A stretch of 64,000 nt of DNA from NCBI GenBank assembly GCA_022565355.1, contig JAIUMU010000003.1, positions 245,989 to 309,988 on the forward strand, in the 5' to 3' direction. The notes under the pieces are model-generated. The model was not told where the DNA came from and did not search any database. It worked only from the letters and a program-made list of their open reading frames with translations. Shown here in pieces: positions 1 to 64,000 of this stretch (its first letter is position 1; every line of letters begins with the position of its first letter). The DNA is from Idiomarina sp. Lineage in GTDB: Bacteria > Pseudomonadota > Gammaproteobacteria > Enterobacterales > Alteromonadaceae. A program made the translations under genes and the position numbers.

Positions 1-1131
1 AACCACCACTACGAGCACCGCAACAGCCAAGCTACTGATCAGTTCAGATACTTTATCGTTGGCGGTTTCGCCGTAATTACGGATCACGGAAATACCCACA
101 CCTTCTGGTAACCAATCGGCTTCCAGCTCGGCAAGGGTAGCAAGCACATTATCAGCCACCCAAACCGCGTTCGAGCCACGCTGCTTGCCTACCGAAATGA
201 ATACTGCCGGAAACTTATCGGCTCCAGAATCTGCGCCCAAGCCTTGAAATTCTGGGCCAGGGTAGAAAAAGGTATAGTTACTTGCCTGTTCCGGTCCATC
301 AATCACATTGGCAACATCACGTAAGTATACTGGCTTGCCGTTCACTACATTCACAACAGTGTTAGCGAGTTCGCCAGCACTGCTGAAAAACTCCCCGCTT
401 TCAATTTGCACTACGCGATTTTGTTGATGCAACATACCTGCGGTAATTTGGCTATTACTCACCTGCACCGCACGAGCAATATCGCTCAATGTTGTGCTGT
501 GCGCAGCGAGCCCTACACTATCGAGCTCAATTTGAATGGTACGAGCTTGCCCGCCGGTAACCTCTACTCGATTAGTATTCTTAATTGATTTCAGTTTTTG
601 CGTAGCTTGCTCAGCTACACGGCGCAAAGCAAACGCATCGGCTTGCTCCGCATCCGTGCTATACAATGCCGCCACCACAATCGCAACATCGTCAATTTCA
701 ATCGGCTTTACAGCCCAACTGTTGACCACTGCAGGGATTTGATCTTGGCTGGAATAGAGCTTGTTGTAGAGTTTTACTAGCGAATCTTCGCGATCCTCAC
801 CCACATAAAACCGCACGGTTACGGTGGCGTGATCGCGATTCGATTGAGAATAAACGTATTCTACGCCATCAATTTGCGAAACTAAGCGTTCGAGTGGTTC
901 AGTAACTTGCGTAGCTACTTGGCGCGCAGATAACCCGGGAGCTGTTACCATTACATCGGCCATTGGCACTACGATTTGCGGGTCTTCTTCGCGAGGCGTT
1001 AGAATAAGTGCAACAACACCGAGCAGCAGCGCGAAGCCAATTAAAATCGGCGGAAACGCGCTGTTTAAAAACCAGTTAATGAGCTTACCCTGCTCTGCCA
1101 ACTGGCGATCTTTTTTCGTTGTTGCACCCAT
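1..1131 (-). CDS. RND efflux pump permease, N-terminal part (runs off the window)
   Basis: This is the inner-membrane subunit of a resistance-nodulation-division (RND, AcrB/HAE-like) proton-driven exporter. About 377 N-terminal residues are in the window and the rest lies beyond base 1. A cytoplasmic start is followed by TM1 (ILIGFALLLGVVALIL) and then the periplasmic porter domain with the family-typical TPREEDPQI motif, PGLSARQVATQVTEPLE and a VEVTGGQ segment. A hydrophobic TM2 starts at the window edge. The ATG at 1131 has GGAG six bases upstream. The gene starts 10 bp after the YgaP-like gene, so the two probably form one operon under the ArsR-type regulator. The substrate cannot be told. 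No membrane-fusion subunit is visible in the window. Confidence 0.9.
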   Translation of the reverse strand, partial: MGATTKKDRQLAEQGKLINWFLNSAFPPILIGFALLLGVVALILTPREEDPQIVVPMADVMVTAPGLSARQVATQVTEPLERLVSQIDGVEYVYSQSNRDHATVTVRFYVGEDREDSLVKLYNKLYSSQDQIPAVVNSWAVKPIEIDDVAIVVAALYSTDAEQADAFALRRVAEQATQKLKSIKNTNRVEVTGGQARTIQIELDSVGLAAHSTTLSDIARAVQVSNSQITAGMLHQQNRVVQIESGEFFSSAGELANTVVNVVNGKPVYLRDVANVIDGPEQASNYTFFYPGPEFQGLGADSGADKFPAVFISVGKQRGSNAVWVADNVLATLAELEADWLPEGVGISVIRNYGETANDKVSELISSLAVAVLVVVV

Positions 1132-1141
1132 CACTTACTCC

Positions 1142-1345
1142 TTACTTAAATGCTTGGCCTGGCTTAAAACCCGCTGCTTTCAAAATCTTCGCCAGTGGGC
1201 AAAAGCCTGTGAAAGCTGCCTGCAGCATGTTTAAGCCTACAAAAGCAGTTAAAATCAACCAACCTTGGCTTACTTGCCAAGCAAGTACTACAGATACTAG
1301 TACAACAATTCCTGCAAACGCGAAAACAAAACGATCAATATTCAT
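1142..1345 (-). CDS. YgaP-like DUF2892 inner-membrane protein
   Basis: A small 67-residue membrane protein matching the DUF2892 / YgaP transmembrane domain. The N-terminal [15 protein letters not shown] is followed by two hydrophobic helices and the typical [17 protein letters not shown] end, which contains a single Cys. E. coli YgaP carries a rhodanese domain fused to this module; here only the membrane module is present. It lies between an ArsR/BigR-like repressor and an RND permease, an arrangement that suggests export linked to sulfur or thiol stress (inference). The ATG at 1345 has AGGAGA five bases upstream. One copy of the likely operator lies about 145 bp upstream. Confidence 0.85.
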
Positions 1346-1487
1346 GCTTATCTCCTTTTGGCTGCATCTTCATACTATCGATACAGCGATTGATTAACAT
1401 ACCCATTAGCGTAACCACCAACACGATGTTGATTGCCATCTAATTCAGCTTTCTCGAGTTTAGCGAACAAATATCGATACAGCATAA

Positions 1488-1503
1488 ATTAGATAATGCT
1501 AAT
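1488..1503. promoter_or_regulatory. Inverted repeat ATTAG-N6-CTAAT, probable repressor operator (copy 1)
   Basis: A perfect 5-bp inverted repeat with a 6-bp spacer (spacer ATAATG) in the AT-rich gap between the ArsR-like gene and the YgaP-like gene. The same repeat with the same spacing recurs before the ArsR-like gene at 1843-1858. Two copies flanking the regulator and its presumed target fit a winged-helix ArsR dimer site. No binding data are available, so the role is inferred. Confidence 0.6.
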
Positions 1504-1522
1504 ATATTGGATGTAAAAAAAT

Positions 1523-1825
1523 CTACTCGCAGTAGATTCCGTGCAACGATTCCAAAATTCGCATCGCTTTTTCGTCTTCAATTCGATACAACACTGTGGT
1601 GCCTTCCTTACGAAAGCCAACAATTTTCTGCTCCCGCAACTTCGCTAAATGTTGGGATAGCGATGATTGCGATAAACCAACTTTCTTCTCGAGCTCACCT
1701 ACCGACATTTCACCATTCACCAAATAGCAAAGCACCATTAAACGATGGCTATTCGCCAACGATTTAAGAAGCTGTTCTGCTGCGCCTGCATTCACTTGCA
1801 TCTGCTCAATTGAAATGGTGTTCAT
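1523..1825 (-). CDS. ArsR-family repressor, BigR/YgaV (SqrR)-like
   Basis: A 100-residue winged helix-turn-helix regulator. It has the ArsR core LANSHRLMVLCYL, recognition-helix region LSQSSLSQHLAKLREQKIV and wing TTVLYRI, and ends HGIYCE. The two cysteines at residues 33 and 99 sit where BigR, SqrR and YgaV have their redox or persulfide-sensing pair; no metal-binding CxC motif is present. By homology it would repress its own operon and release DNA on reactive sulfur or oxidants. It precedes the YgaP-like and RND genes on the same strand. The ATG at 1825 sits 17 bp from a copy of the ATTAG-N6-CTAAT repeat, so autorepression is likely. Confidence 0.88.
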   Translation of the reverse strand: MNTISIEQMQVNAGAAEQLLKSLANSHRLMVLCYLVNGEMSVGELEKKVGLSQSSLSQHLAKLREQKIVGFRKEGTTVLYRIEDEKAMRILESLHGIYCE

Positions 1826-1842
1826 GTAATTCTACTCATTAT

Positions 1843-1858
1843 ATTAGTAAGTTCTAAT
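1843..1858. promoter_or_regulatory. Inverted repeat ATTAG-N6-CTAAT, probable repressor operator (copy 2)
   Basis: The second copy of the inverted repeat (spacer TAAGTT). It lies 17 bp upstream of the ArsR-like start codon and so probably overlaps its promoter or transcription start. Half-sites and spacer length are identical to the copy at 1488-1503. The regulatory role is inferred. Confidence 0.6.
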
Positions 1859-1913
1859 TTACTCAAGTTCAAATTAAGTGCGGTAAGAACTGAATAGGAG
1901 GCACATCATAACT

Positions 1914-1942
1914 AAAAAAGCAGAGCGATAGAATCGCTCTGC
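1914..1942 (-). terminator. Rho-independent terminator, leftward
   Basis: A 10-bp perfect stem, GCAGAGCGAT paired with ATCGCTCTGC around a 3-base loop, with six A on the plus strand at 1914-1919, which give a U tract for leftward transcription. It sits upstream of the ArsR-like gene, so it may shield that promoter from leftward readthrough. On the plus strand the tail is poor in T. Confidence 0.75.
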
Positions 1943-2095
1943 TTACTTTCCCAGCATTATTTTTGTTAAGGGCGCAGAAAGTCACATCATTCATTTTCTT
2001 AATTCAAACACACATTGCGCCAGATCAATTCGTTAAATGGCTCGCCATTTATAATGTTGCCATCGCAACTTTGCCTCGCTTTACTTAGGTTATTC

Positions 2096-3454
2096 ATGAA
2101 ACATATTCCAGAATTGCTCTCGCCAGCTGGCAGCTTGAAGGCTATGCGGCTCGCTTTCGCTTATGGCGCCGATGCGGTATACGCTGGCCAACCGCGCTTC
2201 AGCTTACGGGTGCGCAACAATGAATTCGATCTTGATACCCTGAAAATCGGCATTACAGAAGCGCATGCGCTTGGCAAAAAACTGTATGTGGTGTGCAACA
2301 TTGCGCCGCACAACGCCAAGCTACAAAACTTTGTAGCCGACATCGAACCAGTAATCGCGCTCGGGCCAGATGCATTGATTGTGTCGGATCCGGGTGTGGT
2401 GTATTTGCTCCGCGAACATTTTCCACACATGCCGCTGCACCTTTCGGTGCAAGCCAATACGGTAAACTGGGCAGCCGTTAAATTCTGGCAGCAGCAAGGT
2501 ATTGAACGGGTAATTCTCTCCCGCGAGCTCGGGATTCAAGAAATTGCTGAAATTCGTGCGCAAGTGCCAGGCATGGAAATTGAAATATTTGTGCATGGCG
2601 CTCTGTGCATGGCCTATTCAGGCCGCTGCTTGCTGTCGGGTTACTTTAATAAGCGCGATCCGAATCAAGGTGCCTGCACTAACTCGTGCCGCTGGCAATA
2701 CAAGGTAACTCCTGCGATGGAAGATGCGGTAGGCCAAATCAACCCTTTGCCGAAGGTGCTGCAAGATGCCGTAGTACTGGAAGAGCCCCAGCGCCCGGGC
2801 GAATACATGCCCATGTTTGAAGATATGCATGGCACTTATATTATGAATTCTAAAGATTTGCGCGCGGTGCAGCATGTTGCTGCCCTTACCAAGATGGGCG
2901 TGCATTCGTTAAAAATTGAGGGGCGCACTAAATCGCCTTACTACGTGGCCAGAACCGCACAGGTATATCGCCAAGCCATAGATGACGCCGTAGCAGGCAA
3001 ACCATTTAATGCCGATTTACTGAGCGAACTGGATGGCATGGCTAACCGTGGTTTTACCGAAGGGTTTTTACGCCGCCATATTGCGCAATCTGAACTACAA
3101 AACTACACCACTAGCCATAGCGAAGGTGAGCAACAGTTTGTAGGTGAATTTACCGGTAATAGTGAGCAGCGCAACAACATGTTATTTGCAGAAGTAACGG
3201 TGAAGAATCGCTTTGCTATTGGCGATACCTTGATATTCATGAGCACCGCCGGCAATCAACATGGGGTATTAGAGCAACTTGAAGATGCGCAGGGTACGCC
3301 AATGTTGGTAGCACCAGGTTCCGGTTATACGGTGTGGCTTCCTCTAGCCGATGCCAATATGCCACTGCCGCACGCAATGCTATTGCGCCAGCTTTACGTA
3401 ACTGCTGCCAACATACAGCCAACCGCTGAAATTGCCATTAACGAGGTGAGTTAA
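2096..3454 (+). CDS. trhP: tRNA uridine-34 hydroxylation protein TrhP (U32 peptidase family, YegQ)
   Basis: A 452-residue U32-family protein, near-colinear with E. coli YegQ/TrhP, which makes 5-hydroxyuridine at the wobble base (U34) of tRNAs using prephenate. Visible landmarks are PELLSPAGS at the start, AYGADAVYAGQPRFSLR, the U32 signature region EIFVHGALCMAYSGRCLLSG, RDPNQGACTNSCRW with clustered cysteines for a probable Fe-S site, GTYIMNSKDL and LKIEGRTK. I place the start at the ATG at 2096, which has AGG six bases upstream and aligns with the family; an upstream in-frame extension from 2015 has no family support. The yfhL gene follows with no gap. Confidence 0.93.
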   Translation: MKHIPELLSPAGSLKAMRLAFAYGADAVYAGQPRFSLRVRNNEFDLDTLKIGITEAHALGKKLYVVCNIAPHNAKLQNFVADIEPVIALGPDALIVSDPGVVYLLREHFPHMPLHLSVQANTVNWAAVKFWQQQGIERVILSRELGIQEIAEIRAQVPGMEIEIFVHGALCMAYSGRCLLSGYFNKRDPNQGACTNSCRWQYKVTPAMEDAVGQINPLPKVLQDAVVLEEPQRPGEYMPMFEDMHGTYIMNSKDLRAVQHVAALTKMGVHSLKIEGRTKSPYYVARTAQVYRQAIDDAVAGKPFNADLLSELDGMANRGFTEGFLRRHIAQSELQNYTTSHSEGEQQFVGEFTGNSEQRNNMLFAEVTVKNRFAIGDTLIFMSTAGNQHGVLEQLEDAQGTPMLVAPGSGYTVWLPLADANMPLPHAMLLRQLYVTAANIQPTAEIAINEVS

Positions 3455-3646
3455 ATGTCGTTATATATTACTGATGAGTGTATTAATTGCGATATGTGCG
3501 TGCCCGAATGCCCTAACGACGCCATTACCATGGGCAAGGTGTATTACGAAATTAACGCGGATTCATGCACCGAGTGCGAAGGGTTCTATGATGAACCCCA
3601 GTGTATTCCGGTTTGCCCGGTGGATTGTATCCTGCCTGTAGCTTAG
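3455..3646 (+). CDS. yfhL: YfhL-type 2[4Fe-4S] ferredoxin
   Basis: A 63-residue ferredoxin with two cluster motifs, CINCDMCVPECP near the start and CTECEGFYDEPQC...CPVDC in the second half. The insertion between ligands in the second motif is typical of Allochromatium/YfhL-type low-potential ferredoxins. Its ATG directly abuts the trhP stop codon, which implies coupled translation and a role as the electron or Fe-S partner of the U32 enzyme; YfhL is known to support U32-dependent RNA hydroxylation in E. coli. The TAG stop lies inside the first unit of a 15-bp tandem array. Confidence 0.93.
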   Translation: MSLYITDECINCDMCVPECPNDAITMGKVYYEINADSCTECEGFYDEPQCIPVCPVDCILPVA

Positions 3647-3754
3647 GTTCCTATGTTTTAGGTTCCTATGTTTTAGGTTCCTATGTTTTAGGTTCCTATG
3701 TTTTAGATTCCGATGCTTTAGGTTCCGATGCTTTAGGTTCCGATGCTTTAGCCC
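3635..3754 (+). repeat. 15-bp tandem array starting at the yfhL stop codon (8 units)
   Basis: Eight head-to-tail 15-bp units. Unit 0 (CCTGTAGCTTAGGTT) is the last three sense codons, the stop and one more triplet. It is followed by units of the form CCTATGTTTTAGGTT (4) and CCGATGCTTTAGGTT (3), with minor changes. Every unit keeps TAG in the yfhL reading frame, so the array is a run of in-frame stop codons. It fills the gap to the convergent E1 gene, whose stop is at 3761. Confidence 0.95.
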
Positions 3755-3760
3755 TAAACT

Positions 3761-6046
3761 TTAGGACCACAGCAACGCGCGGGCAGCTCGCACTATGGTG
3801 TCTTTGCTTGGTAGCACGTGGTACGCCGCCTTCGCTAACGGAATAAAAGAATCATCGGCGCATACTCGGCTAACCTTGCCTTGGTACCCCAACTCATGCA
3901 AACGCGTATACAGCTCTTCCGATACCGAGCCCGTTTCCCGGCACTCATCTACCAGCAGCACATTGGCGCAATCACCAATCGCCAGCAATAAACTTTCCAT
4001 TGGCAGAGGGTGCAACCAGTTCAAATCAATCACGCGAGTTTGCATGCCGGTTTCAGCTAGTTCTTTTTGTGCTTGGCAACTCAAGTAATAGCCATTGCCA
4101 TAGCTCACAATACACACATCCGTTTGCAGCGTATTGCCATTTGCATCGGCGCTGTGATGATCATCAGCGGCGCGTGTTTCCCCGGTAACTTGCTGATTAA
4201 CACTCAGCTCATGAGCATCCAATTCAACCATACTTACCTCACCAAAACCAATGCGTTCGTGCGGTTCAGGATATTGGAAACTCCACAAACCATCACCTGG
4301 GGCATGCAGATCTTTTTGGTTATACAACGCGATAGGTTCCAAAAACACCACCACGCGTTTTTGCTCATCGGCCAAGCGTACCGCCTCGCGCAACAAACGT
4401 GCAGCACTGGCACCGTTTGATGGGCATACCAATACTACGCCCGGTAAATCCCGAAACACTGCAAAGCTATTATCATTATGAAAATGGCCACCAAAGCCGC
4501 GCTGATAAGCTAGGCCGGCAATGCGGATTACCATACCATTGTTGAATTGGCCATTGCTGAAAAACTGTAATGTGGCGGCCTCGCCACGAATTTGGTCTTC
4601 CGCATTGTGCACATAGGCAAGAAATTGAATCTCTGGAATGGGCAAAAAGCCATTGTGCGCAGCACCAATCGCCATACCCAAAATGCTTTGCTCATCGAGC
4701 AATGTGTTCATAATGCGGTTCGGCCCGAATTGCTGCACTAAGCGGTTGGTAACGCCATACACACCACCCTTCTTACCCACATCTTCACCCATCATAATCG
4801 CATGCGAGTATTGGCTGAAAATATCCAGCAACGCCCAATTTAATAATTTATTCAGCGTGTGGGGCTTACCAAGGTTATGTTTTTCGTGAGCAAATAACTG
4901 CTCTCGCCCGCTGCCTGTTTTCGGTTCGGGCATCGGCCGCTCAGGATGGTGCGGGGCAATGCTGGCCATTACTTGCGCAGCATTCTCTAGTTTCGGTTTG
5001 CGTATCGCTTGCTTACCTTCGCTGCGTACCCGTGCGAACAGCTCTTGCACATGCTCGTACATGTGCTCTCGATCGGCAATACCATAGGCGGCAAGCAGGG
5101 CTAGGCTAGTGCGCAACGGATCATTTAATTCGTTATTTTCAATCTGCTGCTTGGAAAGGTAGGTGGTTTCGGCATCGGAACCCGCATGCCCATACAAGCG
5201 CACACACTTCATATGCAAAAACACCGGCTGCTTAAGCTTCCGCGCCAGGCGCTCCGCTTCTTTTGCGGCGCGATACACATCCAACAGATTGCGGCCATCA
5301 CAGGCTACATAATGCATGCCCGGACGATGTTTAAACCCTGCCTCTATCCAGCCGTGCGGCGTGGCAGTACTAATGCCAATGCCATTATCTTCACACACCA
5401 ATACTACCGGCAAAGGAATCGTTTGGTACGCTGCCCATCCTGCCGCATTGATGGCGCCCTGAGTGGTGCTATGGTTCGCCGAAGCATCGCCAAAGCTACA
5501 CAGCACCACCGAATCGTTTGGCACGGTTCCCTGATGCTGCAAGCGTTTCGCTAAGCCAATGCTATGCGCCATGCCAACCGCTTTGGGTACATGAGAACCA
5601 ATGGTACTGGTTTGTGGCGGTACGAAATGAGTTTTACTGCCAAGCACTTTATGGCGACCACCGGAAATAGGGTCATCTTTCGATGCAGCAAAGCTCAGCA
5701 ACATATCGTAAATAGGATTACTGTTCGCCACTTGCTTTTGCCGCTGCACAAAAAAGGCACCCGAGCGGTAATGCAAGAATGCCATATCGTTATGTTTAAA
5801 TGCTGCGGCTATTGCGGCATTGCCTTCATGCCCTGCCGAGCCAATGGTATAGAAACTTTCCCCGGCAGCTTGCAGCTCTCGGCTATGTAAATCAAGCACC
5901 CGGCTGGTAAGCTGGCTATCTACCCAATCGAACAACTGCTCGGGCTGCACTCCTAATACTGCCAAATCTGGCGTTGCTACCACCGGTAGCTCAGTATCGA
6001 ATAGCGCCGTTAACAGGCGCTCCTGCAAAGGTTGCACCTGGCTCAT
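3761..6046 (-). CDS. Fused 2-oxoacid dehydrogenase E1 alpha/beta protein
   Basis: A 761-residue fusion of both E1 subunits of a branched-chain-type 2-oxoacid dehydrogenase (TPP-dependent decarboxylation, loading the acyl group on an E2 lipoyl arm). The alpha half spans roughly residues 35-350, with FGDASANHS and VCEDNGIGIST forming a variant TPP motif (GDA and EDN in place of the usual GDG and NN). The beta half spans roughly 400-745, with MGEDVGKKGGVYGVT, LLDEQSILGMAIGAA and FGGHFHNDNS. No E2 or E3 gene is nearby. It follows gcdH immediately. ATG 6046 and an abutting GTG at 6052 are both possible starts; a GGAAA four bases before the GTG favours 6052 slightly. Confidence 0.88.
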   Translation of the reverse strand: MSQVQPLQERLLTALFDTELPVVATPDLAVLGVQPEQLFDWVDSQLTSRVLDLHSRELQAAGESFYTIGSAGHEGNAAIAAAFKHNDMAFLHYRSGAFFVQRQKQVANSNPIYDMLLSFAASKDDPISGGRHKVLGSKTHFVPPQTSTIGSHVPKAVGMAHSIGLAKRLQHQGTVPNDSVVLCSFGDASANHSTTQGAINAAGWAAYQTIPLPVVLVCEDNGIGISTATPHGWIEAGFKHRPGMHYVACDGRNLLDVYRAAKEAERLARKLKQPVFLHMKCVRLYGHAGSDAETTYLSKQQIENNELNDPLRTSLALLAAYGIADREHMYEHVQELFARVRSEGKQAIRKPKLENAAQVMASIAPHHPERPMPEPKTGSGREQLFAHEKHNLGKPHTLNKLLNWALLDIFSQYSHAIMMGEDVGKKGGVYGVTNRLVQQFGPNRIMNTLLDEQSILGMAIGAAHNGFLPIPEIQFLAYVHNAEDQIRGEAATLQFFSNGQFNNGMVIRIAGLAYQRGFGGHFHNDNSFAVFRDLPGVVLVCPSNGASAARLLREAVRLADEQKRVVVFLEPIALYNQKDLHAPGDGLWSFQYPEPHERIGFGEVSMVELDAHELSVNQQVTGETRAADDHHSADANGNTLQTDVCIVSYGNGYYLSCQAQKELAETGMQTRVIDLNWLHPLPMESLLLAIGDCANVLLVDECRETGSVSEELYTRLHELGYQGKVSRVCADDSFIPLAKAAYHVLPSKDTIVRAARALLWS

Positions 6047-6052
6047 AAGCAC

Positions 6053-7234
6053 TTAATTTCCGAATGCAGCAATGCCCGTTTGGGCGCGGCCAAGAATTAA
6101 CGCATGCACATCATGCGTACCTTCATAGGTGTTTACGGCTTCAAGGTTCATTACATGGCGAATCACATGGTATTCATCTGCAATGCCGTTGCCGCCATGC
6201 ATATCCCGCGCAACTCGCGCAATATCTAAGGCTTTGCCGCAACTATTGCGTTTAATTAAGCTAATGGTTTCCGGTGCCAAAGTGCCTGCATCCGCCATAC
6301 GGCCTGCCTGCAATGCACCCAGTAAAGCTAGGCTAATCTCCGTTTGCATATCCGCTAGCTTCTTCTGAATTAGCTGGGTTGCCGCCAGTGGTCGGCCGAA
6401 TTGCGTGCGATCTAGCGTGTATTGTAACGCCGCGTGCCAGCAGAATTCTGCGGCACCCATGGCACCCCAAGCAATGCCATAACGGGCCTTATTTAAGCAG
6501 CTAAAAGGCCCCTTTAGGCCGGTAACTTCTGGGAACATGTTGGCTTCTGGCACGAACACGTTATCCATTACAATTTCCCCGGTAATCGAAGCTCGCAAAC
6601 TAAACTTGCCCTCGATTTTTGGCGCACTTAACCCTTCCATACCTTTTTCCAGTACGAAACCGCGAATCACACCATCTAGCTTAGCCCACACCACAAACAC
6701 ATCTGCAATCGGGCTATTAGTAATCCACATCTTGCTGCCTGTTAGGCGAAAGCCACCTTCTTCTTTTACTGCCCGTGTTTTCATACTCGCAGGATCAGAG
6801 CCAGCATCGGGCTCAGTTAAGCCGAAGCAGCCTACCCACTCGCCACTGGCAAGTTTGGGCAAATATTTCTTCCGTAATGCTTCCGTACCGAATTCATAAA
6901 TTGGATACATTACCAACGAGCTTTGCACGCTCATTGCGCTGCGGTACCCGCTATCAACCCGTTCCACTTCCCGGGCAATAAGGCCATAACACACATTATT
7001 CACCCCGGCCCCGCCATATTCCTCGGGAATGGTGGCGCCAAGCAGGCCAAGCTCGCCCATCTCGCTCATTATTTCACGATGAAAATGTTCTTCTCTATTC
7101 GCCATCAATACGCGAGGCTGCAGATTCTCTTGGCAATAGGCATGGGCACTATCGCGAATCATGCGTTCTTCATCAGATAACATTGAATCCATCAAAAATG
7201 GGTCTTGCCAGTTGAATGTTGCGCGTTTGCTCAT
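6053..7234 (-). CDS. gcdH: Glutaryl-CoA dehydrogenase
   Basis: A 393-residue FAD-dependent acyl-CoA dehydrogenase that oxidises and decarboxylates glutaryl-CoA to crotonyl-CoA in lysine/tryptophan catabolism. GcdH-specific signs are the N-terminal [34 protein letters not shown], the flavin-binding [14 protein letters not shown] and [16 protein letters not shown], and the catalytic glutamate in [16 protein letters not shown]. Length and motif order are normal for the family. It is the first gene of a two-gene unit with the fused E1, whose start directly abuts the gcdH stop, which suggests that the E1 makes or feeds the acyl-CoA pool used here (inference). Confidence 0.93.
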
Positions 7235-7332
7235 ACTATCCTCGAACGTGTTTCAGAAGTTGCCTACACAACTTACTATATTGCACATAGTTTAGCGACC
7301 ATGCTAAATGAATACCTAATTAGGCGGCTGCA

Positions 7333-8043
7333 CTACTCCCGGGGGCGGCGTGCTTCCAGAATCACCGTTGTTTCGCCAGTTTCCGGGTTCTCAAACGCCA
7401 TCATCATGCCATTTTCATACCATTCTTGTTCACGCATATACCGATGTAGAGCACTGGAATCAAAACGTTTACCTGCTTGGTCTGAGGTTACCTTAAGTTC
7501 ACAATAACTGGTTCTACATTCAACACTTGCCAAGGTAAAATCACGAAACTCTTCTTGGCTAATAAAGAAATCCTGTAAGCCCTGCTCCACTGGATACGCC
7601 CAATCTGGGTCTACTGGCTCTTCTTCCCGGCGAACATTCATTTCATCACCGCTTAAATGCCCGTCTATTGCGCTTTGCATTGCTCTTTGCAGCGCTGCGC
7701 TCCCCGATGATTGGCCATTATTTTCAATACTCGCTACTTCCACCGATGCTTCATCTTCTTCTGCTCGCAGCTCTGCTAACTCGCCCTCGCGTTCCTCCAG
7801 CTGCATGCGCAGGGCATGGTTTTCCGCCTGCAGTTCAGCAATCATGGCTTCCAAGTTGGCTTCATCGATATCAATCGCGTAATCACGCGAAGTGCCTCGC
7901 TCTGCTGCATCACGTTGCTCAGCAACGGAAGATTGGTATGGTGTAGCACTGATGCTAGGCTCAAGGGTTGATTGCTCCTGCCACAACAAAATCAGCAGCA
8001 CAGAAATAATCACCAAGTAGGCGATGTGCAATATTTTTTTCAT
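7333..8043 (-). CDS. Signal-anchored coiled-coil protein, function unknown
   Basis: I do not recognise this 236-residue protein. It has a short cytoplasmic MKK, one hydrophobic segment (ILHIAYLVIISVLLILLW) that acts as a signal anchor, then a helical, Glu-rich heptad stretch (about residues 60-105) and a C-terminal globular part with two cysteines in ASVECRTSYCELKV that could form a disulfide. This predicts an inner-membrane protein with a periplasmic domain. The ATG at 8043 has AAGGA eight bases upstream; earlier in-frame codons lack one. A bidirectional terminator separates it from the ompA-like gene upstream. Confidence 0.75.
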   Translation of the reverse strand: MKKILHIAYLVIISVLLILLWQEQSTLEPSISATPYQSSVAEQRDAAERGTSRDYAIDIDEANLEAMIAELQAENHALRMQLEEREGELAELRAEEDEASVEVASIENNGQSSGSAALQRAMQSAIDGHLSGDEMNVRREEEPVDPDWAYPVEQGLQDFFISQEEFRDFTLASVECRTSYCELKVTSDQAGKRFDSSALHRYMREQEWYENGMMMAFENPETGETTVILEARRPRE

Positions 8044-8143
8044 CGTTAAAATCCTTTCTAAAATCCCTATTGCAGCTATCAGTAGCCGCATAGCAATCAG
8101 GGCGATAGCTCAGCTTAGCAGTTCCTTAGTTAAATATCAGCCA

Positions 8144-8173
8144 CAAAAAAAGCACCCTTTCGGGTGCTTTTTA
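8144..8173. terminator. Bidirectional rho-independent terminator
   Basis: A 7-bp stem AGCACCC/GGGTGCT around loop TTTC, with seven A on the left and a run of T on the right. It lies just downstream of the leftward OmpA-family gene (stop at 8196) and should end that transcript. Confidence 0.9.
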
Positions 8174-8195
8174 TAATCGTGATTCTAGTTAGAAA

Positions 8196-9290
8196 TTAAC
8201 GCGTTTGCGGTACGCGGATTTCTACAGAAAGGTTCGCTTCAGTACGACGGTTTTGCGCATTAGCGTCGAGGCTGATTTCGTTAACAACTGGACGGCTCAT
8301 GCCGTGACCAACTGTAGTAATACGGCTACGTGAAATACCGTGGTCGTTTACTAAGATATCAGCTACTGCGCGAGCACGGCGCTCAGATAAACCTTGGTTG
8401 TATTCAGCAGTACCGATTAAATCGGTGTGGCCGTTGATTACAACTTCAGTGTCTGAATGCTCTTTCATGAAATCAGCTAAACGACGGATGTCACCGTTGT
8501 AATCGCTGGTTACACGAGCTGAATCGAATGCAAAGCCTACACGTAAATCTTCTGATACTTGCTCAGTAGTGTAAACAGTACAACCGCGCTCATCTACTAC
8601 ATGGCCACGTGGAGTGTTTGGACACGCATCACGGTAATCTGGAACGCCATCACCATCACTATCTACTGTTGAATCTGGAGCTTCTTCTACTACACCTTCA
8701 GTGCCACGGCTTTCGCTGCGCCATGCATCTAGTAAAGGACCACCCGTGCCGTAAGCGTAGTTAATGCTTACTAAGAACGAGATGTCGGTGTAATCAGAGT
8801 TAAACTGAGGAGCAAACTCTGCACGCAAGAAGAAATCATCATTAAACGTATGACGGTAACCTACAGTACCACGGAACATCATATCTTTATGCTGTTGAAC
8901 ACGTGTTTGGTTCAAGCCACCACCAAGATAGAAATTGTGGTTAAAGTAATAGAGTGCATCTGTACCAAACATATGGCCAGTTGCACTATCACCAGTGCCA
9001 GTTACGTCTGTTTTAACGCGATCCCAGTAAGTACGAACCGCCCAATGATTAGTTAGGGGTACAGAAAACTCTAAACCTAGGTTCGGCGAATTGTAGCTAT
9101 CATCGATTGAGTAGCCAATGCCATCACTATCTACGTAGAAACGATCGCTATCAAATTTGCTTACGTGTAAACGCAAGCCAAACGAGATATCTTCCGTTCC
9201 AGCAAAGTTTTCTTCGGCCATTACTTGTGGGCTGGCGATTAGTAAGCTAACTAACGCTGCAGGTAATGCTATTGCAAAAATCTTTTTCAT
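8196..9290 (-). CDS. OmpA-family outer-membrane protein
   Basis: A 364-residue protein with a signal peptide (MKKIFAIALPAALVSLLIAS...VMA). An N-terminal OmpA-like 8-stranded barrel domain (about 30-200) follows, then a calcium-binding thrombospondin-3-like linker (DSDGDGVPDYRDACPN) and a C-terminal peptidoglycan-binding OmpA domain (FDSARVTSDYNGDIRRLADF, VINGHTDLIGTAEYNQGLSERRA). It should anchor the outer membrane to the cell wall. The start at 9290 is chosen for the signal peptide and an AAGGA seven bases upstream. A second, shorter relative lies in the pilus operon at 38988-39890. Confidence 0.92.
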   Translation of the reverse strand: MKKIFAIALPAALVSLLIASPQVMAEENFAGTEDISFGLRLHVSKFDSDRFYVDSDGIGYSIDDSYNSPNLGLEFSVPLTNHWAVRTYWDRVKTDVTGTGDSATGHMFGTDALYYFNHNFYLGGGLNQTRVQQHKDMMFRGTVGYRHTFNDDFFLRAEFAPQFNSDYTDISFLVSINYAYGTGGPLLDAWRSESRGTEGVVEEAPDSTVDSDGDGVPDYRDACPNTPRGHVVDERGCTVYTTEQVSEDLRVGFAFDSARVTSDYNGDIRRLADFMKEHSDTEVVINGHTDLIGTAEYNQGLSERRARAVADILVNDHGISRSRITTVGHGMSRPVVNEISLDANAQNRRTEANLSVEIRVPQTR

Positions 9291-9734
9291 AAGGGGGTCC
9301 TTCTTTCCTTGAGCTTCTCCACTTACCCGGGAGGCTTGGGGGGTATCAACCCTCATTCTGGCGCAACTGCTCAAAATTAGTTAACAGATTTACCAAAAAT
9401 TTAAATACGTTTAAGCCAAGCGCTGGCCACACAACTAACGATCAACATTTTTCAGTGCAGATCACGCTTGAGTATAACATTTAACCCTAGAATATCAATG
9501 TTTCTCAATAAAGTTCCATGCATACTCCGAACTAATGGTTAATAAATAAAAATACTAAAAAATCTACGTAATTCCCTATTGCTCCGAAAATAAACCGTAA
9601 ACATGCGCTTTTCTCATGCTCAGCATAAAGTTGCTGCTGTTATACTAAATGTTCTAGTTTGCGAAAGGCTGAATATATCGCTTCAATCTGTTACGCCTTG
9701 TTCGTAATTTTTTAACATCGCGAGGTACCTCCGC
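9291..9734. other. Intergenic region between divergent ompA-like and DUF4382 genes
   Basis: A 444-bp AT-rich gap that must hold the promoters of both divergent genes. I see no convincing -35/-10 pair, terminator or small gene. A 10-bp palindrome GAGGTACCTC at 9722-9731 contains the ribosome-binding GAGG of the rightward gene, so that site could be masked by local pairing. Confidence 0.5.
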
Positions 9735-10691
9735 ATGAAACGTTTTCATCAAACAATCGCTCTATCAGCCATTTCTATTGGCTTGTTAAGTGCCTGTAAT
9801 TCATCAAATGATGATACCGCACAGTTCTCTCTTGCCGTGAGTGACGCTCCTGTTGAACAGGCCAATGTAGTAATGGTTTGCTTTGAATCTGTTGAGTTAG
9901 TTGGTAATGGCAATCAACCGCAGCGCTTTATGATTGGCGAGAGCGAGAATGCCGTAGCCGCTAACGATTTATGTTTAGATAGCACGGGTAATCCAATTCC
10001 GAACACTCGTGGCGTAGATTTACTTACGCTGCAGGGCGCAGAAGCAGAAGCGCTGATTGAAAACGCCCCTGTGCCAGCAGGCAGTTATGGCCAACTCCGC
10101 CTCGATATCGCACCAAACGGCAGCTACGTTGAAGATACTAACGGCAATATACGGCCATTGCGCGTACCTTCAAATCAGCTTCGCTTAGATGGTGTTACTC
10201 TTGCCGCCAATCAAGCCTTTAGTTACACCTTAGAATTTGATTTGCGCAGAGCCTTAGTAGCGCCGCCTGGATTGCCCCATTATCTATTGAAACCACGCGG
10301 CTTGCGTTTGGTTGATAATGCTGAAATCGGCCATATTGAAGGTTTCATTAGTGAAACATTATTGCTTGATAACGGTTGTAACGTGCCACCAGAGAATGCA
10401 GACGAGCCGGTTGCAGCGGTATATTTCTATAGCGGCCATGATTTAGAGCTGGATAACCTTACCGATAATAGCGACGACGAAAATGGGCCGTATGCTAGTG
10501 TAAGTGTGAAGTTTGATGGCGCGGGTAGCTATCCGTTTAGCTTAGGCTATTTGCACGCGGGTGATTACTTTGCTGCCGTTACCTGTGACACCGATGATGA
10601 TCCAGAAGAAGAAACTGATTTAACATTCTTCTACGGTGAAAACATCACCATCGATGTAAATACCACGCTTGAAATCACCCTTGGCAACTAA
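9735..10691 (+). CDS. DUF4382-domain lipoprotein
   Basis: A 318-residue secreted lipoprotein. The signal peptide ends at the lipobox LLSAC (Cys about residue 21). The body begins FSLAVSDAPVEQANVVMVCFESVEL, the hallmark of DUF4382 proteins, with GVDLLTLQGAEAEALIENAPVPAGSY and a C-terminal beta-sandwich-like repeat around GHIEGFISETLLLD. The function of the family is unknown; secretion and domain type suggest an envelope carbohydrate- or surface-associated role (inference). The region after the stop codon shows a degenerate 15-bp periodicity. Confidence 0.85.
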   Translation: MKRFHQTIALSAISIGLLSACNSSNDDTAQFSLAVSDAPVEQANVVMVCFESVELVGNGNQPQRFMIGESENAVAANDLCLDSTGNPIPNTRGVDLLTLQGAEAEALIENAPVPAGSYGQLRLDIAPNGSYVEDTNGNIRPLRVPSNQLRLDGVTLAANQAFSYTLEFDLRRALVAPPGLPHYLLKPRGLRLVDNAEIGHIEGFISETLLLDNGCNVPPENADEPVAAVYFYSGHDLELDNLTDNSDDENGPYASVSVKFDGAGSYPFSLGYLHAGDYFAAVTCDTDDDPEEETDLTFFYGENITIDVNTTLEITLGN

Positions 10692-10725
10692 ACAAGTGGT
10701 GAGTATGTAACTGGTAACTAAGCAA
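10681..10725 (+). repeat. Degenerate 15-bp repeat spanning the stop codon of the DUF4382 gene
   Basis: Three 15-bp units. The first (TTGGCAACTAAACAA) carries the last codons and TAA stop; the third (CTGGTAACTAAGCAA) is 12/15 identical and repeats Gly-Asn-stop in frame 30 bp later. The middle unit is more diverged. This resembles the clean arrays at 3635-3754 and 62799-62858, but on its own it is weak. Confidence 0.5.
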
Positions 10726-10781
10726 GCGCGAGTAAGTTCATTACATTCGTTAGCACGTTTTCTAGTACCTTCTTTGCTACG

Positions 10782-12788
10782 TTAATGCGCTTCACTCGCT
10801 TTTAAGTGATACACCGCATAGCCATCAGCATCCTGATCTATGCGGTGTAATCCTTCCACCAATGCCGCTTCAGCTTTTCCTGCTTCGCTATCATTGCCAC
10901 GAAACTCTACTGTTGCTCCTGCAGGCAAAAGAATTTCCCAATTGCGCTGTAAATCTAATGCTAGTTCGCCTTCGTTTTGCGCCGTGTTGTAACGCGCATA
11001 ATCCGCAATTACTTTGCGCACCTCTTCATCAGATGCGTACACCAAAGTACTACCATCTAATCCAGGAAAACTACCACCACCGCCTGCTCGATAATTGTTG
11101 GTAACCACCAGAAAGCGTTGCGCAAGATCGAGTGGCTCGCCCTGATAGCGCACATTTACCACCCGCCGCGCTTCGGCGTTGATTAACTCGCCGTTGCTGT
11201 TGTACCGCGGTGGTTCGCTCACCGCAAAGGCGAACTCAAGGCCACTTATGGTATCGAAATTGTAACTCGGGAAGCGAGCAAATAATGGTTGCGCTGATGG
11301 TTGATTGGCTGCAATTTGCCGATATGCCAACGCCGACATCTCCAACCATTCCAGAATTTGTGCACCGGTTAGCTCCACAACTTGCAGGGTATTGGGGTAT
11401 ACATATAAATCAACTAGGTTACCTAGCGTAAACTCACCCGCTGCAATTACAGTGTAATCGTCTGCATGTTGTGAACCATTTCGAAAGGGTGCAGCTGCAC
11501 TTAAGATTGGTAAATCAGCTGGCAAATCACCGTTCTCTTGTGCCGCTTTTGCGTACCATGTTTGCGCATCATTAATAAGCTGCACCGCAGTGCTAGGTTG
11601 AATCCGCGCGAATAGGCTAGAAATACGCTCGCTTACAGCCCCTAAAGGTTGATTCAGCATTGCCAATGTTTCTTCATGTTCAGCCATTAGCAAGGCCTCA
11701 AGCTGTTCATCCTTGCGCTCATCTATCGCCGGCACAGAAACAGCACTGGCCACTACGCCCCATCCGGTTCTGGTTTGTTCTAAGGTAAGATCAATAATGC
11801 CGAGGTGGTTACCCCAATAGCCAGGCGAAACAGCGGGAATCCCGCGCACATAACCACGTTCATTATCTACGCCAGGTAAATCATCATAGGCAGGCGAGCC
11901 AGGAAACAGTTGGTGTTGATGGCCAAATAAAATGGCATCAATACCAGGCACTGCTGCCAACTGATAGCTCGCTTGCTCGGCAAACTCTGGATAAGAAGCG
12001 TAGTTGCGTAACCCAGAATGAGGTATTGCAACAACAACTTCAGCGCCTTCAGCGCGCATTTGCGGCACGAAGTATTCCGCAGCGGCTACAATATCGCGCA
12101 CGCGCACCTTGCCTTGTAAATGCTGCAAATCCCAACGCACAATTTGCGGTGGCAAGAAGCCAATAAAACCAACCTTAACTGGGTGCGCATTGCCGTATTG
12201 ATCAACTAATGGTTTTTCTAAAATTACGTAGGGCGGAAACATTGGGTTATCCCAACCTTCACTCACCTTACCCCATGTGTCTTCGCTTTCTGCATGCAAT
12301 ACATTCGCACTAATATAAGGGAAATTAGCGCCAGCGGCGGTAGCGTCAATAAATTCAAGGCCATAGTTAAATTCGTGGTTGCCCATGTTACCTACATCAT
12401 ACTGTAAGTAGTTTAAGGCGCGCATAATCGGGTGATTGTGCTCATTAACATACCCCGCCCCTTGCTCTGCAACCCAATCGCCTAAAGCGCTGCCTTGAAT
12501 TAAATCGCCATTATCCACTAAATAATGATTCGGGTTTTCCGCGCGCGCTGCGTGAATAAGTGCCGCAGTGTGAACTAAACCGTGCGCTTCGGTAGGCTGC
12601 TGGCGAAAATAATCAAAGCCCAACATGTAAGCATGCAGATCAGTAGTTTCCATCAGGCGCAATTCAATTCGCGCTGGTTCCTCGTTAACTGCTGGGCTGC
12701 ATGCGGAAAGTATTCCCACACTTGTAGCAAGAACCACCATTACGGCGGCTGTTTGCAGCATCGAGCTTAAACCTTTACCGTTATTCAT
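10782..12788 (-). CDS. cpdB: 2',3'-cyclic-nucleotide 2'-phosphodiesterase / 3'-nucleotidase
   Basis: A 668-residue enzyme that hydrolyses 2',3'-cyclic nucleotides and 3'-nucleotides for phosphate and nucleoside salvage. A signal sequence with lipobox ILSAC suggests that this copy is a lipoprotein rather than a free periplasmic protein. The metallophosphatase domain shows METTDLHAYMLG, DNGDLIQGSALGDW, MGNHEFNYGLEF, AIPHSGL and LFGHQHQLFPG. The 5'-nucleotidase C-terminal domain includes LGNLVDLYVYPNTLQVVELTG and the substrate-stacking FPSYNFDTISG region. It stands alone between oppositely oriented neighbours. Confidence 0.92.
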   Translation of the reverse strand: MNNGKGLSSMLQTAAVMVVLATSVGILSACSPAVNEEPARIELRLMETTDLHAYMLGFDYFRQQPTEAHGLVHTAALIHAARAENPNHYLVDNGDLIQGSALGDWVAEQGAGYVNEHNHPIMRALNYLQYDVGNMGNHEFNYGLEFIDATAAGANFPYISANVLHAESEDTWGKVSEGWDNPMFPPYVILEKPLVDQYGNAHPVKVGFIGFLPPQIVRWDLQHLQGKVRVRDIVAAAEYFVPQMRAEGAEVVVAIPHSGLRNYASYPEFAEQASYQLAAVPGIDAILFGHQHQLFPGSPAYDDLPGVDNERGYVRGIPAVSPGYWGNHLGIIDLTLEQTRTGWGVVASAVSVPAIDERKDEQLEALLMAEHEETLAMLNQPLGAVSERISSLFARIQPSTAVQLINDAQTWYAKAAQENGDLPADLPILSAAAPFRNGSQHADDYTVIAAGEFTLGNLVDLYVYPNTLQVVELTGAQILEWLEMSALAYRQIAANQPSAQPLFARFPSYNFDTISGLEFAFAVSEPPRYNSNGELINAEARRVVNVRYQGEPLDLAQRFLVVTNNYRAGGGGSFPGLDGSTLVYASDEEVRKVIADYARYNTAQNEGELALDLQRNWEILLPAGATVEFRGNDSEAGKAEAALVEGLHRIDQDADGYAVYHLKASEAH

Positions 12789-12885
12789 CTGCTCACCTTT
12801 CCTCTACTTATTTTTTCCTGCCTACTACTTGCATACCATGCTCGTACAATCTGTTTACTAGCAATCACTAGCCCAACCTTCGCAG

Positions 12886-13770
12886 CTACTCGGCTACTAG
12901 CCAAGTATGTTGATAGGTTGCTACCTCACCGTATTGCGCCAAAAATGGCTGCATCGCCTCGGTTAACTGCTGCTCTAATTGCCATGGTGGATTCACCACT
13001 AACATACCAGCCCCATACATACCGCGCTCGCCGGCGCTTTCCTGATAACAAAATTCACTCTGCAAAATCGGTTGTTGAACCTGCTGTTGAATTTGCTCAA
13101 GTAACAACGCATGCCGCCCTGCTGGCAGCAACGGGTACCAAATAAGCACTACCGCATGTCGGCAACGTTGCATGATCGTGGCCGCCGTGGCCGCAACATC
13201 TAAATATTCCGTTTTGTTCTCGTACGCCGGGTCTATCAGTACCAATAATCGTGGAGTTTTCGGTGGTAACTGCTGGATTACCCCAGCCAGCCCATCGCCA
13301 TACACAACCCGGCCCGTATGCCGTTGCTTGCTCGCTGTGGCGCGATCTTGCAGTGCCGCATGTTCGGCTGGGTGCAGCTCAAACACGGTATGCCGATCTT
13401 GGCTACGCCTAAATTGCGCTACCCAACCAGGCGATCCTGGGTAGTATCGTAACTTCGCTACATCATGCAATTCACCCTGTTGGGTTGCTTCGGCATTGGC
13501 GTTATCAAGGCCCGCGAAAAAATCAGCCCAAAAGCTATTCTTTTCCAGAGCCTCACGCACCGCTATCGCTTTCGCAACACCAGCGCGAAACTCACCCTTC
13601 TTTTGCGCTTGCGCATCAGCTAAATCGTAATGCCCTTTACCCGCATGGGTATCAAAATAATGAATTGCACTCTCTTTAGCCTGCATTCGTTGCAAGATAG
13701 CAATTAACGTAAGGTGTTTTTGCACATCCGCTGGATTGCCAGCGTGATAGCCGTGTTGGTAACTAAGCAT
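12886..13770 (-). CDS. rlmJ: 23S rRNA (adenine-2030-N6)-methyltransferase
   Basis: A 294-residue SAM-dependent methyltransferase matching RlmJ over its full length: MLSYQHGYHAGNPADVQKHLTL, YFDTHAGKGHYDL, RYYPGSP, ELHP, LIDPAYENKTEY, IWYPLLP and GAGMLVVNPPWQLEQQ. The catalytic motif, normally DPPYE, reads DPAYE here, a change of one proline. The start at 13770 fits the family N-terminus exactly; the ribosome-binding site there (AGAGAT) is weak. The gene is monocistronic. Confidence 0.92.
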   Translation of the reverse strand: MLSYQHGYHAGNPADVQKHLTLIAILQRMQAKESAIHYFDTHAGKGHYDLADAQAQKKGEFRAGVAKAIAVREALEKNSFWADFFAGLDNANAEATQQGELHDVAKLRYYPGSPGWVAQFRRSQDRHTVFELHPAEHAALQDRATASKQRHTGRVVYGDGLAGVIQQLPPKTPRLLVLIDPAYENKTEYLDVAATAATIMQRCRHAVVLIWYPLLPAGRHALLLEQIQQQVQQPILQSEFCYQESAGERGMYGAGMLVVNPPWQLEQQLTEAMQPFLAQYGEVATYQHTWLVAE

Positions 13771-14040
13771 GAGTATCTCTGAATTATTTGGAATAAATAG
13801 TAAGCGTAGCCCTACCACGAGCAACTTGAATATTACGCTTTATAAGTGGCGGTTCTGCAACCCCATTAGAATAACCTGAATTCTAAGCATTGTCCCTACT
13901 GGAAGGGGCCCGCTATAAAATGCGCGCCATTGGCACCCACTCATTTCCCATTCACGGGCAAATCAATTAGTCTTAAGCACTGAGCGGCAACCGCACAATT
14001 ACCAGTAATACCCAAAGCAGAACAAGTAAACGGGGAATCC

Positions 14041-15657
14041 ATGAAGTATTTAAATACACAGGCTAGAAAAACAACAATGCGCCGCACCATCGGCAGCCTT
14101 GGTATGTTGTTAGCACTTAGCACCCAAATAGCATGTGCTAGCGCTTCTGCATCGAACAACGCTGTAATCGAAGCTGATGAACGGCTCGCGGGGCTCCATC
14201 AGCATATCGAAGCCACCCGCGCCCAATGGGATATTCCAGGCGTTGGCGTAGCTGTGGTGTACAAGGATGAAATCATCCATATGTCGGGCTACGGGGTATT
14301 GAAGCAGAGCGAGAGTGCTAGCGTAAACTCTGATACGTTATTCGGTGTAGCCTCCACCTCAAAGGCCATGACCGCAGCCTCACTGGCCATGTTGGTAGAT
14401 GAAGGCAAACTGGATTGGGATGATCGAGTTATTGATCATTTACCTTGGTTTGCACTAAGCGATCCGTGGGTAACCGCCGAAGTACGCATTCGCGATCTTC
14501 TCACGCACCGCGTTGGTGTTGGCCGCATGACCGGCAACCGAATTCAATTCATGCCTACCGCTTCGCGCCAGCAAGTAATTGAGCAAATGCGCTACCATGA
14601 GTTTGAGGCACCCTTTCGCTCGCGTTATGTATATAGCAATGTAATGTACTCTGTGGCTGGAGAAATCGTTGCTGCAGTATCGGGGCAAAGTTGGGATGCC
14701 TTTATGGCAGAGCGTTTATTCAAACCGTTGAATATGCAACGCTCCAATACCTCAATTACCCAATTCGCGGATGGCGATAGCAATATCGCGTGGCCTCATC
14801 AGTTTATTGACGGCGAATTAGTAGAAATCGCTCGGCGCAACTTTGATAACGTGGGTGCTTCTGCTTCTGTAAATACTAGCGTGCATGATATGGCGCAGTG
14901 GATGCGTTTACAGCTGGGTGAACCAGGGGTTTACAACGGCACGCGCATCCTCAGTGAAGACGTAATGGCAGAAATGCACCGCCCGCAAATTGCTACGGGT
15001 AGAAACGATCGTACTGAAGCAGTTCGGGCTTACGGCTTTGGTTGGGCACTAGATGAATACAAAGGCTTCCAGCGCAGCCAACACGGCGGAGCCACCGATG
15101 GCTTTAATACATCATTGGTGTTGGTGCCAGAGTTAGATTTAGGCATCGTGGTGATTACCAACACCTTTAGCACGTATATGCATGCGCTAGTAAACGACAT
15201 TGTGGATCGTATGGCTGAATTACCAAGCCAAGATTGGAATGGCGAGTACTTCGAACGCTACAACGCCCAGTATGAGCGTGTGCTAGCCGAGCGCTTGGAA
15301 ATTGAAGCTGCACGCGAGCTCAATACCACACCTAGCATGCCTGCCGAGCAGTTGGTGGGTAGCTATCATGATCAACAGTATGGTGAAGTTAAGGTATTTA
15401 AGAACGAGAATGGCGGTTTATCGCTGCATTTCTGGGATGACGGTGTATCTATTCTAGATCTTGAGCATTGGCATCATGATACCTATCGCGCAGCGTGGCG
15501 AAACCGTGCACAGCGTGAAAAGTTCGTGCACTTCACCCGTGGTCGCGATGGCAAGCCAGCCAGCCTAGAGGTAACATTCACACTTCGCCCAGCAATGTTG
15601 CAGGTAGGGATTTACCCAACACCTTACTACCGCGATGTTAGTTTCAAGCGCAAATAA
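14041..15657 (+). CDS. Class C beta-lactamase-type serine hydrolase with DUF3471 domain
   Basis: A 538-residue exported serine hydrolase of the AmpC/PBP4*/esterase fold. A long, possibly twin-start N-terminus (second Met at residue 13) leads into a signal peptide ending near QIACAS. The catalytic motifs are all present: nucleophile motif STSK (in GVASTSKAMT), YSN in RYVYSNVMYSVAGE, and HGG in QHGGATDGF. The C-terminal segment from about residue 430 (VGSYHDQQYGEVKVF...) matches DUF3471. Members include peptidases and esterases; the substrate cannot be assigned. A strong bidirectional terminator follows. Confidence 0.88.
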   Translation: MKYLNTQARKTTMRRTIGSLGMLLALSTQIACASASASNNAVIEADERLAGLHQHIEATRAQWDIPGVGVAVVYKDEIIHMSGYGVLKQSESASVNSDTLFGVASTSKAMTAASLAMLVDEGKLDWDDRVIDHLPWFALSDPWVTAEVRIRDLLTHRVGVGRMTGNRIQFMPTASRQQVIEQMRYHEFEAPFRSRYVYSNVMYSVAGEIVAAVSGQSWDAFMAERLFKPLNMQRSNTSITQFADGDSNIAWPHQFIDGELVEIARRNFDNVGASASVNTSVHDMAQWMRLQLGEPGVYNGTRILSEDVMAEMHRPQIATGRNDRTEAVRAYGFGWALDEYKGFQRSQHGGATDGFNTSLVLVPELDLGIVVITNTFSTYMHALVNDIVDRMAELPSQDWNGEYFERYNAQYERVLAERLEIEAARELNTTPSMPAEQLVGSYHDQQYGEVKVFKNENGGLSLHFWDDGVSILDLEHWHHDTYRAAWRNRAQREKFVHFTRGRDGKPASLEVTFTLRPAMLQVGIYPTPYYRDVSFKRK

Positions 15658-15672
15658 ATTGGCCTGAATACG

Positions 15673-15706
15673 AAAAACCTCCTGAACTTAGGTTCCGGAG
15701 GTTTTT
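15673..15706. terminator. Bidirectional terminator between serine hydrolase and fliA
   Basis: AAAAACCTCC and GGAGGTTTTT form a long stem with an inner GAAC/GTTC extension. The T runs on both sides serve both convergent transcripts. The right arm overlaps the fliA stop codon. Confidence 0.92.
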
Positions 15707-16421
15707 ACGTAATATCTTCTAACACATGGGCGCGAATACGCTTTATGGCTTGGCTATGTAGCTGAGAAACCCGCGATTCGGTAACCTCTAGCACAGCCCC
15801 TATTTCCTTCAGGTTTAATTCTTCTTGGTAATACAGCGCCATTACCAGTTTCTCTTTCTCGGGTAGGCTAGAAATCGCCTGCGCCACTAACTCTCTGCGT
15901 TCACCATTAAAGAGCGCCTCGGCAGGTGAGCTGTATTCATTTTCAATCGCGCTCGGTTCATTGTGCTCGTTCTTCTCGAGCACCACTTCATCATACGAAA
16001 GTACCAAGCCGTTGTTCGTATCGAGCAGTAGCTTATGATATTCCTCGAGCGGCATATTCAGCGCCGCCGCAATCTCGCGCTCTTCAGGTGGGCGCCCCAG
16101 TTCATGCCCAAGCTTACGCACACAAGCCTCTACTTCACGAGCACTGCGGCGCACGCTGCGCGGTAACCAATCACGGGAGCGCAACTCATCAATCATGGCG
16201 CCGCGAATACGTTGATGGGCAAAGGTAGAAAACGCCGCCCCGGCATTCGCATCAAAACGGCTAAAGGCATCTAACAAGCCTTCAAGGCCGGCTTGAATTA
16301 AATCATCGGTATCCACACCAGCAGGCAAGCGCACCTGCAAAGATAAGGCTTGCCGCCGAACCGCAGGGTAATATTGCTGCAGAACCGATTCTCGATTCAA
16401 TTTGCCTTCAGCTGTGTACAT
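15705..16421 (-). CDS. fliA: Flagellar sigma factor FliA (sigma-28)
   Basis: A 238-residue sigma-70-family factor for late flagellar and motility genes. Region 2 shows DLIQAGLEGLLDAFSRFD and FSTFAHQRIRGAMIDELR; region 3 shows RPPEEREIAAAL; region 4 shows LPEKEKLVMALYYQEELNLKEIGAVLEVTESRVSQLHSQAI, all typical of FliA. It is the last gene of flhB-flhA-flhF-flhG-fliA. At least six sites in the window carry a matching -35/-10 pair (24392, 29546, 31382, 31480, 37673, 60582). No anti-sigma factor FlgM gene is in the window. Confidence 0.96.
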   Translation of the reverse strand: MYTAEGKLNRESVLQQYYPAVRRQALSLQVRLPAGVDTDDLIQAGLEGLLDAFSRFDANAGAAFSTFAHQRIRGAMIDELRSRDWLPRSVRRSAREVEACVRKLGHELGRPPEEREIAAALNMPLEEYHKLLLDTNNGLVLSYDEVVLEKNEHNEPSAIENEYSSPAEALFNGERRELVAQAISSLPEKEKLVMALYYQEELNLKEIGAVLEVTESRVSQLHSQAIKRIRAHVLEDIT

Positions 16422-16433
16422 AATTGGCTACTT

Positions 16434-16904
16434 CTATTCCTTATCGCTTACCGAAGAAACCCGTACGCTAATCAATTCAATATTAAAGAATTGCCGCGCA
16501 CTCTCTCGAACATTGTTAATTAATCCACGCGTAGATACAACCGGCGGGTGCAATAGCAACAGCCGCTTTGGCCCACCGTTCACATTAAGTTTCCGCAATG
16601 CATAATACGCCCGCTGAAAACCATTACTATCGGGTTCCACCCACAATGCCCAACGCGGATACGTTGCTAGCAAATCGGCATAACTACTACTGGCAATATC
16701 TGCAGCAATAAGTTGCCATTGCTCAGCATCACCAACCCACTGTTTACCGCGCTCGGCTAAATGATGCAACTGCGCGCGCACTGCATCTGTGCTGCCATCG
16801 TATTGCGAAGGCAAGCCCACAATTACCAAAGTTTGCTCAGGTGTTGGCGTATGCTGTTGTTGCTTTGCCCAATCTCGTAAACCTGCAGCTTGATCACTAC
16901 TCAC
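16434..16904 (-). CDS. Minimal FlhG/FleN-like protein without P-loop
   Basis: A 156-residue protein in the place of flhG (between flhF and fliA). It opens VSSDQAAGLRDW; DQAxGLR is the N-terminal FlhG motif known to stimulate FlhF GTPase. The later stretch ALWVEPDSNGFQRAYYALRKL, then KRLLLLHPP and ARQFFNIELISV, aligns by eye with FlhG around VVCDEPTSITDAYALIKLL...VANM...FLNVSLEL. The GKGGVGKT P-loop, the DADLG switch and everything C-terminal to that region are missing (usual length about 270-295). The GTG at 16904 has CAGGAG six to seven bases upstream and overlaps the flhF stop by 8 bp. Confidence 0.72.
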   Translation of the reverse strand: MSSDQAAGLRDWAKQQQHTPTPEQTLVIVGLPSQYDGSTDAVRAQLHHLAERGKQWVGDAEQWQLIAADIASSSYADLLATYPRWALWVEPDSNGFQRAYYALRKLNVNGGPKRLLLLHPPVVSTRGLINNVRESARQFFNIELISVRVSSVSDKE

Positions 16905-19083
16905 TTCGAACTCCTGCTGCCGACATAATTTGCATTGCCGCACTTGCCTCAAACAAATGCATAATCCCGCTTAAAATCTTCCGCGCATTGGCCTTGCCAC
17001 GTTTCCCCGGAATGCTAAGTAAGCGCTGACGCGCACTCAATAGCGGCGCTTTTTTAGTGTGCTCAAGGTAAATAGCCAACGCCGCCATGCTACTCGCCAA
17101 CGCCACTAAGGTATTTTGCGGTAATGTGCTATAGCCCGCTTGCTCCAATAATCGATAAGCTTGGCGGCTTAAACTTGCCAACTCATCGCCAGCAAGTTGC
17201 TCTAACACCAGTTGCTCACCTTCCGCTAAGCTCATGTAATCCGGCGTAAGCCAGAAGCGCCGCGCTAAATTGCTATTGCGTTCAATACTGTTTAACTCAC
17301 CGTACCATAGGGTATAGTTCGCCGATTCTCCGGGCAGTGTTATCTTTTCCTGGCTAAGAACTAGCTGCGCAGCTTCACCACGATACTGTAATGGTAGTTT
17401 TGTATGATTGTGCATTGTAGCGCGCAGGGCAAGTGCAGCTACCCGAGCCCCATCTGGCCGCACAACCCGATGATTACGGTTGATTACCGCAATCCAAGCT
17501 CCATTGTTGTGAGCCAGCTCATTTAACAACGCAACTTCAGGTAATGCAGCAAATACATGTTGCTCAGCCGGAAGTTCATTGCAGATGGCAGCGGTAAGTG
17601 GACTATGCTCATCGGCAAAATTTTGCGGTAGATAAGTACATGGCAGCATCTCTCCCGTTGCTACCGAGCACGCCGCTGGTAAGTACCAACTGCAGCCAGC
17701 AACTGGTTTGCTGCGCGGCCAATGCGCTGTTCTAGCTGCTGCCTTAGCCAGCACCGGTACGCCCTGTTGCTGCCACTCAGCCAGCGCTTCCGCCTGCTCA
17801 GTATTCGGCAGCTCGGCAATTTCACGTAGCTCATGCAGCTGCGAAAAGGCGGCCACCTGTTGCTGTAATTGCGCGTACAAACTTGCCAGCGTTTTCCCTT
17901 GCGCCTGTAATTTACCGGTATGTGCGCGCTGCGAAGGTGCCTCATCAACAGTTACCGAAGCCAGCCATTGGCTAAACTCGGCATACTCAGCCGCCACACC
18001 ATCCAGTGCCTTCTCTATCAAAACCGCCGCATCGGGCAATTCTAAATCTTCGGGTACACGTTGGCCGTTGGAAATAAAATGCAGGGTTAGCCCTTCCCGA
18101 ACCAATACATCTAGCGCGCCACCTAAGCGCACCGATTCATCCACTTTCGTAAGAATGCAATCGTGAATATGATTATCGGCCTGCTCGGCGTACTGTTGAA
18201 ATAACTGCACCACTTCAGCGAGAGTTTCTCGTTGGCTTGCACTATTCAATAACAATACCAAGCGAGTTTTCGCCGTATTTGTAGCGCGGGTTTGTAGCTC
18301 GGCAATGCGCTGGGTAAGCCGCTGATCACGTTGGCTCATGCCCACAGTATCTATCAGCACCAGCTTCTTACCCTGCATCCGTTGCTCAAGTTGCTCGAGC
18401 CCTTCGCCATCTTCCAGCGCATACATATCTACATTCAGGAGGCCGGCATATATTTTTAACTGCTCGCGCGCGCCTACCCGATAACCATCGGTGGTTACTA
18501 GCAATAACGCTTCAGCACCAAACTGCATTACATAATGTGCAGCTAACTTGGCGGTGGTAGTGGTTTTACCCACGCCCGTTGGGCCAACTAACGCCACTAC
18601 ACCATCAGCGAACAGTTCCGCTGGCATACCGGGTAGCAATAAACGTTGTTGTAATTGTTCCGCTATCCATTGTGAGATATCCACAACTTTGTTTGCTTCT
18701 GTGCTGGGTAAAGCAGAAAACTGCGCCACGAGTTCGCGAATAAGCTCACCGCTAAAGCCTGCCGCTTGCAAAATATTCACCAGCTCGCGCACTGCATGCA
18801 GTGGCTTTTCTTGCGGTGCTTGCGGCGCTTGCTGTTGGTTCAGCATGCTGCGCATTTCTTGCACTTCACCCAACAAACGTTGCGCTAACACCGAGAAATC
18901 GTTGAGCTGGGTGTTATCCGCTTGCGCTACTTTTTCTTCTAGAGCTTCTTCAGCCATTGCCAGAATTTCATAGCCCTCGGGAAGCTGGCGAGAAGACAAA
19001 ATCATGGCATCAGCGCCTAAGCTCTCACGAACTTGGCGCATCGCATCACGATTATTGGCACCTAAAAAGCGCCTTACACTCAT
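16897..19083 (-). CDS. flhF: Flagellar placement GTPase FlhF with a large C-terminal extension
   Basis: An SRP-type GTPase that sets flagellar position and number. The N-terminus MSVRRFLGANNRDAMRQVRE is the FlhF start; the NG domain (about 100-360) has G1 GPTGVGKTT (167-175), TTDGYRVGAREQL, DTVGMSQRD, TKVDE and FISNGQRVPEDL. FlhF normally ends about here (430-500 residues in total, with a longer N-terminal B domain). This protein runs on to residue 728 with about 370 residues I cannot assign: two probable helical stretches flank a mixed middle part (ICNELPAEQHVFAALPEVAL, WIAVINRNHRVVRPDG). It overlaps flhA by 4 bp and the short flhG by 8 bp. Confidence 0.93.
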   Translation of the reverse strand: MSVRRFLGANNRDAMRQVRESLGADAMILSSRQLPEGYEILAMAEEALEEKVAQADNTQLNDFSVLAQRLLGEVQEMRSMLNQQQAPQAPQEKPLHAVRELVNILQAAGFSGELIRELVAQFSALPSTEANKVVDISQWIAEQLQQRLLLPGMPAELFADGVVALVGPTGVGKTTTTAKLAAHYVMQFGAEALLLVTTDGYRVGAREQLKIYAGLLNVDMYALEDGEGLEQLEQRMQGKKLVLIDTVGMSQRDQRLTQRIAELQTRATNTAKTRLVLLLNSASQRETLAEVVQLFQQYAEQADNHIHDCILTKVDESVRLGGALDVLVREGLTLHFISNGQRVPEDLELPDAAVLIEKALDGVAAEYAEFSQWLASVTVDEAPSQRAHTGKLQAQGKTLASLYAQLQQQVAAFSQLHELREIAELPNTEQAEALAEWQQQGVPVLAKAAARTAHWPRSKPVAGCSWYLPAACSVATGEMLPCTYLPQNFADEHSPLTAAICNELPAEQHVFAALPEVALLNELAHNNGAWIAVINRNHRVVRPDGARVAALALRATMHNHTKLPLQYRGEAAQLVLSQEKITLPGESANYTLWYGELNSIERNSNLARRFWLTPDYMSLAEGEQLVLEQLAGDELASLSRQAYRLLEQAGYSTLPQNTLVALASSMAALAIYLEHTKKAPLLSARQRLLSIPGKRGKANARKILSGIMHLFEASAAMQIMSAAGVRSE

Positions 19084-21164
19084 TTATTCTCTCCAAGTAA
19101 TGCGGTTATTTTTAATGTTCGATCATCTGGCACTTCGGCTTGCGACATTACCACAAGATAGCGCAACTGGCGCCGTAAGAAATGCGCAAGTAGAGGCCGC
19201 AGGCCATGTTGCACCACTAGTACTGGCGCTTCGCCCATGGCTTCTTGCCGCTCTAGTGCAGTGCGCGCCTGCTCTTGTAAAGTAGCCGCTAAGCCTGGTT
19301 CCAGCGCACCACCACTATTCATTGCCTGCATCAGTACTTGTTCTAAACGCACATCGAGGCCCATCACGCGCAACTCCCGGGCGCCACCAAACCACTTCTG
19401 GGTTATGGCTCTACCCAACGCTAAGCGCACCTGTGCGGTAAGTTCATGTGCTTCCGGCTGTTGCCCTTCAAATTCCGCCAGGGTATCAAAAATAGTGCGC
19501 ATATCACGAATTGGTACTTCCTCATCGAGCAAGTTTTGCAAAATACGCTGCAGCACCGTAAGTGATACACATTTGGGCACCACATCTTCCACTAAACCTT
19601 GGTTCTCTTCTGCTAGCTTATCCACGAGTTGCTGAACTTCGCTGCGGCCAAGTAGCTCTCCCGAGAACCGCTGTAATAAATGGTTCAAATGCGTTGCCAC
19701 CACCGTGCTTGCATCTACCACCGTATAACCATAAATTTGCGCGTGTTCCCGCTCACTAGCATCAATCCAAACCGCTTCTAAACCAAAGGCTGGATCTGTA
19801 GTTTCAATGCCATCTACCGTGCCGGTAATTTGCCCCGGGTTAATTGCTAACCACTTATCCGGATGAATTTCCGCAGCACCTACTTCACCACCTTTTAAGG
19901 TGATCACATAGCGATTCGGCGCCAGCTCGAGGTTATCGCGAATGTGTACTACCGGCGGTAAGAAACCCACATCTTGGGCAAACTTTTTCCGTACACTTTT
20001 AATACGCCCCAGCAGCTCGCCTTGTTGACGATCATCTACTAATGAGATCAAGCGGTGGCCCACTTCCATGCCAAGGGTATCCACTAACTGCACATCTTTC
20101 CAAGTGGCTTCGGGCGATTCGAATTGCGCCACCGGCGCATCGGTAACCGGTTCTTCCGCAGCTCGTTTTTTCTGGCCTTGCATAATTCGCCACGCTATAA
20201 AAGCTAGCGCGGCGGTAAATAATAAGAACACGAAGTTGGGCATGCCTGGCACTAAACCAAGCATACCGATTACAATCGCCGCTAAAATCATTACCTTCGG
20301 GTTTACAAACAGTTGGCTTACCATTTGCTGGCCAACATCTTGATCGGTGTTTACCCGTGATACAGTTACACCAGCTGCGGTAGAAATTACCAATGCTGGA
20401 ATTTGTGCTACCAAGCCATCACCAATCGCGAGCAATATGTAGGTTTGCGCGGCATCACCGAAGCTTAAATTATGCTGCATGGTACCAATCATTAAACCAC
20501 CAATGATGTTTACCACCATGATAATCAAACCGGCTACCGCATCACCGCGCACAAATTTACTCGCACCATCCATTGAGCCATAAAAATCGGCTTCTTGAGC
20601 TACTTCTTGTCTGCGTTTACGCGCTTCTTCTTCGCCTACCAAACCCGCATTTAAATCTGCATCGATCGCCATCTGCTTACCGGGCATCGCATCAAGCATA
20701 AAGCGTGCGCCAACTTCCGCAATACGGCCGGCGCCTTTGGTAATTACCATAAAGTTGATAATTACCAAGATTAAAAACACCACTAAACCTACGGCAAAGT
20801 TACCGCCAACCAAGAATTGGCCAAAGGATTCAATTACTTTACCGGCCGCATCACCACCGGTGTGCCCTTCCATTAGTACTACCCGCGTAGAGGCAACGTT
20901 CAAGGATAAGCGTAACAGCGTGGTAAACAGCAGCACCGCTGGGAAGGCCGCAAAATCGAGAGGTTTTTCGGCAAACATACTTACCAAAAGCACCATCAAG
21001 GCTAACGCGATATTAAAGGTAAACAGTAAATCGAGAACGAACGGCGGTAGTGGCAAAACCATCATCGCCAAAATCATCAAGATCAGAATTGGGCCTACCA
21101 ATACAGGTAAGCTGCCGGAAGATAACTTACCGAACTGATTAAGTGCAGGCATCAGCCCCTTCAT
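19080..21164 (-). CDS. flhA: Flagellar export gate protein FlhA
   Basis: The 694-residue major export-gate subunit of the flagellar type III secretion apparatus. About eight N-terminal transmembrane helices hold the conserved FHIPEP-type loop (GKQMAIDADLNAGLVGEEEARKRR); the soluble C-terminal domain (about 345-694) binds substrate and chaperones. Length and motif order are normal. Its start overlaps the flhB stop by 4 bp and its stop overlaps the flhF start by 4 bp, so the operon is tightly coupled. Confidence 0.97.
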   Translation of the reverse strand: MKGLMPALNQFGKLSSGSLPVLVGPILILMILAMMVLPLPPFVLDLLFTFNIALALMVLLVSMFAEKPLDFAAFPAVLLFTTLLRLSLNVASTRVVLMEGHTGGDAAGKVIESFGQFLVGGNFAVGLVVFLILVIINFMVITKGAGRIAEVGARFMLDAMPGKQMAIDADLNAGLVGEEEARKRRQEVAQEADFYGSMDGASKFVRGDAVAGLIIMVVNIIGGLMIGTMQHNLSFGDAAQTYILLAIGDGLVAQIPALVISTAAGVTVSRVNTDQDVGQQMVSQLFVNPKVMILAAIVIGMLGLVPGMPNFVFLLFTAALAFIAWRIMQGQKKRAAEEPVTDAPVAQFESPEATWKDVQLVDTLGMEVGHRLISLVDDRQQGELLGRIKSVRKKFAQDVGFLPPVVHIRDNLELAPNRYVITLKGGEVGAAEIHPDKWLAINPGQITGTVDGIETTDPAFGLEAVWIDASEREHAQIYGYTVVDASTVVATHLNHLLQRFSGELLGRSEVQQLVDKLAEENQGLVEDVVPKCVSLTVLQRILQNLLDEEVPIRDMRTIFDTLAEFEGQQPEAHELTAQVRLALGRAITQKWFGGARELRVMGLDVRLEQVLMQAMNSGGALEPGLAATLQEQARTALERQEAMGEAPVLVVQHGLRPLLAHFLRRQLRYLVVMSQAEVPDDRTLKITALLGENK

Positions 21165-22354
21165 TCTTTGTTCCCCTCAGGCGCATCAGCATCTTGCTGA
21201 TGGCGCGGATGTATTTTTCGCTCGGCCATTTGTTTTGGTACTGATAAATGCATCGGTTTCGGCGGCGTATCGCCACCCTCTTTGCGAACTTGTTTTATAC
21301 GGAATGCCCAAGCCAATACTTCGGCCACGGCGGTGTACAATGCGGTAGGCACTTCACGATCAATATCCACGTTGTAATACAGGGCCCGCGCTAACATTGG
21401 CGCCTCTAACCGAGGAATGCGATGCTCCTCGCCAAGCTCACGGATTTTTGCAGCAACGGCATCTGAACCTTTCGCTACCACGCGCGGGGCGCCCATTTTA
21501 ACTTCATCATATTTTAATGCTACCGCGAAGTGCGTGGGGTTAGTGATAATCACATCGGCCTCAGGCACCTTGCTCATCATACGGCCACGCGATATGGCTT
21601 GCTGCTGAGAACGAATGCGCGCTTTTACGTGCGGATCACCATCGGTTTCTTTGTGCTCACGCTTCACTTCTTCTTTGGTCATTTTTAGTTTTTTTGCATG
21701 CGCATATAATTGGTAAGGCACATCAATTAACACCACTACAATTAGCGTAAGCACCATCAAAAGGCCGGCTTCGGCGGCCAGCTTTAATGCGTTACTTAAC
21801 GCTTTTTGCACCGGCTGGCCCATAAGCGCCATATATTCACTGTGCCGCGAGTATAAAAACGTAATTAACACCCCGCCTACGAGCAAGGTTTTCGCAACCG
21901 CCTTACCCAGTTCCGCCAGAGCTTGGCTAGAAAAAATACGCTTTAGGCCTTTTACTGGGTTCAGCTTGGAAAGCTGCGGCTTCATGCCTTTCCCTGAAAT
22001 CACCCAGCCACCCAATAAAGCGGGAGCCACCAACGCGAGAACTACCATCAACATGAACAGTGGCATGAGTGCAAACAAGCTTTTTAGCGCTAAGCTCGCT
22101 ACTTTTGAAAGCATCGGCGCAACATCAAACGCATGTTGGCGCTCAAACAAAAACGATTGTTCCATCACCGAGCCCACTTGCTCGAACAATGCCGAACTCA
22201 TTCCCCATAAACCGATAATGCCGCCAAACAACAAAACAAAGGTGGTGAGCTCACGCGATCGCGCAACCTGCCCTTCCTCACGCGCTTTTTGTAAGCGCCT
22301 GGGCGTGGCGGGTTCTGTTTTATCAGCTTCGTCGGTTGTGCTTTGCTCAGCCAT
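21161..22354 (-). CDS. flhB: Flagellar export switch protein FlhB
   Basis: The 397-residue integral membrane export-gate and substrate-specificity switch protein. The N-terminal part is QSTTDEADKTEPATPRRLQKAREEGQVARSREL; four transmembrane helices follow. The autocleavage site NPTH lies in ADVIITNPTHFAVALKYD, followed by the cytoplasmic C-terminal domain. It is the first gene of flhB-A-F-G-fliA, and it is unusual that it is far from fliPQR (56.1-58.0 kb). No sigma-28 site is apparent before it, consistent with FlhDC control (inference). Confidence 0.97.
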   Translation of the reverse strand: MAEQSTTDEADKTEPATPRRLQKAREEGQVARSRELTTFVLLFGGIIGLWGMSSALFEQVGSVMEQSFLFERQHAFDVAPMLSKVASLALKSLFALMPLFMLMVVLALVAPALLGGWVISGKGMKPQLSKLNPVKGLKRIFSSQALAELGKAVAKTLLVGGVLITFLYSRHSEYMALMGQPVQKALSNALKLAAEAGLLMVLTLIVVVLIDVPYQLYAHAKKLKMTKEEVKREHKETDGDPHVKARIRSQQQAISRGRMMSKVPEADVIITNPTHFAVALKYDEVKMGAPRVVAKGSDAVAAKIRELGEEHRIPRLEAPMLARALYYNVDIDREVPTALYTAVAEVLAWAFRIKQVRKEGGDTPPKPMHLSVPKQMAERKIHPRHQQDADAPEGNKE

Positions 22355-22427
22355 GATTCACTCAGAGTTTCGGCAGTTTTCAGGAATTAGCGCTTATTTT
22401 GCCGCAAAGCAAGCATCGTTGAATGGC

Positions 22428-22455
22428 AAAAAAGCGCCTGTTTAGAGGCGCTTTT
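22428..22455. terminator. Terminator downstream of motB
   Basis: A 7-bp stem AGCGCCT/AGGCGCT with a 6-base loop, flanked by A and T runs. It is placed to end the leftward motAB transcript before flhB. Confidence 0.88.
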
Positions 22456-22485
22456 CTCAAGGATTAATAAATAACTAAGGAAAGA

Positions 22486-23424
22486 TTACAAAAATAGTGA
22501 GGTTGGCTCTTGGTCTATTTGCAAACCACCTTCGCCTAATTCTTCGTTCAGTTCTTCTTGCAGTAGCCGCTCAAACTCTTCCGCATCGCCTGGTAACAGG
22601 CCCTGTCGGCGAATAAAATCAGCAGATTGTTCGGTATGCAATACCAAGGTGATACGGCGGTTCATGGGGTCGCGCGGATCAGCACCCTCAAGTGGGATAC
22701 GATCGGCCACACCCGAGATAGAAATGAGTTTATCTGGGTTTAGCCCGCCAGCTACCAGTTCCCGCCGCGAAGCATTCGCACGATCCGATGAAAGCTCCCA
22801 GTTACTGTAACCCACGTAGCCACCAGAATAGGGAATGCTATCGGTATGGCCACTAATAGTGAGCTCGTTATCTACAGAGTTCAGAATCGGCGCAATAGTT
22901 CTTAGCAAACGGCCCATATAAGGCGCCACAGTGGGAGAGCCAATCTCAAACATGGGCCGCTGATCTGTATCCATCATTTGAATGCGCAAGCCTTCGCGAG
23001 TTAAATCTAAGCGCATTTGCGCTTGTAACTGGCGCAAAGCGGGGTCTGCTTGAATAGCGCGTTCAATTTGCCGTTGGATATTTTGAAAATGCCGCCGCAC
23101 ATCTGCTGGCCGCGTTTGCATGCGATAATCAATCCGCATTTGCTCGCCATCTTGGTGGGCACGATCTGGGCCACCGCCGGGAATAACTCGGCTCGCGGAA
23201 CCATCTCTAGGCCCGCCCATAATCGCCACAGATAAAGGGGTTTGGAAGTACTCTGCCACGGCTGCTCGCTGCTCATCATCGGCCATGGAAAGAATCCACA
23301 TTACCAAAAATAACGCCATCAACGCTGTCATAAAATCGGCAAGCGCGATTTTCCATGCACCACCATGGTGGGCATGAACTACTTTTTTCCGGCGTATTAT
23401 TATCGGACGATGATCTTCAGCCAT
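22486..23424 (-). CDS. motB: Flagellar stator protein MotB (proton type)
   Basis: The 312-residue stator B subunit. An N-terminal Arg/Lys-rich tail (IIIRRKKVVHAHHGG) precedes one transmembrane helix with the proton-carrying Asp in IALADFMTALMALFLVMWIL, then a plug region and the OmpA-like peptidoglycan-binding domain (LTISGHTDSIPYSGGYVGYSNWELSSDRA). The single TM with ADFMTA and the length resemble H+-driven E. coli MotB rather than sodium-driven PomB. The start is 2 bp after the motA stop. Confidence 0.96.
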   Translation of the reverse strand: MAEDHRPIIIRRKKVVHAHHGGAWKIALADFMTALMALFLVMWILSMADDEQRAAVAEYFQTPLSVAIMGGPRDGSASRVIPGGGPDRAHQDGEQMRIDYRMQTRPADVRRHFQNIQRQIERAIQADPALRQLQAQMRLDLTREGLRIQMMDTDQRPMFEIGSPTVAPYMGRLLRTIAPILNSVDNELTISGHTDSIPYSGGYVGYSNWELSSDRANASRRELVAGGLNPDKLISISGVADRIPLEGADPRDPMNRRITLVLHTEQSADFIRRQGLLPGDAEEFERLLQEELNEELGEGGLQIDQEPTSLFL

Positions 23425-23426
23425 AC

Positions 23427-24293
23427 CTACGACTCCGTTGGCTTAGTACCGCGAACATATTCTTCTAGCTCGTTAAATGATGGGCGTTCAACTAAATCCA
23501 GCGCTTTACGGCCAAACTCAACTGCAAGCTGCGGGGCATAACCGTTCATGCTAGCAAGTAAAGTAACCCGTACACACTGAAGTGATTTCAAACCCTCGGC
23601 AATTTGCCGCTCAATGCGTGTTGCCAATGGGCTAATGAAACCATACCCCAATAAGATGCCAAGGAAGGTTCCGATTAACGCATGGGCAATCATTTCACCC
23701 ATTACATCTGCCGAAGCATCGGCATAGGTTAGTGCTTTTACTACACCTAATACAGCAGCTACGATACCAAATGCCGGCATCGCATCACCTACTTTGGCGA
23801 TTGCATCTGCAGGCACATGAGCTTCTATTTCAAAGGATTCAATTTCATGCAGCATAAGCTCATCGAGCTCATGGGGGTTCATGTTACCGCTAATCATTAA
23901 GCGCAGATAATCAGTAATGAAGTTACGCAACATATCATCACTTAATACGCCAGGATGCTCTTGAAACAACGCACTTTCTTGTGGCTCTTCAATATCACGC
24001 TCAACGGCTAACATACCATCGCGGCGCATTTTATTAAGCAGCTTATAAAGAAGCGCCATTAAATCCATGTACACCGCTTTGTTGTACTTGGTGGTGGCTT
24101 TTAATTTCTTGGTTATGTTAAACGTGGCTTTAATGGCCTTGCCGTTGTTCGCCGCAATAAATGCGCCAACACCGGCGCCACCAATCATTAAAATTTCCAG
24201 TGGCTGCCAAATTGGCCCCAGCTGACCGCCGGCAAGAGCGAAACCGCCAAAAACGGAGAAAGTAACAACTAAAAACCCTAAAGCGATGAGCAC
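23427..24293 (-). CDS. motA: Flagellar stator protein MotA
   Basis: The 288-residue stator A subunit with four transmembrane helices. The cytoplasmic loop carries the charged torque residues around LNKMRRDGMLAVERDIEEP, and the conserved prolines lie in GDAMPAFGIVAAVLGV and later. It is of the E. coli/betaproteobacterial MotA type. Translation probably starts at GTG 24293 (AGGGG eight bases upstream). A sigma-28 promoter at 24392-24418 lies about 100 bp upstream. Confidence 0.96.
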   Translation of the reverse strand: MLIALGFLVVTFSVFGGFALAGGQLGPIWQPLEILMIGGAGVGAFIAANNGKAIKATFNITKKLKATTKYNKAVYMDLMALLYKLLNKMRRDGMLAVERDIEEPQESALFQEHPGVLSDDMLRNFITDYLRLMISGNMNPHELDELMLHEIESFEIEAHVPADAIAKVGDAMPAFGIVAAVLGVVKALTYADASADVMGEMIAHALIGTFLGILLGYGFISPLATRIERQIAEGLKSLQCVRVTLLASMNGYAPQLAVEFGRKALDLVERPSFNELEEYVRGTKPTES

Positions 24294-24391
24294 AGGATAC
24301 CCCTCAATTATCTACTTCTTCTGCTGTTAACAGGCATTACTAAAATGCTAATACTCGCCTGATTTCAGCAGCAATTATGATTGTTCTTAGT

Positions 24392-24418
24392 TTATCGGCG
24401 GCGCGCCAGAAAACTTAA
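24392..24418 (-). promoter_or_regulatory. Sigma-28 (FliA) promoter for motAB
   Basis: Read on the minus strand this is TTAAGTTT, 11 bp, GCCGATAA: seven of eight matches at -35 and a perfect -10. It sits in the short gap between flhC and motA and ends about 98 bp before the motA start. Confidence 0.85.
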
Positions 24419-24422
24419 GCGC

Positions 24423-24992
24423 TTATTCACCATTATTCGAGGGTGCTTTGCCTGCTTTCGCGGGCTTTTTTAGCTTTGCTTTACCGGGTTTTCCTGCACG
24501 AGAAGGTGGTTGGCAGATGCCACACACATAATCTGTATCTGGGGTGTGGGCATGATTAACAAACTGCAGTTGGCATTGGTTACACGTAGAGAGTTGAAAC
24601 ATATTGCTTTCAAAAAAGCGCAGTAATGTCCAGGCGCGGGTTAAGCCCAGCACTTGCTCACCACCGGTAGATTCAACATGTTCATTATACAAGCGATATG
24701 CTTTGGTGAACGCAGCCATACGATCTAGCTCGGGGTGATCCGCTAGATTCAAATAAATTGAATAAAATAAGGAGGAATGGATATTCGGTAACCAGGTCAT
24801 AAACCAATCGGTTGAGAAGGGGAGCAAACCTTTGGGGGGCGATTCGCCTTTTACTTCTTTATACAACCGAACCAACCTACCGCGGTTCAACTCAACTTCA
24901 GATTCCAAAACCTGCAGCCGCGCCCCAAGCTCTATTAGCTCGATGGCAAGTTGCACTTGGTTCATTTCATCTAAAAGTTTTTTTTCTGACAC
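24423..24992 (-). CDS. flhC: Flagellar master regulator FlhC
   Basis: The 189-residue partner of FlhD in the FlhD4C2 activator of class II flagellar promoters. It is strongly colinear with E. coli FlhC: LAIELIELGARLQVLESE, RLVRLYKEVKGESPPKGLLPFSTDWFMTW, and the zinc-binding cysteines CNQC...CGIC followed by QPPSRAG. The C-terminus ends in a Lys/Ala/Pro-rich tail (KPGKAKLKKPAKAGKAP) in place of the E. coli tail. The start codon is GTG (24992) with AAGG nine bases upstream. It follows flhD by 55 bp. Confidence 0.96.
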   Translation of the reverse strand: MSEKKLLDEMNQVQLAIELIELGARLQVLESEVELNRGRLVRLYKEVKGESPPKGLLPFSTDWFMTWLPNIHSSLFYSIYLNLADHPELDRMAAFTKAYRLYNEHVESTGGEQVLGLTRAWTLLRFFESNMFQLSTCNQCQLQFVNHAHTPDTDYVCGICQPPSRAGKPGKAKLKKPAKAGKAPSNNGE

Positions 24993-25047
24993 AGCGTTTT
25001 ACCTTACGTAAGCATACCTGCCAAATTGGCGGGTATGCTTAATGCAT

Positions 25048-25350
25048 TTAGCGCGTAGAAGCCATCAACATTGCTAAGTGCGTTTGCGTAAGCCCTGTTT
25101 CGCGTTTGCTGCGCAATACATGCTGAAGTTGCTCAGCGCTGTCGGCGCACGGGCGAAGAACAAATTGACCTTGAGTAGCCAACCAAGTGATTTCACGAAC
25201 AGACATGGATGCCAATAAATCTGCCATTTCACAACTCAATTTCAATCGAAACATTGCCGCATCTCGATCTTCAGTAAGCATTTTCTGTATGAGTAATAAA
25301 TACGCAAGGTTGAGTTCTTGGAACTCTTCCAAAGTTTTTGTGGTTTCCAA
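25048..25350 (-). CDS. flhD: Flagellar master regulator FlhD
   Basis: The 100-residue FlhD subunit of the FlhDC activator. LEEFQELNLAYLLLIQKMLTEDRDAAMFRL matches the E. coli region HIYDINLSYLLLAQRLI..DKASAMFRL. The start is a TTG at 25350: it has GGGAGA eight bases upstream and aligns exactly with the E. coli N-terminus; no ATG fits. The in-frame extension upstream from 25410 lacks a ribosome-binding site. flhD (TTG) and flhC (GTG) both use weak starts, which would keep FlhDC levels low (inference). Confidence 0.9.
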   Translation of the reverse strand: METTKTLEEFQELNLAYLLLIQKMLTEDRDAAMFRLKLSCEMADLLASMSVREITWLATQGQFVLRPCADSAEQLQHVLRSKRETGLTQTHLAMLMASTR

Positions 25351-25841
25351 AAGCCGATCTCCCGTGTTTCTCGGTATGAGAAATGGTGAAGCGTGATATG
25401 TTTTTTGCAATCATCGCAGGATTAACGTGCTACTTATTATTATTCTTGTTAACCATTTGTTATTGATAACGCGATTCAGTTTGTTCGTCAAGACATGACG
25501 CAGCAACTATTTCCATCTTCTTTACGCTAACTTTATAAAACATCGTATCCAATGTGTATGTAGGTGGAAACCCCTGAAAAGCGTAAAGATCGAAAACAAA
25601 CACTTAAGTTACTGAACCTTTAGCCTTTTAAGCTGTTTATTTTTTGAGCTAACGAAACCCGCAGAGCCGCGATAATAGCAGCTTGAACGCTTTCATGTAT
25701 AAATATTTTGTTAAAAATAAGCAGACATTTGATCATTATCAAATCGATATTGGATGTATGAGGAAAAGCGTAGTGGTATTTTTGGCAGGGGTTAATAGGC
25801 AGCAACCTATTAGCATTTGTATATGTTTTGAGCGTTTTGTT
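25351..25841. other. Long AT-rich regulatory region upstream of flhDC
   Basis: A 491-bp gap between flhD and the upstream FlhB-like gene, which reads in the same direction. It is AT-rich, carries a short inverted repeat GTTAT-TG-ATAAC at 25458-25469, and shows no sigma-28 site or credible gene. Long leaders are typical of flhDC, where many regulators converge; no individual site can be named from the sequence. Confidence 0.5.
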
Positions 25842-26120
25842 TTATTTTTCGTCTGAGTGCGCTACTTCTTGCAACCATATCAATAGTTCAACCAACACTT
25901 CGCGCAATGAATCGGGTAAATAATCATCTGGATTTAAATGCATTAATAAACCAACGAGTTCAGGCGCATCGTGCACATAAATGTCATGTTTTTTCGCTTC
26001 CGCAATAATTCGTTCGGCAAATTCACCATAACCTTGCGCTAAAATTTCTGGCTGCTTCCCGCCGGCTCCATAACCTAGGGCAACAGCCCCGCGCCGCTTT
26101 TGCCAATCTTGGTTACTCAT
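25842..26120 (-). CDS. FlhB-like export-switch C-terminal domain protein (FhlB/FlhX type)
   Basis: A 92-residue stand-alone copy of the FlhB cytoplasmic C-terminal domain. RRGAVALGYGAGGKQPEILAQGYGEFAERI matches FlhB just after its cleavage site (HFAVALKYD...APRVVAKGSDAVAAKI), and DAPELVGLLMHLNPDDYLP matches EAPMLARALYYNVDIDREVP. It has no NPTH and no membrane helices. Related proteins can substitute for the cleaved FlhB fragment. The start at 26120 overlaps the end of the FliK-like gene and has GAGG nine bases upstream. Confidence 0.88.
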   Translation of the reverse strand: MSNQDWQKRRGAVALGYGAGGKQPEILAQGYGEFAERIIAEAKKHDIYVHDAPELVGLLMHLNPDDYLPDSLREVLVELLIWLQEVAHSDEK

Positions 26121-27087
26121 CGTTTGGCGCCTCACGGTTGCGAGTTTCTACGTTCACTTCCGTTAAGCCAAGCTTGCTAAGCCGCTCGCGCAAAATGCTC
26201 TCCTTGCCGGCGAGCTTGTGGATCACGTTTTCATCGGCCACAAACAATAAATGCAACTGCTTCTCCTGTAAATGCACACCCACCGATAAATCACCGAGCC
26301 CCTGTACAGAAAGTTCTAGTTCCGAGCGCCAGCTCTTTGCTGATTTCGATTGGGTTTGCTCATTCTGCTGTTGGCCAGCACGTGGATCGGCCACCATGGG
26401 CTGCAAAAACAGCGCCATAAAAATGCCTTGCCAGATATCACCTTCCCAACGCAACATCGGCGTACTCAACATTTCCAGCTGTTGCCGCACAATTGGCTGT
26501 AAAGGCTCCGGCACTGGTGCGCCGATTCCACGTTCGGCAGTGCGCGCCGCGCTATCTGTTTGGTTCGTATGAAATTGCATTTGCGGCTGCTGCTGCAAAC
26601 GATGCAGTGGCGCTTCGCCACGAAACCATTTACTGAGGGTGGTTTCATAAAACACGCCGCTATTGCGAATACTTTGCTCAAGCCGCTCATTCAACAAGGT
26701 GGGGGTAATCGGCTCACCGGGAAGTAACAACGGTTGGCCGGGCCGAATCGCCGAGCCCGGGGCTGGATATTGCATCAGCACATCGGCAATCGCTCGGCCA
26801 GCATTGGAAAGTGCCGTATGAGTAGAAGTATTTGTTGGCGGTAATGGTTGTAGCTGCTGATAACTCGCTTGCGCTAATTTGCCGCCAGTGCGCAATTGCG
26901 GCTGGGTGGCATGCGCTTGCGAGTTGGCTCTTGCATCTAGCCGAGAATCGCTTTGCAGTGCGCGCGGCCCTTCACCGGGGTCTACTGCACGCACGGGTTG
27001 ATTGAGGTTTTTTTGCGCTGTTAAATCGCCTTTGGGGCCCAACACTTGGTGCAGGAGCGTATCGAGCAGAGGGGTAATACCGCTCAT
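26113..27087 (-). CDS. FliK-like protein, probable second hook-length/export-switch component
   Basis: A 324-residue Gln/Pro-rich protein. The low-complexity N-terminal half (about 20-100) resembles a FliK ruler. The C-terminal half holds the compact domain (SWRSELELSVQGLGDLSVGVHLQEKQLHLLFVADENVIHKL...RERLSKLGLTEVNVETR) that resembles the FliK C-terminal fold. It is paired with an FlhB C-terminal-like protein, mirroring FliK-FlhB. A typical FliK also exists at 52057. It may tune export switching; the assignment rests on layout and fold-like pattern. Confidence 0.7.
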   Translation of the reverse strand: MSGITPLLDTLLHQVLGPKGDLTAQKNLNQPVRAVDPGEGPRALQSDSRLDARANSQAHATQPQLRTGGKLAQASYQQLQPLPPTNTSTHTALSNAGRAIADVLMQYPAPGSAIRPGQPLLLPGEPITPTLLNERLEQSIRNSGVFYETTLSKWFRGEAPLHRLQQQPQMQFHTNQTDSAARTAERGIGAPVPEPLQPIVRQQLEMLSTPMLRWEGDIWQGIFMALFLQPMVADPRAGQQQNEQTQSKSAKSWRSELELSVQGLGDLSVGVHLQEKQLHLLFVADENVIHKLAGKESILRERLSKLGLTEVNVETRNREAPNDE

Positions 27088-27168
27088 ATTCTATCTCCTC
27101 ACGTTATCAGTACTAAGTGTGCGCCTTATTAGCCCGCTGTGCGAATCACATCGAACGATAAGCAAGCG

Positions 27169-27522
27169 TTATGATAAGTAAGCGTTGTCTACTTTACGTT
27201 TTTTAGAGGCTGAAGAAAGCATTTTCTCAAGCTCACTGCGGCGCTGCGTAAGCCGCTCGCGAATCTCTTGATCTTGCTTTAAAAGCGTTTCCAGTAATTG
27301 TAGTTTCTGCTGTTGCTGATGCTCCGTTAACATGGCATCAAGCTCATGTTGCTGCAAACGCTCTACTTCACGAACGTAGGCAACTTCACTATCGATCAAC
27401 TTAGTCCAATTGTCTTCACGGGCGTGCATAAGCATTTCCGCAGAAAAACTCAATAATCGCTTATAGGCTGCAACCACTTCGGTTCCCTCCATTACTGGTT
27501 TCAAATACGCCCGCGCACCCAT
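27169..27522 (-). CDS. fliT: Flagellar chaperone FliT-like protein
   Basis: A 117-residue mostly helical protein directly after fliS, in the fliD-fliS-fliT order usual for FliT, the export chaperone of the cap protein FliD, which in enterics also inhibits FlhDC. Sequence conservation is low. The pattern VVAAYKRLLSFSAEMLMHAREDNWTKLIDSEVAYVREVERLQ fits the FliT first helices; the C-terminal half is a charged coiled coil (QEIRERLTQRRSELEKML). The ATG at 27522 lies just 3 bp after the fliS stop. Confidence 0.75.
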   Translation of the reverse strand: MGARAYLKPVMEGTEVVAAYKRLLSFSAEMLMHAREDNWTKLIDSEVAYVREVERLQQHELDAMLTEHQQQQKLQLLETLLKQDQEIRERLTQRRSELEKMLSSASKKRKVDNAYLS

Positions 27523-27524
27523 CT

Positions 27525-27935
27525 TTATGATCCCTGCCTCGCTGCCGCTGCTTGTTGACCAATTTCTTTCCATGCTGATCCTATATTCTCTAAAAGCGTT
27601 GCAGCTTCATCTAGTTTTTGTTCATCGTTGTGCAAATTAGCTTTTAAAAGCAACGATGCAACATAGCCATATAGCCCTTCTAAACGCTCGGCTAACTCGC
27701 CACCTTTCTCTTTATCGAGAGCTGCTAACAAACCACTATTCACAATATCCAAGGCTTTCGAAATCGCCTTGCCTTTTTCTGCCACATTGCCGTTCTGCAT
27801 GTGCAATTTCGCCGCTTTTATGGCTGCTTGTGCACCATCGAACAACATCGAGATCAGCTGATGCGGGCTTGCCGAAAGCACATTGCTCTCAACGCTAACG
27901 CGGCCATAGGCTGCTGCTCCTCGCATTGCATACAT
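27525..27935 (-). CDS. fliS: Flagellin chaperone FliS
   Basis: A 136-residue four-helix export chaperone that binds the flagellin C-terminus. YGRVSVESNVLSASPHQLISMLFDGAQAAI is the canonical FliS start, followed by KGKAISKALDIVNSGLLAALDKEKGGELAERLEGLYGY. It follows fliD (87 bp gap) and precedes fliT. The ATG at 27935 has AGGAGA six bases upstream. Confidence 0.95.
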   Translation of the reverse strand: MYAMRGAAAYGRVSVESNVLSASPHQLISMLFDGAQAAIKAAKLHMQNGNVAEKGKAISKALDIVNSGLLAALDKEKGGELAERLEGLYGYVASLLLKANLHNDEQKLDEAATLLENIGSAWKEIGQQAAAARQGS

Positions 27936-28022
27936 AACTGCTCTCCTATTTTGTGCTCATTCACTAATTTAGCTGTGGGTTAACGTTCGTTGAAAAACGC
28001 TCAAACCTACTTAGCTCACTAA

Positions 28023-29372
28023 TTATTTACGGCCCATTTGCGCGTTCAACATATCGAACTGCTGGGTTAAATACATACTCGTTGAGTTCATGTTGGCCAC
28101 CATCGAATCTAGGCGGGCAAACTGCGTGCGATACCGTTCAATGGTTTTCTCAATATTATCTTCCATGCGCATAAAGCGATCATCTAACCTACGCATGCTA
28201 TCTTGCAAACCTTTGGTGGTATTCTTTATTGGGCCACCATCTTGTAATAATTGCTTAATACTTACATCAATTTTACCGCTTAAACCGCCCTCAGCACTGG
28301 TACCAGCAAAGAAGGTGGCTAAATCGGTCATGTTGCTGCCCGCCAGCTCAGCCACCTTGCTTTCATTCAGGGTAAGCTTGCCATCTAGGCCTAAATCGAT
28401 ACCTACATCCCGCAGCATCCGCATGTTGCCGTCTTCAACGCCTGAACCCATAATGCTGCGCATCCGCGATTGCACGGTACGCAGGGTTGAATCGCCTAGC
28501 AACGAACCGTTTTCACCACCTTCGCCGCCAAAACGCGTTAAATCGCCAATCACGGTTTGCAGATTGTTGTATTTCTCCACAAACCCTTTAATCGCTTTTT
28601 CTGTTAGCTCTGCATCGCGGGTTATAGACACCGTGCTCGAACCTTGTTCTTGCAAATCTAACGTAACGCCTTGAATGGCGCCTTCAACTCGGTTGCTCTG
28701 GCTAGTAATGTTAATGCCATTAACATTCAGCATGGCATTTTGGGCTTCTTGCTCGGTTGCTAAATCAAGGGTTAATTCACCGCCTAGCGCACCAAAATCA
28801 ATATTGGTGATGCCGGCATCGGTGCCTGTTGCCGTTGAGTTCATTACCAAGCGATACGGAGTGCCGCTGCCATCGTTTACGATTGAAGCCTGCACCCCAC
28901 CATTCGCACTGTTAATTGCGTTACGAATATCTACCAATGAGCTTTTTTCTGCATCAATAGCAACATCAAGCGTATCGCCATTACCCAAAGTGAAGGAAAG
29001 ATTACCGCCGCCTAAGTTAGCGTTTTGATCGGCTACACCAGCGGTTGCTACGCTATAAGCTTCCGCGCGATCCAACACATTTACTGTGTAGGTGCCTATT
29101 GGTGCTGTAGGGCTTGCTGCCACGGTTACCGCAGAACCAGAAGCGGTGCTGGAAACCCCCTGGAATGTTGCCGCTTTATTCAGCTTAGCCGCAGCTTCTT
29201 GAAAGCTCGATAATGCGTTCTCAATCCGCCCGTAAGCGGAGATCTTCGCCTGCTGTAATTGCTTCTGTTGCGTAATAGGCTGCAGCTTCTGACGTTCAGC
29301 TGCTGCCAACTGATCGAGAAGCCCATTAAGGTCCATTCCTGAACCGATACCTAATGCTGAAATTGAAGCCAT
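28023..29372 (-). CDS. fliD: Flagellar filament cap protein FliD
   Basis: The 449-residue cap protein that promotes flagellin polymerisation at the filament tip. The N-terminus MASISALGIGSGMDLNGLLDQLAAAERQ is diagnostic. A FliD_N domain (about 10-105), a variable beta-rich middle and a FliD_C coiled-coil domain (about 220-440, ending YLTQQFDMLNAQM) are all present. It is led by a perfect sigma-28 promoter at 29546-29572, about 170 bp upstream, and forms an operon with fliST. Confidence 0.96.
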   Translation of the reverse strand: MASISALGIGSGMDLNGLLDQLAAAERQKLQPITQQKQLQQAKISAYGRIENALSSFQEAAAKLNKAATFQGVSSTASGSAVTVAASPTAPIGTYTVNVLDRAEAYSVATAGVADQNANLGGGNLSFTLGNGDTLDVAIDAEKSSLVDIRNAINSANGGVQASIVNDGSGTPYRLVMNSTATGTDAGITNIDFGALGGELTLDLATEQEAQNAMLNVNGINITSQSNRVEGAIQGVTLDLQEQGSSTVSITRDAELTEKAIKGFVEKYNNLQTVIGDLTRFGGEGGENGSLLGDSTLRTVQSRMRSIMGSGVEDGNMRMLRDVGIDLGLDGKLTLNESKVAELAGSNMTDLATFFAGTSAEGGLSGKIDVSIKQLLQDGGPIKNTTKGLQDSMRRLDDRFMRMEDNIEKTIERYRTQFARLDSMVANMNSTSMYLTQQFDMLNAQMGRK

Positions 29373-29545
29373 TGCGTTACCTTTTAACTAATGTGGGTGT
29401 TGTTAACTTTTGGATTTCACTACCGGAATTTCACTAACGTACGTGCAACCAACAGTATCGCTATTTCTACAACACTCTATTTATATTGTCAGCTTTTGCA
29501 CAAAGTAATTGCTAAAAAAGCTATGCAAAATACAGCTTATTCAAT

Positions 29546-29572
29546 TTATCGGCGCCATTTGCCAAAACTTTA
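29546..29572 (-). promoter_or_regulatory. Perfect sigma-28 promoter for fliDST
   Basis: On the minus strand this reads TAAAGTTT, 11 bp, GCCGATAA: an exact match to the FliA consensus. The -35 overlaps the stop codon of the upstream YcgR/HD-GYP gene (29570-29572). Confidence 0.93.
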
Positions 29573-31345
29573 GAAATCCGTTTCTAGAACTTCTACCAGC
29601 TCACCAAGTGCTTCTAGTGCCGAGCCCTCAAGCGGCGCCGGCAACTCAAATTGCGGTGGGCCGGCATTATCTGTAAGCACTACTTGGCGGATATTGCGCC
29701 GATCATCCAAGCCCGTTACCCAGGCCATTTGATTATCGTTACTAAAGCGCACTAACGAACCCACCGGAATCATGCCGAAATGACGAATATAGCGCTCAAC
29801 CCATTCATAATCGAACTGAGTTAGATTGTTCAACAAATAGCGATACGCGGTTTCTGCCGTTTGCCCTGCACGATCGGCCCGTGGCCGGCACATCGCATCT
29901 ACTGCATCAATTACCGCGCCCATTCGCGAAAGCTGCCCTAAATCAACAGCCCTTAAGCCGTTCGGATATCCTGTGCCATCTAGGCGTTCGTTAATCCGCT
30001 CTATTACCCCTTCCTTTACTGCTGAGGCAAGCCATTTACAGCCATCCATTTGGTGCAGTAACAACGCAACATGCGATTGCATACGAATATATGAATCACG
30101 GCTTAAGGTACTGGCTTTCCATAGCGAACCTGGCAGCATACCCTTACCTAAATCATGAATCATGGCCGAAGCCACCATCGCCTTTTCTAAATCACGCGGC
30201 AGCTTCGTTTGGCTGTGAGCCAAATCAATCATGCGTACAGCCACACTGAGGCCGTGAGTTACCCACTGTGATTCGCGGTGAATACAGCGCAAGGCGAACA
30301 AAGAGCCTTCGCGGTCATCTTTTATAATGTCGAGTAATTTATCGGCGTGCGCTGAAAGCTGGCTGGAGTTCACCTGCTGGCCTTGCCGTAGCGCTACCAT
30401 TTGGCTATCTAAGTAGCCGGCAATACGCGCCATGCGCCGAGCAATTGGCGTGGCATATTTCTCCCCTTGCCGCCGTCCTAATAAAGCCGCACTTTCTTCT
30501 TTCATTTCAAATAGCGGTGAAGGCGTTTTTGAACTGCCCTCACCAGCATTACGGGAAGCTTCCCGCTCAATTTCGCGCACAAAGCTCCACAATTGCTTTT
30601 CTTGAGCCTGGCTAACACTGCTAAACTCGATACCCACGGTAAGTACTTGCCGATCTGGATCGGTTTTTATATGGCGCACTTCGCCTTCAATTGGAAATAG
30701 CGTGCCATCTGGAAAGCAAAGCTCCAGCTCCGATTGCATGCTATTAATTACTTTCGAAGCACCATCTAAAGCCGAAAACTCAACCAACGCACCCGTGGCA
30801 GAAAGATCTTTTAAATCACCAATCAACTCTACCGTTTGAGTTTCCATTTCTTCTTGCGCATCTTCAGCTTGCACATCTACCGCTTCGGGTTTGCTACGCT
30901 TTTTTAGCGCTTGTTCCGCGCGTAAACGCACGCCTACATCCATACCAATGCGTAAATGCGCGCGAAACGCGGCACGGCGTTGGCGTAAATCAAGGCCCGC
31001 TGGCCATGGTGATTTGCTAATTAACCGCCCTTCTTTATCAACAAAATCGTTCATTTTCATCGGTGTTGAACGAATCATGCCGGCGTGGCTTTGCCCTAAC
31101 AGTAAAAACTCCACCCCTCGGCGCAATTTCGGCGCCAGCTCGCGAATAGCGGTTAAATCGAATTCTAGGTATTCATTCTCTTCCAGGTTTAGCAGTACAA
31201 CTGGAAATGGCTTCGCCTCGGCAGCATTTAATTTAATCTGCGCCGCTCCCGGCTGGGTCATTGTTTCAAGTAAGGCCGCAACCTCCATTTCACTTGAAAC
31301 CGGTGAATACTCTTCTTCTTGCACGCGTTGAGTTCCTTTTTCCAT
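29570..31345 (-). CDS. YcgR-like PilZ protein fused to an HD-GYP-type domain
   Basis: About 591-595 residues. A YcgR-like N-terminal domain (about 25-125) precedes a PilZ c-di-GMP-binding domain with both motifs (RAAFR at 128-132 and DLSATG at 184-189, counted from the upstream Met). After a linker comes an HD-GYP-like domain (about 350-530) with MIHDLGKGMLP and GTGYPNGL. The usual HHExxDGxGYP reads INERLDGTGYP, so two metal-binding histidines are lost. This suggests a c-di-GMP-responsive flagellar brake with an altered or inactive phosphodiesterase. ATG 31345 or ATG 31357 may be the start; neither has a clear ribosome-binding site. A sigma-28 promoter lies at 31382-31408. Confidence 0.88.
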   Translation of the reverse strand: MEKGTQRVQEEEYSPVSSEMEVAALLETMTQPGAAQIKLNAAEAKPFPVVLLNLEENEYLEFDLTAIRELAPKLRRGVEFLLLGQSHAGMIRSTPMKMNDFVDKEGRLISKSPWPAGLDLRQRRAAFRAHLRIGMDVGVRLRAEQALKKRSKPEAVDVQAEDAQEEMETQTVELIGDLKDLSATGALVEFSALDGASKVINSMQSELELCFPDGTLFPIEGEVRHIKTDPDRQVLTVGIEFSSVSQAQEKQLWSFVREIEREASRNAGEGSSKTPSPLFEMKEESAALLGRRQGEKYATPIARRMARIAGYLDSQMVALRQGQQVNSSQLSAHADKLLDIIKDDREGSLFALRCIHRESQWVTHGLSVAVRMIDLAHSQTKLPRDLEKAMVASAMIHDLGKGMLPGSLWKASTLSRDSYIRMQSHVALLLHQMDGCKWLASAVKEGVIERINERLDGTGYPNGLRAVDLGQLSRMGAVIDAVDAMCRPRADRAGQTAETAYRYLLNNLTQFDYEWVERYIRHFGMIPVGSLVRFSNDNQMAWVTGLDDRRNIRQVVLTDNAGPPQFELPAPLEGSALEALGELVEVLETDF

Positions 31346-31381
31346 GCAGCGCAGCATCTTCTACTGCTGGGTGTGCTAATT

Positions 31382-31408
31382 CTATCGGCATTCTCAATGA
31401 AAACTATA
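31382..31408 (-). promoter_or_regulatory. Sigma-28 promoter for the YcgR/HD-GYP gene
   Basis: On the minus strand this reads TATAGTTT, 11 bp, GCCGATAG, one mismatch in each box. It diverges from the fliC promoter 70 bp away in the same intergenic region. Confidence 0.75.
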
Positions 31409-31479
31409 GTGCCACGCACGAAAAACTGCGCCGCCACCGAATAAAAACAAGCATTTGCAAAGTTTTTTTAAATCTTCGC

Positions 31480-31506
31480 TAAAGTTTTTTTTCTCAGTAC
31501 CGATAA
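31480..31506 (+). promoter_or_regulatory. Sigma-28 promoter for fliC
   Basis: TAAAGTTT, 11 bp, ACCGATAA: a single mismatch from the FliA consensus, about 58 bp before the flagellin start. Confidence 0.93.
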
Positions 31507-31564
31507 CTAGGGTTGACGGCAGGCCAACACGCCGGCCATTTTTGAAAACAGAAGGAATAAGACT

Positions 31565-32425
31565 ATGTCAGTAATCAATACAAACATGACCTCGCTGATT
31601 GGTCAGCAAAACCTACAGAAGTCGCAATCTTCATTAGCTACTTCTATGGAGCGTCTGTCTTCAGGCCTGCGTATTAACAGCGCCAAAGACGATGCTGCTG
31701 GTCAAGCAATTGCTAACCGCATGACAGCTCAAATCAAAGGTTTAGCACAAGCTCAGCGTAACGCTAACGACGGTATTTCTTTAGCGCAAACTGCTGAAGG
31801 TGCTTTGAACCAAATTAACGACAACATTCAACGTGTTCGTGAACTGACCGTTCAAGCGGCAAACAGCTCAAATTCAGAATCTGATATTGAGTCGATTTCT
31901 GAGGAAATCACTGCTCGTGTAGCAGAAATTGATCGCGTTATCTCAGACTCTAAGTTCAATGGAACAGAAATTTTTGGTGCTGCAGGTGCAGGCGCTGAAT
32001 TCATGATTCAAGTTGGGTCTGACGCTGCAGCTGAGCGTATTGTAATCTCTGCTATCAATACATCAACATTCGGTTCAGCTCTCTCTAGCATAGCCGCTGC
32101 AGTAACATCTGCAGGCGCAGAAGCTACTGCATCAGCTCGCGCAACAGCATTTGATAATGTATTGACCACTCTAGATACGGCAATCGGTGATGTTGATAAA
32201 GCGCGTTCAGGTCTGGGTGCTGTACAGAACCGTTTAGAATCTGCAATCGACAATATCTCAACAACTGTGAACAACTTATCAGCAGCCCGCTCACGTATTG
32301 AAGATGCTGACTACGCTGTAGAAGTATCTAACATGACTCGTGCACAGATCCTTCAGCAGGCTGGTACTTCAGTACTTGCACAGGCAAACCAAGTACCACA
32401 GTCAGTTTTATCTCTTTTAGGTTAA
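31565..32425 (+). CDS. fliC: Flagellin
   Basis: A 286-residue filament subunit. The N-terminal D0/D1 is canonical ([40 protein letters not shown]) and the C-terminal D1/D0 ends [18 protein letters not shown]. The variable middle (about 140-200) is short and rich in Ala, Ser and Thr, giving possible O-glycosylation sites next to a glycosyltransferase gene. The ribosome-binding AAGGA lies nine bases upstream. It is a single copy in this window, with its own sigma-28 promoter and a terminator. Confidence 0.97.
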
Positions 32426-32455
32426 TCGCCGAACAACTGAACTACTGGTAAAACT

Positions 32456-32487
32456 AAAAAAGCTGCTGAAAAGCAGCTTTTTCTTTG
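32456..32487 (+). terminator. Terminator of fliC
   Basis: Stem AGCTGCT/AGCAGCT with loop GAAA, preceded by A5 and followed by T5. It lies 31 bp after the flagellin stop codon. Confidence 0.93.
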
Positions 32488-32541
32488 TTTTGAAAACCTC
32501 AATTTCTGCTAACTTTATTGACTAAATAAGGGGAGTTAAAA

Positions 32542-35500
32542 ATGAAGCGAGCTGAGATTGAAGTGATCTACAACAAAGCTAAGCGTCTGCTTGAGTCAGG
32601 ACGTTACGATAAAGCCGAGGAAACTCTACTACCTGCTTTAAGCTCCCAATTTGTTCGAGCAGATACATTCGTATTACTGGCTATTATCCGAGAGAAGCTA
32701 AATCAGATAGAGCTTACCGAAGAGGCTCTTCTTGAAGCATTATCTCTTGATGCGAACCACATTCGCGCTAACTCAATGCTTCTTAAGCACCTTTTTCTTT
32801 CAAGCCAATTTGAACGGGCGGTAGAAACAGCTGATCACGTTCTCTCATTGGACCCTTTAAATATTGAAGCTCTTCTAAACAAAGCCAACGCTTTATGGAA
32901 GTTACATCAAATTGATGATGCAATCGATTTATTAACTGAGGCTCATGCGCTTTACCCAAAAGAACCTAGTATCTGCAATAACCTTGGCAACCTATATGCC
33001 AGTTTATCGGATATTGAGACCTCATTAGCTTGGTATAAAAAAGCACATGATATCAACCCAAACGACCTTTTAGCCTATTCCAACATTACAACCTCAGTTC
33101 ACTATCATCCAAGCTTTTCCTTTTCAGAGATTCACTCAACTTGCATAAAGTGGGGCTCTTATTTTAAATCGCAACCCTACAAAGGAACTCACAAAGGAAC
33201 CCTCCCCAACAATAAAAGCCAAACGACTCGCCAACTTAACGTCGGGTTTATCTCCGATGGTTTCCGACGCCACCCTGTTGGCTATATGGTTACGGCAACA
33301 CTTGAAAACATATCTGAAGAGAGCTTTAAATTATTCGCATACACGACGAATGATCAAGAAGACGACATCACCAGAAGAATAAGGCAAGCCGTCGATTCTT
33401 GGACACCAATTGCGCGCCTATCCGCAAAGGAGCTCGCGAAGCAAGTTAAAGAAGACAAAATTGACGTACTAATCGACTTAGCTGGACACATGTCGGGCAC
33501 TCGCATGCAAACTATTGCCATGAAACCCGCCCCTATTATCATAAAATGGGTGGGTGGATTAATTAACACTACAGGTGTTGATGCCATTGATTATTTAATC
33601 AGTGATCATATCGAAACCCCAAATAACATAGACCCGTATTATGTTGAAAAGTTGATACGCCTTCCCCATGATTATATTTGCTATGAGCCACCTTTATACG
33701 CACCCAATGTTGGACCACTTCCGCATGACAGCAATGGCTATATAACGTTCGGCTGCTTCAATAACGGCACCAAAATCAGCACTGAATTACTAACCGAGTG
33801 GGCAGATATCCTTAACCAGGTTCCCAACTCAAAGCTCATTTTGAAGAGTACTCAGTACAATGTCGGCTCGATAAAACAAAAAATATGGGACCATGTTGAG
33901 TCACTAGGAATAGAGCCGACTCGGATTTTAATTGAGGGGCCAAGTAAACATGCTATTCTCCTCGATACCTATAATCGCATAGATATAGCACTTGATTCTT
34001 GGCCATACTCTGGTGGCCTCACAACGTGCGAAGCCTTATATATGGGCGTTCCTGTAGTAACCTATCCGGGCCCTACTTTCGCGGGGCGGCACAGTGCAAC
34101 ACATCTAGTAAACGCAGGTTTGTCAGAGCTTGTAACCGATTCGTGGGATGAGTTTAAAGGTCGAGTTATTGAGTTAACTAAAGACATTGATAGCTTGCGC
34201 GTTATTCGCCAGAATCTGCGTACCGTCGTTTTAAATTCACCACTGTGCGATATAGAGAGCTTCGCCCAAAGTTTTTCAACGGCTCTGAGCGTGATATGGC
34301 AAAGATATTGCGAGGGAAAGCCACCAACTGCATTATCGTTTACTGATACTAATACCGCCCAGTTTGATGATGAATCTCGTCCTGTACAGATCAAACAGCT
34401 ACAACCTAGCTCCAGAACTGTAAAGCATAAAGAATCTAAAAAAGGTGAATTTGAGTGGCAGTTTACCGGGCAGGTTATTGTGATTGATAACGCATGTGAT
34501 TTGCTCACCGTGCCTAATTTATCAGATTTACGAACCCATGGTGCTTTTGCAATTGTAGCACTTGATCCCACGAGTAAAATTAAGAACGTATCGGAGTTCC
34601 TATCAGATAAAAACATTGAGATTCATCAACATGTTCAGTTAGGTAATGGCGAACCAGCAACACTCAATGCGTGCTTAGATAGCAGCTATACCTCCACTCT
34701 TGAACCTTTGGTTGAATCGCACCAGCTAAGCGAAGTCGAAAATCCTACACAAGTATTAGCGAAAATACCGATTCCAACCATCGCGCTCGATCAAATAAAA
34801 GGGCTATCTTCGCTAGACACCCTGATTCTTGACCAAAACAGTGATATTAAAACTATTTTAGCTAATGGCACGAAAGCACTGCAAAACACCTATATTTTGA
34901 AGCTAAAGCTCGCATTGCACAACACTCACAAGGAACAAACGTCTCTAAGTGACATGAATGCTTGGGCTGAAAAAAATCGATTCCGTTTTTATTCGATGAC
35001 TAATTATCAATACTCACCGGGCAGTGATGACGCCCCTGATATTACGAGCAACGAGTTACTAACAGCCGATATAATCTATGTGCCTACGAACGAGCGCATA
35101 GCCAACATGACAGCTGAAGAAATTGAGAAGTTTGCATTTATTTGTGATCGGCTGTTGAACCTTAAAGACCTCGCGCTAAAGCTTCTCTCAAAAGCTGCGC
35201 CAACTAAAATCGCTGATTACATCGCACATACAAAATCATCATCAAGTAGCTCTAAAGTGCTTTTAAGCGCAGTGATTGCCAATAATAAACCATTGCTGCC
35301 AAAGCCCCACGGCTTGAGCCAAAGGTTAGTGGTTTCTCTAACTTCATATCCAAAACGCTTTAACACACTATCGAATTCACTGCGGTGCCTACTCAACCAA
35401 ACGATTACGCCCGACCATATTGTGCTGTGGATCGCTCACGAAGATAAGGAGCAGTTACCTAACGATGTAACTGCCTTGAAGCAGCATGGCGTACAAATTA

Positions 35501-36651
35501 AGTTCTGCGATGACATTGGTTCATACAAGAAAATCATCCCAACCATTGAGCACTTTAACTCGTGCTTTATCGCTACTGCCGATGACGACATTTATTATTG
35601 GCCAACCTGGCTTGAGGAATTAGTGGCGCTTCACCGCGACGATGAGAAATCTATTGCGGCTCATCGAATACATAAAATCGAGTTGAACTCAAAGCAAGAG
35701 CCAATGGGATATAAGGATTGGCATTGGAACTATTCTGCGGTGAATAAAGCGAACCCTCTCTATTTCGCAACTAGTGGTGCAGGCGTTCTATTCCCACCGC
35801 AGGTACTGAAAAAAATCACTGAATACAAAAGCGAAATATCATCTTTATGCGCAAATACCGATGATATCTGGCTGTATTGGATGATAAGAGCTGCAGGATA
35901 TCAATATAAGCATACGGGTTCTCAGAAGTTGATGACATGGGATGGAAGCCATTCCCCTGAACATGAGCGCATTGAAATTGTTCAACAAGAACTCGATAGA
36001 ATGCTCACGTTTTTTGATGCTTCCATATTCAAATTAGAGGCGAAAAAAGCAAGCCCCAGTAACGGAGGCCTATCGATTCCTAATGCGCCTTTCATGTCAG
36101 CAGCGGAACAGGGGTTATTCAAAAAGTGCTTACAATCGGCAACCCAATATTTTGAGTTTGGCTCTGGCGGCTCTTCAGTATGGGCTGTAAAACAAGGGCT
36201 CGACGTTCATGGAGTTGAAAGTGACAAAAACTGGATTGATGCACTAGTTAATCAGCTTGGTAACAAATGTAAAATAGATTTTTCTGATATCGGGCCAACC
36301 GGAGATTGGGGGTATCCAACTTCTAATAAATTTAAGCAGCATTATCCTAAATATAGTGCGGCTATTCTTAATCATGAACGTGAATTTGATCTTATATTAA
36401 TCGATGGTCGATTCCGCGTGGCATGTTTGTTTTCTACGCTCATCTACCTGCTTACGAAGCATTCAAAACCAGAAAGCGTGACAATCTTTATTCATGACTT
36501 TTGGAATCGGCAAGATTCTTATAGCGCAGTTCTGGATTACCTAGATGAGGCTCATAGTGCTGAATCTGCTGGCACTTTTAAAATCAAAAAAGGCCTTAAG
36601 CTATCATCGGTTCGATCTATGTACGAAAAGTATAAATATATCCCAGAATAA
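32542..36651 (+). CDS. Five-module TPR-GT41-FkbM-like-GT-A-methyltransferase protein, probable flagellin glycosylation enzyme
   Basis: A 1369-residue protein. In order: TPR repeats (about 1-190; e.g. [27 protein letters not shown]); an O-GlcNAc transferase/SPINDLY GT41 domain (about 230-590; [60 protein letters not shown]); a degenerate FkbM-methyltransferase-like segment (about 644-825); a GT-A glycosyltransferase-like domain (about 928-1165, DDD at about 1012 in [13 protein letters not shown]); and a Rossmann methyltransferase-like end (about 1204-1369, [20 protein letters not shown]). Its place right after fliC implies modification of flagellin. The base composition looks more AT-rich than the neighbours. 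GGGG lies 9 bases before the ATG. Confidence 0.85.
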   Translation: [1369 protein letters not shown]

Positions 36652-36666
36652 ATAACTTTTCGGAAC

Positions 36667-36692
36667 GGCGCTTGAAAAAGCGCTGTTTGCCT
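36667..36692 (+). terminator. Possible weak terminator after the glycosyltransferase gene
   Basis: Stem GCGCTT/AAGCGC with loop GAAA, followed by TGTTTGCC. The stem is short and the T tail poor. Confidence 0.35.
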
Positions 36693-36760
36693 ATTTGCGG
36701 GCAGGCTCTATAATTGCTGCTTTCGGGGTAACCCGAGCAAAAATACAAAAGCGAAGGCGA

Positions 36761-37651
36761 ATGGCGAACCGGTATTCTCAGGCAGCATCTGAGCACATAA
36801 GCCGCGGTATCATTTTTATGATTCTGGCGGTATTTTGCTTTGCCTTAATGGATGTGGCAATGAAGCAGTTGGCCGGGCACATGAGTTCCATGCAGGTGGC
36901 GTTCTTTCGGGGCGCTACTTCACTGCCATTTGTGCTGGTGTGGATAATTATGAATAATCGCTTACACCGCATTAAACCGAATCGCTGGCAACTCCACCTA
37001 CTTCGTGGCGCCGTGAGTATTCTGTTTTTATTTCTCACCGTAATTACCTTGCGCGAGCTACCGCTGGCCAATGCTTACGCCATTTTCTTTGTGGCGCCGC
37101 TCATTATTACCCTGCTCTCGGTGCCGTTACTGAAAGAAAAGGTGGGGGTTCATCGCTATAGCGCGGTAGCTGTGGGCTTTATTGGCGTGTTAGTAATGCT
37201 AAACCCCAATGCCATGGGTTTTCTTTCTTACGGCGTGATTACCGGCTTAGCGGCCACTTTGGGCTATAGTATTGTGATGATTCTGGTGCGTATTATGCAT
37301 CGCACAGAGTATTCGGAATCACTCATGTTTTTCTTTGTATTAAGCCTCACTATTGGCTGCGGATTTTTTGCAATGTTTGATTGGCGCCCCGTTACCTTAG
37401 CCGATATGCCTTGGTTATTTGCGCTTGGGGTTTCCGGCGCAATTGCCCAGTATCTGTTAACGGAAGCCTATCGGTTAGCGCCACCTTCGGTACTTTCTTC
37501 ATTTGAGTACACGGCCATGATTTGGGCTTTGTTGCTCGGCTATTGGCTGTGGGGTGAGTGGCCTGGTGCAGGTGTATTAGTGGGTGCCGCTATTGTTATC
37601 GCCAGTGGTATCTATATCAGCCATCGAGAAGCACGGCGTAAGCAGCACTAA
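36761..37651 (+). CDS. EamA-family (DMT superfamily) transporter
   Basis: A 296-residue integral membrane protein with about ten helices in two EamA repeats. First repeat: GIIFMILAVFCFALMDVAMKQL, SSMQVAFFRGATSLPFVLVW, LRELPLANAYAIFFVAPLIITLLSVPLLKEKVG. Second repeat: the half ending GYWLWGEWPGAGVLVGAAIVIASGIYIS. Substrates in this family range from amino acids to nucleotide sugars and cannot be told here. The start at 36761 is chosen for AAGG upstream and the onset of similarity; an in-frame extension back to 36695 is possible. It sits between two flagellar genes; whether its function is related is unknown. Confidence 0.9.
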   Translation: MANRYSQAASEHISRGIIFMILAVFCFALMDVAMKQLAGHMSSMQVAFFRGATSLPFVLVWIIMNNRLHRIKPNRWQLHLLRGAVSILFLFLTVITLRELPLANAYAIFFVAPLIITLLSVPLLKEKVGVHRYSAVAVGFIGVLVMLNPNAMGFLSYGVITGLAATLGYSIVMILVRIMHRTEYSESLMFFFVLSLTIGCGFFAMFDWRPVTLADMPWLFALGVSGAIAQYLLTEAYRLAPPSVLSSFEYTAMIWALLLGYWLWGEWPGAGVLVGAAIVIASGIYISHREARRKQH

Positions 37652-37672
37652 AAAAGCGGTTATATATTGTGC

Positions 37673-37699
37673 TAAAGTTATTTTGCTAGCTACCGATAA
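37673..37699 (+). promoter_or_regulatory. Sigma-28 promoter for flaG
   Basis: TAAAGTTA, 11 bp, ACCGATAA: one mismatch in each box, about 44 bp before the flaG start. Confidence 0.88.
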
Positions 37700-37743
37700 T
37701 AACTCTAATAACCGCGTTTTCATGCGGAATAGGGGCTCTTACT

Positions 37744-38088
37744 ATGACAACACCAATCAGCGAATTATCCAACAACTGGGCCGCATCAGTTGCAGCTTCG
37801 GAAAAACAACGCTCTGATAGAGTAATGCAAAACTTACCCGCGCAGAAAGGCGAGGTTGCTGCACGCGAAGTATCTGAGCAAGAACTGGTGCCACCGCTAC
37901 AGCAGATTAATGAGGTATTAAACCCATATGGGGTGCAATTTGAAATTGCCGAAGGGAAGCCTGTGGTAGTGCAGATTATCGATACCAAATCCGGCGATGT
38001 GATTCGGCAAATACCTTCTGAAGAAGTGTTGCGCGCTGCCGAGCAGCTAGCAGATTTTCGTGGAATGTTATTTAACAGCGAGGCTTAA
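37744..38088 (+). CDS. flaG: FlaG family protein
   Basis: A 114-residue small flagellar protein linked to filament length and flagellin arrangement. The C-terminal half carries the FlaG signature: LNPYGVQFEIAEGKPVVVQIIDTKSGDVIRQIPSEEVLRAAEQL. The N-terminal half is variable. It is usually found between fliC and fliD; here it is displaced about 5 kb from fliC by the glycosyltransferase and a transporter but retains its own sigma-28 promoter. Confidence 0.93.
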   Translation: MTTPISELSNNWAASVAASEKQRSDRVMQNLPAQKGEVAAREVSEQELVPPLQQINEVLNPYGVQFEIAEGKPVVVQIIDTKSGDVIRQIPSEEVLRAAEQLADFRGMLFNSEA

Positions 38089-38143
38089 GAGCTGATCTTC
38101 GAAAGCAAAGGTATCGCTGTATGAAGAACAACACGATGCAAAT

Positions 38144-38953
38144 TTAAGTGCTTGGTCTACCCGCTTCAAGCAGCAATGACTTGGCATTACTTAGATAGCA
38201 AGCAACCTCTTCCAAAAGTAGAGGTTTACTAAAGAAATAGCCTTGAAAAAGGTTATATCCATATTGTTTAAAGTAATTCAGCTCCGCTTGGGTTTCGATG
38301 CCCTCAACAATAGCTTGCTTGCTCACCTTCGTACACAGTTCGAGAACTCCTTTCGTAACTGCCTGATGCGCTTTGCATTTTTCTTGCTGGGAAAATGGTT
38401 GCCCTATTTTCACATAGTTCACTTGTGAGCAGAGCAAAGAGTTAAAATTTGCGAATCCGGTCATAAAATCATCAAGCGCGATACTAAGGCCTAATTTCTG
38501 CAATCCTTTTAAATTAAATAGTACTCTTTCGTTGTCATGCCACTTGCGTCGCTCAGTAATCTCGATCATAACTCTTCCCCAGTTAACGGTCGGATAAATA
38601 TCAAGCGTTTGCATAACAAATGGTTCAATATTATAACCTTCAAGCGTTGACGCGCAGAAGTTCACCGATATCATGCCGTTGTAACCGGAGTGTTCGATTA
38701 AAAGAGTAAAATCTCGCAATGAGAGCTCAAACGCATATCGATCATACAGTTTACTAAGTACCGGGCTCTCCTCAAGTTCTTCAAATAGCTCCTCCACAGT
38801 CATCCCAAAACCTGCAAGTTCAGGCCAATCTAAAAGCGCCTCCAACACCACAACCTGTCCGGTTGATGTACAAACGATTGGCTGGTATTTTAACCCTAAT
38901 TGATGATTGAGTAGAGCGTCTGAAAATCTTCTCAATATGTAATCCTTTTTCAT
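38144..38953 (-). CDS. EAL-domain cyclic-di-GMP phosphodiesterase
   Basis: A 269-residue cytoplasmic, stand-alone EAL domain. Most catalytic residues are present: EAL (LEALLDW, with Asp where the usual motif has Arg), VNFCAST, IEITER, LDDFMTGFANF (usually DDFGTG), VKIGQPF, VEGIETQAEL and FQGYFFSKP. It probably degrades c-di-GMP, but two signature changes (EALLD, DDFM) could alter activity. It ends the leftward pilus operon, 34 bp after the OmpA-like gene. The ATG at 38953 has AGGA eight bases upstream. Confidence 0.88.
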   Translation of the reverse strand: MKKDYILRRFSDALLNHQLGLKYQPIVCTSTGQVVVLEALLDWPELAGFGMTVEELFEELEESPVLSKLYDRYAFELSLRDFTLLIEHSGYNGMISVNFCASTLEGYNIEPFVMQTLDIYPTVNWGRVMIEITERRKWHDNERVLFNLKGLQKLGLSIALDDFMTGFANFNSLLCSQVNYVKIGQPFSQQEKCKAHQAVTKGVLELCTKVSKQAIVEGIETQAELNYFKQYGYNLFQGYFFSKPLLLEEVACYLSNAKSLLLEAGRPST

Positions 38954-38987
38954 TCTATTCTTCCTCTTCACTCGGGCTTGCGCATTA

Positions 38988-39890
38988 TTATTTTAAGAAA
39001 ATCTCCACTCGGCGATTTTTAGCTCCTGCCTCAGGCGATAGATCATTTACCAAAGGCATACGCATACCCTGCCCCTCAAATGTGATTCTCTCTACAGCGA
39101 TCCCAAAGTGTTCAACCAAATAGTGAGAAACAGTGCTAGCTCGCTCTTCCGAGAGCTGCTGATTGTAATCTTCCGAACCAACCAAATCGGTATGCCCAAT
39201 CAGATGAACGTCGGTATTCGGATCACGCCGCATATATTCGGCTGCAATGGCTAATATTTGTCTCGCCGCTGAGGTTAGAAACGCCGAATCAAAATCGAAA
39301 TGAATTTGAAAGTGCTCAGTGATCTGCTCTGGAACATCTAGGTAAAAATGGTCTCTCTCTAGATAATCCGCGCGGGTATCCTCCGAGTGTGAAAGCCGTT
39401 TCTTGGCGGCTCCGAAACGAAAATTCAGTGCTGCAATAACGGCGTAATCATCAAAATCGGAATCTGAGGCAAACATTCCTTCTACGCGCCAAAATAAATG
39501 CGGCGAGAGTTCCCGACGATAACCCAGCGTGGCTGTTGGAGCGGTTGAACTACTATCCCCTACACTAAAACGCCGAGCACCCGCTCCTACATAAAGAGAG
39601 TTAAAGTGATATAGGAGATCAATCCCTGCTCCCATTCCAGATTCAGACCCGGAATTATCGCGGGCTGGCGCCTCTAAGTAATCAATATAGGTTCTCGCAC
39701 TAACTCGGCGCAGCACGGGTACCTGTAGTTCTAATCCTGGTGACGCGAGTAACCGGTGGCGGTACTCACCCACACCAAAATCCCTCTCATTATCATAAGA
39801 TTGCGCGCTTAACCTTACCCCAAGCGACCACTCGGTATGTGGGGCATCTGCGGTTACGAGCATTGTGCTAAGTGCTATTGCTGTAATCAT
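38988..39890 (-). CDS. OmpA-like outer-membrane protein of the pilus operon
   Basis: A 300-residue protein with a short signal peptide (MITAIALSTMLVTADA), an N-terminal barrel-like domain (about 20-165, EWSLGVRLSAQSYDNERDFGVG, LFWRVEGMFASDSDFDDYAVIAALNFRFG) and a C-terminal peptidoglycan-binding OmpA domain (FDFDSAFLTSAARQILAIAAEYM, LIGHTDLVGSEDYNQQLSEERA, KNRRVEIFL). It resembles the 8196-9290 protein but lacks the calcium-binding linker. It is 12 bp from the tip adhesin gene. It could anchor the usher or pilus base to the wall (inference). GGAG precedes the ATG. Confidence 0.88.
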   Translation of the reverse strand: MITAIALSTMLVTADAPHTEWSLGVRLSAQSYDNERDFGVGEYRHRLLASPGLELQVPVLRRVSARTYIDYLEAPARDNSGSESGMGAGIDLLYHFNSLYVGAGARRFSVGDSSSTAPTATLGYRRELSPHLFWRVEGMFASDSDFDDYAVIAALNFRFGAAKKRLSHSEDTRADYLERDHFYLDVPEQITEHFQIHFDFDSAFLTSAARQILAIAAEYMRRDPNTDVHLIGHTDLVGSEDYNQQLSEERASTVSHYLVEHFGIAVERITFEGQGMRMPLVNDLSPEAGAKNRRVEIFLK

Positions 39891-39902
39891 TAATTACTCC
39901 AC

Positions 39903-40934
39903 TTAAAATGCCACATCAATAACGATTGTGTCGGTGTATGCTCCAGCTGGGGGCGTAGGTTGATTCGGGCGAATCACGGCTCGATATATAAACCCTTGAG
40001 AAACCACACCATCATGCTCTGCGGGGCTTATATCTGCAGCTGAGGATGCTCGGCGATCAGCGCCACTCTCCGCCCAGGGAGTATCTCCGCTGGGGCCTTG
40101 GAAAATGTCATACAATAGATAATCGGCACCGTTACTTAAACGACGATCACCACTCATGTCATGGAGCCCATTGTTTAAACCAACCGTGTACAGTTGATTC
40201 TTACTGCAACGAATATTTATGGTTTGGGTAACTTGGTTAAACACACCTACCAGAGGTGCGCTACCAAAATTGGCATTCGCCGCATCAATTTCACAATCAG
40301 GCTCAACAACCATTGAAACATTGATTGTTGTTGTAGCAGTACCTTGGGAGTAAAGAACGCACAAAAGCCCTAATAAATCGATGCCATTACAACGCCGCCA
40401 ATCCCAAAATATGGTTAACGTATCGGTGTAAACACCAGGCTCCAAATTTACTCCTCCGAAGTTCTCTAGGCGAAGTAGCATAGGTAATTCAGCGGAATTT
40501 CCTGTTCCTAGCAGCCCTAACAATTCCAACAAATACTCGTTCGAGTAGTTGTATGTTGTGCCAGGGTTAATTTCTTCTTGAAAAGCAGGATCTGCGAAAG
40601 CTCTATAGGGAACTTCATCACCGTTTGGATTACGTAAATGAAAAAGGCCACCTGAAGTATTTGTGCCGGTTACCGTTGCATTGATGTAATCCGTATCGAA
40701 CAATAATCCACCAAGCACCCCTAACAAAGCAGAACCACACTCCAAGCCAGCCGAAGGCTGAGTGCTGGTTACTGGAGTAAGAGTTTCCAGTTCGATTGAG
40801 CTCCATGTTCCATAAGATGCCTGTGGGTTCGGATCTGTTACTTGGCATGCATGCGCTGTTCCATGTATGCCAATAGACAACATGCCAAACAGCGCCATTA
40901 CAGGAAATGTTACCTTTTGTTGTATTCTGCTCAT
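39903..40934 (-). CDS. Csu-type two-domain tip adhesin (spore coat U family)
   Basis: A 343-residue exported protein with a signal peptide ending near AHA and two spore-coat-U (SCPU) domains. Domain one (about 29-190) is CQVTDPNPQASYGTWSS...EPGVYTDTLTIFWDWRRC; domain two (about 205-343) is CEIDAANANFGSAP...CSKNQLYTVGLNNGLH...PAGAYTDTIVIDVAF. The two-domain layout and last-subunit position match CsuE, the tip adhesin of archaic chaperone-usher pili. A hydrophobic run GIDLLGLLCVLY in domain one may be part of the adhesive loop. GGAGG precedes the ATG at 40934. Confidence 0.88.
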   Translation of the reverse strand: MSRIQQKVTFPVMALFGMLSIGIHGTAHACQVTDPNPQASYGTWSSIELETLTPVTSTQPSAGLECGSALLGVLGGLLFDTDYINATVTGTNTSGGLFHLRNPNGDEVPYRAFADPAFQEEINPGTTYNYSNEYLLELLGLLGTGNSAELPMLLRLENFGGVNLEPGVYTDTLTIFWDWRRCNGIDLLGLLCVLYSQGTATTTINVSMVVEPDCEIDAANANFGSAPLVGVFNQVTQTINIRCSKNQLYTVGLNNGLHDMSGDRRLSNGADYLLYDIFQGPSGDTPWAESGADRRASSAADISPAEHDGVVSQGFIYRAVIRPNQPTPPAGAYTDTIVIDVAF

Positions 40935-40944
40935 CTAGCCCTCC

Positions 40945-43332
40945 TTACTGGCACTTGATCGCTATGATATTCAACAGATCTTGCGCTTCACTACGAACTT
41001 CAAACCCTGCGAAGCAGCTACTTCCATCCGCTTTCTCTACCTGTATTTGGTTATAGCGTTCAATGTTCTGTAAATAGACCAAACCATCGTAACCAACTAC
41101 GCCTTGTGAAACTGCATTCATAATATAAGTTGAGCCCATTGGTAGCGGGTTACCATCGGTATCTACGAGCTGCACATGCGCTGCATACTCACGCTCTACC
41201 TCAAACTCTAGCAAGTAACCACTATTGGGCTTAACCGCTACGCGAGTATCATTAATGCGTAAGGCAACATCGGGTGGGAGTGCCAGAGAATCAACCGTAT
41301 AACGCGCGGCGTAGTAACGAGTGGTATTTGGAATTAGCGCATAACCATTGCGATCAGTGTGCGCTATGGTTTGGTTCTCGTAGCGAATAGGTACATTCGG
41401 ATAGCCCGCTGTAGACACCACCACAAAACTGTCCCGCACGCGGTTGCTCGCAAATAGCTTACGATCCATCACCACTACTGCACCTGAGGCTTCTGCCCAA
41501 TAAACATCGTTATCACCGGTTCCATAAAACCCTGAACGCAGCTGTGCTCTATCGCCGCGCCAGGTAACACTGGCATTTCGGTAATCATCTCGATCTTGAC
41601 GATGCTGGAAGCCAACGCTATACCCGAAGCCGCCTGCCAGAGGTGCAGACCGGTTATAATTAATATGCGCGCTATCCTGGCCATCATCCACATATCGATA
41701 ACCAGTGCTCAAAACACCGCGGCGCGGACCGAAAGGCATAGTAATATTGAGTGCCGCGAACCATCCTTCATTTATTACTCTGTTATATGAAATAAAGGTG
41801 CTCGCGCGGCGAAATAATGAGCGAGCATAGGTAATATTAGCAACACGAGTTTTATCGCCGCCTCGGGTATTTTCAAAGTAACCTCCCGACAAACTACCTA
41901 GTGTTCCCATCGGCAAGCTGGCGTTAACTTGCGTTGCCGATCGTTTGTCTAGTGCAACTCGTTGGTTTGCTACACCAGCAAGATCGATAAACCCTTCCGA
42001 AGTTTCAGTGTGGCGGGCAGAAAATGAGAATCTGCGGCTACGGTACCCATAACCTACGGTGAATTCATGGCCATCGAAATCGAGGAATTCGCTGCCGCGC
42101 GCGGAAAGTTCGAGAACCCCCCAGTTACCAACAGCAAATGCACCTCCCAAACCGATATTGCGGAGTTCATCGGTGAATTCCGCGTGAACTTCACCGGTAA
42201 AATGCTCACTAAATCCGTAACGGTAAGAGCCTGCTGCTGCCGCTGTGCTATAGCCAAAATCTCGCAACCCATAATCCTGACGAATCGCTCCAGCAGAAAC
42301 ACTGTAGCTGCGGAAACCTGGTTTCAACAACTGGCTAGCAATGTAGAATTGCTGGCTTACTTCCGTACGACGCCCTTGTATATCGGTAGTAACCACCGTG
42401 GCTTGGCCTGCACCAGAGATTGCTGGAATATTGGTAATCGCAAATGGGCCGGGATCAACTTGCTCCCTGCTTGCCCGCACACCATCAATGAATATATCAA
42501 CTGTGGTTGGTACGGATGCAGATCCTAAGAACTCAGGAATTGGGTAGGTAATAATATCTGGGCGCATAGAAAAATCACGGTTCACTTGAACGCCGCCTAA
42601 GCGCACTGGACTTGTCCAGCCTAAAGGTCTACTGATAACATCACCAACGTTCACATTGAGGAATCGATCTTGGTTTACATAATTCCAATAGGTATCATAA
42701 CGACGATAGTAATCACGTTGCACAAATTGCTCAGGGATTGAGAAATCGCGTTGATACGCACCACTGGTAAAGAACGATGAATGATTATTGAACACACGAA
42801 AATCGTGATACAAATTCAAACTTGAAACGCCATTTTTTCGATTGGCGTAATACATATCATAATTCATCAGTGCGCCTGGGCTCGCCATAGCCCGAAAGTA
42901 GCGGCGGCTATTCATGCTCACATGCTGCTCAGGAAACCAAGAATTAGGAAACCACATCAGCAATCGTTGATTACGCACATCATAGCGAACTTGCACGCCA
43001 TCCTGTGTGGCGAGGTTTATTTCCCCTTTTTGCTCTTCGGGAACCAGCAAACCCAAATCTCGCAACACATCAGCAGCGATAAAATATTTTCCCTCACCAA
43101 TCGAGACAGAGGCCATTTTTCCGGTGCTTATCTCATTCAGAGTAAGCTCAAGATAATGCTCCACTACCGAGCTTTGCGCTTGCCCATTATCGAGCAAGTC
43201 GATTTCAGAAAACGCTTCCACAGCAGGGAAAGAGCTAAACGTGGTAGCTACATTCGCTTTCACCGAATGCGCCATTAAAATTGTGCTGCCGAGTGTGGTC
43301 GCTAAAGCGATTTTGCTTAGTTTTAATTTCAT
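40945..43332 (-). CDS. Archaic (Csu-type) pilus outer-membrane usher
   Basis: A 795-residue outer-membrane assembly platform. A signal peptide (ending SVKA) is followed by the N-terminal periplasmic domain and the 24-strand barrel with plug (VPTTVDIFIDGVRASREQVDPGPFAITNIPAISGAGQATVVTTDIQGR). The C-terminal domains end GFEVRSEAQDLLNIIAIKC, with the final Cys pair typical of ushers. It matches CsuD in operon position. The ATG at 43332 overlaps the chaperone stop (TGATG), preceded by an in-frame GTG. Confidence 0.93.
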   Translation of the reverse strand: MKLKLSKIALATTLGSTILMAHSVKANVATTFSSFPAVEAFSEIDLLDNGQAQSSVVEHYLELTLNEISTGKMASVSIGEGKYFIAADVLRDLGLLVPEEQKGEINLATQDGVQVRYDVRNQRLLMWFPNSWFPEQHVSMNSRRYFRAMASPGALMNYDMYYANRKNGVSSLNLYHDFRVFNNHSSFFTSGAYQRDFSIPEQFVQRDYYRRYDTYWNYVNQDRFLNVNVGDVISRPLGWTSPVRLGGVQVNRDFSMRPDIITYPIPEFLGSASVPTTVDIFIDGVRASREQVDPGPFAITNIPAISGAGQATVVTTDIQGRRTEVSQQFYIASQLLKPGFRSYSVSAGAIRQDYGLRDFGYSTAAAAGSYRYGFSEHFTGEVHAEFTDELRNIGLGGAFAVGNWGVLELSARGSEFLDFDGHEFTVGYGYRSRRFSFSARHTETSEGFIDLAGVANQRVALDKRSATQVNASLPMGTLGSLSGGYFENTRGGDKTRVANITYARSLFRRASTFISYNRVINEGWFAALNITMPFGPRRGVLSTGYRYVDDGQDSAHINYNRSAPLAGGFGYSVGFQHRQDRDDYRNASVTWRGDRAQLRSGFYGTGDNDVYWAEASGAVVVMDRKLFASNRVRDSFVVVSTAGYPNVPIRYENQTIAHTDRNGYALIPNTTRYYAARYTVDSLALPPDVALRINDTRVAVKPNSGYLLEFEVEREYAAHVQLVDTDGNPLPMGSTYIMNAVSQGVVGYDGLVYLQNIERYNQIQVEKADGSSCFAGFEVRSEAQDLLNIIAIKCQ

Positions 43333-44099
43333 CACAGCTCCACTCGTATCTCAGTTCCATTGACCTTGAAGGAAATCGCCTGAATACGCTCTTCCTGTTC
43401 AGGGATCTCCCAGTTACGTGTAGCGGAAGGCAACAGATAGCCTTGTAAACCTTCACCAATGCGTGTTGAACCGCTGTTTTTCCCATGAATAGTTAGCGAA
43501 TCGATACGCCAATTGAAGCTACTATGATTGGTTATATAGAGGTGAGGTTTGCCCTCATAGTTGGCGATGTTCCAACTCACATTACTCGCAACAAGATCAC
43601 GCAATGCTGTGCTAGATAAGCTCGCTGGATTAATAGCTCCTGGACCGTAAGCAAATAGCGGCAAACTGTAACGAACTTGGAACCTTACTCCACTGTCGCT
43701 ATCGCTACTTTCTTCAGTTCGGTCTGGAATCTCATCGATGAGTACCCGCCAGGATTTCTCCTGCCCCGAAGCCACCGGAACACGGTTGTATAAGCGCACT
43801 AATTGGCGCTCTCCTGGAGCTAACTTTACCAGCGGGGGGCTACTAATCACGGCCGATTGCAGCGCGTAACGTTGGCCGTGCTCGCCATGCTCCCAGTCAA
43901 GCACACGAATTTGTAATGTTAATGGTTTATCCGAACGGTTTTCCAACCATAACGGCGTAGCGTCTGAGCCAGCATCAATAACAGGCCTAACTGGCCACAA
44001 CATGAGTGAGGAAGCTGACACCCATGAAGGAATCATGGCTAGAAAAAGAGCACTACATAGCAACGCAACAACACGAGAGTGTCGGTTCAGTATACGCAT
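43332..44099 (-). CDS. Archaic pilus periplasmic chaperone (CsuC-like)
   Basis: A 255-residue chaperone with a signal peptide (ending VSAS) and two immunoglobulin-like domains: LMLWPVRPVIDAGSDATPLWLENRSDKPLTLQIRVLDW and APGERQLVRLYNRVPVASGQEKSWRVLIDEIP hold the G1-strand-type segment, and YSLPLFAYGPG starts domain two. It stabilises SCPU subunits by donor-strand complementation before usher transfer. It follows the two minor/major subunit genes and precedes the usher. Confidence 0.92.
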   Translation of the reverse strand: MRILNRHSRVVALLCSALFLAMIPSWVSASSLMLWPVRPVIDAGSDATPLWLENRSDKPLTLQIRVLDWEHGEHGQRYALQSAVISSPPLVKLAPGERQLVRLYNRVPVASGQEKSWRVLIDEIPDRTEESSDSDSGVRFQVRYSLPLFAYGPGAINPASLSSTALRDLVASNVSWNIANYEGKPHLYITNHSSFNWRIDSLTIHGKNSGSTRIGEGLQGYLLPSATRNWEIPEQEERIQAISFKVNGTEIRVEL

Positions 44100-44136
44100 A
44101 GCTTAATTGTTCCTAATCAGTTCACTAAAATACGCC

Positions 44137-44673
44137 TTACCATTCAATGGTTACGGTTAATTCATCGTGATACGAGCCGCCCCTATGGTCACCGCTAAGT
44201 AACACTTGGCCGAACATTGATATGGTTACTTGTTCATCGCCTGAGCGCGGAATAGTGATAGGGGTTCCAGCAGAAATTTCATTCGTAAAGGCTGCATCCG
44301 AATACAAACGATATGCAATTGGGGAAGCCTCAGAATCAAACAGATGAGCGAGATGACGCAGACCGCCACTTGAGTTCCCACCGCCGTTTACCTGCATGGT
44401 TACCTCAACGCCGGGCGTACAGGTAAGTTCGAATCCAGCATCTGTAACCAATTCAGCACTTAACAGTTCAGTACTTAAGGCGCTCGCTGAACCAAAGTTT
44501 AGTTCACCTAATGCCCCGATATTGGTACCGGGTGAATGTAGGGTGCCCGAAACCAAGCACCCTTCTTCAACCACTGCCGTAACTTCAAAAGTTTCCGTGG
44601 GATCCGCATGAACGGGAGCACTCAGATAGAGTGCGCACCCCATTGCTATAAAAGCTCCTTGCAAAGATCTCAT
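44137..44673 (-). CDS. Csu-type pilus subunit (spore coat U domain)
   Basis: A 178-residue secreted SCPU-domain subunit. A signal peptide (ending VHA) and the mature N-terminal donor strand (DPTETFEVTAVVEEGCLVSG) are followed by a globular part with two cysteines (GCLVSG and FELTCTPG) that should form the fold's disulfide, ending GGSYHDELTVTIEW. It is probably a minor subunit or adaptor, comparable to CsuA or CsuB. GAGG precedes the start at 44673. Confidence 0.88.
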   Translation of the reverse strand: MRSLQGAFIAMGCALYLSAPVHADPTETFEVTAVVEEGCLVSGTLHSPGTNIGALGELNFGSASALSTELLSAELVTDAGFELTCTPGVEVTMQVNGGGNSSGGLRHLAHLFDSEASPIAYRLYSDAAFTNEISAGTPITIPRSGDEQVTISMFGQVLLSGDHRGGSYHDELTVTIEW

Positions 44674-44686
44674 GGCACTTCCTCAC

Positions 44687-45241
44687 TTAATTAACTTCTA
44701 GAAGTACCGTTAGGGTATCGGTGTATACACCAGCATTGTGCGCCCCATTACCCCACGCAGTTCCCCACAGCTCAAGTGTTTGTGCAGTTCCAGTAAACTC
44801 AGGTAGCACCAAAGGTGTATTAAGCTCTACTGACGTTGTGCGTGCGGCATCAGAAAACAGCGTATAGCCAATATAATCATTTTCTGCGGCATGCTTCATG
44901 GCGTGCTGTCCGGTTGCACCTTCGCCATCATGCAGTCCAGATTGAATAACAAAGGTTGCATTTACGCCTGGCGAGCACAGTATCTCAATACCATTGCTAC
45001 CCCCGCCCCCGAGCACTTGCCCTTCTACCTCGTCGAAGATAGCTGACTGAGCGCCAAAATCGATGCCACCAAAGGAAACATCGCTAGAGCCGAGGTCGCC
45101 ATTAACTACGCAACCATCGCTAAGCGTAAGCGTTGCATCAATAGTGCCGCTTACGTCTGCCGAAGCATTAAACACGAACAAACATGAGCTTAAAACAAGC
45201 GCTGGAGTAGTTAAGATTTTCTTAGTGCATTTCGTGAACAT
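44687..45241 (-). CDS. Csu-type major pilus subunit (spore coat U domain)
   Basis: A 184-residue secreted SCPU-domain protein, first gene of the pilus operon and so probably the main rod subunit (CsuA/B-like). A signal peptide (ending NASA), donor-strand region DVSGTIDATLTLSDGCVVNGD, a glycine-rich loop GQVLGGGGSNGIEILCSPG and C-terminal HNAGVYTDTLTVLLEVN are visible. It is related to the following subunit. AAGGA lies upstream of the ATG, and a long AT-rich promoter region precedes it. Confidence 0.9.
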   Translation of the reverse strand: MFTKCTKKILTTPALVLSSCLFVFNASADVSGTIDATLTLSDGCVVNGDLGSSDVSFGGIDFGAQSAIFDEVEGQVLGGGGSNGIEILCSPGVNATFVIQSGLHDGEGATGQHAMKHAAENDYIGYTLFSDAARTTSVELNTPLVLPEFTGTAQTLELWGTAWGNGAHNAGVYTDTLTVLLEVN

Positions 45242-45740
45242 AGGAGTTTCCTTCTGTTTATTACCATGTTGGATTGCTCAAGTTGGGAGCTCGATACAAA
45301 CCGCAATATCTTCCCTGAAAAGCAGTCTAGCGCATACTTTTTGAAATGTGAAGTAATTTTTTGAATTAATTTATTGAGTTAGATTATTGAATTAATTTTT
45401 ACCTAGGGGGTAACCAATCGAATTTATTTTCATGTTATTGATTAACTTGGATTTTTTTGGTTTTGTTGAGGGTTTTTTATTTTTTATCGTATGGCGTTAC
45501 ATTGGGTGGCTTTACCTATAAAACGCAGCTTATAGAGCAAGCGTTACAATATTAAGCATAAAGTTTGATCTACCGCAAACCAAACAACGTATTGAACGAT
45601 CAATATTGCACTCATACTTAAATTGTAAAAATGTGGTAACCTAAATGGCTAGATTTTTTTATGAGCCTTGTAATTGCGCAGGGCAGGAAACACTAGGTGC
45701 ATCGGAATATAATTATAATTATAATTATCAAGAGGCACAT
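45242..45740. other. AT-rich regulatory region between the pilus operon and an HTH regulator
   Basis: About 500 bp, much richer in A and T than its surroundings, between divergent genes. TTGAATTAATTT occurs twice (45361-45372 and from 45388, 27 bp apart), and TATAAT is repeated three times at 45708-45725. It must hold the pilus promoter; no sigma-28 site is visible. A frame from 45645 extends the HTH gene upstream but is less likely to be translated. Confidence 0.55.
45708..45725 (+). repeat. Three head-to-tail TATAAT hexamers
   Basis: Perfect tandem hexamers ending about 15 bp before the HTH gene start, followed by a partial fourth copy. Each copy equals a consensus -10 box, but their closeness to the start codon makes an operator or a variable-number element as likely as a promoter. 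Confidence 0.8.
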
Positions 45741-46010
45741 ATGTCACCTAAACAAATCAAAACGGCGCTCGCGTTACGAGGGTACTCTGTTACTCTTGTG
45801 GCTCAAGCTCTGTACAAAACACCTGGATTGATATCCAAGGTAGTAAACAAGAAAGCAACGTCACGGCCTATAGCGGAAGCAATTGCAAAGCTGATCGATG
45901 TTCCTTTAGAAGAGGCGTTCCCTGAAGTATGTGAAACTTCTCGAGCTAAAGCTAACGAGCTTAAGCGCAACGAAAAACTAGAAGAGATCAGAAGCAAGCT
46001 AAAACAGTAA
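45741..46010 (+). CDS. Small HTH DNA-binding regulator (Ner/Nlp-like)
   Basis: An 89-residue protein with one helix-turn-helix domain: SPKQIKTALALRGYSVTLVAQALYKTPGLISKVVNKKATSRPIAEAIAKLIDVPLEEAFPEV, the layout of Mu Ner / Nlp-like regulators. A charged C-terminal helix (KANELKRNEKLEEIRSKLK) follows. The ATG at 45741 has AGAGG five bases upstream. It is divergent from the Csu pilus operon, so it may control the pilus or itself through the nearby TATAAT repeats (inference). A 15-bp inverted repeat follows it. Confidence 0.8.
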   Translation: MSPKQIKTALALRGYSVTLVAQALYKTPGLISKVVNKKATSRPIAEAIAKLIDVPLEEAFPEVCETSRAKANELKRNEKLEEIRSKLKQ

Positions 46011-46041
46011 ATCACTGAGCCGCTAAGCCACCGCACTATGC

Positions 46042-46075
46042 AATGCATTATAATATTAGCATATTATAATGCATT
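46042..46075. repeat. Perfect 15-bp inverted repeat with 4-bp loop
   Basis: AATGCATTATAATAT, TAGC, then its exact reverse complement. It is too AT-rich for a typical terminator stem, lies between the convergent HTH gene and fliE, and shares the core ATTATAAT with the hexamer array upstream of the HTH gene. Confidence 0.95.
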
Positions 46076-46114
46076 TAAAAGAGGGAAGGTTTGAGATTAG
46101 ATAAAAAAGACTTT

Positions 46115-46450
46115 TTACACATTCATATTCATGATTTCTTTGTACGCATTCACCATACGATTCCGCACCTGTACGCCCATCTCAAAGGCAATCCCCGCCT
46201 TTTGCGAATCAACCATCACATCATTTAACGAAACCCGCGGGTCGCCCATTTGAAAGGCTTCTGTTTTCGCAGCTGAAATTTGCTGCAAATCATTAATGCG
46301 ATTAATGGATGCTTTTAATTCATTAGCAAAGCCTGTGGGCTGAGCACCATTATTTGCCGCTATAGGCTTCGTATTCGTGGCCTGGCCGGCAGCTTGGGTT
46401 TGCAACGCCTGCATTTGTTGTAAGGCTGATTGTATTCCGGAAACACTCAT
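46115..46450 (-). CDS. fliE: Flagellar hook-basal body protein FliE
   Basis: A 111-residue protein at the MS ring-rod junction. The C-terminal part GDPRVSLNDVMVDSQKAGIAFEMGVQVRNRMVNAYKEIMNMNV is diagnostic; the N-terminal half is variable. AGGAG precedes the ATG at 46450. It is transcribed away from fliF, not as first gene of fliEFGHIJ as in many bacteria, which leaves a 173-bp divergent control region. Confidence 0.95.
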   Translation of the reverse strand: MSVSGIQSALQQMQALQTQAAGQATNTKPIAANNGAQPTGFANELKASINRINDLQQISAAKTEAFQMGDPRVSLNDVMVDSQKAGIAFEMGVQVRNRMVNAYKEIMNMNV

Positions 46451-46623
46451 TGAAAACTCCTACCCATACTTGATTGGCACAAAGAATAGCAACCTGATGC
46501 AAATTCGAATGCTTTAAATAAAGCAAAAAAAGTGCCTTTTTTGCTCCTTTGTTTGTGAAATAGCCCGCCATAATGTCATCCATGAAAAAACCCTTTAACG
46601 CACACTAATTACGCAAAGAGCCC

Positions 46624-48381
46624 ATGGAATCGACATTGAACCCGCAAAGTAACGCCGCAGCAACTGCACCAGCGAACCAAAATCAGCTGGATAAGTTGTT
46701 GGGCTTAATCCGTGGCAATTCACTGCTCCCCATATTAATTGGTGGCGCAGCATTTATTGCTGTGGTGGTTGCCTTAATCATGTGGGCCTCTACCCCTGAA
46801 TATCGCGTTTTATATAGCAACTTAAGTGAAGCCGATGGCGGCCGTATTGTTGCAGAACTAGAAACTCAACGCGTGCCTTATCAGCTATCCGCTGGTGGCA
46901 CGAGCATCTTAGTACCTGGCAACCAAGTGCATCGCATTCGCTTGGGTATGGCCGAACAAGGCTTACCCCATGGCGGCAATGTTGGCTTTGCAATTATGGA
47001 TAGCCAAGCCTTCGGTATTAGCCAATTTGCTGAACAAGTAAACTTTCAACGGGCATTGGAAGGCGAATTAGCCAGCTCCATGGAATCGCTTGGCCCAGTG
47101 AATCGGGCGCGGGTGCATTTAGCCATGGCCAAACCTTCAGTGTTTGTGCGGGATCGGGAACCTGCCAAAGCATCGGTTATCTTGAATCTGCATACGGGTC
47201 GATCGTTAGGCGAAGGCCAGGTGAACGCCATTGTGCATATGGTTTCTAGTTCAGTACCCGAACTCACTGCAGAAAACGTTACCGTAGTTGATCAACAAGG
47301 CAACTTGCTTTCAAGTACAGGCCAAACAAGTGATTTAAGCGGCACTGAACTTACGTACACACAAGAAGTAGAAAGCACCTATCAACGCCGCATCGAAGAG
47401 ATTTTAGCGCCAATTTTGGGCCGCCAGAATATTAGCGCCCGCATTACCGCACAAATCGATTTTTCTCGCGTTGAAGAAACCTCTGAACGTTACAGCCCAA
47501 ATCAAACGCCTGAGGCTGCTGCTGTGCGCAGTATCCAAAGCAATCTTTCCTATCAAGGTGAAGGCGAGTTTACTGGCGGAGTGCCGGGAGCACTATCAAA
47601 TACACCACCCGGTATTGTTACTGCACCTATTGAAACGCCTGCTGAAGGCGAAGAAGCCGGCAACGGCGCCGCGAATAACGGCAACCGCAATGTAAGGCAA
47701 GATAATATTGTGAACTACGAGGTAGATCGCAACATCGCCCATATCCAACATCAGCGCGGCCGCTTACAGCGCTTATCGGCGGCGGTAGTGGTGAATAATC
47801 GGGCTGGCGTAGATGAAGAAGGTAATCCGATTACCATTCCGCTCGATGAAAATGAACTGGCGCAGATTGATCGGTTGGTTCGCCAAGCTATGGGCTTTAA
47901 CGCCGAACGCGGCGATCAACTCGAAGTAGTGAATAGCCGCTTTATCGCGAGCGCCGATCCATTAGCAATCGAGCCGCGCGAATGGTGGCAAGAGCCAGAT
48001 ATGCAGCAGCTGCTAATAAGTGTTGGCCGTTACGTGCTTGCAGCTTTGGGTATTTTGCTGGCCTATTTACTAGTATTGCGCCCCATGATTAAGCGTCGCT
48101 TCGTGAAGGTAACTGAAGAACAGGCAGCCGCGGAACTCGCTGAAGAGAAACAAACACGCCGATTACGCGCAGTGGTTGGCGATGACGACGACGATGATAT
48201 TGCTGAGAAAGGCAAAGACGAAGACGTAGATACCATGACCTTTAACTGGCCGAAGAAGAAAAACCTTACGGCCTATGATGAAGCGTTGAAGAAAACCCAA
48301 GAAATCGCACGCCAGAAGCCTCGCCAAGTAGCGCGCATTGTGCAGAACTGGTTACAGGAGGATGAGCATGTCCGAGACTGA
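46624..48381 (+). CDS. fliF: Flagellar MS-ring protein FliF
   Basis: A 585-residue ring protein. TM1 (LLPILIGGAAFIAVVVALIMW, about 33-56) leads to the periplasmic ring-building domains (LYSNLSEADGGRIVAELE..., FAEQVNFQRALEGELASSM) and a low-complexity linker (about 305-365). TM2 is YVLAALGILLAYLLVL (near 470). The cytoplasmic C-terminus ends in the FliG-binding region NWLQEDEHVRD. It begins the operon fliFGHIJK. Confidence 0.97.
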   Translation: MESTLNPQSNAAATAPANQNQLDKLLGLIRGNSLLPILIGGAAFIAVVVALIMWASTPEYRVLYSNLSEADGGRIVAELETQRVPYQLSAGGTSILVPGNQVHRIRLGMAEQGLPHGGNVGFAIMDSQAFGISQFAEQVNFQRALEGELASSMESLGPVNRARVHLAMAKPSVFVRDREPAKASVILNLHTGRSLGEGQVNAIVHMVSSSVPELTAENVTVVDQQGNLLSSTGQTSDLSGTELTYTQEVESTYQRRIEEILAPILGRQNISARITAQIDFSRVEETSERYSPNQTPEAAAVRSIQSNLSYQGEGEFTGGVPGALSNTPPGIVTAPIETPAEGEEAGNGAANNGNRNVRQDNIVNYEVDRNIAHIQHQRGRLQRLSAAVVVNNRAGVDEEGNPITIPLDENELAQIDRLVRQAMGFNAERGDQLEVVNSRFIASADPLAIEPREWWQEPDMQQLLISVGRYVLAALGILLAYLLVLRPMIKRRFVKVTEEQAAAELAEEKQTRRLRAVVGDDDDDDIAEKGKDEDVDTMTFNWPKKKNLTAYDEALKKTQEIARQKPRQVARIVQNWLQEDEHVRD

Positions 48382-49399
48382 TCGCGCCACTGAAGAGCGG
48401 AGCAACTTCGAGAACATGACCGGCTTGCGGAAAAGCTCGATTATGTTGCTAGCGCTGGATGAAGATACTGCAGTTGAGGTGTTTAAGCACTTCACGCCGC
48501 AGCAAATTCAACGTATCAGTAAAGAAATGACGCGCTTGCAGAATGTTTCTCGCAACGAAATACGCTGGGTGCTGGAGCAATTCCATGAAGATTTATCTAA
48601 TGCACCGCCAGTTGATGAATATGATGGCTACATCCGTTCTGTACTCACGAAAGCGTTAGGCAGTGAGCGTGCCTCTACATTAATTGAAGATGTGCTGGAT
48701 CAGAAAGCCGGTAACTACGGTATTGATGCACTGAACTTAATGGATGTGCCAGAAGTTGCAGAGCTAATTCGCGATGAGCATCCGCAGATTATTGCTACCA
48801 TTCTGATTCACTTGGATCGCCAGCAAGCAGCCGGAGTATTAGAACTCTTTGAAGAGCGCTTACGCAACGATGTTGTTTTGCGAGTAGCCACATTTACCGG
48901 TGTTCAGCCAGCCGCGTTACAAGAACTTACCGAAGTACTTGGCGGCATGTTGGATGGCCAAAACTTGAAGCGCAGCAAAATGGGTGGCGTAAGAACAGCT
49001 GCCGAGATTCTCAACTTAATGAGTGCTGGCCAAGAAGATACCGCACTCGAGAATATTCGTGCTTACAATGACGAATTGGCGGCGAAGATTATTGACGAAA
49101 TGTTCTTGTTCGAAAATCTTATCGATCTCGACGACCGCAGTATTCAAGTATTGCTTAAACAAATCGATACCAATGTGTTGGTTATTGCATTGAAAGGTGC
49201 AGAAGAAGAGCTTATCGACAAGTTCTTACGCAATATGTCCCAGCGGGCTGGCCAATTGGTGCGCGAAGAAATGGAAACTCGCGGCCCTGTGCGCTTATCG
49301 CAAGTGGAAGCCGAGCAGAAAGCTATTTTGGCTATCACTCGCCGCCTTGCCGATGCTGGCGAAGTAATGCTAAGCAGCGGAGACGATACCTATGTTTAA
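48368..49399 (+). CDS. fliG: Flagellar rotor/switch protein FliG
   Basis: A 343-residue switch protein. The N-terminal domain binds FliF, the middle domain has DEHPQIIATILIHLDRQQAAGVLE (an EHPQ-type motif), and the C-terminal torque domain carries the charged residues in LIDLDDRSIQVLLKQID...EEELIDKFLRNMSQRAGQLVREEME. The ATG at 48368 has AGGAGG six bases upstream inside the end of fliF; an ATG at 48362 would abut that site. Confidence 0.96.
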   Translation: MSETDRATEERSNFENMTGLRKSSIMLLALDEDTAVEVFKHFTPQQIQRISKEMTRLQNVSRNEIRWVLEQFHEDLSNAPPVDEYDGYIRSVLTKALGSERASTLIEDVLDQKAGNYGIDALNLMDVPEVAELIRDEHPQIIATILIHLDRQQAAGVLELFEERLRNDVVLRVATFTGVQPAALQELTEVLGGMLDGQNLKRSKMGGVRTAAEILNLMSAGQEDTALENIRAYNDELAAKIIDEMFLFENLIDLDDRSIQVLLKQIDTNVLVIALKGAEEELIDKFLRNMSQRAGQLVREEMETRGPVRLSQVEAEQKAILAITRRLADAGEVMLSSGDDTYV

Positions 49400-50162
49400 G
49401 CCTTTTTCTCCTGTAGACCTTAAATCTGAGCGCCTTAGATCTGAACAAGAAGATCTCTCAGAAACTAAGGTTGTGCCTGGAGAAAAGTGGCGGAAATGGC
49501 AACTTGAACAATTACCTTCGAAAGAGCAACAACAAGCTCGGCTTGCTGAAGCCGAAACAAAAACGTTCGTGCGGGATGCCGAACTAACCAAGCTGCGGGA
49601 AACCGCTCGCCAAGAGGCGTGGGAAGAAGGCTTTAACGAAGGCAGTAAAAGTGGTTATGAAGCGGGCTATAGTGAAGGCCTTGCTGCAGCTAAAGCTGCC
49701 GTGGAAGCAGAGAAGCAACAGGAAATTGCAACAGCTGTAACGCCAATCCAGAGCCTTGCAAGTGCGTTTAGCGAAGCGCTGGCTGAGATAGATGAAACTG
49801 TAGCAGAGCAACTGGTTAAATTAGCATTCGATACCGGCAACCAGTTAGCCCGCGATCATCTCGATGCGAACCCAGAGGTGGTGCTAAAAATTGTTCGTGA
49901 GCTTATGCATACGGAACCAACCTTCACCAACAAACCACGCTTGTTTGTAAACCCAGACGATTTTTCGCTTATTGAAGAGCACTTGCGTGATGAGCTGCAA
50001 TCAGCGGGTTGGAAACTTGTTTCTGATGATCGGTTAAGCCGCGGTGGCTGCCGTTTGGTAAGCCAAACCGGTGAACGTGATGCGAGTTGGGAAAGCCGTT
50101 GGCAAGCGTTAGCAACGAACATGTTAGGTAACGAAAATAGTACTACAGGAGAGAGCCAATGA
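49392..50162 (+). CDS. fliH: Flagellar export regulator FliH
   Basis: A 256-residue stator-like regulator of the FliI ATPase. An N-terminal Trp-containing segment ([16 protein letters not shown]), Glu-rich helix with GxxxG-like repeats ([25 protein letters not shown]) and a C-terminal domain resembling the V-type ATPase E subunit ([49 protein letters not shown]) are visible. It overlaps both fliG and fliI. Confidence 0.94.
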
Positions 50163-51574
50163 GCGAACCTGTAAGTGCCAACACAACGCAAGAGAACCGC
50201 AACGGGCTGCATAATCGGTGGCAACAGGCTCTATCTGGTGCCCAGCAGCATGTGGCGAATGTGCCGAGCTTCCAAACCAGTGGTCGAATCGTAAGAGCAA
50301 CCGGTATGGTGCTCGAAGCTGTAGGCCTCGAGTTACCCTTAGGCAGCGCCTGCCAGATTGAATTGGCTGCGAACGGTGCGCAAAGCAATGATGCAAATTT
50401 TGCCGAGGCAGAGGTGGTTGGGTTTTCTGGTGAGCGTTCGTTCTTAATGCCACTTGTAGAAATTCATGGTTTAACGCCTGGCGCACGAGTTTTTCCACTG
50501 CAGCATAGTTCGAAAACTGGTGGTCGCCATTTCCCACTGGGTGCAAGCCTCTTGGGCAGAGTGGTAGATGGTAATGGCCGACCGCTCGATAATAAAGGCC
50601 CATTAAACGAAGCCACAACTGCGCCGCTCGCTACACCACAACTGAACCCGATGCTGCGGGCACCTATTGAAGAGCCTATCGATGTAGGTATTCGCGCCAT
50701 TAACGCATTGCTCACGGTTGGTCGTGGCCAACGCATGGGCTTATTTGCTGGTTCTGGGGTGGGTAAATCAGTATTGCTGGGCATGATGGCACGCTTCACA
50801 TCGGCCGACGTTATTGTGGTGGGCCTCATCGGTGAGCGGGGTCGTGAAGTACAAGATTTTATCCAGAACATTCTTGGCGAGCATGGGCTTGAGCGCGCAG
50901 TTGTAGTTGCGGCGCCAGCAGATACTTCGCCACTGCAACGGTTACAAGGCGCCTCTTATGCCACTCGGCTAGCGGAAGATTTCCGTGATCAAGGGTTAAA
51001 CGTACTGTTAATCATGGATTCACTTACCCGGTATGCCATGGCGCAACGGGAAATAGCACTAGCCATTGGCGAGCCGCCAGCAACCAAAGGCTATCCGCCT
51101 TCGGTATTCGCCAAACTACCGGCACTGGTTGAACGCGCCGGTAATGGCTGCAAAGGTGGTGGCTCAATTACCGCATTTTACACGGTACTTACCGAAGGTG
51201 ACGACCAACAAGATCCAATTGCTGATTCGGCGCGGGCCATTCTCGATGGCCATATCGTGCTTTCGCGCGCGCTCTCGGAATCTGGCCACTACCCAGCAAT
51301 CGATGTGGAATCCTCCATCAGCCGCGTAATGACCTCGGTAGTAAGTGATGCACAGCTGCAAAGCGCGCAACAGTTTAAAAAACTGGTATCTGTTTATCAA
51401 CGCAACCGCGATTTGATTAGCGTGGGTGCGTATAGCCCAGGCCATGATCCAGTATTAGATAAAGCGGTGCAGATGTACCCGCAGTTAGAGGCGTTTTTAC
51501 AGCAAAGCCATACCGATGGCGCCAGTGCTGATGCATCAGTGCAGGCCTTACAACAAGTAATCGGAGGGATGTAA
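50159..51574 (+). CDS. fliI: Flagellar export ATPase FliI
   Basis: A 471-residue F1-beta-like ATPase that energises export. The Walker A is [12 protein letters not shown], followed by [12 protein letters not shown], the Walker [36 protein letters not shown], and the C-terminal [13 protein letters not shown]. The N-terminal 80 residues are more variable. The start overlaps fliH by 4 bp and has AGGAGA upstream. Confidence 0.97.
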
Positions 51575-52053
51575 TGAGTAGTTCGAACGCACTTGATACC
51601 TTAACCGATTTAGCCAGAGAAGCACGCGACAAAGCAGGGCAATTACTAGCAAGTGAGCGCAATAATGAGCAGCAAATTCTAGCGCACCACCAAATGTTGA
51701 TGGATTACCGCGCGGAATACGCCGTGCAATTGCAGCAATTAATGCTGCAAGGCATAGATCCGGTAACTTTGTATAACTATCGCCAGTTCTTAATGTCGTT
51801 GGATGAATCAATTCAAAAAGCGAGCCACGCGTTAAAACAGCAATCAGGGTTAGTAGATAAAAGTAAGCTCAGCTGGCAACAAAAACAGCAAAAACTAACC
51901 TCATTCACCACCCTAAATGATCGCCGCACTAGCGCAGCACAAACAGCGTTAGCGCGCAAAGAGCAGCAGCAAACCGATGAATTTGCTAATCACCGCCGCG
52001 CAAATAGCCAAACCAACCATTTACGGTTGATTACCAGCGGTGAAGAGGATTAA
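51574..52053 (+). CDS. fliJ: Flagellar export chaperone FliJ
   Basis: A 159-residue protein, almost entirely a charged coiled coil (LTDLAREARDKAGQLLASERNNEQQILAHHQMLMDYRAEY...), the FliJ pattern. It acts as the central stalk of the FliHI ATPase and escorts chaperones. The start overlaps the fliI stop (TAATG); the gene lies 3 bp before fliK. Confidence 0.92.
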   Translation: MSSSNALDTLTDLAREARDKAGQLLASERNNEQQILAHHQMLMDYRAEYAVQLQQLMLQGIDPVTLYNYRQFLMSLDESIQKASHALKQQSGLVDKSKLSWQQKQQKLTSFTTLNDRRTSAAQTALARKEQQQTDEFANHRRANSQTNHLRLITSGEED

Positions 52054-52056
52054 ACC

Positions 52057-53448
52057 ATGTTGAATATGATGCTTTTAAATGCCACACCCACTCCTGTTGC
52101 TCCTCCGGGCGCGAGTGATGGCAAGTTCGACACCTTAGATAATAGTTTCGCGAATCAGCTGCACGCGCAATTAAAGCCTGCCCAGCAAGCTGGCGATACT
52201 AGTAATGGTATGAGCAAAAAGAACGGTAATCAGCATACGCCACAAGAAGTGCTTATTGCCCAAGCGAACCGTAACCGAAGTGATTTAGTAGAGATTCAGC
52301 CGGAACCACGGCCAGATGCATTAATAAACCTTGCCGGGCAGCCTAAAGATATTGTAATTAAACCGCCCGAGGTTGGTGAGCACTCACATCATGCAGGCGA
52401 CCATGTACAGTTATTGCAAGAAATTGCCGAATCGAAACAATTGAGCGCAGCTATGCAAGGTAATTCGCTGTTAGGTAATTCTCAGCCAGGTAATGCTGTA
52501 CAAGGCGATTACCTGCAAACGAACGGCGTGCCTGGTAACTTGATGCACAACGCCGCAGCTACAGCTGGCCTCGCGCAGAACGGCCAAGCTCTGACAGCGG
52601 CGAATGCCGGCGGAGCTGGGCAAGGTGTTTTACAAAGTACTTTACAAAGTGGCGAAATAAAAGCAGCAATCACTTTGCCTGAACAAAGCAAAATGAATGG
52701 CGCAATTCCCATTAGTGAAAATCAGCTAAATGCTTTGCAGCAAGCAGCAAAAGAAAGTGAAAGCGTTCGGGCGAGTATGCCAGCTAACGCAATTCAGGCC
52801 TTTCAACATCGTGCGCAGCTACAACAGCAAGCAGTAAACCCGCAAGCGCCTCTTGCTGCGGTGGTACCGGTAAAACAAGCCATGGCAGATAACCAAACCA
52901 ATGCCATGCAGCAAACCAATATGGCCCAGCCACTAGGGTTAGAAAGCAATAACAGCAGCAATAATTTAGCCAGTATGCCGCAGGGCATGCAAGCGAACGG
53001 AGCCATAAGCAACCCATTAATAAGCGCCCCACTCGCCTCGGCGGGTTGGCAGCAGCAGGTTGGCCAACAAGTAGTGAACATGCACTTGCGCCAAGATAAT
53101 CAAATCGCGCTGCGCTTGCACCCTGCAGAGCTTGGCCCATTAATGGTGAACTTGAAGATGGATGAGCAAGCCGCATCGCTGCAATTTACCTCGGCTAATC
53201 CGCAAGTGCGGGCTGCGCTAGAGGCTGCCATTCCGCAGCTGCGCGAATTACTGGCCGAGCAAGGCATTCAGTTAAGCGATTCCAATGTGAGTGATGGGCA
53301 TGCTGAGCAACAAAGTGAGCAGCAGGGTTCAGATTCTAGCGGGCTGGCCGATAACTCTGAGATAGCCGCTTCACAACAAGAACTAGAACGCCAAGAGCAG
53401 CGGCTCGACATTCAGCTCGAAAATGGGCAAATTGACCTCTATGCCTGA
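52057..53448 (+). CDS. fliK: Flagellar hook-length control protein FliK
   Basis: A 463-residue secreted ruler. The long Gln/Asn/Ala-rich disordered region (about 1-340) includes short near-repeats around QGNSLLGNSQPGNAVQGDY. The conserved C-terminal switch domain is WQQQVGQQVVNMHLRQDNQIALRLHPAELGPLMVNLKM...NPQVRAALEAAIPQLRELLAEQGI. It is last of the fliF-K block; a 129-bp gap with hairpins separates it from fliL. A second FliK-like gene is at 26113. Confidence 0.93.
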   Translation: MLNMMLLNATPTPVAPPGASDGKFDTLDNSFANQLHAQLKPAQQAGDTSNGMSKKNGNQHTPQEVLIAQANRNRSDLVEIQPEPRPDALINLAGQPKDIVIKPPEVGEHSHHAGDHVQLLQEIAESKQLSAAMQGNSLLGNSQPGNAVQGDYLQTNGVPGNLMHNAAATAGLAQNGQALTAANAGGAGQGVLQSTLQSGEIKAAITLPEQSKMNGAIPISENQLNALQQAAKESESVRASMPANAIQAFQHRAQLQQQAVNPQAPLAAVVPVKQAMADNQTNAMQQTNMAQPLGLESNNSSNNLASMPQGMQANGAISNPLISAPLASAGWQQQVGQQVVNMHLRQDNQIALRLHPAELGPLMVNLKMDEQAASLQFTSANPQVRAALEAAIPQLRELLAEQGIQLSDSNVSDGHAEQQSEQQGSDSSGLADNSEIAASQQELERQEQRLDIQLENGQIDLYA

Positions 53449-53532
53449 TTAAAATCAGGTTTACGTTCGCAGATACAGGTTAAACTGCGAATATAGGCTA
53501 TCAAAAACCGTTTTCTTCGCGGTTCGATAGCC
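53444..53532 (+). other. Two hairpins in the fliK-fliL gap
   Basis: CCTGAT-TAAA-ATCAGG spans the fliK stop codon (53444-53459). A larger hairpin at 53496-53532 has outer stem GGCTATC/GATAGCC and inner stem AACCG/CGGTT. Neither is followed by a good T run, so they look more like an mRNA processing or attenuation element than a standard terminator. Confidence 0.6.
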
Positions 53533-53577
53533 TCACATTAGGGGCATAATCAAGCATCGGTAATATAAGGTAAGAAT

Positions 53578-54072
53578 ATGGCAAAGCCACAACCACAACA
53601 AACAGATAGTAAAAACACCATCATTATGGTTCTCGTAGCCTTAGTGGTGGTGATGATTGCAGCTACCGCTGTGAATACTTGGCTGCTTTTAGATACGCGC
53701 ACTACCGCCCACGCAGCATTGCATGGCAACCTACCTGAGCAAGATCGGGTGCGTGAGCCAGTATTTGTAAAAGTAGACCCGTTCACAGTAAACCTGCGCA
53801 GCGATCAGTTCGGCCCGCGTTTATTGTATGCAGGCATGACCCTAGAAGTTCAAGATGGCAGCAGCAAAGATACCTTAATGAGCAACATGCCGCAGGTGCG
53901 CAGCCGCTTATTAGTACTGCTATCTGGTTTGGATGCCGAACGCATTAGCACCGCCGATGGTAAAACCGCATTAGCAGAAACTATTCGCACTCGCTTAAGC
54001 GAACCTTATGCGAATTCAACTGCTGAGATTGAAATTTTTGATGTGTTGTTCACTGAATTTATTGTTCAATAA
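53578..54072 (+). CDS. fliL: Flagellar basal-body protein FliL
   Basis: A 164-residue single-span stator-associated protein. The N-terminal TM is TIIMVLVALVVVMIAATAVNTWLL, followed by the periplasmic stomatin-like domain (FVKVDPFTVNLRSD...LYAGMTLEV...MSNMPQVRSRLLVLLSGLDAERISTADGKTAL). It ends IFDVLFTEFIVQ, typical of FliL. It is the first gene of fliLMNOPQR; AAGG precedes the ATG. Confidence 0.94.
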   Translation: MAKPQPQQTDSKNTIIMVLVALVVVMIAATAVNTWLLLDTRTTAHAALHGNLPEQDRVREPVFVKVDPFTVNLRSDQFGPRLLYAGMTLEVQDGSSKDTLMSNMPQVRSRLLVLLSGLDAERISTADGKTALAETIRTRLSEPYANSTAEIEIFDVLFTEFIVQ

Positions 54073-54094
54073 CGAAGAGTGCAGATAAGTAATT

Positions 54095-55183
54095 ATGGCC
54101 GCTGATAAACCCCTATCACAGCATGATATCGACCAATTACTTGGTTCGGTAGCCAAGCAAACGAAATCTAGCGATGAGGTGAAAACCACCTCACGCAAGG
54201 AGCGTTCGAGTGGGGTTAAACACCGCAGCGTTGATGAGCGGCCGTTTGATCCCGGTTCTCAGCACCGCGTTGTTCGTGAGCGCCTGCATACCTTAGAAAT
54301 TATCAACGAACGCTTTGCTCGGCAATTCCGCATGAACTTGTTTAACTTGTTGCGTAGAAACGCGGATATCTCGGTTGATAGTGTACGTTACCAGCGTTTT
54401 CAGGACTTTTCCGATAGCTTGCCTACACCAACAAATTTAAACATTATTTCTATGAAACCTTTACGTGGCTCTGCGCTAATCGTGTTTCCGCAAAACATGG
54501 TTTCCATGATTGTAGAGAACTTATTTGGTGGTGATGGGCGTTTCATTACACGTAATGAGGCGCGCGAGTTTACTGGCACTGAACAGCGTATTATTAATCG
54601 CGTTTTAAATCTTGCCATGGATGCCTACCAAGAAGCGTGGCGGGCGGTATTTCAACTAAAAATCAACTACATACGCTCGGAAATGCAACCTAAGTTCGCC
54701 AGCATTACCAGCTCTCCAACGGAAATCGTAGTAACTACTACTTTCCATTTGGAAGTGGGTAGCTTGGATGCGAATTTCCAAATTTGTATGCCGTACTCCA
54801 TGATTGAGCCGCTGCGTGATCGCCTCACTAATTTACGAGCAGATGCCTCGAGTGCCACTGATAAAGCTTGGCGAGAGCGGATTACCCAAGAACTACAAGC
54901 TTCTGATGTAAGCCTAGTTACGCAGTTTTTAGAAATTCCGGTGCGTTTACCACAAGTGATTTCACTCAAGGTTGGTGATGTGCTGCCAGTAACCCTGCCA
55001 AAAACGGTAACAGCAACGGTGAGTGGTTTACCTGTTTTAGAATGTGAGTATGGTTCGGTGAATAATCACCGGGCATTGCGAGTACGCAAAGTTTTAGAGA
55101 ATCATGCGGTGCCAAGCCCATCAAAGATGGACAATATAGCCGTAAATCAAGCCGCAGCTTTTGAGGAAGATAACGATGACTGA
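54095..55183 (+). CDS. fliM: Flagellar motor switch protein FliM
   Basis: A 362-residue C-ring protein. The N-terminal CheY-binding peptide LSQHDIDQLLGS, the middle domain FARQFRMNLFNLLRRNADISVDSVRYQRFQDFSDSLPTPTNLNI...LIVFPQNMVSMIVENLFGGDGRF and the C-terminal SPOA domain (LKVGDVLPVTLPKTVTATVSGLPVLECEYGSVNNHRALRV) are all present. It overlaps fliN by 8 bp. Confidence 0.97.
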   Translation: MAADKPLSQHDIDQLLGSVAKQTKSSDEVKTTSRKERSSGVKHRSVDERPFDPGSQHRVVRERLHTLEIINERFARQFRMNLFNLLRRNADISVDSVRYQRFQDFSDSLPTPTNLNIISMKPLRGSALIVFPQNMVSMIVENLFGGDGRFITRNEAREFTGTEQRIINRVLNLAMDAYQEAWRAVFQLKINYIRSEMQPKFASITSSPTEIVVTTTFHLEVGSLDANFQICMPYSMIEPLRDRLTNLRADASSATDKAWRERITQELQASDVSLVTQFLEIPVRLPQVISLKVGDVLPVTLPKTVTATVSGLPVLECEYGSVNNHRALRVRKVLENHAVPSPSKMDNIAVNQAAAFEEDNDD

Positions 55184-55643
55184 TGAGAAAAAACCACAAA
55201 ACGATGCGGACGCAAACGCAGAACCAAGTAAAGCGGATAGTGCTGAAAACGCCAACAGCGAACCGGCAAAAGGTGATCCGTGGGCAGATGTGTTGCAAGA
55301 AGAACAAGCAGGAAACGTAGCAAGATCTGCGGGTGATCAAGTGTTTAAACCACTCGAAAGCACGAACCGCAGCACTGGCGCTGGCGATTTGGATATCATC
55401 ATGGATATTCCAGTAAAACTCAGCGTTGAACTCGGCCGCACACGTATCACCATTAAACAGCTGCTTGAGCTCGCACAGGGCTCGGTAGTGGAACTTGAAG
55501 GTTTAGCCGGTGAGCCAATGGATATCTTGATCAATGGCTACCTTATTGCCCAAGGTGAAGTTGTGGTACTAGACGATAAATACGGTATTCGGATTACAGA
55601 GATTGTAACTCCTGCTGAACGTGTGCAAAAACTGAATCGATGA
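55176..55643 (+). CDS. fliN: Flagellar motor switch protein FliN
   Basis: A 155-residue C-ring subunit. An acidic, variable N-terminal half (about 1-70) precedes the SPOA domain LDIIMDIPVKLSVELGRTRITIKQLLELAQGSVVELEGLAGEPMDILINGYLIAQGEVVVLDDKYGIRITEIV. The ATG at 55176 has GAGGA nearby upstream within the end of fliM; an earlier in-frame start at 55161 is less likely. Confidence 0.96.
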   Translation: MTDEKKPQNDADANAEPSKADSAENANSEPAKGDPWADVLQEEQAGNVARSAGDQVFKPLESTNRSTGAGDLDIIMDIPVKLSVELGRTRITIKQLLELAQGSVVELEGLAGEPMDILINGYLIAQGEVVVLDDKYGIRITEIVTPAERVQKLNR

Positions 55644-56110
55644 GCGCTGCAACAACCAACACCGCTGCTGAAGCCGCGTCCCAAGCGAATAATCTTGCCG
55701 GTGGTGAATTTGTATCTAGCCTAACCCTATTAGGTAAGGTATCTGCAACACTGATTTTTATCATTGTGCTGATTCTGGCTTGTGCGTGGTTGTTTCGGCG
55801 TATTGGCAACGCTTGGTTGCCGAAAACGGCCAATCGAATTCACGTGATTACTAGCTCGAGCTTGGGTGGCAAAGAACGAATTGTAGTGGTGGATGTTGAG
55901 GGCAAACGTTTGGTTCTTGGAGTTGGCCCAGGCTCAGTAAATTGTTTAAGTGAAGCAGATATACCCGCAGATGAGCATACAGAACGCGAAGCTGCAGATG
56001 CGGAAAAAGCAGCGATAAGCAGCCCATTTGCACGTATTTTCAGTAAATACGCAGCAACGCCCGGAAACAAGCAACAACACACATCAAGCAAGGGGCGAGA
56101 ACAAACATGA
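55640..56110 (+). CDS. fliO: Flagellar export protein FliO
   Basis: A 156-residue protein that helps assemble the FliP ring. A Thr/Ala-rich N-terminus and one TM ([17 protein letters not shown]) precede the conserved cytoplasmic stretch [37 protein letters not shown] and a variable tail. It overlaps fliN and fliP by 4 bp each. Confidence 0.93.
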
Positions 56111-56865
56111 CCAACAAAACCCCGCTCAGTTTGCTGTTGATTATTGTGAGCGCTATGGCGCTCTTTTTGCCAGTTGATGCGATAGCGCAAGAGCTTCCAG
56201 CCATTACCAGCGCTACCGATGCCGATGGCAATCAACGTTGGTCGGTGCCGCTACAAACGCTGCTACTGCTCAGCAGCATGGCGTTTATCCCTGCCGCACT
56301 GTTAATGATGACCAGCTTTGCACGGATTATCATCGTGCTTGGTTTATTACGTACGGCAATGGGTACTCAATCGGCACCACCGAACCAAGTATTACTGGGT
56401 ATCGCCCTATTCCTCACGTTTTTTATTATGTCGCCGGTGTTGGCGCAAATCTATGAAACAGCGTGGGTGCCATTAAGTGAAGATGTAATTGGCTTTCAGG
56501 AATTTCTACCGTTGGCTGCAGAGCCTTTGCGCGAGTTTATGCTTGCGCAAACGCGCCAAGATGATCTGGCGTTATTTGTAAGGCTAGCCGATATTGGCCC
56601 CGTACAAGGCCCTGAAGAATTGCCGATGCACGTGCTGATTCCTTCATTTGTTACGAGTGAACTAAAAACCGCATTCCAAATTGGCTTCACAATTTTTATT
56701 CCATTTTTGATTATTGATCTCGTAGTAGCGAGCGTATTGATGTCGCTCGGTATGATGATGGTACCACCGGCTACAATTTCACTTCCGTTTAAGTTAATGC
56801 TGTTCGTATTAGTTGATGGCTGGCAGCTTATTATTGGTTCACTTGCTACAAGCTTTTACGTGTAG
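56107..56865 (+). CDS. fliP: Flagellar export gate protein FliP
   Basis: A 252-residue core gate protein with a cleavable-looking signal sequence. [58 protein letters not shown] and [43 protein letters not shown] are diagnostic. About four TM helices are present, and length and order are normal. Confidence 0.97.
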
Positions 56866-56879
56866 GCGGGAGGTATGCT

Positions 56880-57149
56880 ATGAACCCAGAACAGGTAATG
56901 ACCATCGCCTATCAGGGTATGCGCGTGGCGCTATATTTAGCTGGACCGCTGCTGCTTACCGCACTGCTGATTGGTTTAGTGGTAAGTTTGTTCCAGGCCG
57001 CCACCCAGATTAATGAAATGACCCTTTCTTTCATACCAAAGATTCTTGGTGTAGTGATCATGCTGGTTGTTATTGGCCCGTTCTTGTTGCAGCTGATTAT
57101 GGATTACACCATCGAGCTCTTCACTAATATTCCACTTATGGTGCAGTAG
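56880..57149 (+). CDS. fliQ: Flagellar export gate protein FliQ
   Basis: An 89-residue two-helix gate subunit. MNPEQVMTIAYQGMRVALYLAGPLLLTALLIGLVVSLFQAATQINEMTLSFIPKILGV matches FliQ throughout. GGGAGG lies a few bases before the ATG at 56880; 14 bp separate it from fliP. Confidence 0.97.
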   Translation: MNPEQVMTIAYQGMRVALYLAGPLLLTALLIGLVVSLFQAATQINEMTLSFIPKILGVVIMLVVIGPFLLQLIMDYTIELFTNIPLMVQ

Positions 57150-57178
57150 CATCATGCCAGCGCGCTTCCGGCTTAACC

Positions 57179-57973
57179 ATGATTGAAGTTACCTTCTTAC
57201 AGTTGCAAGCGTGGGCCGTTGCGTTTCTTTGGCCGTTCTTTCGTATTACCAGTTTCATGGTATCTGCGCCTATCTTCGGCCATTCTCGGATACCCGCGCA
57301 ATTGCGCATTGCTTTTGGTGCCGCATTAGCCATTGTAATGGCCAGCCTCATTCCGCCGATGCCAGATGTACCCCTGTATTCTTGGGCGGGCTTTGGCATC
57401 GTGGTGGAGCAAGTATTAATTGGTATCGCGATGGGCTTGGTAATGCAGATTGCCTTCGCCGTGGTAATGGCGGCTGGTGAGTTTATCGGCCTGCAAATGG
57501 GTTTGGCCTTCGCCACTTTCTTTTCGCCTGATAGTGGCGCTAATACGATGATTTTATCGCGTATTTTGCACGCATTTACGGTGTTATTGTATTTAGCTCT
57601 AAATGGCCACTTAGTAATGCTCGAAGTGATTGCCTTCTCATTTCAACAGCTACCTATTGGCACCGCAGGCTTGAACTTGAATGCGTTTGAAACCTTTGCG
57701 CGGTATGGCGGAGTGATTTTCTCATCGGGGATTCTACTGGCGTTGCCAGTGTTTGGAGCACTACTGATTATTAACTTAACCTTGGGGATTTTGAACCGTT
57801 CAGCACCCCAATTAACGGTATTCTCAATTGGTTTCCCACTCTCGCTTACTATGGGCTTGGTGCTCATCACGCTACTTACATCCCAGCTTGGTACCTTCGT
57901 GCAAGCGCTGTTCGCCAACGCCCTCGAGTTTATTGCCTTAATGCTCGAAGCGCTGGCACCGCTGGGATATTGA
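57179..57973 (+). CDS. fliR: Flagellar export gate protein FliR
   Basis: A 264-residue gate protein with about six TM helices: QAWAVAFLWPFFRITSFMVSAPIFG, RIPAQLRIAFGAALAIVMASLIPP, QMGLAFATFFSPDSGANTMILSRILHAFTVLLYLALNGHLVML. It closes the fliL-R operon. flhB, often adjacent, is instead at 21 kb. Its stop codon directly abuts the stop codon of convergent flgL, leaving no terminator between them. Confidence 0.96.
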   Translation: MIEVTFLQLQAWAVAFLWPFFRITSFMVSAPIFGHSRIPAQLRIAFGAALAIVMASLIPPMPDVPLYSWAGFGIVVEQVLIGIAMGLVMQIAFAVVMAAGEFIGLQMGLAFATFFSPDSGANTMILSRILHAFTVLLYLALNGHLVMLEVIAFSFQQLPIGTAGLNLNAFETFARYGGVIFSSGILLALPVFGALLIINLTLGILNRSAPQLTVFSIGFPLSLTMGLVLITLLTSQLGTFVQALFANALEFIALMLEALAPLGY

Positions 57974-58927
57974 TTAACGTAAGTAGTTGAATAAACTCAA
58001 CCCTTTAATATCAACAAACGCCTTTTGTGCTGCTTGTAAGCCCACCATGCGGAGGCTGTAATCAGAAGCCGCTTGCACGTAATCCAAATCTACAAGATCT
58101 GACATTTGCTGTTCGTAACCCAACTTGCGATTACCGGCTACTAAATCGAGCGTATCTAGCTCGTTTAGCCGCGCACCAAGCGATGCGCGCTTCGTGAGCA
58201 TATTGTCTTGCGCGTTATCGAGTTCAATCATGGTGTTGCGCATAGCATCTTTGCGCTCATCCGGAGTAAGGCCATTGGTACCATTCATAGTAGCAATGGC
58301 GTTCTCAAAGGTGGCAAATAAGTTGCTATTCGCGGGCGTGCCGTCAATTGATGGGCGCGCATTCGATAATGCGGTTAAGAATACATCGTTGCCTGTATGG
58401 CCCACTTTCATCAGCCGATCGCCATCTACTCGTTCTTCACGAATGTCTGGGCTACCGTTAAACTCTACTTCACCAGCGCCATTTTTAACGAATGGCGATT
58501 CACCATCACGGTAACCACCAAATACATAGCGGCCGGTGCCATCGGTTGAATTGGCAAGGCCAATTAAGCCCTCATAAATGCCTTCAAGCTCGCTGCTAAT
58601 GGAGATCCGATCGATATCGCTCATGGTATCGCTAGAGCCTTGGATCATTAGCGTTTTCGCCCGCGTAACCATATCGTTTACGCTATTCAACACGCTTTCT
58701 TGTTGCGAAAGGCTATTGCGCACACTTACCCGCGCATCCATATACTGTTGGTTTACCGCTAGCGATTGCTGCACACCTACCGCACGCGCAGAGGCTTGCG
58801 GATCATCAGAATGATTCACCACGCGACGACCGGTAGAAAGCTGCTCGCCTACTTTCATGAACTGCGCTTGCTGGCGATTCATCGACGACACGTTCTGATC
58901 AAATATGGTAACGGTACTAATACGCAT
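57974..58927 (-). CDS. flgL: Hook-filament junction protein FlgL (HAP3)
   Basis: A 317-residue flagellin-like junction protein. The N-terminus MRISTVTIFDQNVSSMNRQQAQFMKVGEQLSTGRRVVNHSDDPQASA and C-terminus LDYVQAASDYSLRMVGLQAAQKAFVDIKGLSLFNYL are typical. It follows flgK by 21 bp and probably shares its sigma-28 promoter at 60582-60608. AAGGG precedes the ATG. Confidence 0.96.
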   Translation of the reverse strand: MRISTVTIFDQNVSSMNRQQAQFMKVGEQLSTGRRVVNHSDDPQASARAVGVQQSLAVNQQYMDARVSVRNSLSQQESVLNSVNDMVTRAKTLMIQGSSDTMSDIDRISISSELEGIYEGLIGLANSTDGTGRYVFGGYRDGESPFVKNGAGEVEFNGSPDIREERVDGDRLMKVGHTGNDVFLTALSNARPSIDGTPANSNLFATFENAIATMNGTNGLTPDERKDAMRNTMIELDNAQDNMLTKRASLGARLNELDTLDLVAGNRKLGYEQQMSDLVDLDYVQAASDYSLRMVGLQAAQKAFVDIKGLSLFNYLR

Positions 58928-58948
58928 ATTCTGCCCTTATCCTATTCT

Positions 58949-60553
58949 TTAACGCGCAATGGAAAGTATGGTTTCAAGCACCGTCATGCCGGCCTCAATT
59001 ACTTTCGCATTCGCTTGATAATACTGTTGATATCGCACCAAGTTCGCAGCTTCTTCATCAAGGTTTACGCCTGATTCAGATTGCTGCAACGCTTTAAGTT
59101 GCGCAGTTAACCCCTGTTGCGCCGACATATTCGCGTTCACAACGGCATTGCGGTTACCCGAATCACTTACAATCGCACCATATGCCTGGCTAAAGCTGGC
59201 ATTGCCACCAACTACGCGAGCAGATTGCAGGTTTTGCAATGCGAGTGCGTTACGGTTATCACCGGTATCATTGGAAGCTGCGGCGGCAATATCCGAAATA
59301 TCGGTTATGAGTACATTAAAATCTCGTGCGGCACGCTGCACTGGGTTTACTCGAAAACGATCACCCGCTTCAGGCGTGCCATTAATTGCAACTTGTACAC
59401 CGCCAAAATTCAGGTTGCCATCGCCATCCGGTGCAATTGTTTGGCGCTCGCCGGTTTCGCGTTGCGTAACCAACCAATCGGTACCATTAAAGGTAAGATC
59501 CCAGGCGCTTGAGGTAAGTTCGTTCAGATCGGTAATGCTCACATCCATCGAAGCATTACTATTATTATTCGCGTTACTAAAGCTGCTTGGGGCACCAAAG
59601 GAGAAGAAATCACCACCGGCCTCGCCTGCTAATGTTGTCCCCTCGCGGTGCTGCTCATTAAATGATTGCGCCATCGTAATCGCGAGCTGGCCCAATTGGC
59701 CTTGAATCTTATCGAGGTTTTCGCTGCGGAAGCTCATTAAGCCGCCAAGTGCACCTGAGCGGAACTGATTTTCCCGATACTCAATCAAGTTATTCGAACT
59801 ATCCCGGTACGCTACAACAATACGCTCGGGATCTGCAGCCGAAGCTACGGCTTCGAGTGTGAATGCTTGGTCACCAGAAACTAGTGGCTGGCCGTTACCG
59901 ATAGATACATTGTAAGCGCCGCCATCTTGCACCGTTACCCGCGCATCTACCTTGCTGCTTAATTCAGCAACTACTTGATCGCGTTGGTTTAGCAAAGAAT
60001 TCGATGGTTGCCCGGTAGCCGCTACCGATAAACTAATTTCTTTATTTAAATTAGCAATTTGGCCGGCTAGCTGATTAATTTGCGCTACTTCTTGGCGAAC
60101 ACCACCGTTTACGGTGCGCTGCAGTTCGTGCAAATAGTTATCAAAAGAGCGCATTTGTGCGGCCATGCTACTCGCATTACCCAACACACCTTCGCGCGCG
60201 GCAGGCTCAGCAGGAGCACCGGCTAAATCACCGAGCGAGCCGAAGAATTTCTGCATCAACGGCGCTAAGCCGGCATCTGCATCAGCGAGCAGATTATCAA
60301 TTTGGTTTGCTTGGGTTTTATAAGCCTGCAACGAGGCAAGGTTGCCGTTAGCGCTATTTAAGCGTTCAGCAACAAACCGATCAAACTGTCGGTTTACTGC
60401 GCCCACTTCTACGCCGCTAGTTTTCGATTCGCCAAGCACCACTACTTCACGGTTGAAGCCTGGTGTGTATACGTTTGCGATGTTGTTACTGGTAGCGAAC
60501 AACGAGGTTTGCGCTGCGTTCAATCCAGTAATGCCGATATTCATTATGCTCAT
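58949..60553 (-). CDS. flgK: Hook-filament junction protein FlgK (HAP1)
   Basis: A 534-residue junction protein. The N-terminus SIMNIGITGLNAAQTSLFATSNNIANVYTPGFNREVVV and C-terminus VNLDEEAANLVRYQQYYQANAKVIEAGMTVLETILSIAR are diagnostic; the central part is variable. The ATG at 60553 has AAGGG eight bases upstream. Confidence 0.96.
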   Translation of the reverse strand: MSIMNIGITGLNAAQTSLFATSNNIANVYTPGFNREVVVLGESKTSGVEVGAVNRQFDRFVAERLNSANGNLASLQAYKTQANQIDNLLADADAGLAPLMQKFFGSLGDLAGAPAEPAAREGVLGNASSMAAQMRSFDNYLHELQRTVNGGVRQEVAQINQLAGQIANLNKEISLSVAATGQPSNSLLNQRDQVVAELSSKVDARVTVQDGGAYNVSIGNGQPLVSGDQAFTLEAVASAADPERIVVAYRDSSNNLIEYRENQFRSGALGGLMSFRSENLDKIQGQLGQLAITMAQSFNEQHREGTTLAGEAGGDFFSFGAPSSFSNANNNSNASMDVSITDLNELTSSAWDLTFNGTDWLVTQRETGERQTIAPDGDGNLNFGGVQVAINGTPEAGDRFRVNPVQRAARDFNVLITDISDIAAAASNDTGDNRNALALQNLQSARVVGGNASFSQAYGAIVSDSGNRNAVVNANMSAQQGLTAQLKALQQSESGVNLDEEAANLVRYQQYYQANAKVIEAGMTVLETILSIAR

Positions 60554-60581
60554 TGATTCTACCCTTTAGCTGCTAGTAGGT

Positions 60582-60608
60582 TTATCGGCAGCATCGGAAA
60601 ATTCTTAA
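60582..60608 (-). promoter_or_regulatory. Probable sigma-28 promoter for flgKL
   Basis: On the minus strand this reads TTAAGAAT, 11 bp, GCCGATAA: a perfect -10 and a weaker -35 (five of eight), about 29 bp before the flgK start. It lies just downstream of flgJ. Confidence 0.65.
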
Positions 60609-60614
60609 GGGAAA

Positions 60615-60950
60615 TTAGGGCTTTTTCACAGGCCCCTGTTGAAGTTGTTGCACCAGCTGATCGGCTAAGCCCATACCTCGCGTAGCAAGGTGTCGGGAGA
60701 GCTGCTGATCATACATGCCCTGCATTTGCTGGGTTTGTGAAGAATCAAATAATTCAGATTTGCCGGTAGCATCACGCATACTTTGCATCATCATGCCAAT
60801 AAACACCGCTTCGAACTCTTCCGCTGCTTGCCGCAAACCTGCATCGCCATCAACGCGATTGGTGGCTTTAATTTGGTTTAGGCCCTGCACGTCCATCGCT
60901 AAACGCGCTTGGCTAGTGTGCATTGCTGGATTTAGTAAACCATCACTCAT
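60615..60950 (-). CDS. flgJ: Single-domain FlgJ (rod-capping protein without muramidase)
   Basis: A 111-residue FlgJ consisting only of the rod-binding domain (LRQAAEEFEAVFIGMMMQSMRDATGKSELFDSSQTQQMQGMYDQQLSRHLATRGMGLADQLVQQL). The C-terminal N-acetylglucosaminidase domain that makes most gammaproteobacterial FlgJ about 310-330 residues long is absent, and no remnant is seen in the 61-bp gap to flgK. A separate wall hydrolase would be needed. Its start overlaps the flgI stop (TAATG). Confidence 0.93.
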   Translation of the reverse strand: MSDGLLNPAMHTSQARLAMDVQGLNQIKATNRVDGDAGLRQAAEEFEAVFIGMMMQSMRDATGKSELFDSSQTQQMQGMYDQQLSRHLATRGMGLADQLVQQLQQGPVKKP

Positions 60951-62065
60951 TAAATAATCTCCAATTCTGCACGTAACGAACCCGAAGCTTTTAATGCTTC
61001 TAAGATTGCCATTAAATCTGCAGGTGTAGCACCTAGCGCATTTAACGCATTTACTACTTCCAGCAAATCTACACCTTCTACTACATTCAATGTGCCGGCA
61101 TCTTGCGAGATTTGAATATCGGTATCCGTAGTAACTACGGTTTCACCTTGCGTGAATGGCAATGGCTGGCTAACCCGTTGGCGGGTATCAATGGAAACGG
61201 TAAGATTGCCGTGGGCTACTGCGGCTTGTTGCAGGCGCACATTACCGTTCAGTACCACTGAGCCCGTGCGTGAATTCAATACCACGCGCGCTCTGCCGGT
61301 ATCCGGGGTTACCGTTACATTTTCTACCCGCGCCATAAACCGCACCCGAGCATTTTGATCTTGCGGGCCATATAAACGAATCACGCGGCCATTCACGGCT
61401 TCCGCAGTGCTATTGCCAAACTCTTGATTAATGCGATTCACCACTCGTTCTGCAGTGCTGAAATCCGCCTGTTTTAGATGTAATTCGAGCTCGCCGTTAG
61501 CGCCGCCCATCATTAGCGGTACTTCGCGTTCTACAATGGCGCCACGAGCAATACGCCCAGCAGATTGGTGATTAATGGTTTCCCGGCTACCACCACTTTC
61601 CGCACTAGCGCCAGCAATTAACAAGTTACCTTGCGCTATTGCATAAATTTCGCCATCGGCACCGCGTAAAGGGGTCATTAACAAGGTGCCGCCACGCAAG
61701 CTGCGCGCATTACCTACCGATGAAACGGTAATATCAAGGCGTTGGCCCTGCATAGAAAAAGGTGGCAAATCGGCCGTTACCATTACCGCGGCCACGTTGC
61801 GCAGCTGCATGTTAGTGCCTGGCGGAATGGTAACGCCCAACTGCGAAAGCATGTTGGTTAAGCTTTGCCCAGTGAAAGGTGCTTGCGTAGTTTGATCGCC
61901 GGTACCATCAAGGCCTACAACTAAGCCGTAGCCAACCAGCACGTTATCGCGTACACCGGCGAATTCAGCCAAATCTTTCAGCCGCTCGGCGTGGGCCGCA
62001 GGGCTTAGGAGTAACGTAATGGCAAGGGTAAAGCTTACAAATAATTTTTTCATCATACTCACCAT
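60950..62065 (-). CDS. flgI: Flagellar P-ring protein FlgI
   Basis: A 371-residue periplasmic P-ring subunit. A signal peptide (ending AAHA) leads into ERLKDLAEFAGVRDNVLVGYGLVVGLDGTGDQTTQAPFTGQSLTNMLSQLGV, which is diagnostic; it ends VEGVDLLEVVNALNALGATPADLMAILEALKASGSLRAELEII. Three Met codons cluster at the start (62065, 62056, 62053); coupling to flgH favours the first and a nearby GGTGAG the last. Confidence 0.96.
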   Translation of the reverse strand: MVSMMKKLFVSFTLAITLLLSPAAHAERLKDLAEFAGVRDNVLVGYGLVVGLDGTGDQTTQAPFTGQSLTNMLSQLGVTIPPGTNMQLRNVAAVMVTADLPPFSMQGQRLDITVSSVGNARSLRGGTLLMTPLRGADGEIYAIAQGNLLIAGASAESGGSRETINHQSAGRIARGAIVEREVPLMMGGANGELELHLKQADFSTAERVVNRINQEFGNSTAEAVNGRVIRLYGPQDQNARVRFMARVENVTVTPDTGRARVVLNSRTGSVVLNGNVRLQQAAVAHGNLTVSIDTRQRVSQPLPFTQGETVVTTDTDIQISQDAGTLNVVEGVDLLEVVNALNALGATPADLMAILEALKASGSLRAELEII

Positions 62066-62751
62066 TACATTGGGCTAACCCAGTTGAAGAACCGTTGCAG
62101 CCAACCCATACGTTGAGCCGTATGGATATAACCATCGCCAATATATTCAATTCGCGCTTCTGCAACTTGGCTGGAAAGCACGGTATTTTGGCCAGTAATC
62201 GATCGCGGATTAATAATGCCGGAGAAGCGGATATACTCAGCACCACTGTTAATGGCGATTTGCTTTTCGCCACGAACCCGTAGATTGCCGTTATGAATCA
62301 CTTCTAGCACTTGCACAGTAATCGTGCCTTGAAAGGTATTATTCGCGCTAGCCGAGCCTTGGCCCATGAAATCACTGTTCGAGCTTACATCAAAACCCAG
62401 ATCCGCAAGGCTCTCGAGAAAATCAGGCAAGGTTGCTAAATCCATACCGATATTACTGCTACGAGATGTGGCCGATTGATTGCTTTTCGAAGCACTTACT
62501 TGTTCTTCCACCAAAATCGTTAGAATATCGCCTACCATGCGCGGCCGACGATCTTCAAACAGTGGCGCGTAGCCCCGCTGTGCTTGGAAAATTGAACCAT
62601 TTGCTTCTGCAGGAGCACGCTCAGGCACCAAAATTGGTTCTGGCTCACTCACCACAATAGGCTTTGGTGGCGCTGAACAGGCGGCAAGCACCAAGGTTAC
62701 AGCGCACAGCAACAAAGCTTTACTTGCTAGATTGCGGCTAAAATGAACCAT
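62065..62751 (-). CDS. flgH: Flagellar L-ring lipoprotein FlgH
   Basis: A 228-residue outer-membrane ring lipoprotein. A signal peptide with lipobox LAACS is followed by GSIFQAQRGYAPLFEDRRPRMVGDILTILVEEQVSASKSNQSATSR and GNLRVRGEKQIAINSGAEYIRFSGIINPRSITGQNTVLSSQVAEARIEYIGDGYI, all typical. GGAGAAG precedes the ATG. Confidence 0.96.
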   Translation of the reverse strand: MVHFSRNLASKALLLCAVTLVLAACSAPPKPIVVSEPEPILVPERAPAEANGSIFQAQRGYAPLFEDRRPRMVGDILTILVEEQVSASKSNQSATSRSSNIGMDLATLPDFLESLADLGFDVSSNSDFMGQGSASANNTFQGTITVQVLEVIHNGNLRVRGEKQIAINSGAEYIRFSGIINPRSITGQNTVLSSQVAEARIEYIGDGYIHTAQRMGWLQRFFNWVSPM

Positions 62752-62798
62752 TATCTTCTCCTACTAAAACGTACGCATCATTTTCTAAGGTGCAATTG

Positions 62799-62858
62799 GG
62801 CTTTCTATAATTGAGCTATCTATAACTGGGCTATCTATAACTGGGCTATTTATAATTG
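62799..62858 (-). repeat. 15-bp tandem array starting at the flgG stop codon (4 units)
   Basis: In the flgG reading direction the units are CAATTATAAATAGCC (containing Gln-Leu-stop of flgG), CAGTTATAGATAGCC, CAGTTATAGATAGCT and CAATTATAGAAAGCC, then a partial CAATTGC. Each unit repeats Gln-Leu-stop in the flgG frame. It fills most of the flgG-flgH gap. Confidence 0.93.
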
Positions 62859-63632
62859 AGTAAGCCGCGATAACATTTCATCACTTGTGCGCAGTGCCCG
62901 GCTGTTAATTTCGTATGCGCGCTGGGTTTGAATCATGTTCACCATTTCTTCAACCACGTTTACATTCGAAGTTTCTACATAGCCTTGGAACAATCTGCCA
63001 GTGCCGTTATCGCCAGGCGAGTACTCATTGCGTGGCCCAGACGAAGCTGTTTCACGGTACAAGTTGCCACCTACCGCTTCTAAACCTGTGTCGTTAATGA
63101 AGGTGGCTAAGGTAATTTGGCCTACTTCATTTGGCTGCGGGTTGCCTGGTGTAGTAACCGACACGATGCCATCTTCGCCAATGGTAACGCTCAGGGCATT
63201 GGCTGGAATAAAGATACCCGGCTCTAATGGGTAGCCACTTGCAGTAACCATTTGGCCGTTTTCATTTAATTGAAAACTACCATCACGGGTATAGGCCACT
63301 TCGCCATCTGGCATCAGAACTTGGAAAAAGCCCTTGCCGTTAATCGCCAAATCCCGCGAGTTATCGGTTGATACTAAGCCACCTTGCGTGTGCAACCGTT
63401 CAGTTGCCACAGGCCGCACACCGGTACCTACCTGCATACCAGAAGGTAAGCGATCTTGGGCATTATTCATGGCGCCAGGTTGGCGCATATTTTGGTACAA
63501 CAAATCTTCGAATACAGCACGTGATTGTTTAAAGCCCGTGGTATTCACGTTGGCCAAGTTATTGGTAATCACGTCCATCTGGAACTGTTGTGCTTCTAAG
63601 CCGGTTTTGCCGGTCCAAAGTGATTTAATCAT
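62850..63632 (-). CDS. flgG: Distal rod protein FlgG
   Basis: A 260-residue rod protein. The N-terminus [47 protein letters not shown] and C-terminus [42 protein letters not shown] are diagnostic. Its TAA stop is inside the first unit of a 15-bp tandem array. GGAGATAG precedes the ATG. It lies 14 bp after flgF. Confidence 0.97.
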
Positions 63633-63646
63633 CTGCTATCTCCAAT

Positions 63647-64000
63647 CTAACCTTGTACCGACAGTAAGCTATTCGCACGTTGCGAATTCTCGTCGGCAGT
63701 AGAAATTACTTTCATCTGCATATCGTATTTGCGCTGGTTACTAATCATTGCCACCATCGCTTCTACTGCACTCACGTTACTGCCCTCTAACGCGCCAGTA
63801 GCAATCTTGGCATTTTCATCACGTGCCAAAACACCACCCTCTACTGGCCGAAACAAGCCATCTAAGCCGCGCTCAAGCTGGTTTGCGGTGCCGTTCACTA
63901 CTTTTAAGCGATCAATTTCAGCAAGCTCGGTAGAACGAGCGCCCTCACCTTTCATGGTGATCGTGCCATCGTCGCCAATAGTGATTTCAGCGCCCAACGG
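63647..64000 (-). CDS. flgF: Proximal rod protein FlgF, C-terminal part (runs off the window)
   Basis: About 117 C-terminal residues of FlgF: LGAEITIGDDGTITMKGEGARSTELAEIDRLKVV and GALEGSNVSAVEAMVAMISNQRKYDMQMKVISTADENSQRANSLLSVQG, the normal end of the family, just before flgG. The N-terminal part is beyond the window. Confidence 0.94.
   Translation of the reverse strand, partial: PLGAEITIGDDGTITMKGEGARSTELAEIDRLKVVNGTANQLERGLDGLFRPVEGGVLARDENAKIATGALEGSNVSAVEAMVAMISNQRKYDMQMKVISTADENSQRANSLLSVQG

Follow-up and report, generated by a model that had tools for sequence, protein, structure and literature searches.

A short, P-loop-less putative FlhG with the FlhF-facing DQAxxLR motif in an FlhDC-type flagellar operon of Idiomarina

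The closest described relatives of the protein reported here are the FlhG/YlxH/FleN proteins, MinD-like ATPases of the FlhF-FlhG switch. FlhG dimerises with ATP and binds the membrane through its C terminus, and a 2025 review presents FlhG as an ATPase and counts its ATP-dependent dimer and membrane cycle as part of the FlhF switch (PMC12826062). The review also gives a gene directly downstream of flhF as a trait of the family, states that far less is known outside monotrichous bacteria, and treats the FlhDC systems of enterobacteria, which have neither FlhF nor FlhG, as a puzzle (PMC12826062). The glutamine of the N-terminal DQAxxLR motif is described as a co-catalytic element, standing in for the SRP RNA for FlhF (PMC12826062), and appears as a co-catalytic element in a second source (PMC12713375). 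That source also describes Pseudomonas FleN, of the same family and fold as our protein, which has retained its ATPase, still controls FleQ and has no DQAxxLR (PMC12713375), making it a mirror image of the form reported here. Bordetella bronchiseptica, a betaproteobacterium with FlhF, is called a known peritrichous organism (PMC7064773), and strains of Pseudidiomarina, likewise a member of the Idiomarinaceae, can be single-polar, peritrichous or non-motile (PMC6193092). Within the portions of the open-licence PMC literature that we searched (including PMC12826062, PMC12713375, PMC7064773, PMC6193092, PMC9558577, PMC2963123 and PMC3180692), we came across no P-loop-less FlhG.

Here we examined the flagellar operon in a 64,000-nucleotide stretch of an Idiomarina sp. 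contig, hereafter the window. As the initial annotation had noted, the gene in the flhG position encodes only about 156 residues (Table 1). It lies between flhF and fliA, directly downstream of flhF. Its start codon falls within the end of flhF, overlapping the flhF stop by 8 bases, and the order of flhF, short flhG and fliA recurs in the named relatives, five loci of Aliidiomarina, Alcanivorax and Alloalcanivorax (Alcanivoracaceae among them). Upstream of flhF lie flhA, flhB, motB, motA, flhC and flhD, of which flhA, flhB and motA are names that we presume. The window FlhF matches solved FlhF over residues 159-362 (PDB sequence search, 2e-44), and its C-terminal extension of ~360 residues (window 16897-18000) has no Pfam match; among the class-sample matches listed, only those of the window genome, G558 and G466 covered this extension over its whole length. 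The short FlhG protein has no match in Pfam, NCBIfam or PDB sequences.

Table 1. Features of the flhF-flhG-fliA region and its FlhDC genes (positions in the window)
Feature	Position	Strand	Remarks
Short flhG gene	16434..16904	minus	156 codons, GTG start, stop included; conserved in relatives
DQAAGLR, enhancer-helix motif, residues 4-10	16875..16895	minus	D, Q, A, L, R invariant in 39/39 aligned relatives
FlhG strand 1 + helix 1 with P-loop replaced; TLVIVGLPSQYDGSTDAVRAQLHHLAE, residues 25-51	16752..16832	minus	Three-way alignment, predicted structure
Residues 83-149 (DEPTSITDAYALIK ... RFLDVxL)	16458..16658	minus	Profile-aligned to FlhG 149-218
EPDSNGFQRAYYALRKL, short FlhG residues 90-106	16587..16637	minus	
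flhF	16897..19083	minus	728 aa; SRP-type GTPase domain intact; long C-terminal extension
fliA, sigma-28	15705..16421	minus	Pfam/NCBIfam match
flhA (presumed)	19080..21164	minus	
flhC, master regulator subunit	24423..24992	minus	PF05280, 264 bits
flhD, master regulator subunit	25048..25410	minus	PF05247

Like FlhG/YlxH/FleN, the short form follows flhF, begins with a DQAxxLR helix, finds its best PDB fold matches in this family, and carries strand 1, helix 1 and the DEPxSITDAYALIK and RFLDVxL segments in the same order. Unlike these proteins, it has no Walker A, DAD, VDTAAG strand or C-terminal dimer and membrane part, and is 156 rather than ~285 residues long. A pattern search found neither GKGGxGK[ST] nor any [AG]xxxxGK[ST] in the window protein or among its 45 collected short relatives (45/45 without), which thus have no Walker A P-loop of the FlhG kind. 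At the corresponding column of a three-way alignment FlhG reads VTGGKGGVGKTN, a 270-residue form described below VLSNPHVVNGGA and the window protein VGLPSQYDGSTD, with the same strand before and the same helix after. The window protein also has no DADLG and stops directly after the segment aligned with RFLDVxLE of FlhG, ahead of the region of the C-terminal membrane-targeting sequence, so that the C-terminal membrane-helix part is absent. The enhancer helix is predicted by AlphaFold2 at residues 5-16 with modest confidence (pLDDT 66-69). Alignment and pattern search thus bear out the initial annotation as to the N-terminal DQAAGLR and the missing GKGGVGKT, DADLG and C-terminal membrane part.

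The homology of the remainder, which the initial annotation had proposed from a by-eye alignment of the middle part, is upheld by profile comparison. With 42 short and 29 full-length rows, hhalign gave a probability of 90.8 (E = 1.2e-6, score 48.9) over query residues 83-149, which leaves the motif outside and encloses the by-eye alignment; 150 column shuffles reached at most 20.0 and reversed profiles at most 16.7. A first comparison of 11 short with 10 full rows had given a probability of 3%, and larger sets gave a score of 36.5 (probability 56; 100 shuffles at most 23.6), the full-length sets of both larger comparisons including one row, L108, of only 96 residues (cut at a later DQA). Because the direct score drops with the larger sets, the link to FlhG leans on an intermediate that is first described in this analysis, a P-loop-less FlhG of ~270 residues. 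It was found in the family of G302, probably Burkholderiales/Betaproteobacteria, where FlhF is over the cut-off in 85 of 120 genomes. We read 40 loci downstream of flhF there (L107, L109-L147; FlhF below the cut-off in L143-L145): in 33 the FlhG is P-loop-less and ~240-280 residues long, in five it has a P-loop, and in two flhG is missing. A profile of 31 P-loop-less ~270-residue sequences matched P-loop FlhG with a probability of 99.3 (E = 1.6e-20, 214 columns; shuffles at most 20.0), and the short form matched the ~270-residue form with a probability of 96.9 (E = 1.4e-10, 68 columns; 100 shuffles at most 16.8); L101 (G441), which bears AKGGVGKT, was excluded from the profile sets used here and for the score of 36.5. 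Like the short form, the ~270-residue protein has DQAxGLR or a drifted version of it and sits beside flhF and fliA. Unlike the short form, it is near full length, keeps a middle strand and a C-terminal part, and its motif drifts in some members, with DQA in 22 of 31 and HQA, NQA or TQG in the others. Separately, the P-loop FlhG-like proteins of L143, L144, L145, L148 and L108 have no N-terminal DQAxxLR.

Predicted structure points the same way. Template-free AlphaFold2 models of the window protein (mean pLDDT 80.7 from 11 rows and 86.5 from 39 rows) show five strands with helices between. In a Foldseek search of 350,542 PDB chains, FleN/FlhG took ranks 1-8 with the first model and 1-4 with the second, so the expected FlhG fold was indeed the best match of both models. 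The E-values are nevertheless weak (best 3.0e-3 and 2.4e-3, top matches 2.4e-3 to 1.5e-2), TM (query) is at most 0.54, rmsd mostly 7-12 Angstrom, and other Rossmann-like folds follow closely. The weak E-values and low TM make the fold evidence specific rather than strong; these top matches, together with the profile match, are what place the protein in the MinD-like alpha/beta fold. A SulA-like fold, also considered, was absent among the 50 PDB matches listed for both models. The closeness of other Rossmann-like folds, the low score of the direct comparison when sequences were few and the lack of Pfam or NCBIfam matches are also what one might expect of an unrelated small alpha/beta protein that took over from FlhG and owes its DQAxxLR helix to fusion or convergence. 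However, the profile link through the ~270-residue forms lies far above the shuffles, and the segments keep the FlhG order at the same place in the operon, which leaves such a replacement very improbable. The window protein is almost certainly a reduced FlhG by descent.

A full-length P-loop FlhG encoded elsewhere in the genome would have undone the initial annotation. Neither PF10609, PF01656 nor a profile of ten FlhGs found one in the window genome (2.72 Mb assembly, 95% complete). PF10609 gave four matches there and PF01656 twelve (E up to 0.1), and the eight distinct ParA/CbiA loci that we fetched are what we take to be ParA, an ArsA-type ATPase, Mrp, a Wzc-type kinase, Ffh, a BcsQ-like protein, PyrG and BioD; the four weakest matches (E 0.0098 to 0.09) lie outside these eight. 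The ten-FlhG profile had no match at 1e-15 in any of the eight short-FlhG genomes of the window's family, the window genome included, and it scored 571 and 565 bits in two species of the same genus with polar-type FlhF (G059 and G184). The profile thus finds full FlhG in these two and not in the short-FlhG genomes, and there are therefore two FlhG types within one genus: G059 and G184 combine polar-type flhF with a full FlhG (L069, L070), and the window genome is of the FlhDC type. Over all 80 genomes searched with the profile, 63 of them with short FlhG, none of the 63 had a full FlhG (no match above 76 bits). Eight loci with weaker matches (five in short-FlhG genomes, and those of G563, G568 and G184) were read as candidate hidden FlhGs and rejected as what we take to be MinD.

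The same profile picks up MinD at ~70-80 bits in other genomes. At 1e-15 it revealed no MinD in the window genome (G000) or in G010, G122, G165, G070, G102, G131, G170, G026 and G151, and none of the eight ParA/CbiA loci read in the 95% complete window assembly is MinD; these ten genomes may be without it. In four other genomes, G582 (L056), G584 (L057), G563 (L063) and G565 (L064), fliA comes directly after polar-type flhF, so that no flhG separates them, and the FlhG profile found nothing above MinD level, so that they apparently have FlhF without any FlhG.

The proposed survey of related genomes did recover the short form, in the window's family, in a second family and in Alcanivoracaceae. 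Similar proteins occur in 8 of 196 genomes and 2 of 52 genera of the window's family (around Aliidiomarina; own genome included) and in 3 of 369 genomes of a class-wide sample, own included, of which one is chance: the match in G459 (L028; E = 0.005, internal stop) was dropped. In the second family (that of G558, probably Halomonadaceae) 49 of 101 genomes have the short form, 10 of these weakly (E 1e-5 to 1e-12); for 29 of the 49 the match came without a locus from the same search, and six of the 49 were read a second time. FlhF is over the cut-off in 81 of the 101, including, by reading of the lists, all 49 short-FlhG genomes, and none of the 20 genomes without FlhF over the cut-off carries a short FlhG. 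The remaining 32 FlhF genomes divide into 15 with polar-type and 17 with long FlhF. Downstream of flhF in nine of these 17, we found a more divergent short DQAxGLR protein in seven and no short gene in the other two, G606 and G568.

DQAxxLR is present in all 34 loci gathered by whole-protein similarity that were examined (L005-L017, L027, L029-L048, where L005 is the window's own gene and L013/L014 repeat L006/L007), so the motif is not there by chance. In a 39-row alignment, eight rows of which came from DNA after flhF with the motif itself as a selection criterion, invariance is confined to columns D4, Q5, A6, L9, R10 and W63. Codon-position differences between the window gene and L007 number 49, 28 and 92 (dN 0.31, dS 2.3, the latter saturated), and L006 and L007 differ with dN 0.11 and dS 1.57; judging from these substitutions, the short flhG is under purifying selection. 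A long low-complexity linker separates helix and core in several relatives, ~165 residues in L062 (G569, 1663-2550) and others in L040 and L044-L047, as if the helix were tethered.

These patterns bear on two further readings. In one, FlhG became useless under FlhDC and is now a decaying relic whose motif has simply not yet had time to erode; the drifting motif of some ~270-residue forms fits this, as does the loss of the gene in 2 of 40 loci of the G302 family and 2 of the 9 second-family genomes read, losses from which the function can be dispensable. However, dN/dS is about 0.07-0.14 in the window's genus and the motif stands in 39 of 39 rows though the remainder diverges to 21-28% identity, and we regard decay as quite unlikely. 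In the other, the core and not the helix is what is kept, as an FlhF-bound adaptor or inhibitor acting with the long FlhF extension or the C-ring, with GTPase stimulation weak or lost. FlhF frames span 722-874 codons in all 49 second-family short-FlhG genomes against 424-477 in its polar-type genomes, and core residues such as W63 and W85 are also nearly invariant, both in keeping with an adaptor. The helix residues, catalytic glutamine included, are nevertheless the most conserved of all, and the long FlhF of G606 and G568 has no adjoining short gene; an adaptor role thus seems unlikely.

The reduced FlhG is tied to the flagellar master regulator. FlhC (PF05280) was found in all 48 genomes with P-loop-less FlhG (26 short and 22 long, the latter being all of the ~270-residue genomes tested; scores of 254 bits or more) and in 1 of 32 genomes with P-loop FlhG, a distant 56-bit match in G059 (L101 was left out of this table as well). 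Fisher's test gives 2e-21, an overstated value, as it treats genomes as independent. In a FliA tree of 89 rows the owners of the short and 270-residue forms make up one group (SH-aLRT 94, quick method). A more careful tree of 85 rows, built without four long-branch rows (L108, L143-L145) and still drawing a warning of long branches meeting, places one change of P-loop state among the flhG rows and one change between short and 270-residue forms; its root and direction are unfixed, and polar genomes from the same family as the window are excluded, their FliA pieces being too short. The FlhC association is a single change on this tree and therefore represents one history, not repeated independent evidence. 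One loss of the P-loop plus operon transfer would explain the pattern, which suggests that loss of the ATPase in FlhG accompanies the change of flagellar master regulator.

We propose that an FlhG line lost its ATP-binding site in flagellar clusters under FlhDC, and that this P-loop-less FlhG would then have been cut by ~130 residues, removing the switch II strand and the C-terminal dimer and membrane part. Because the short form keeps the co-catalytic glutamine and loses the ATP dimer and membrane part, we propose that it would be a constitutive, ATP-free enhancer of GTP hydrolysis by FlhF. As in the mechanism described for Bacillus FlhG, its N-terminal helix would place the glutamine inside the FlhF homodimer, and the small alpha/beta core would hold or position the helix with no ATP binding, ATP dimerisation or membrane binding of the known mode. 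Judged from the motif, stimulation of the FlhF GTPase is a likely activity, and the helix would switch FlhF off; we infer the absence of an ATP cycle. The short protein, a reduced FlhG, thus probably acts as a constitutive, ATP-independent carrier of the FlhF-stimulating helix.

More broadly, we lean slightly towards the view that the two jobs of FlhG are separable and were split by evolution. FlhDC-type bacteria would have made FlhG a pseudo-ATPase and one branch then a 150-residue helix carrier, with an FlhF cycle that needs no input from ATP or the membrane; pseudomonads would have kept the opposite half, and enterobacteria, which lost both flhF and flhG, would have followed the same course to its end. 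The proteins collected here are a large natural set of FlhGs that have no ATP site and keep the FlhF-facing helix, and thus a natural separation-of-function experiment. They make it directly testable whether FlhF is served by the ATPase or whether the ATPase acts only for FleQ-type regulators and placement, and they supply intermediates between the polar FlhF/FlhG systems and the enterobacterial FlhDC systems, which have neither protein.
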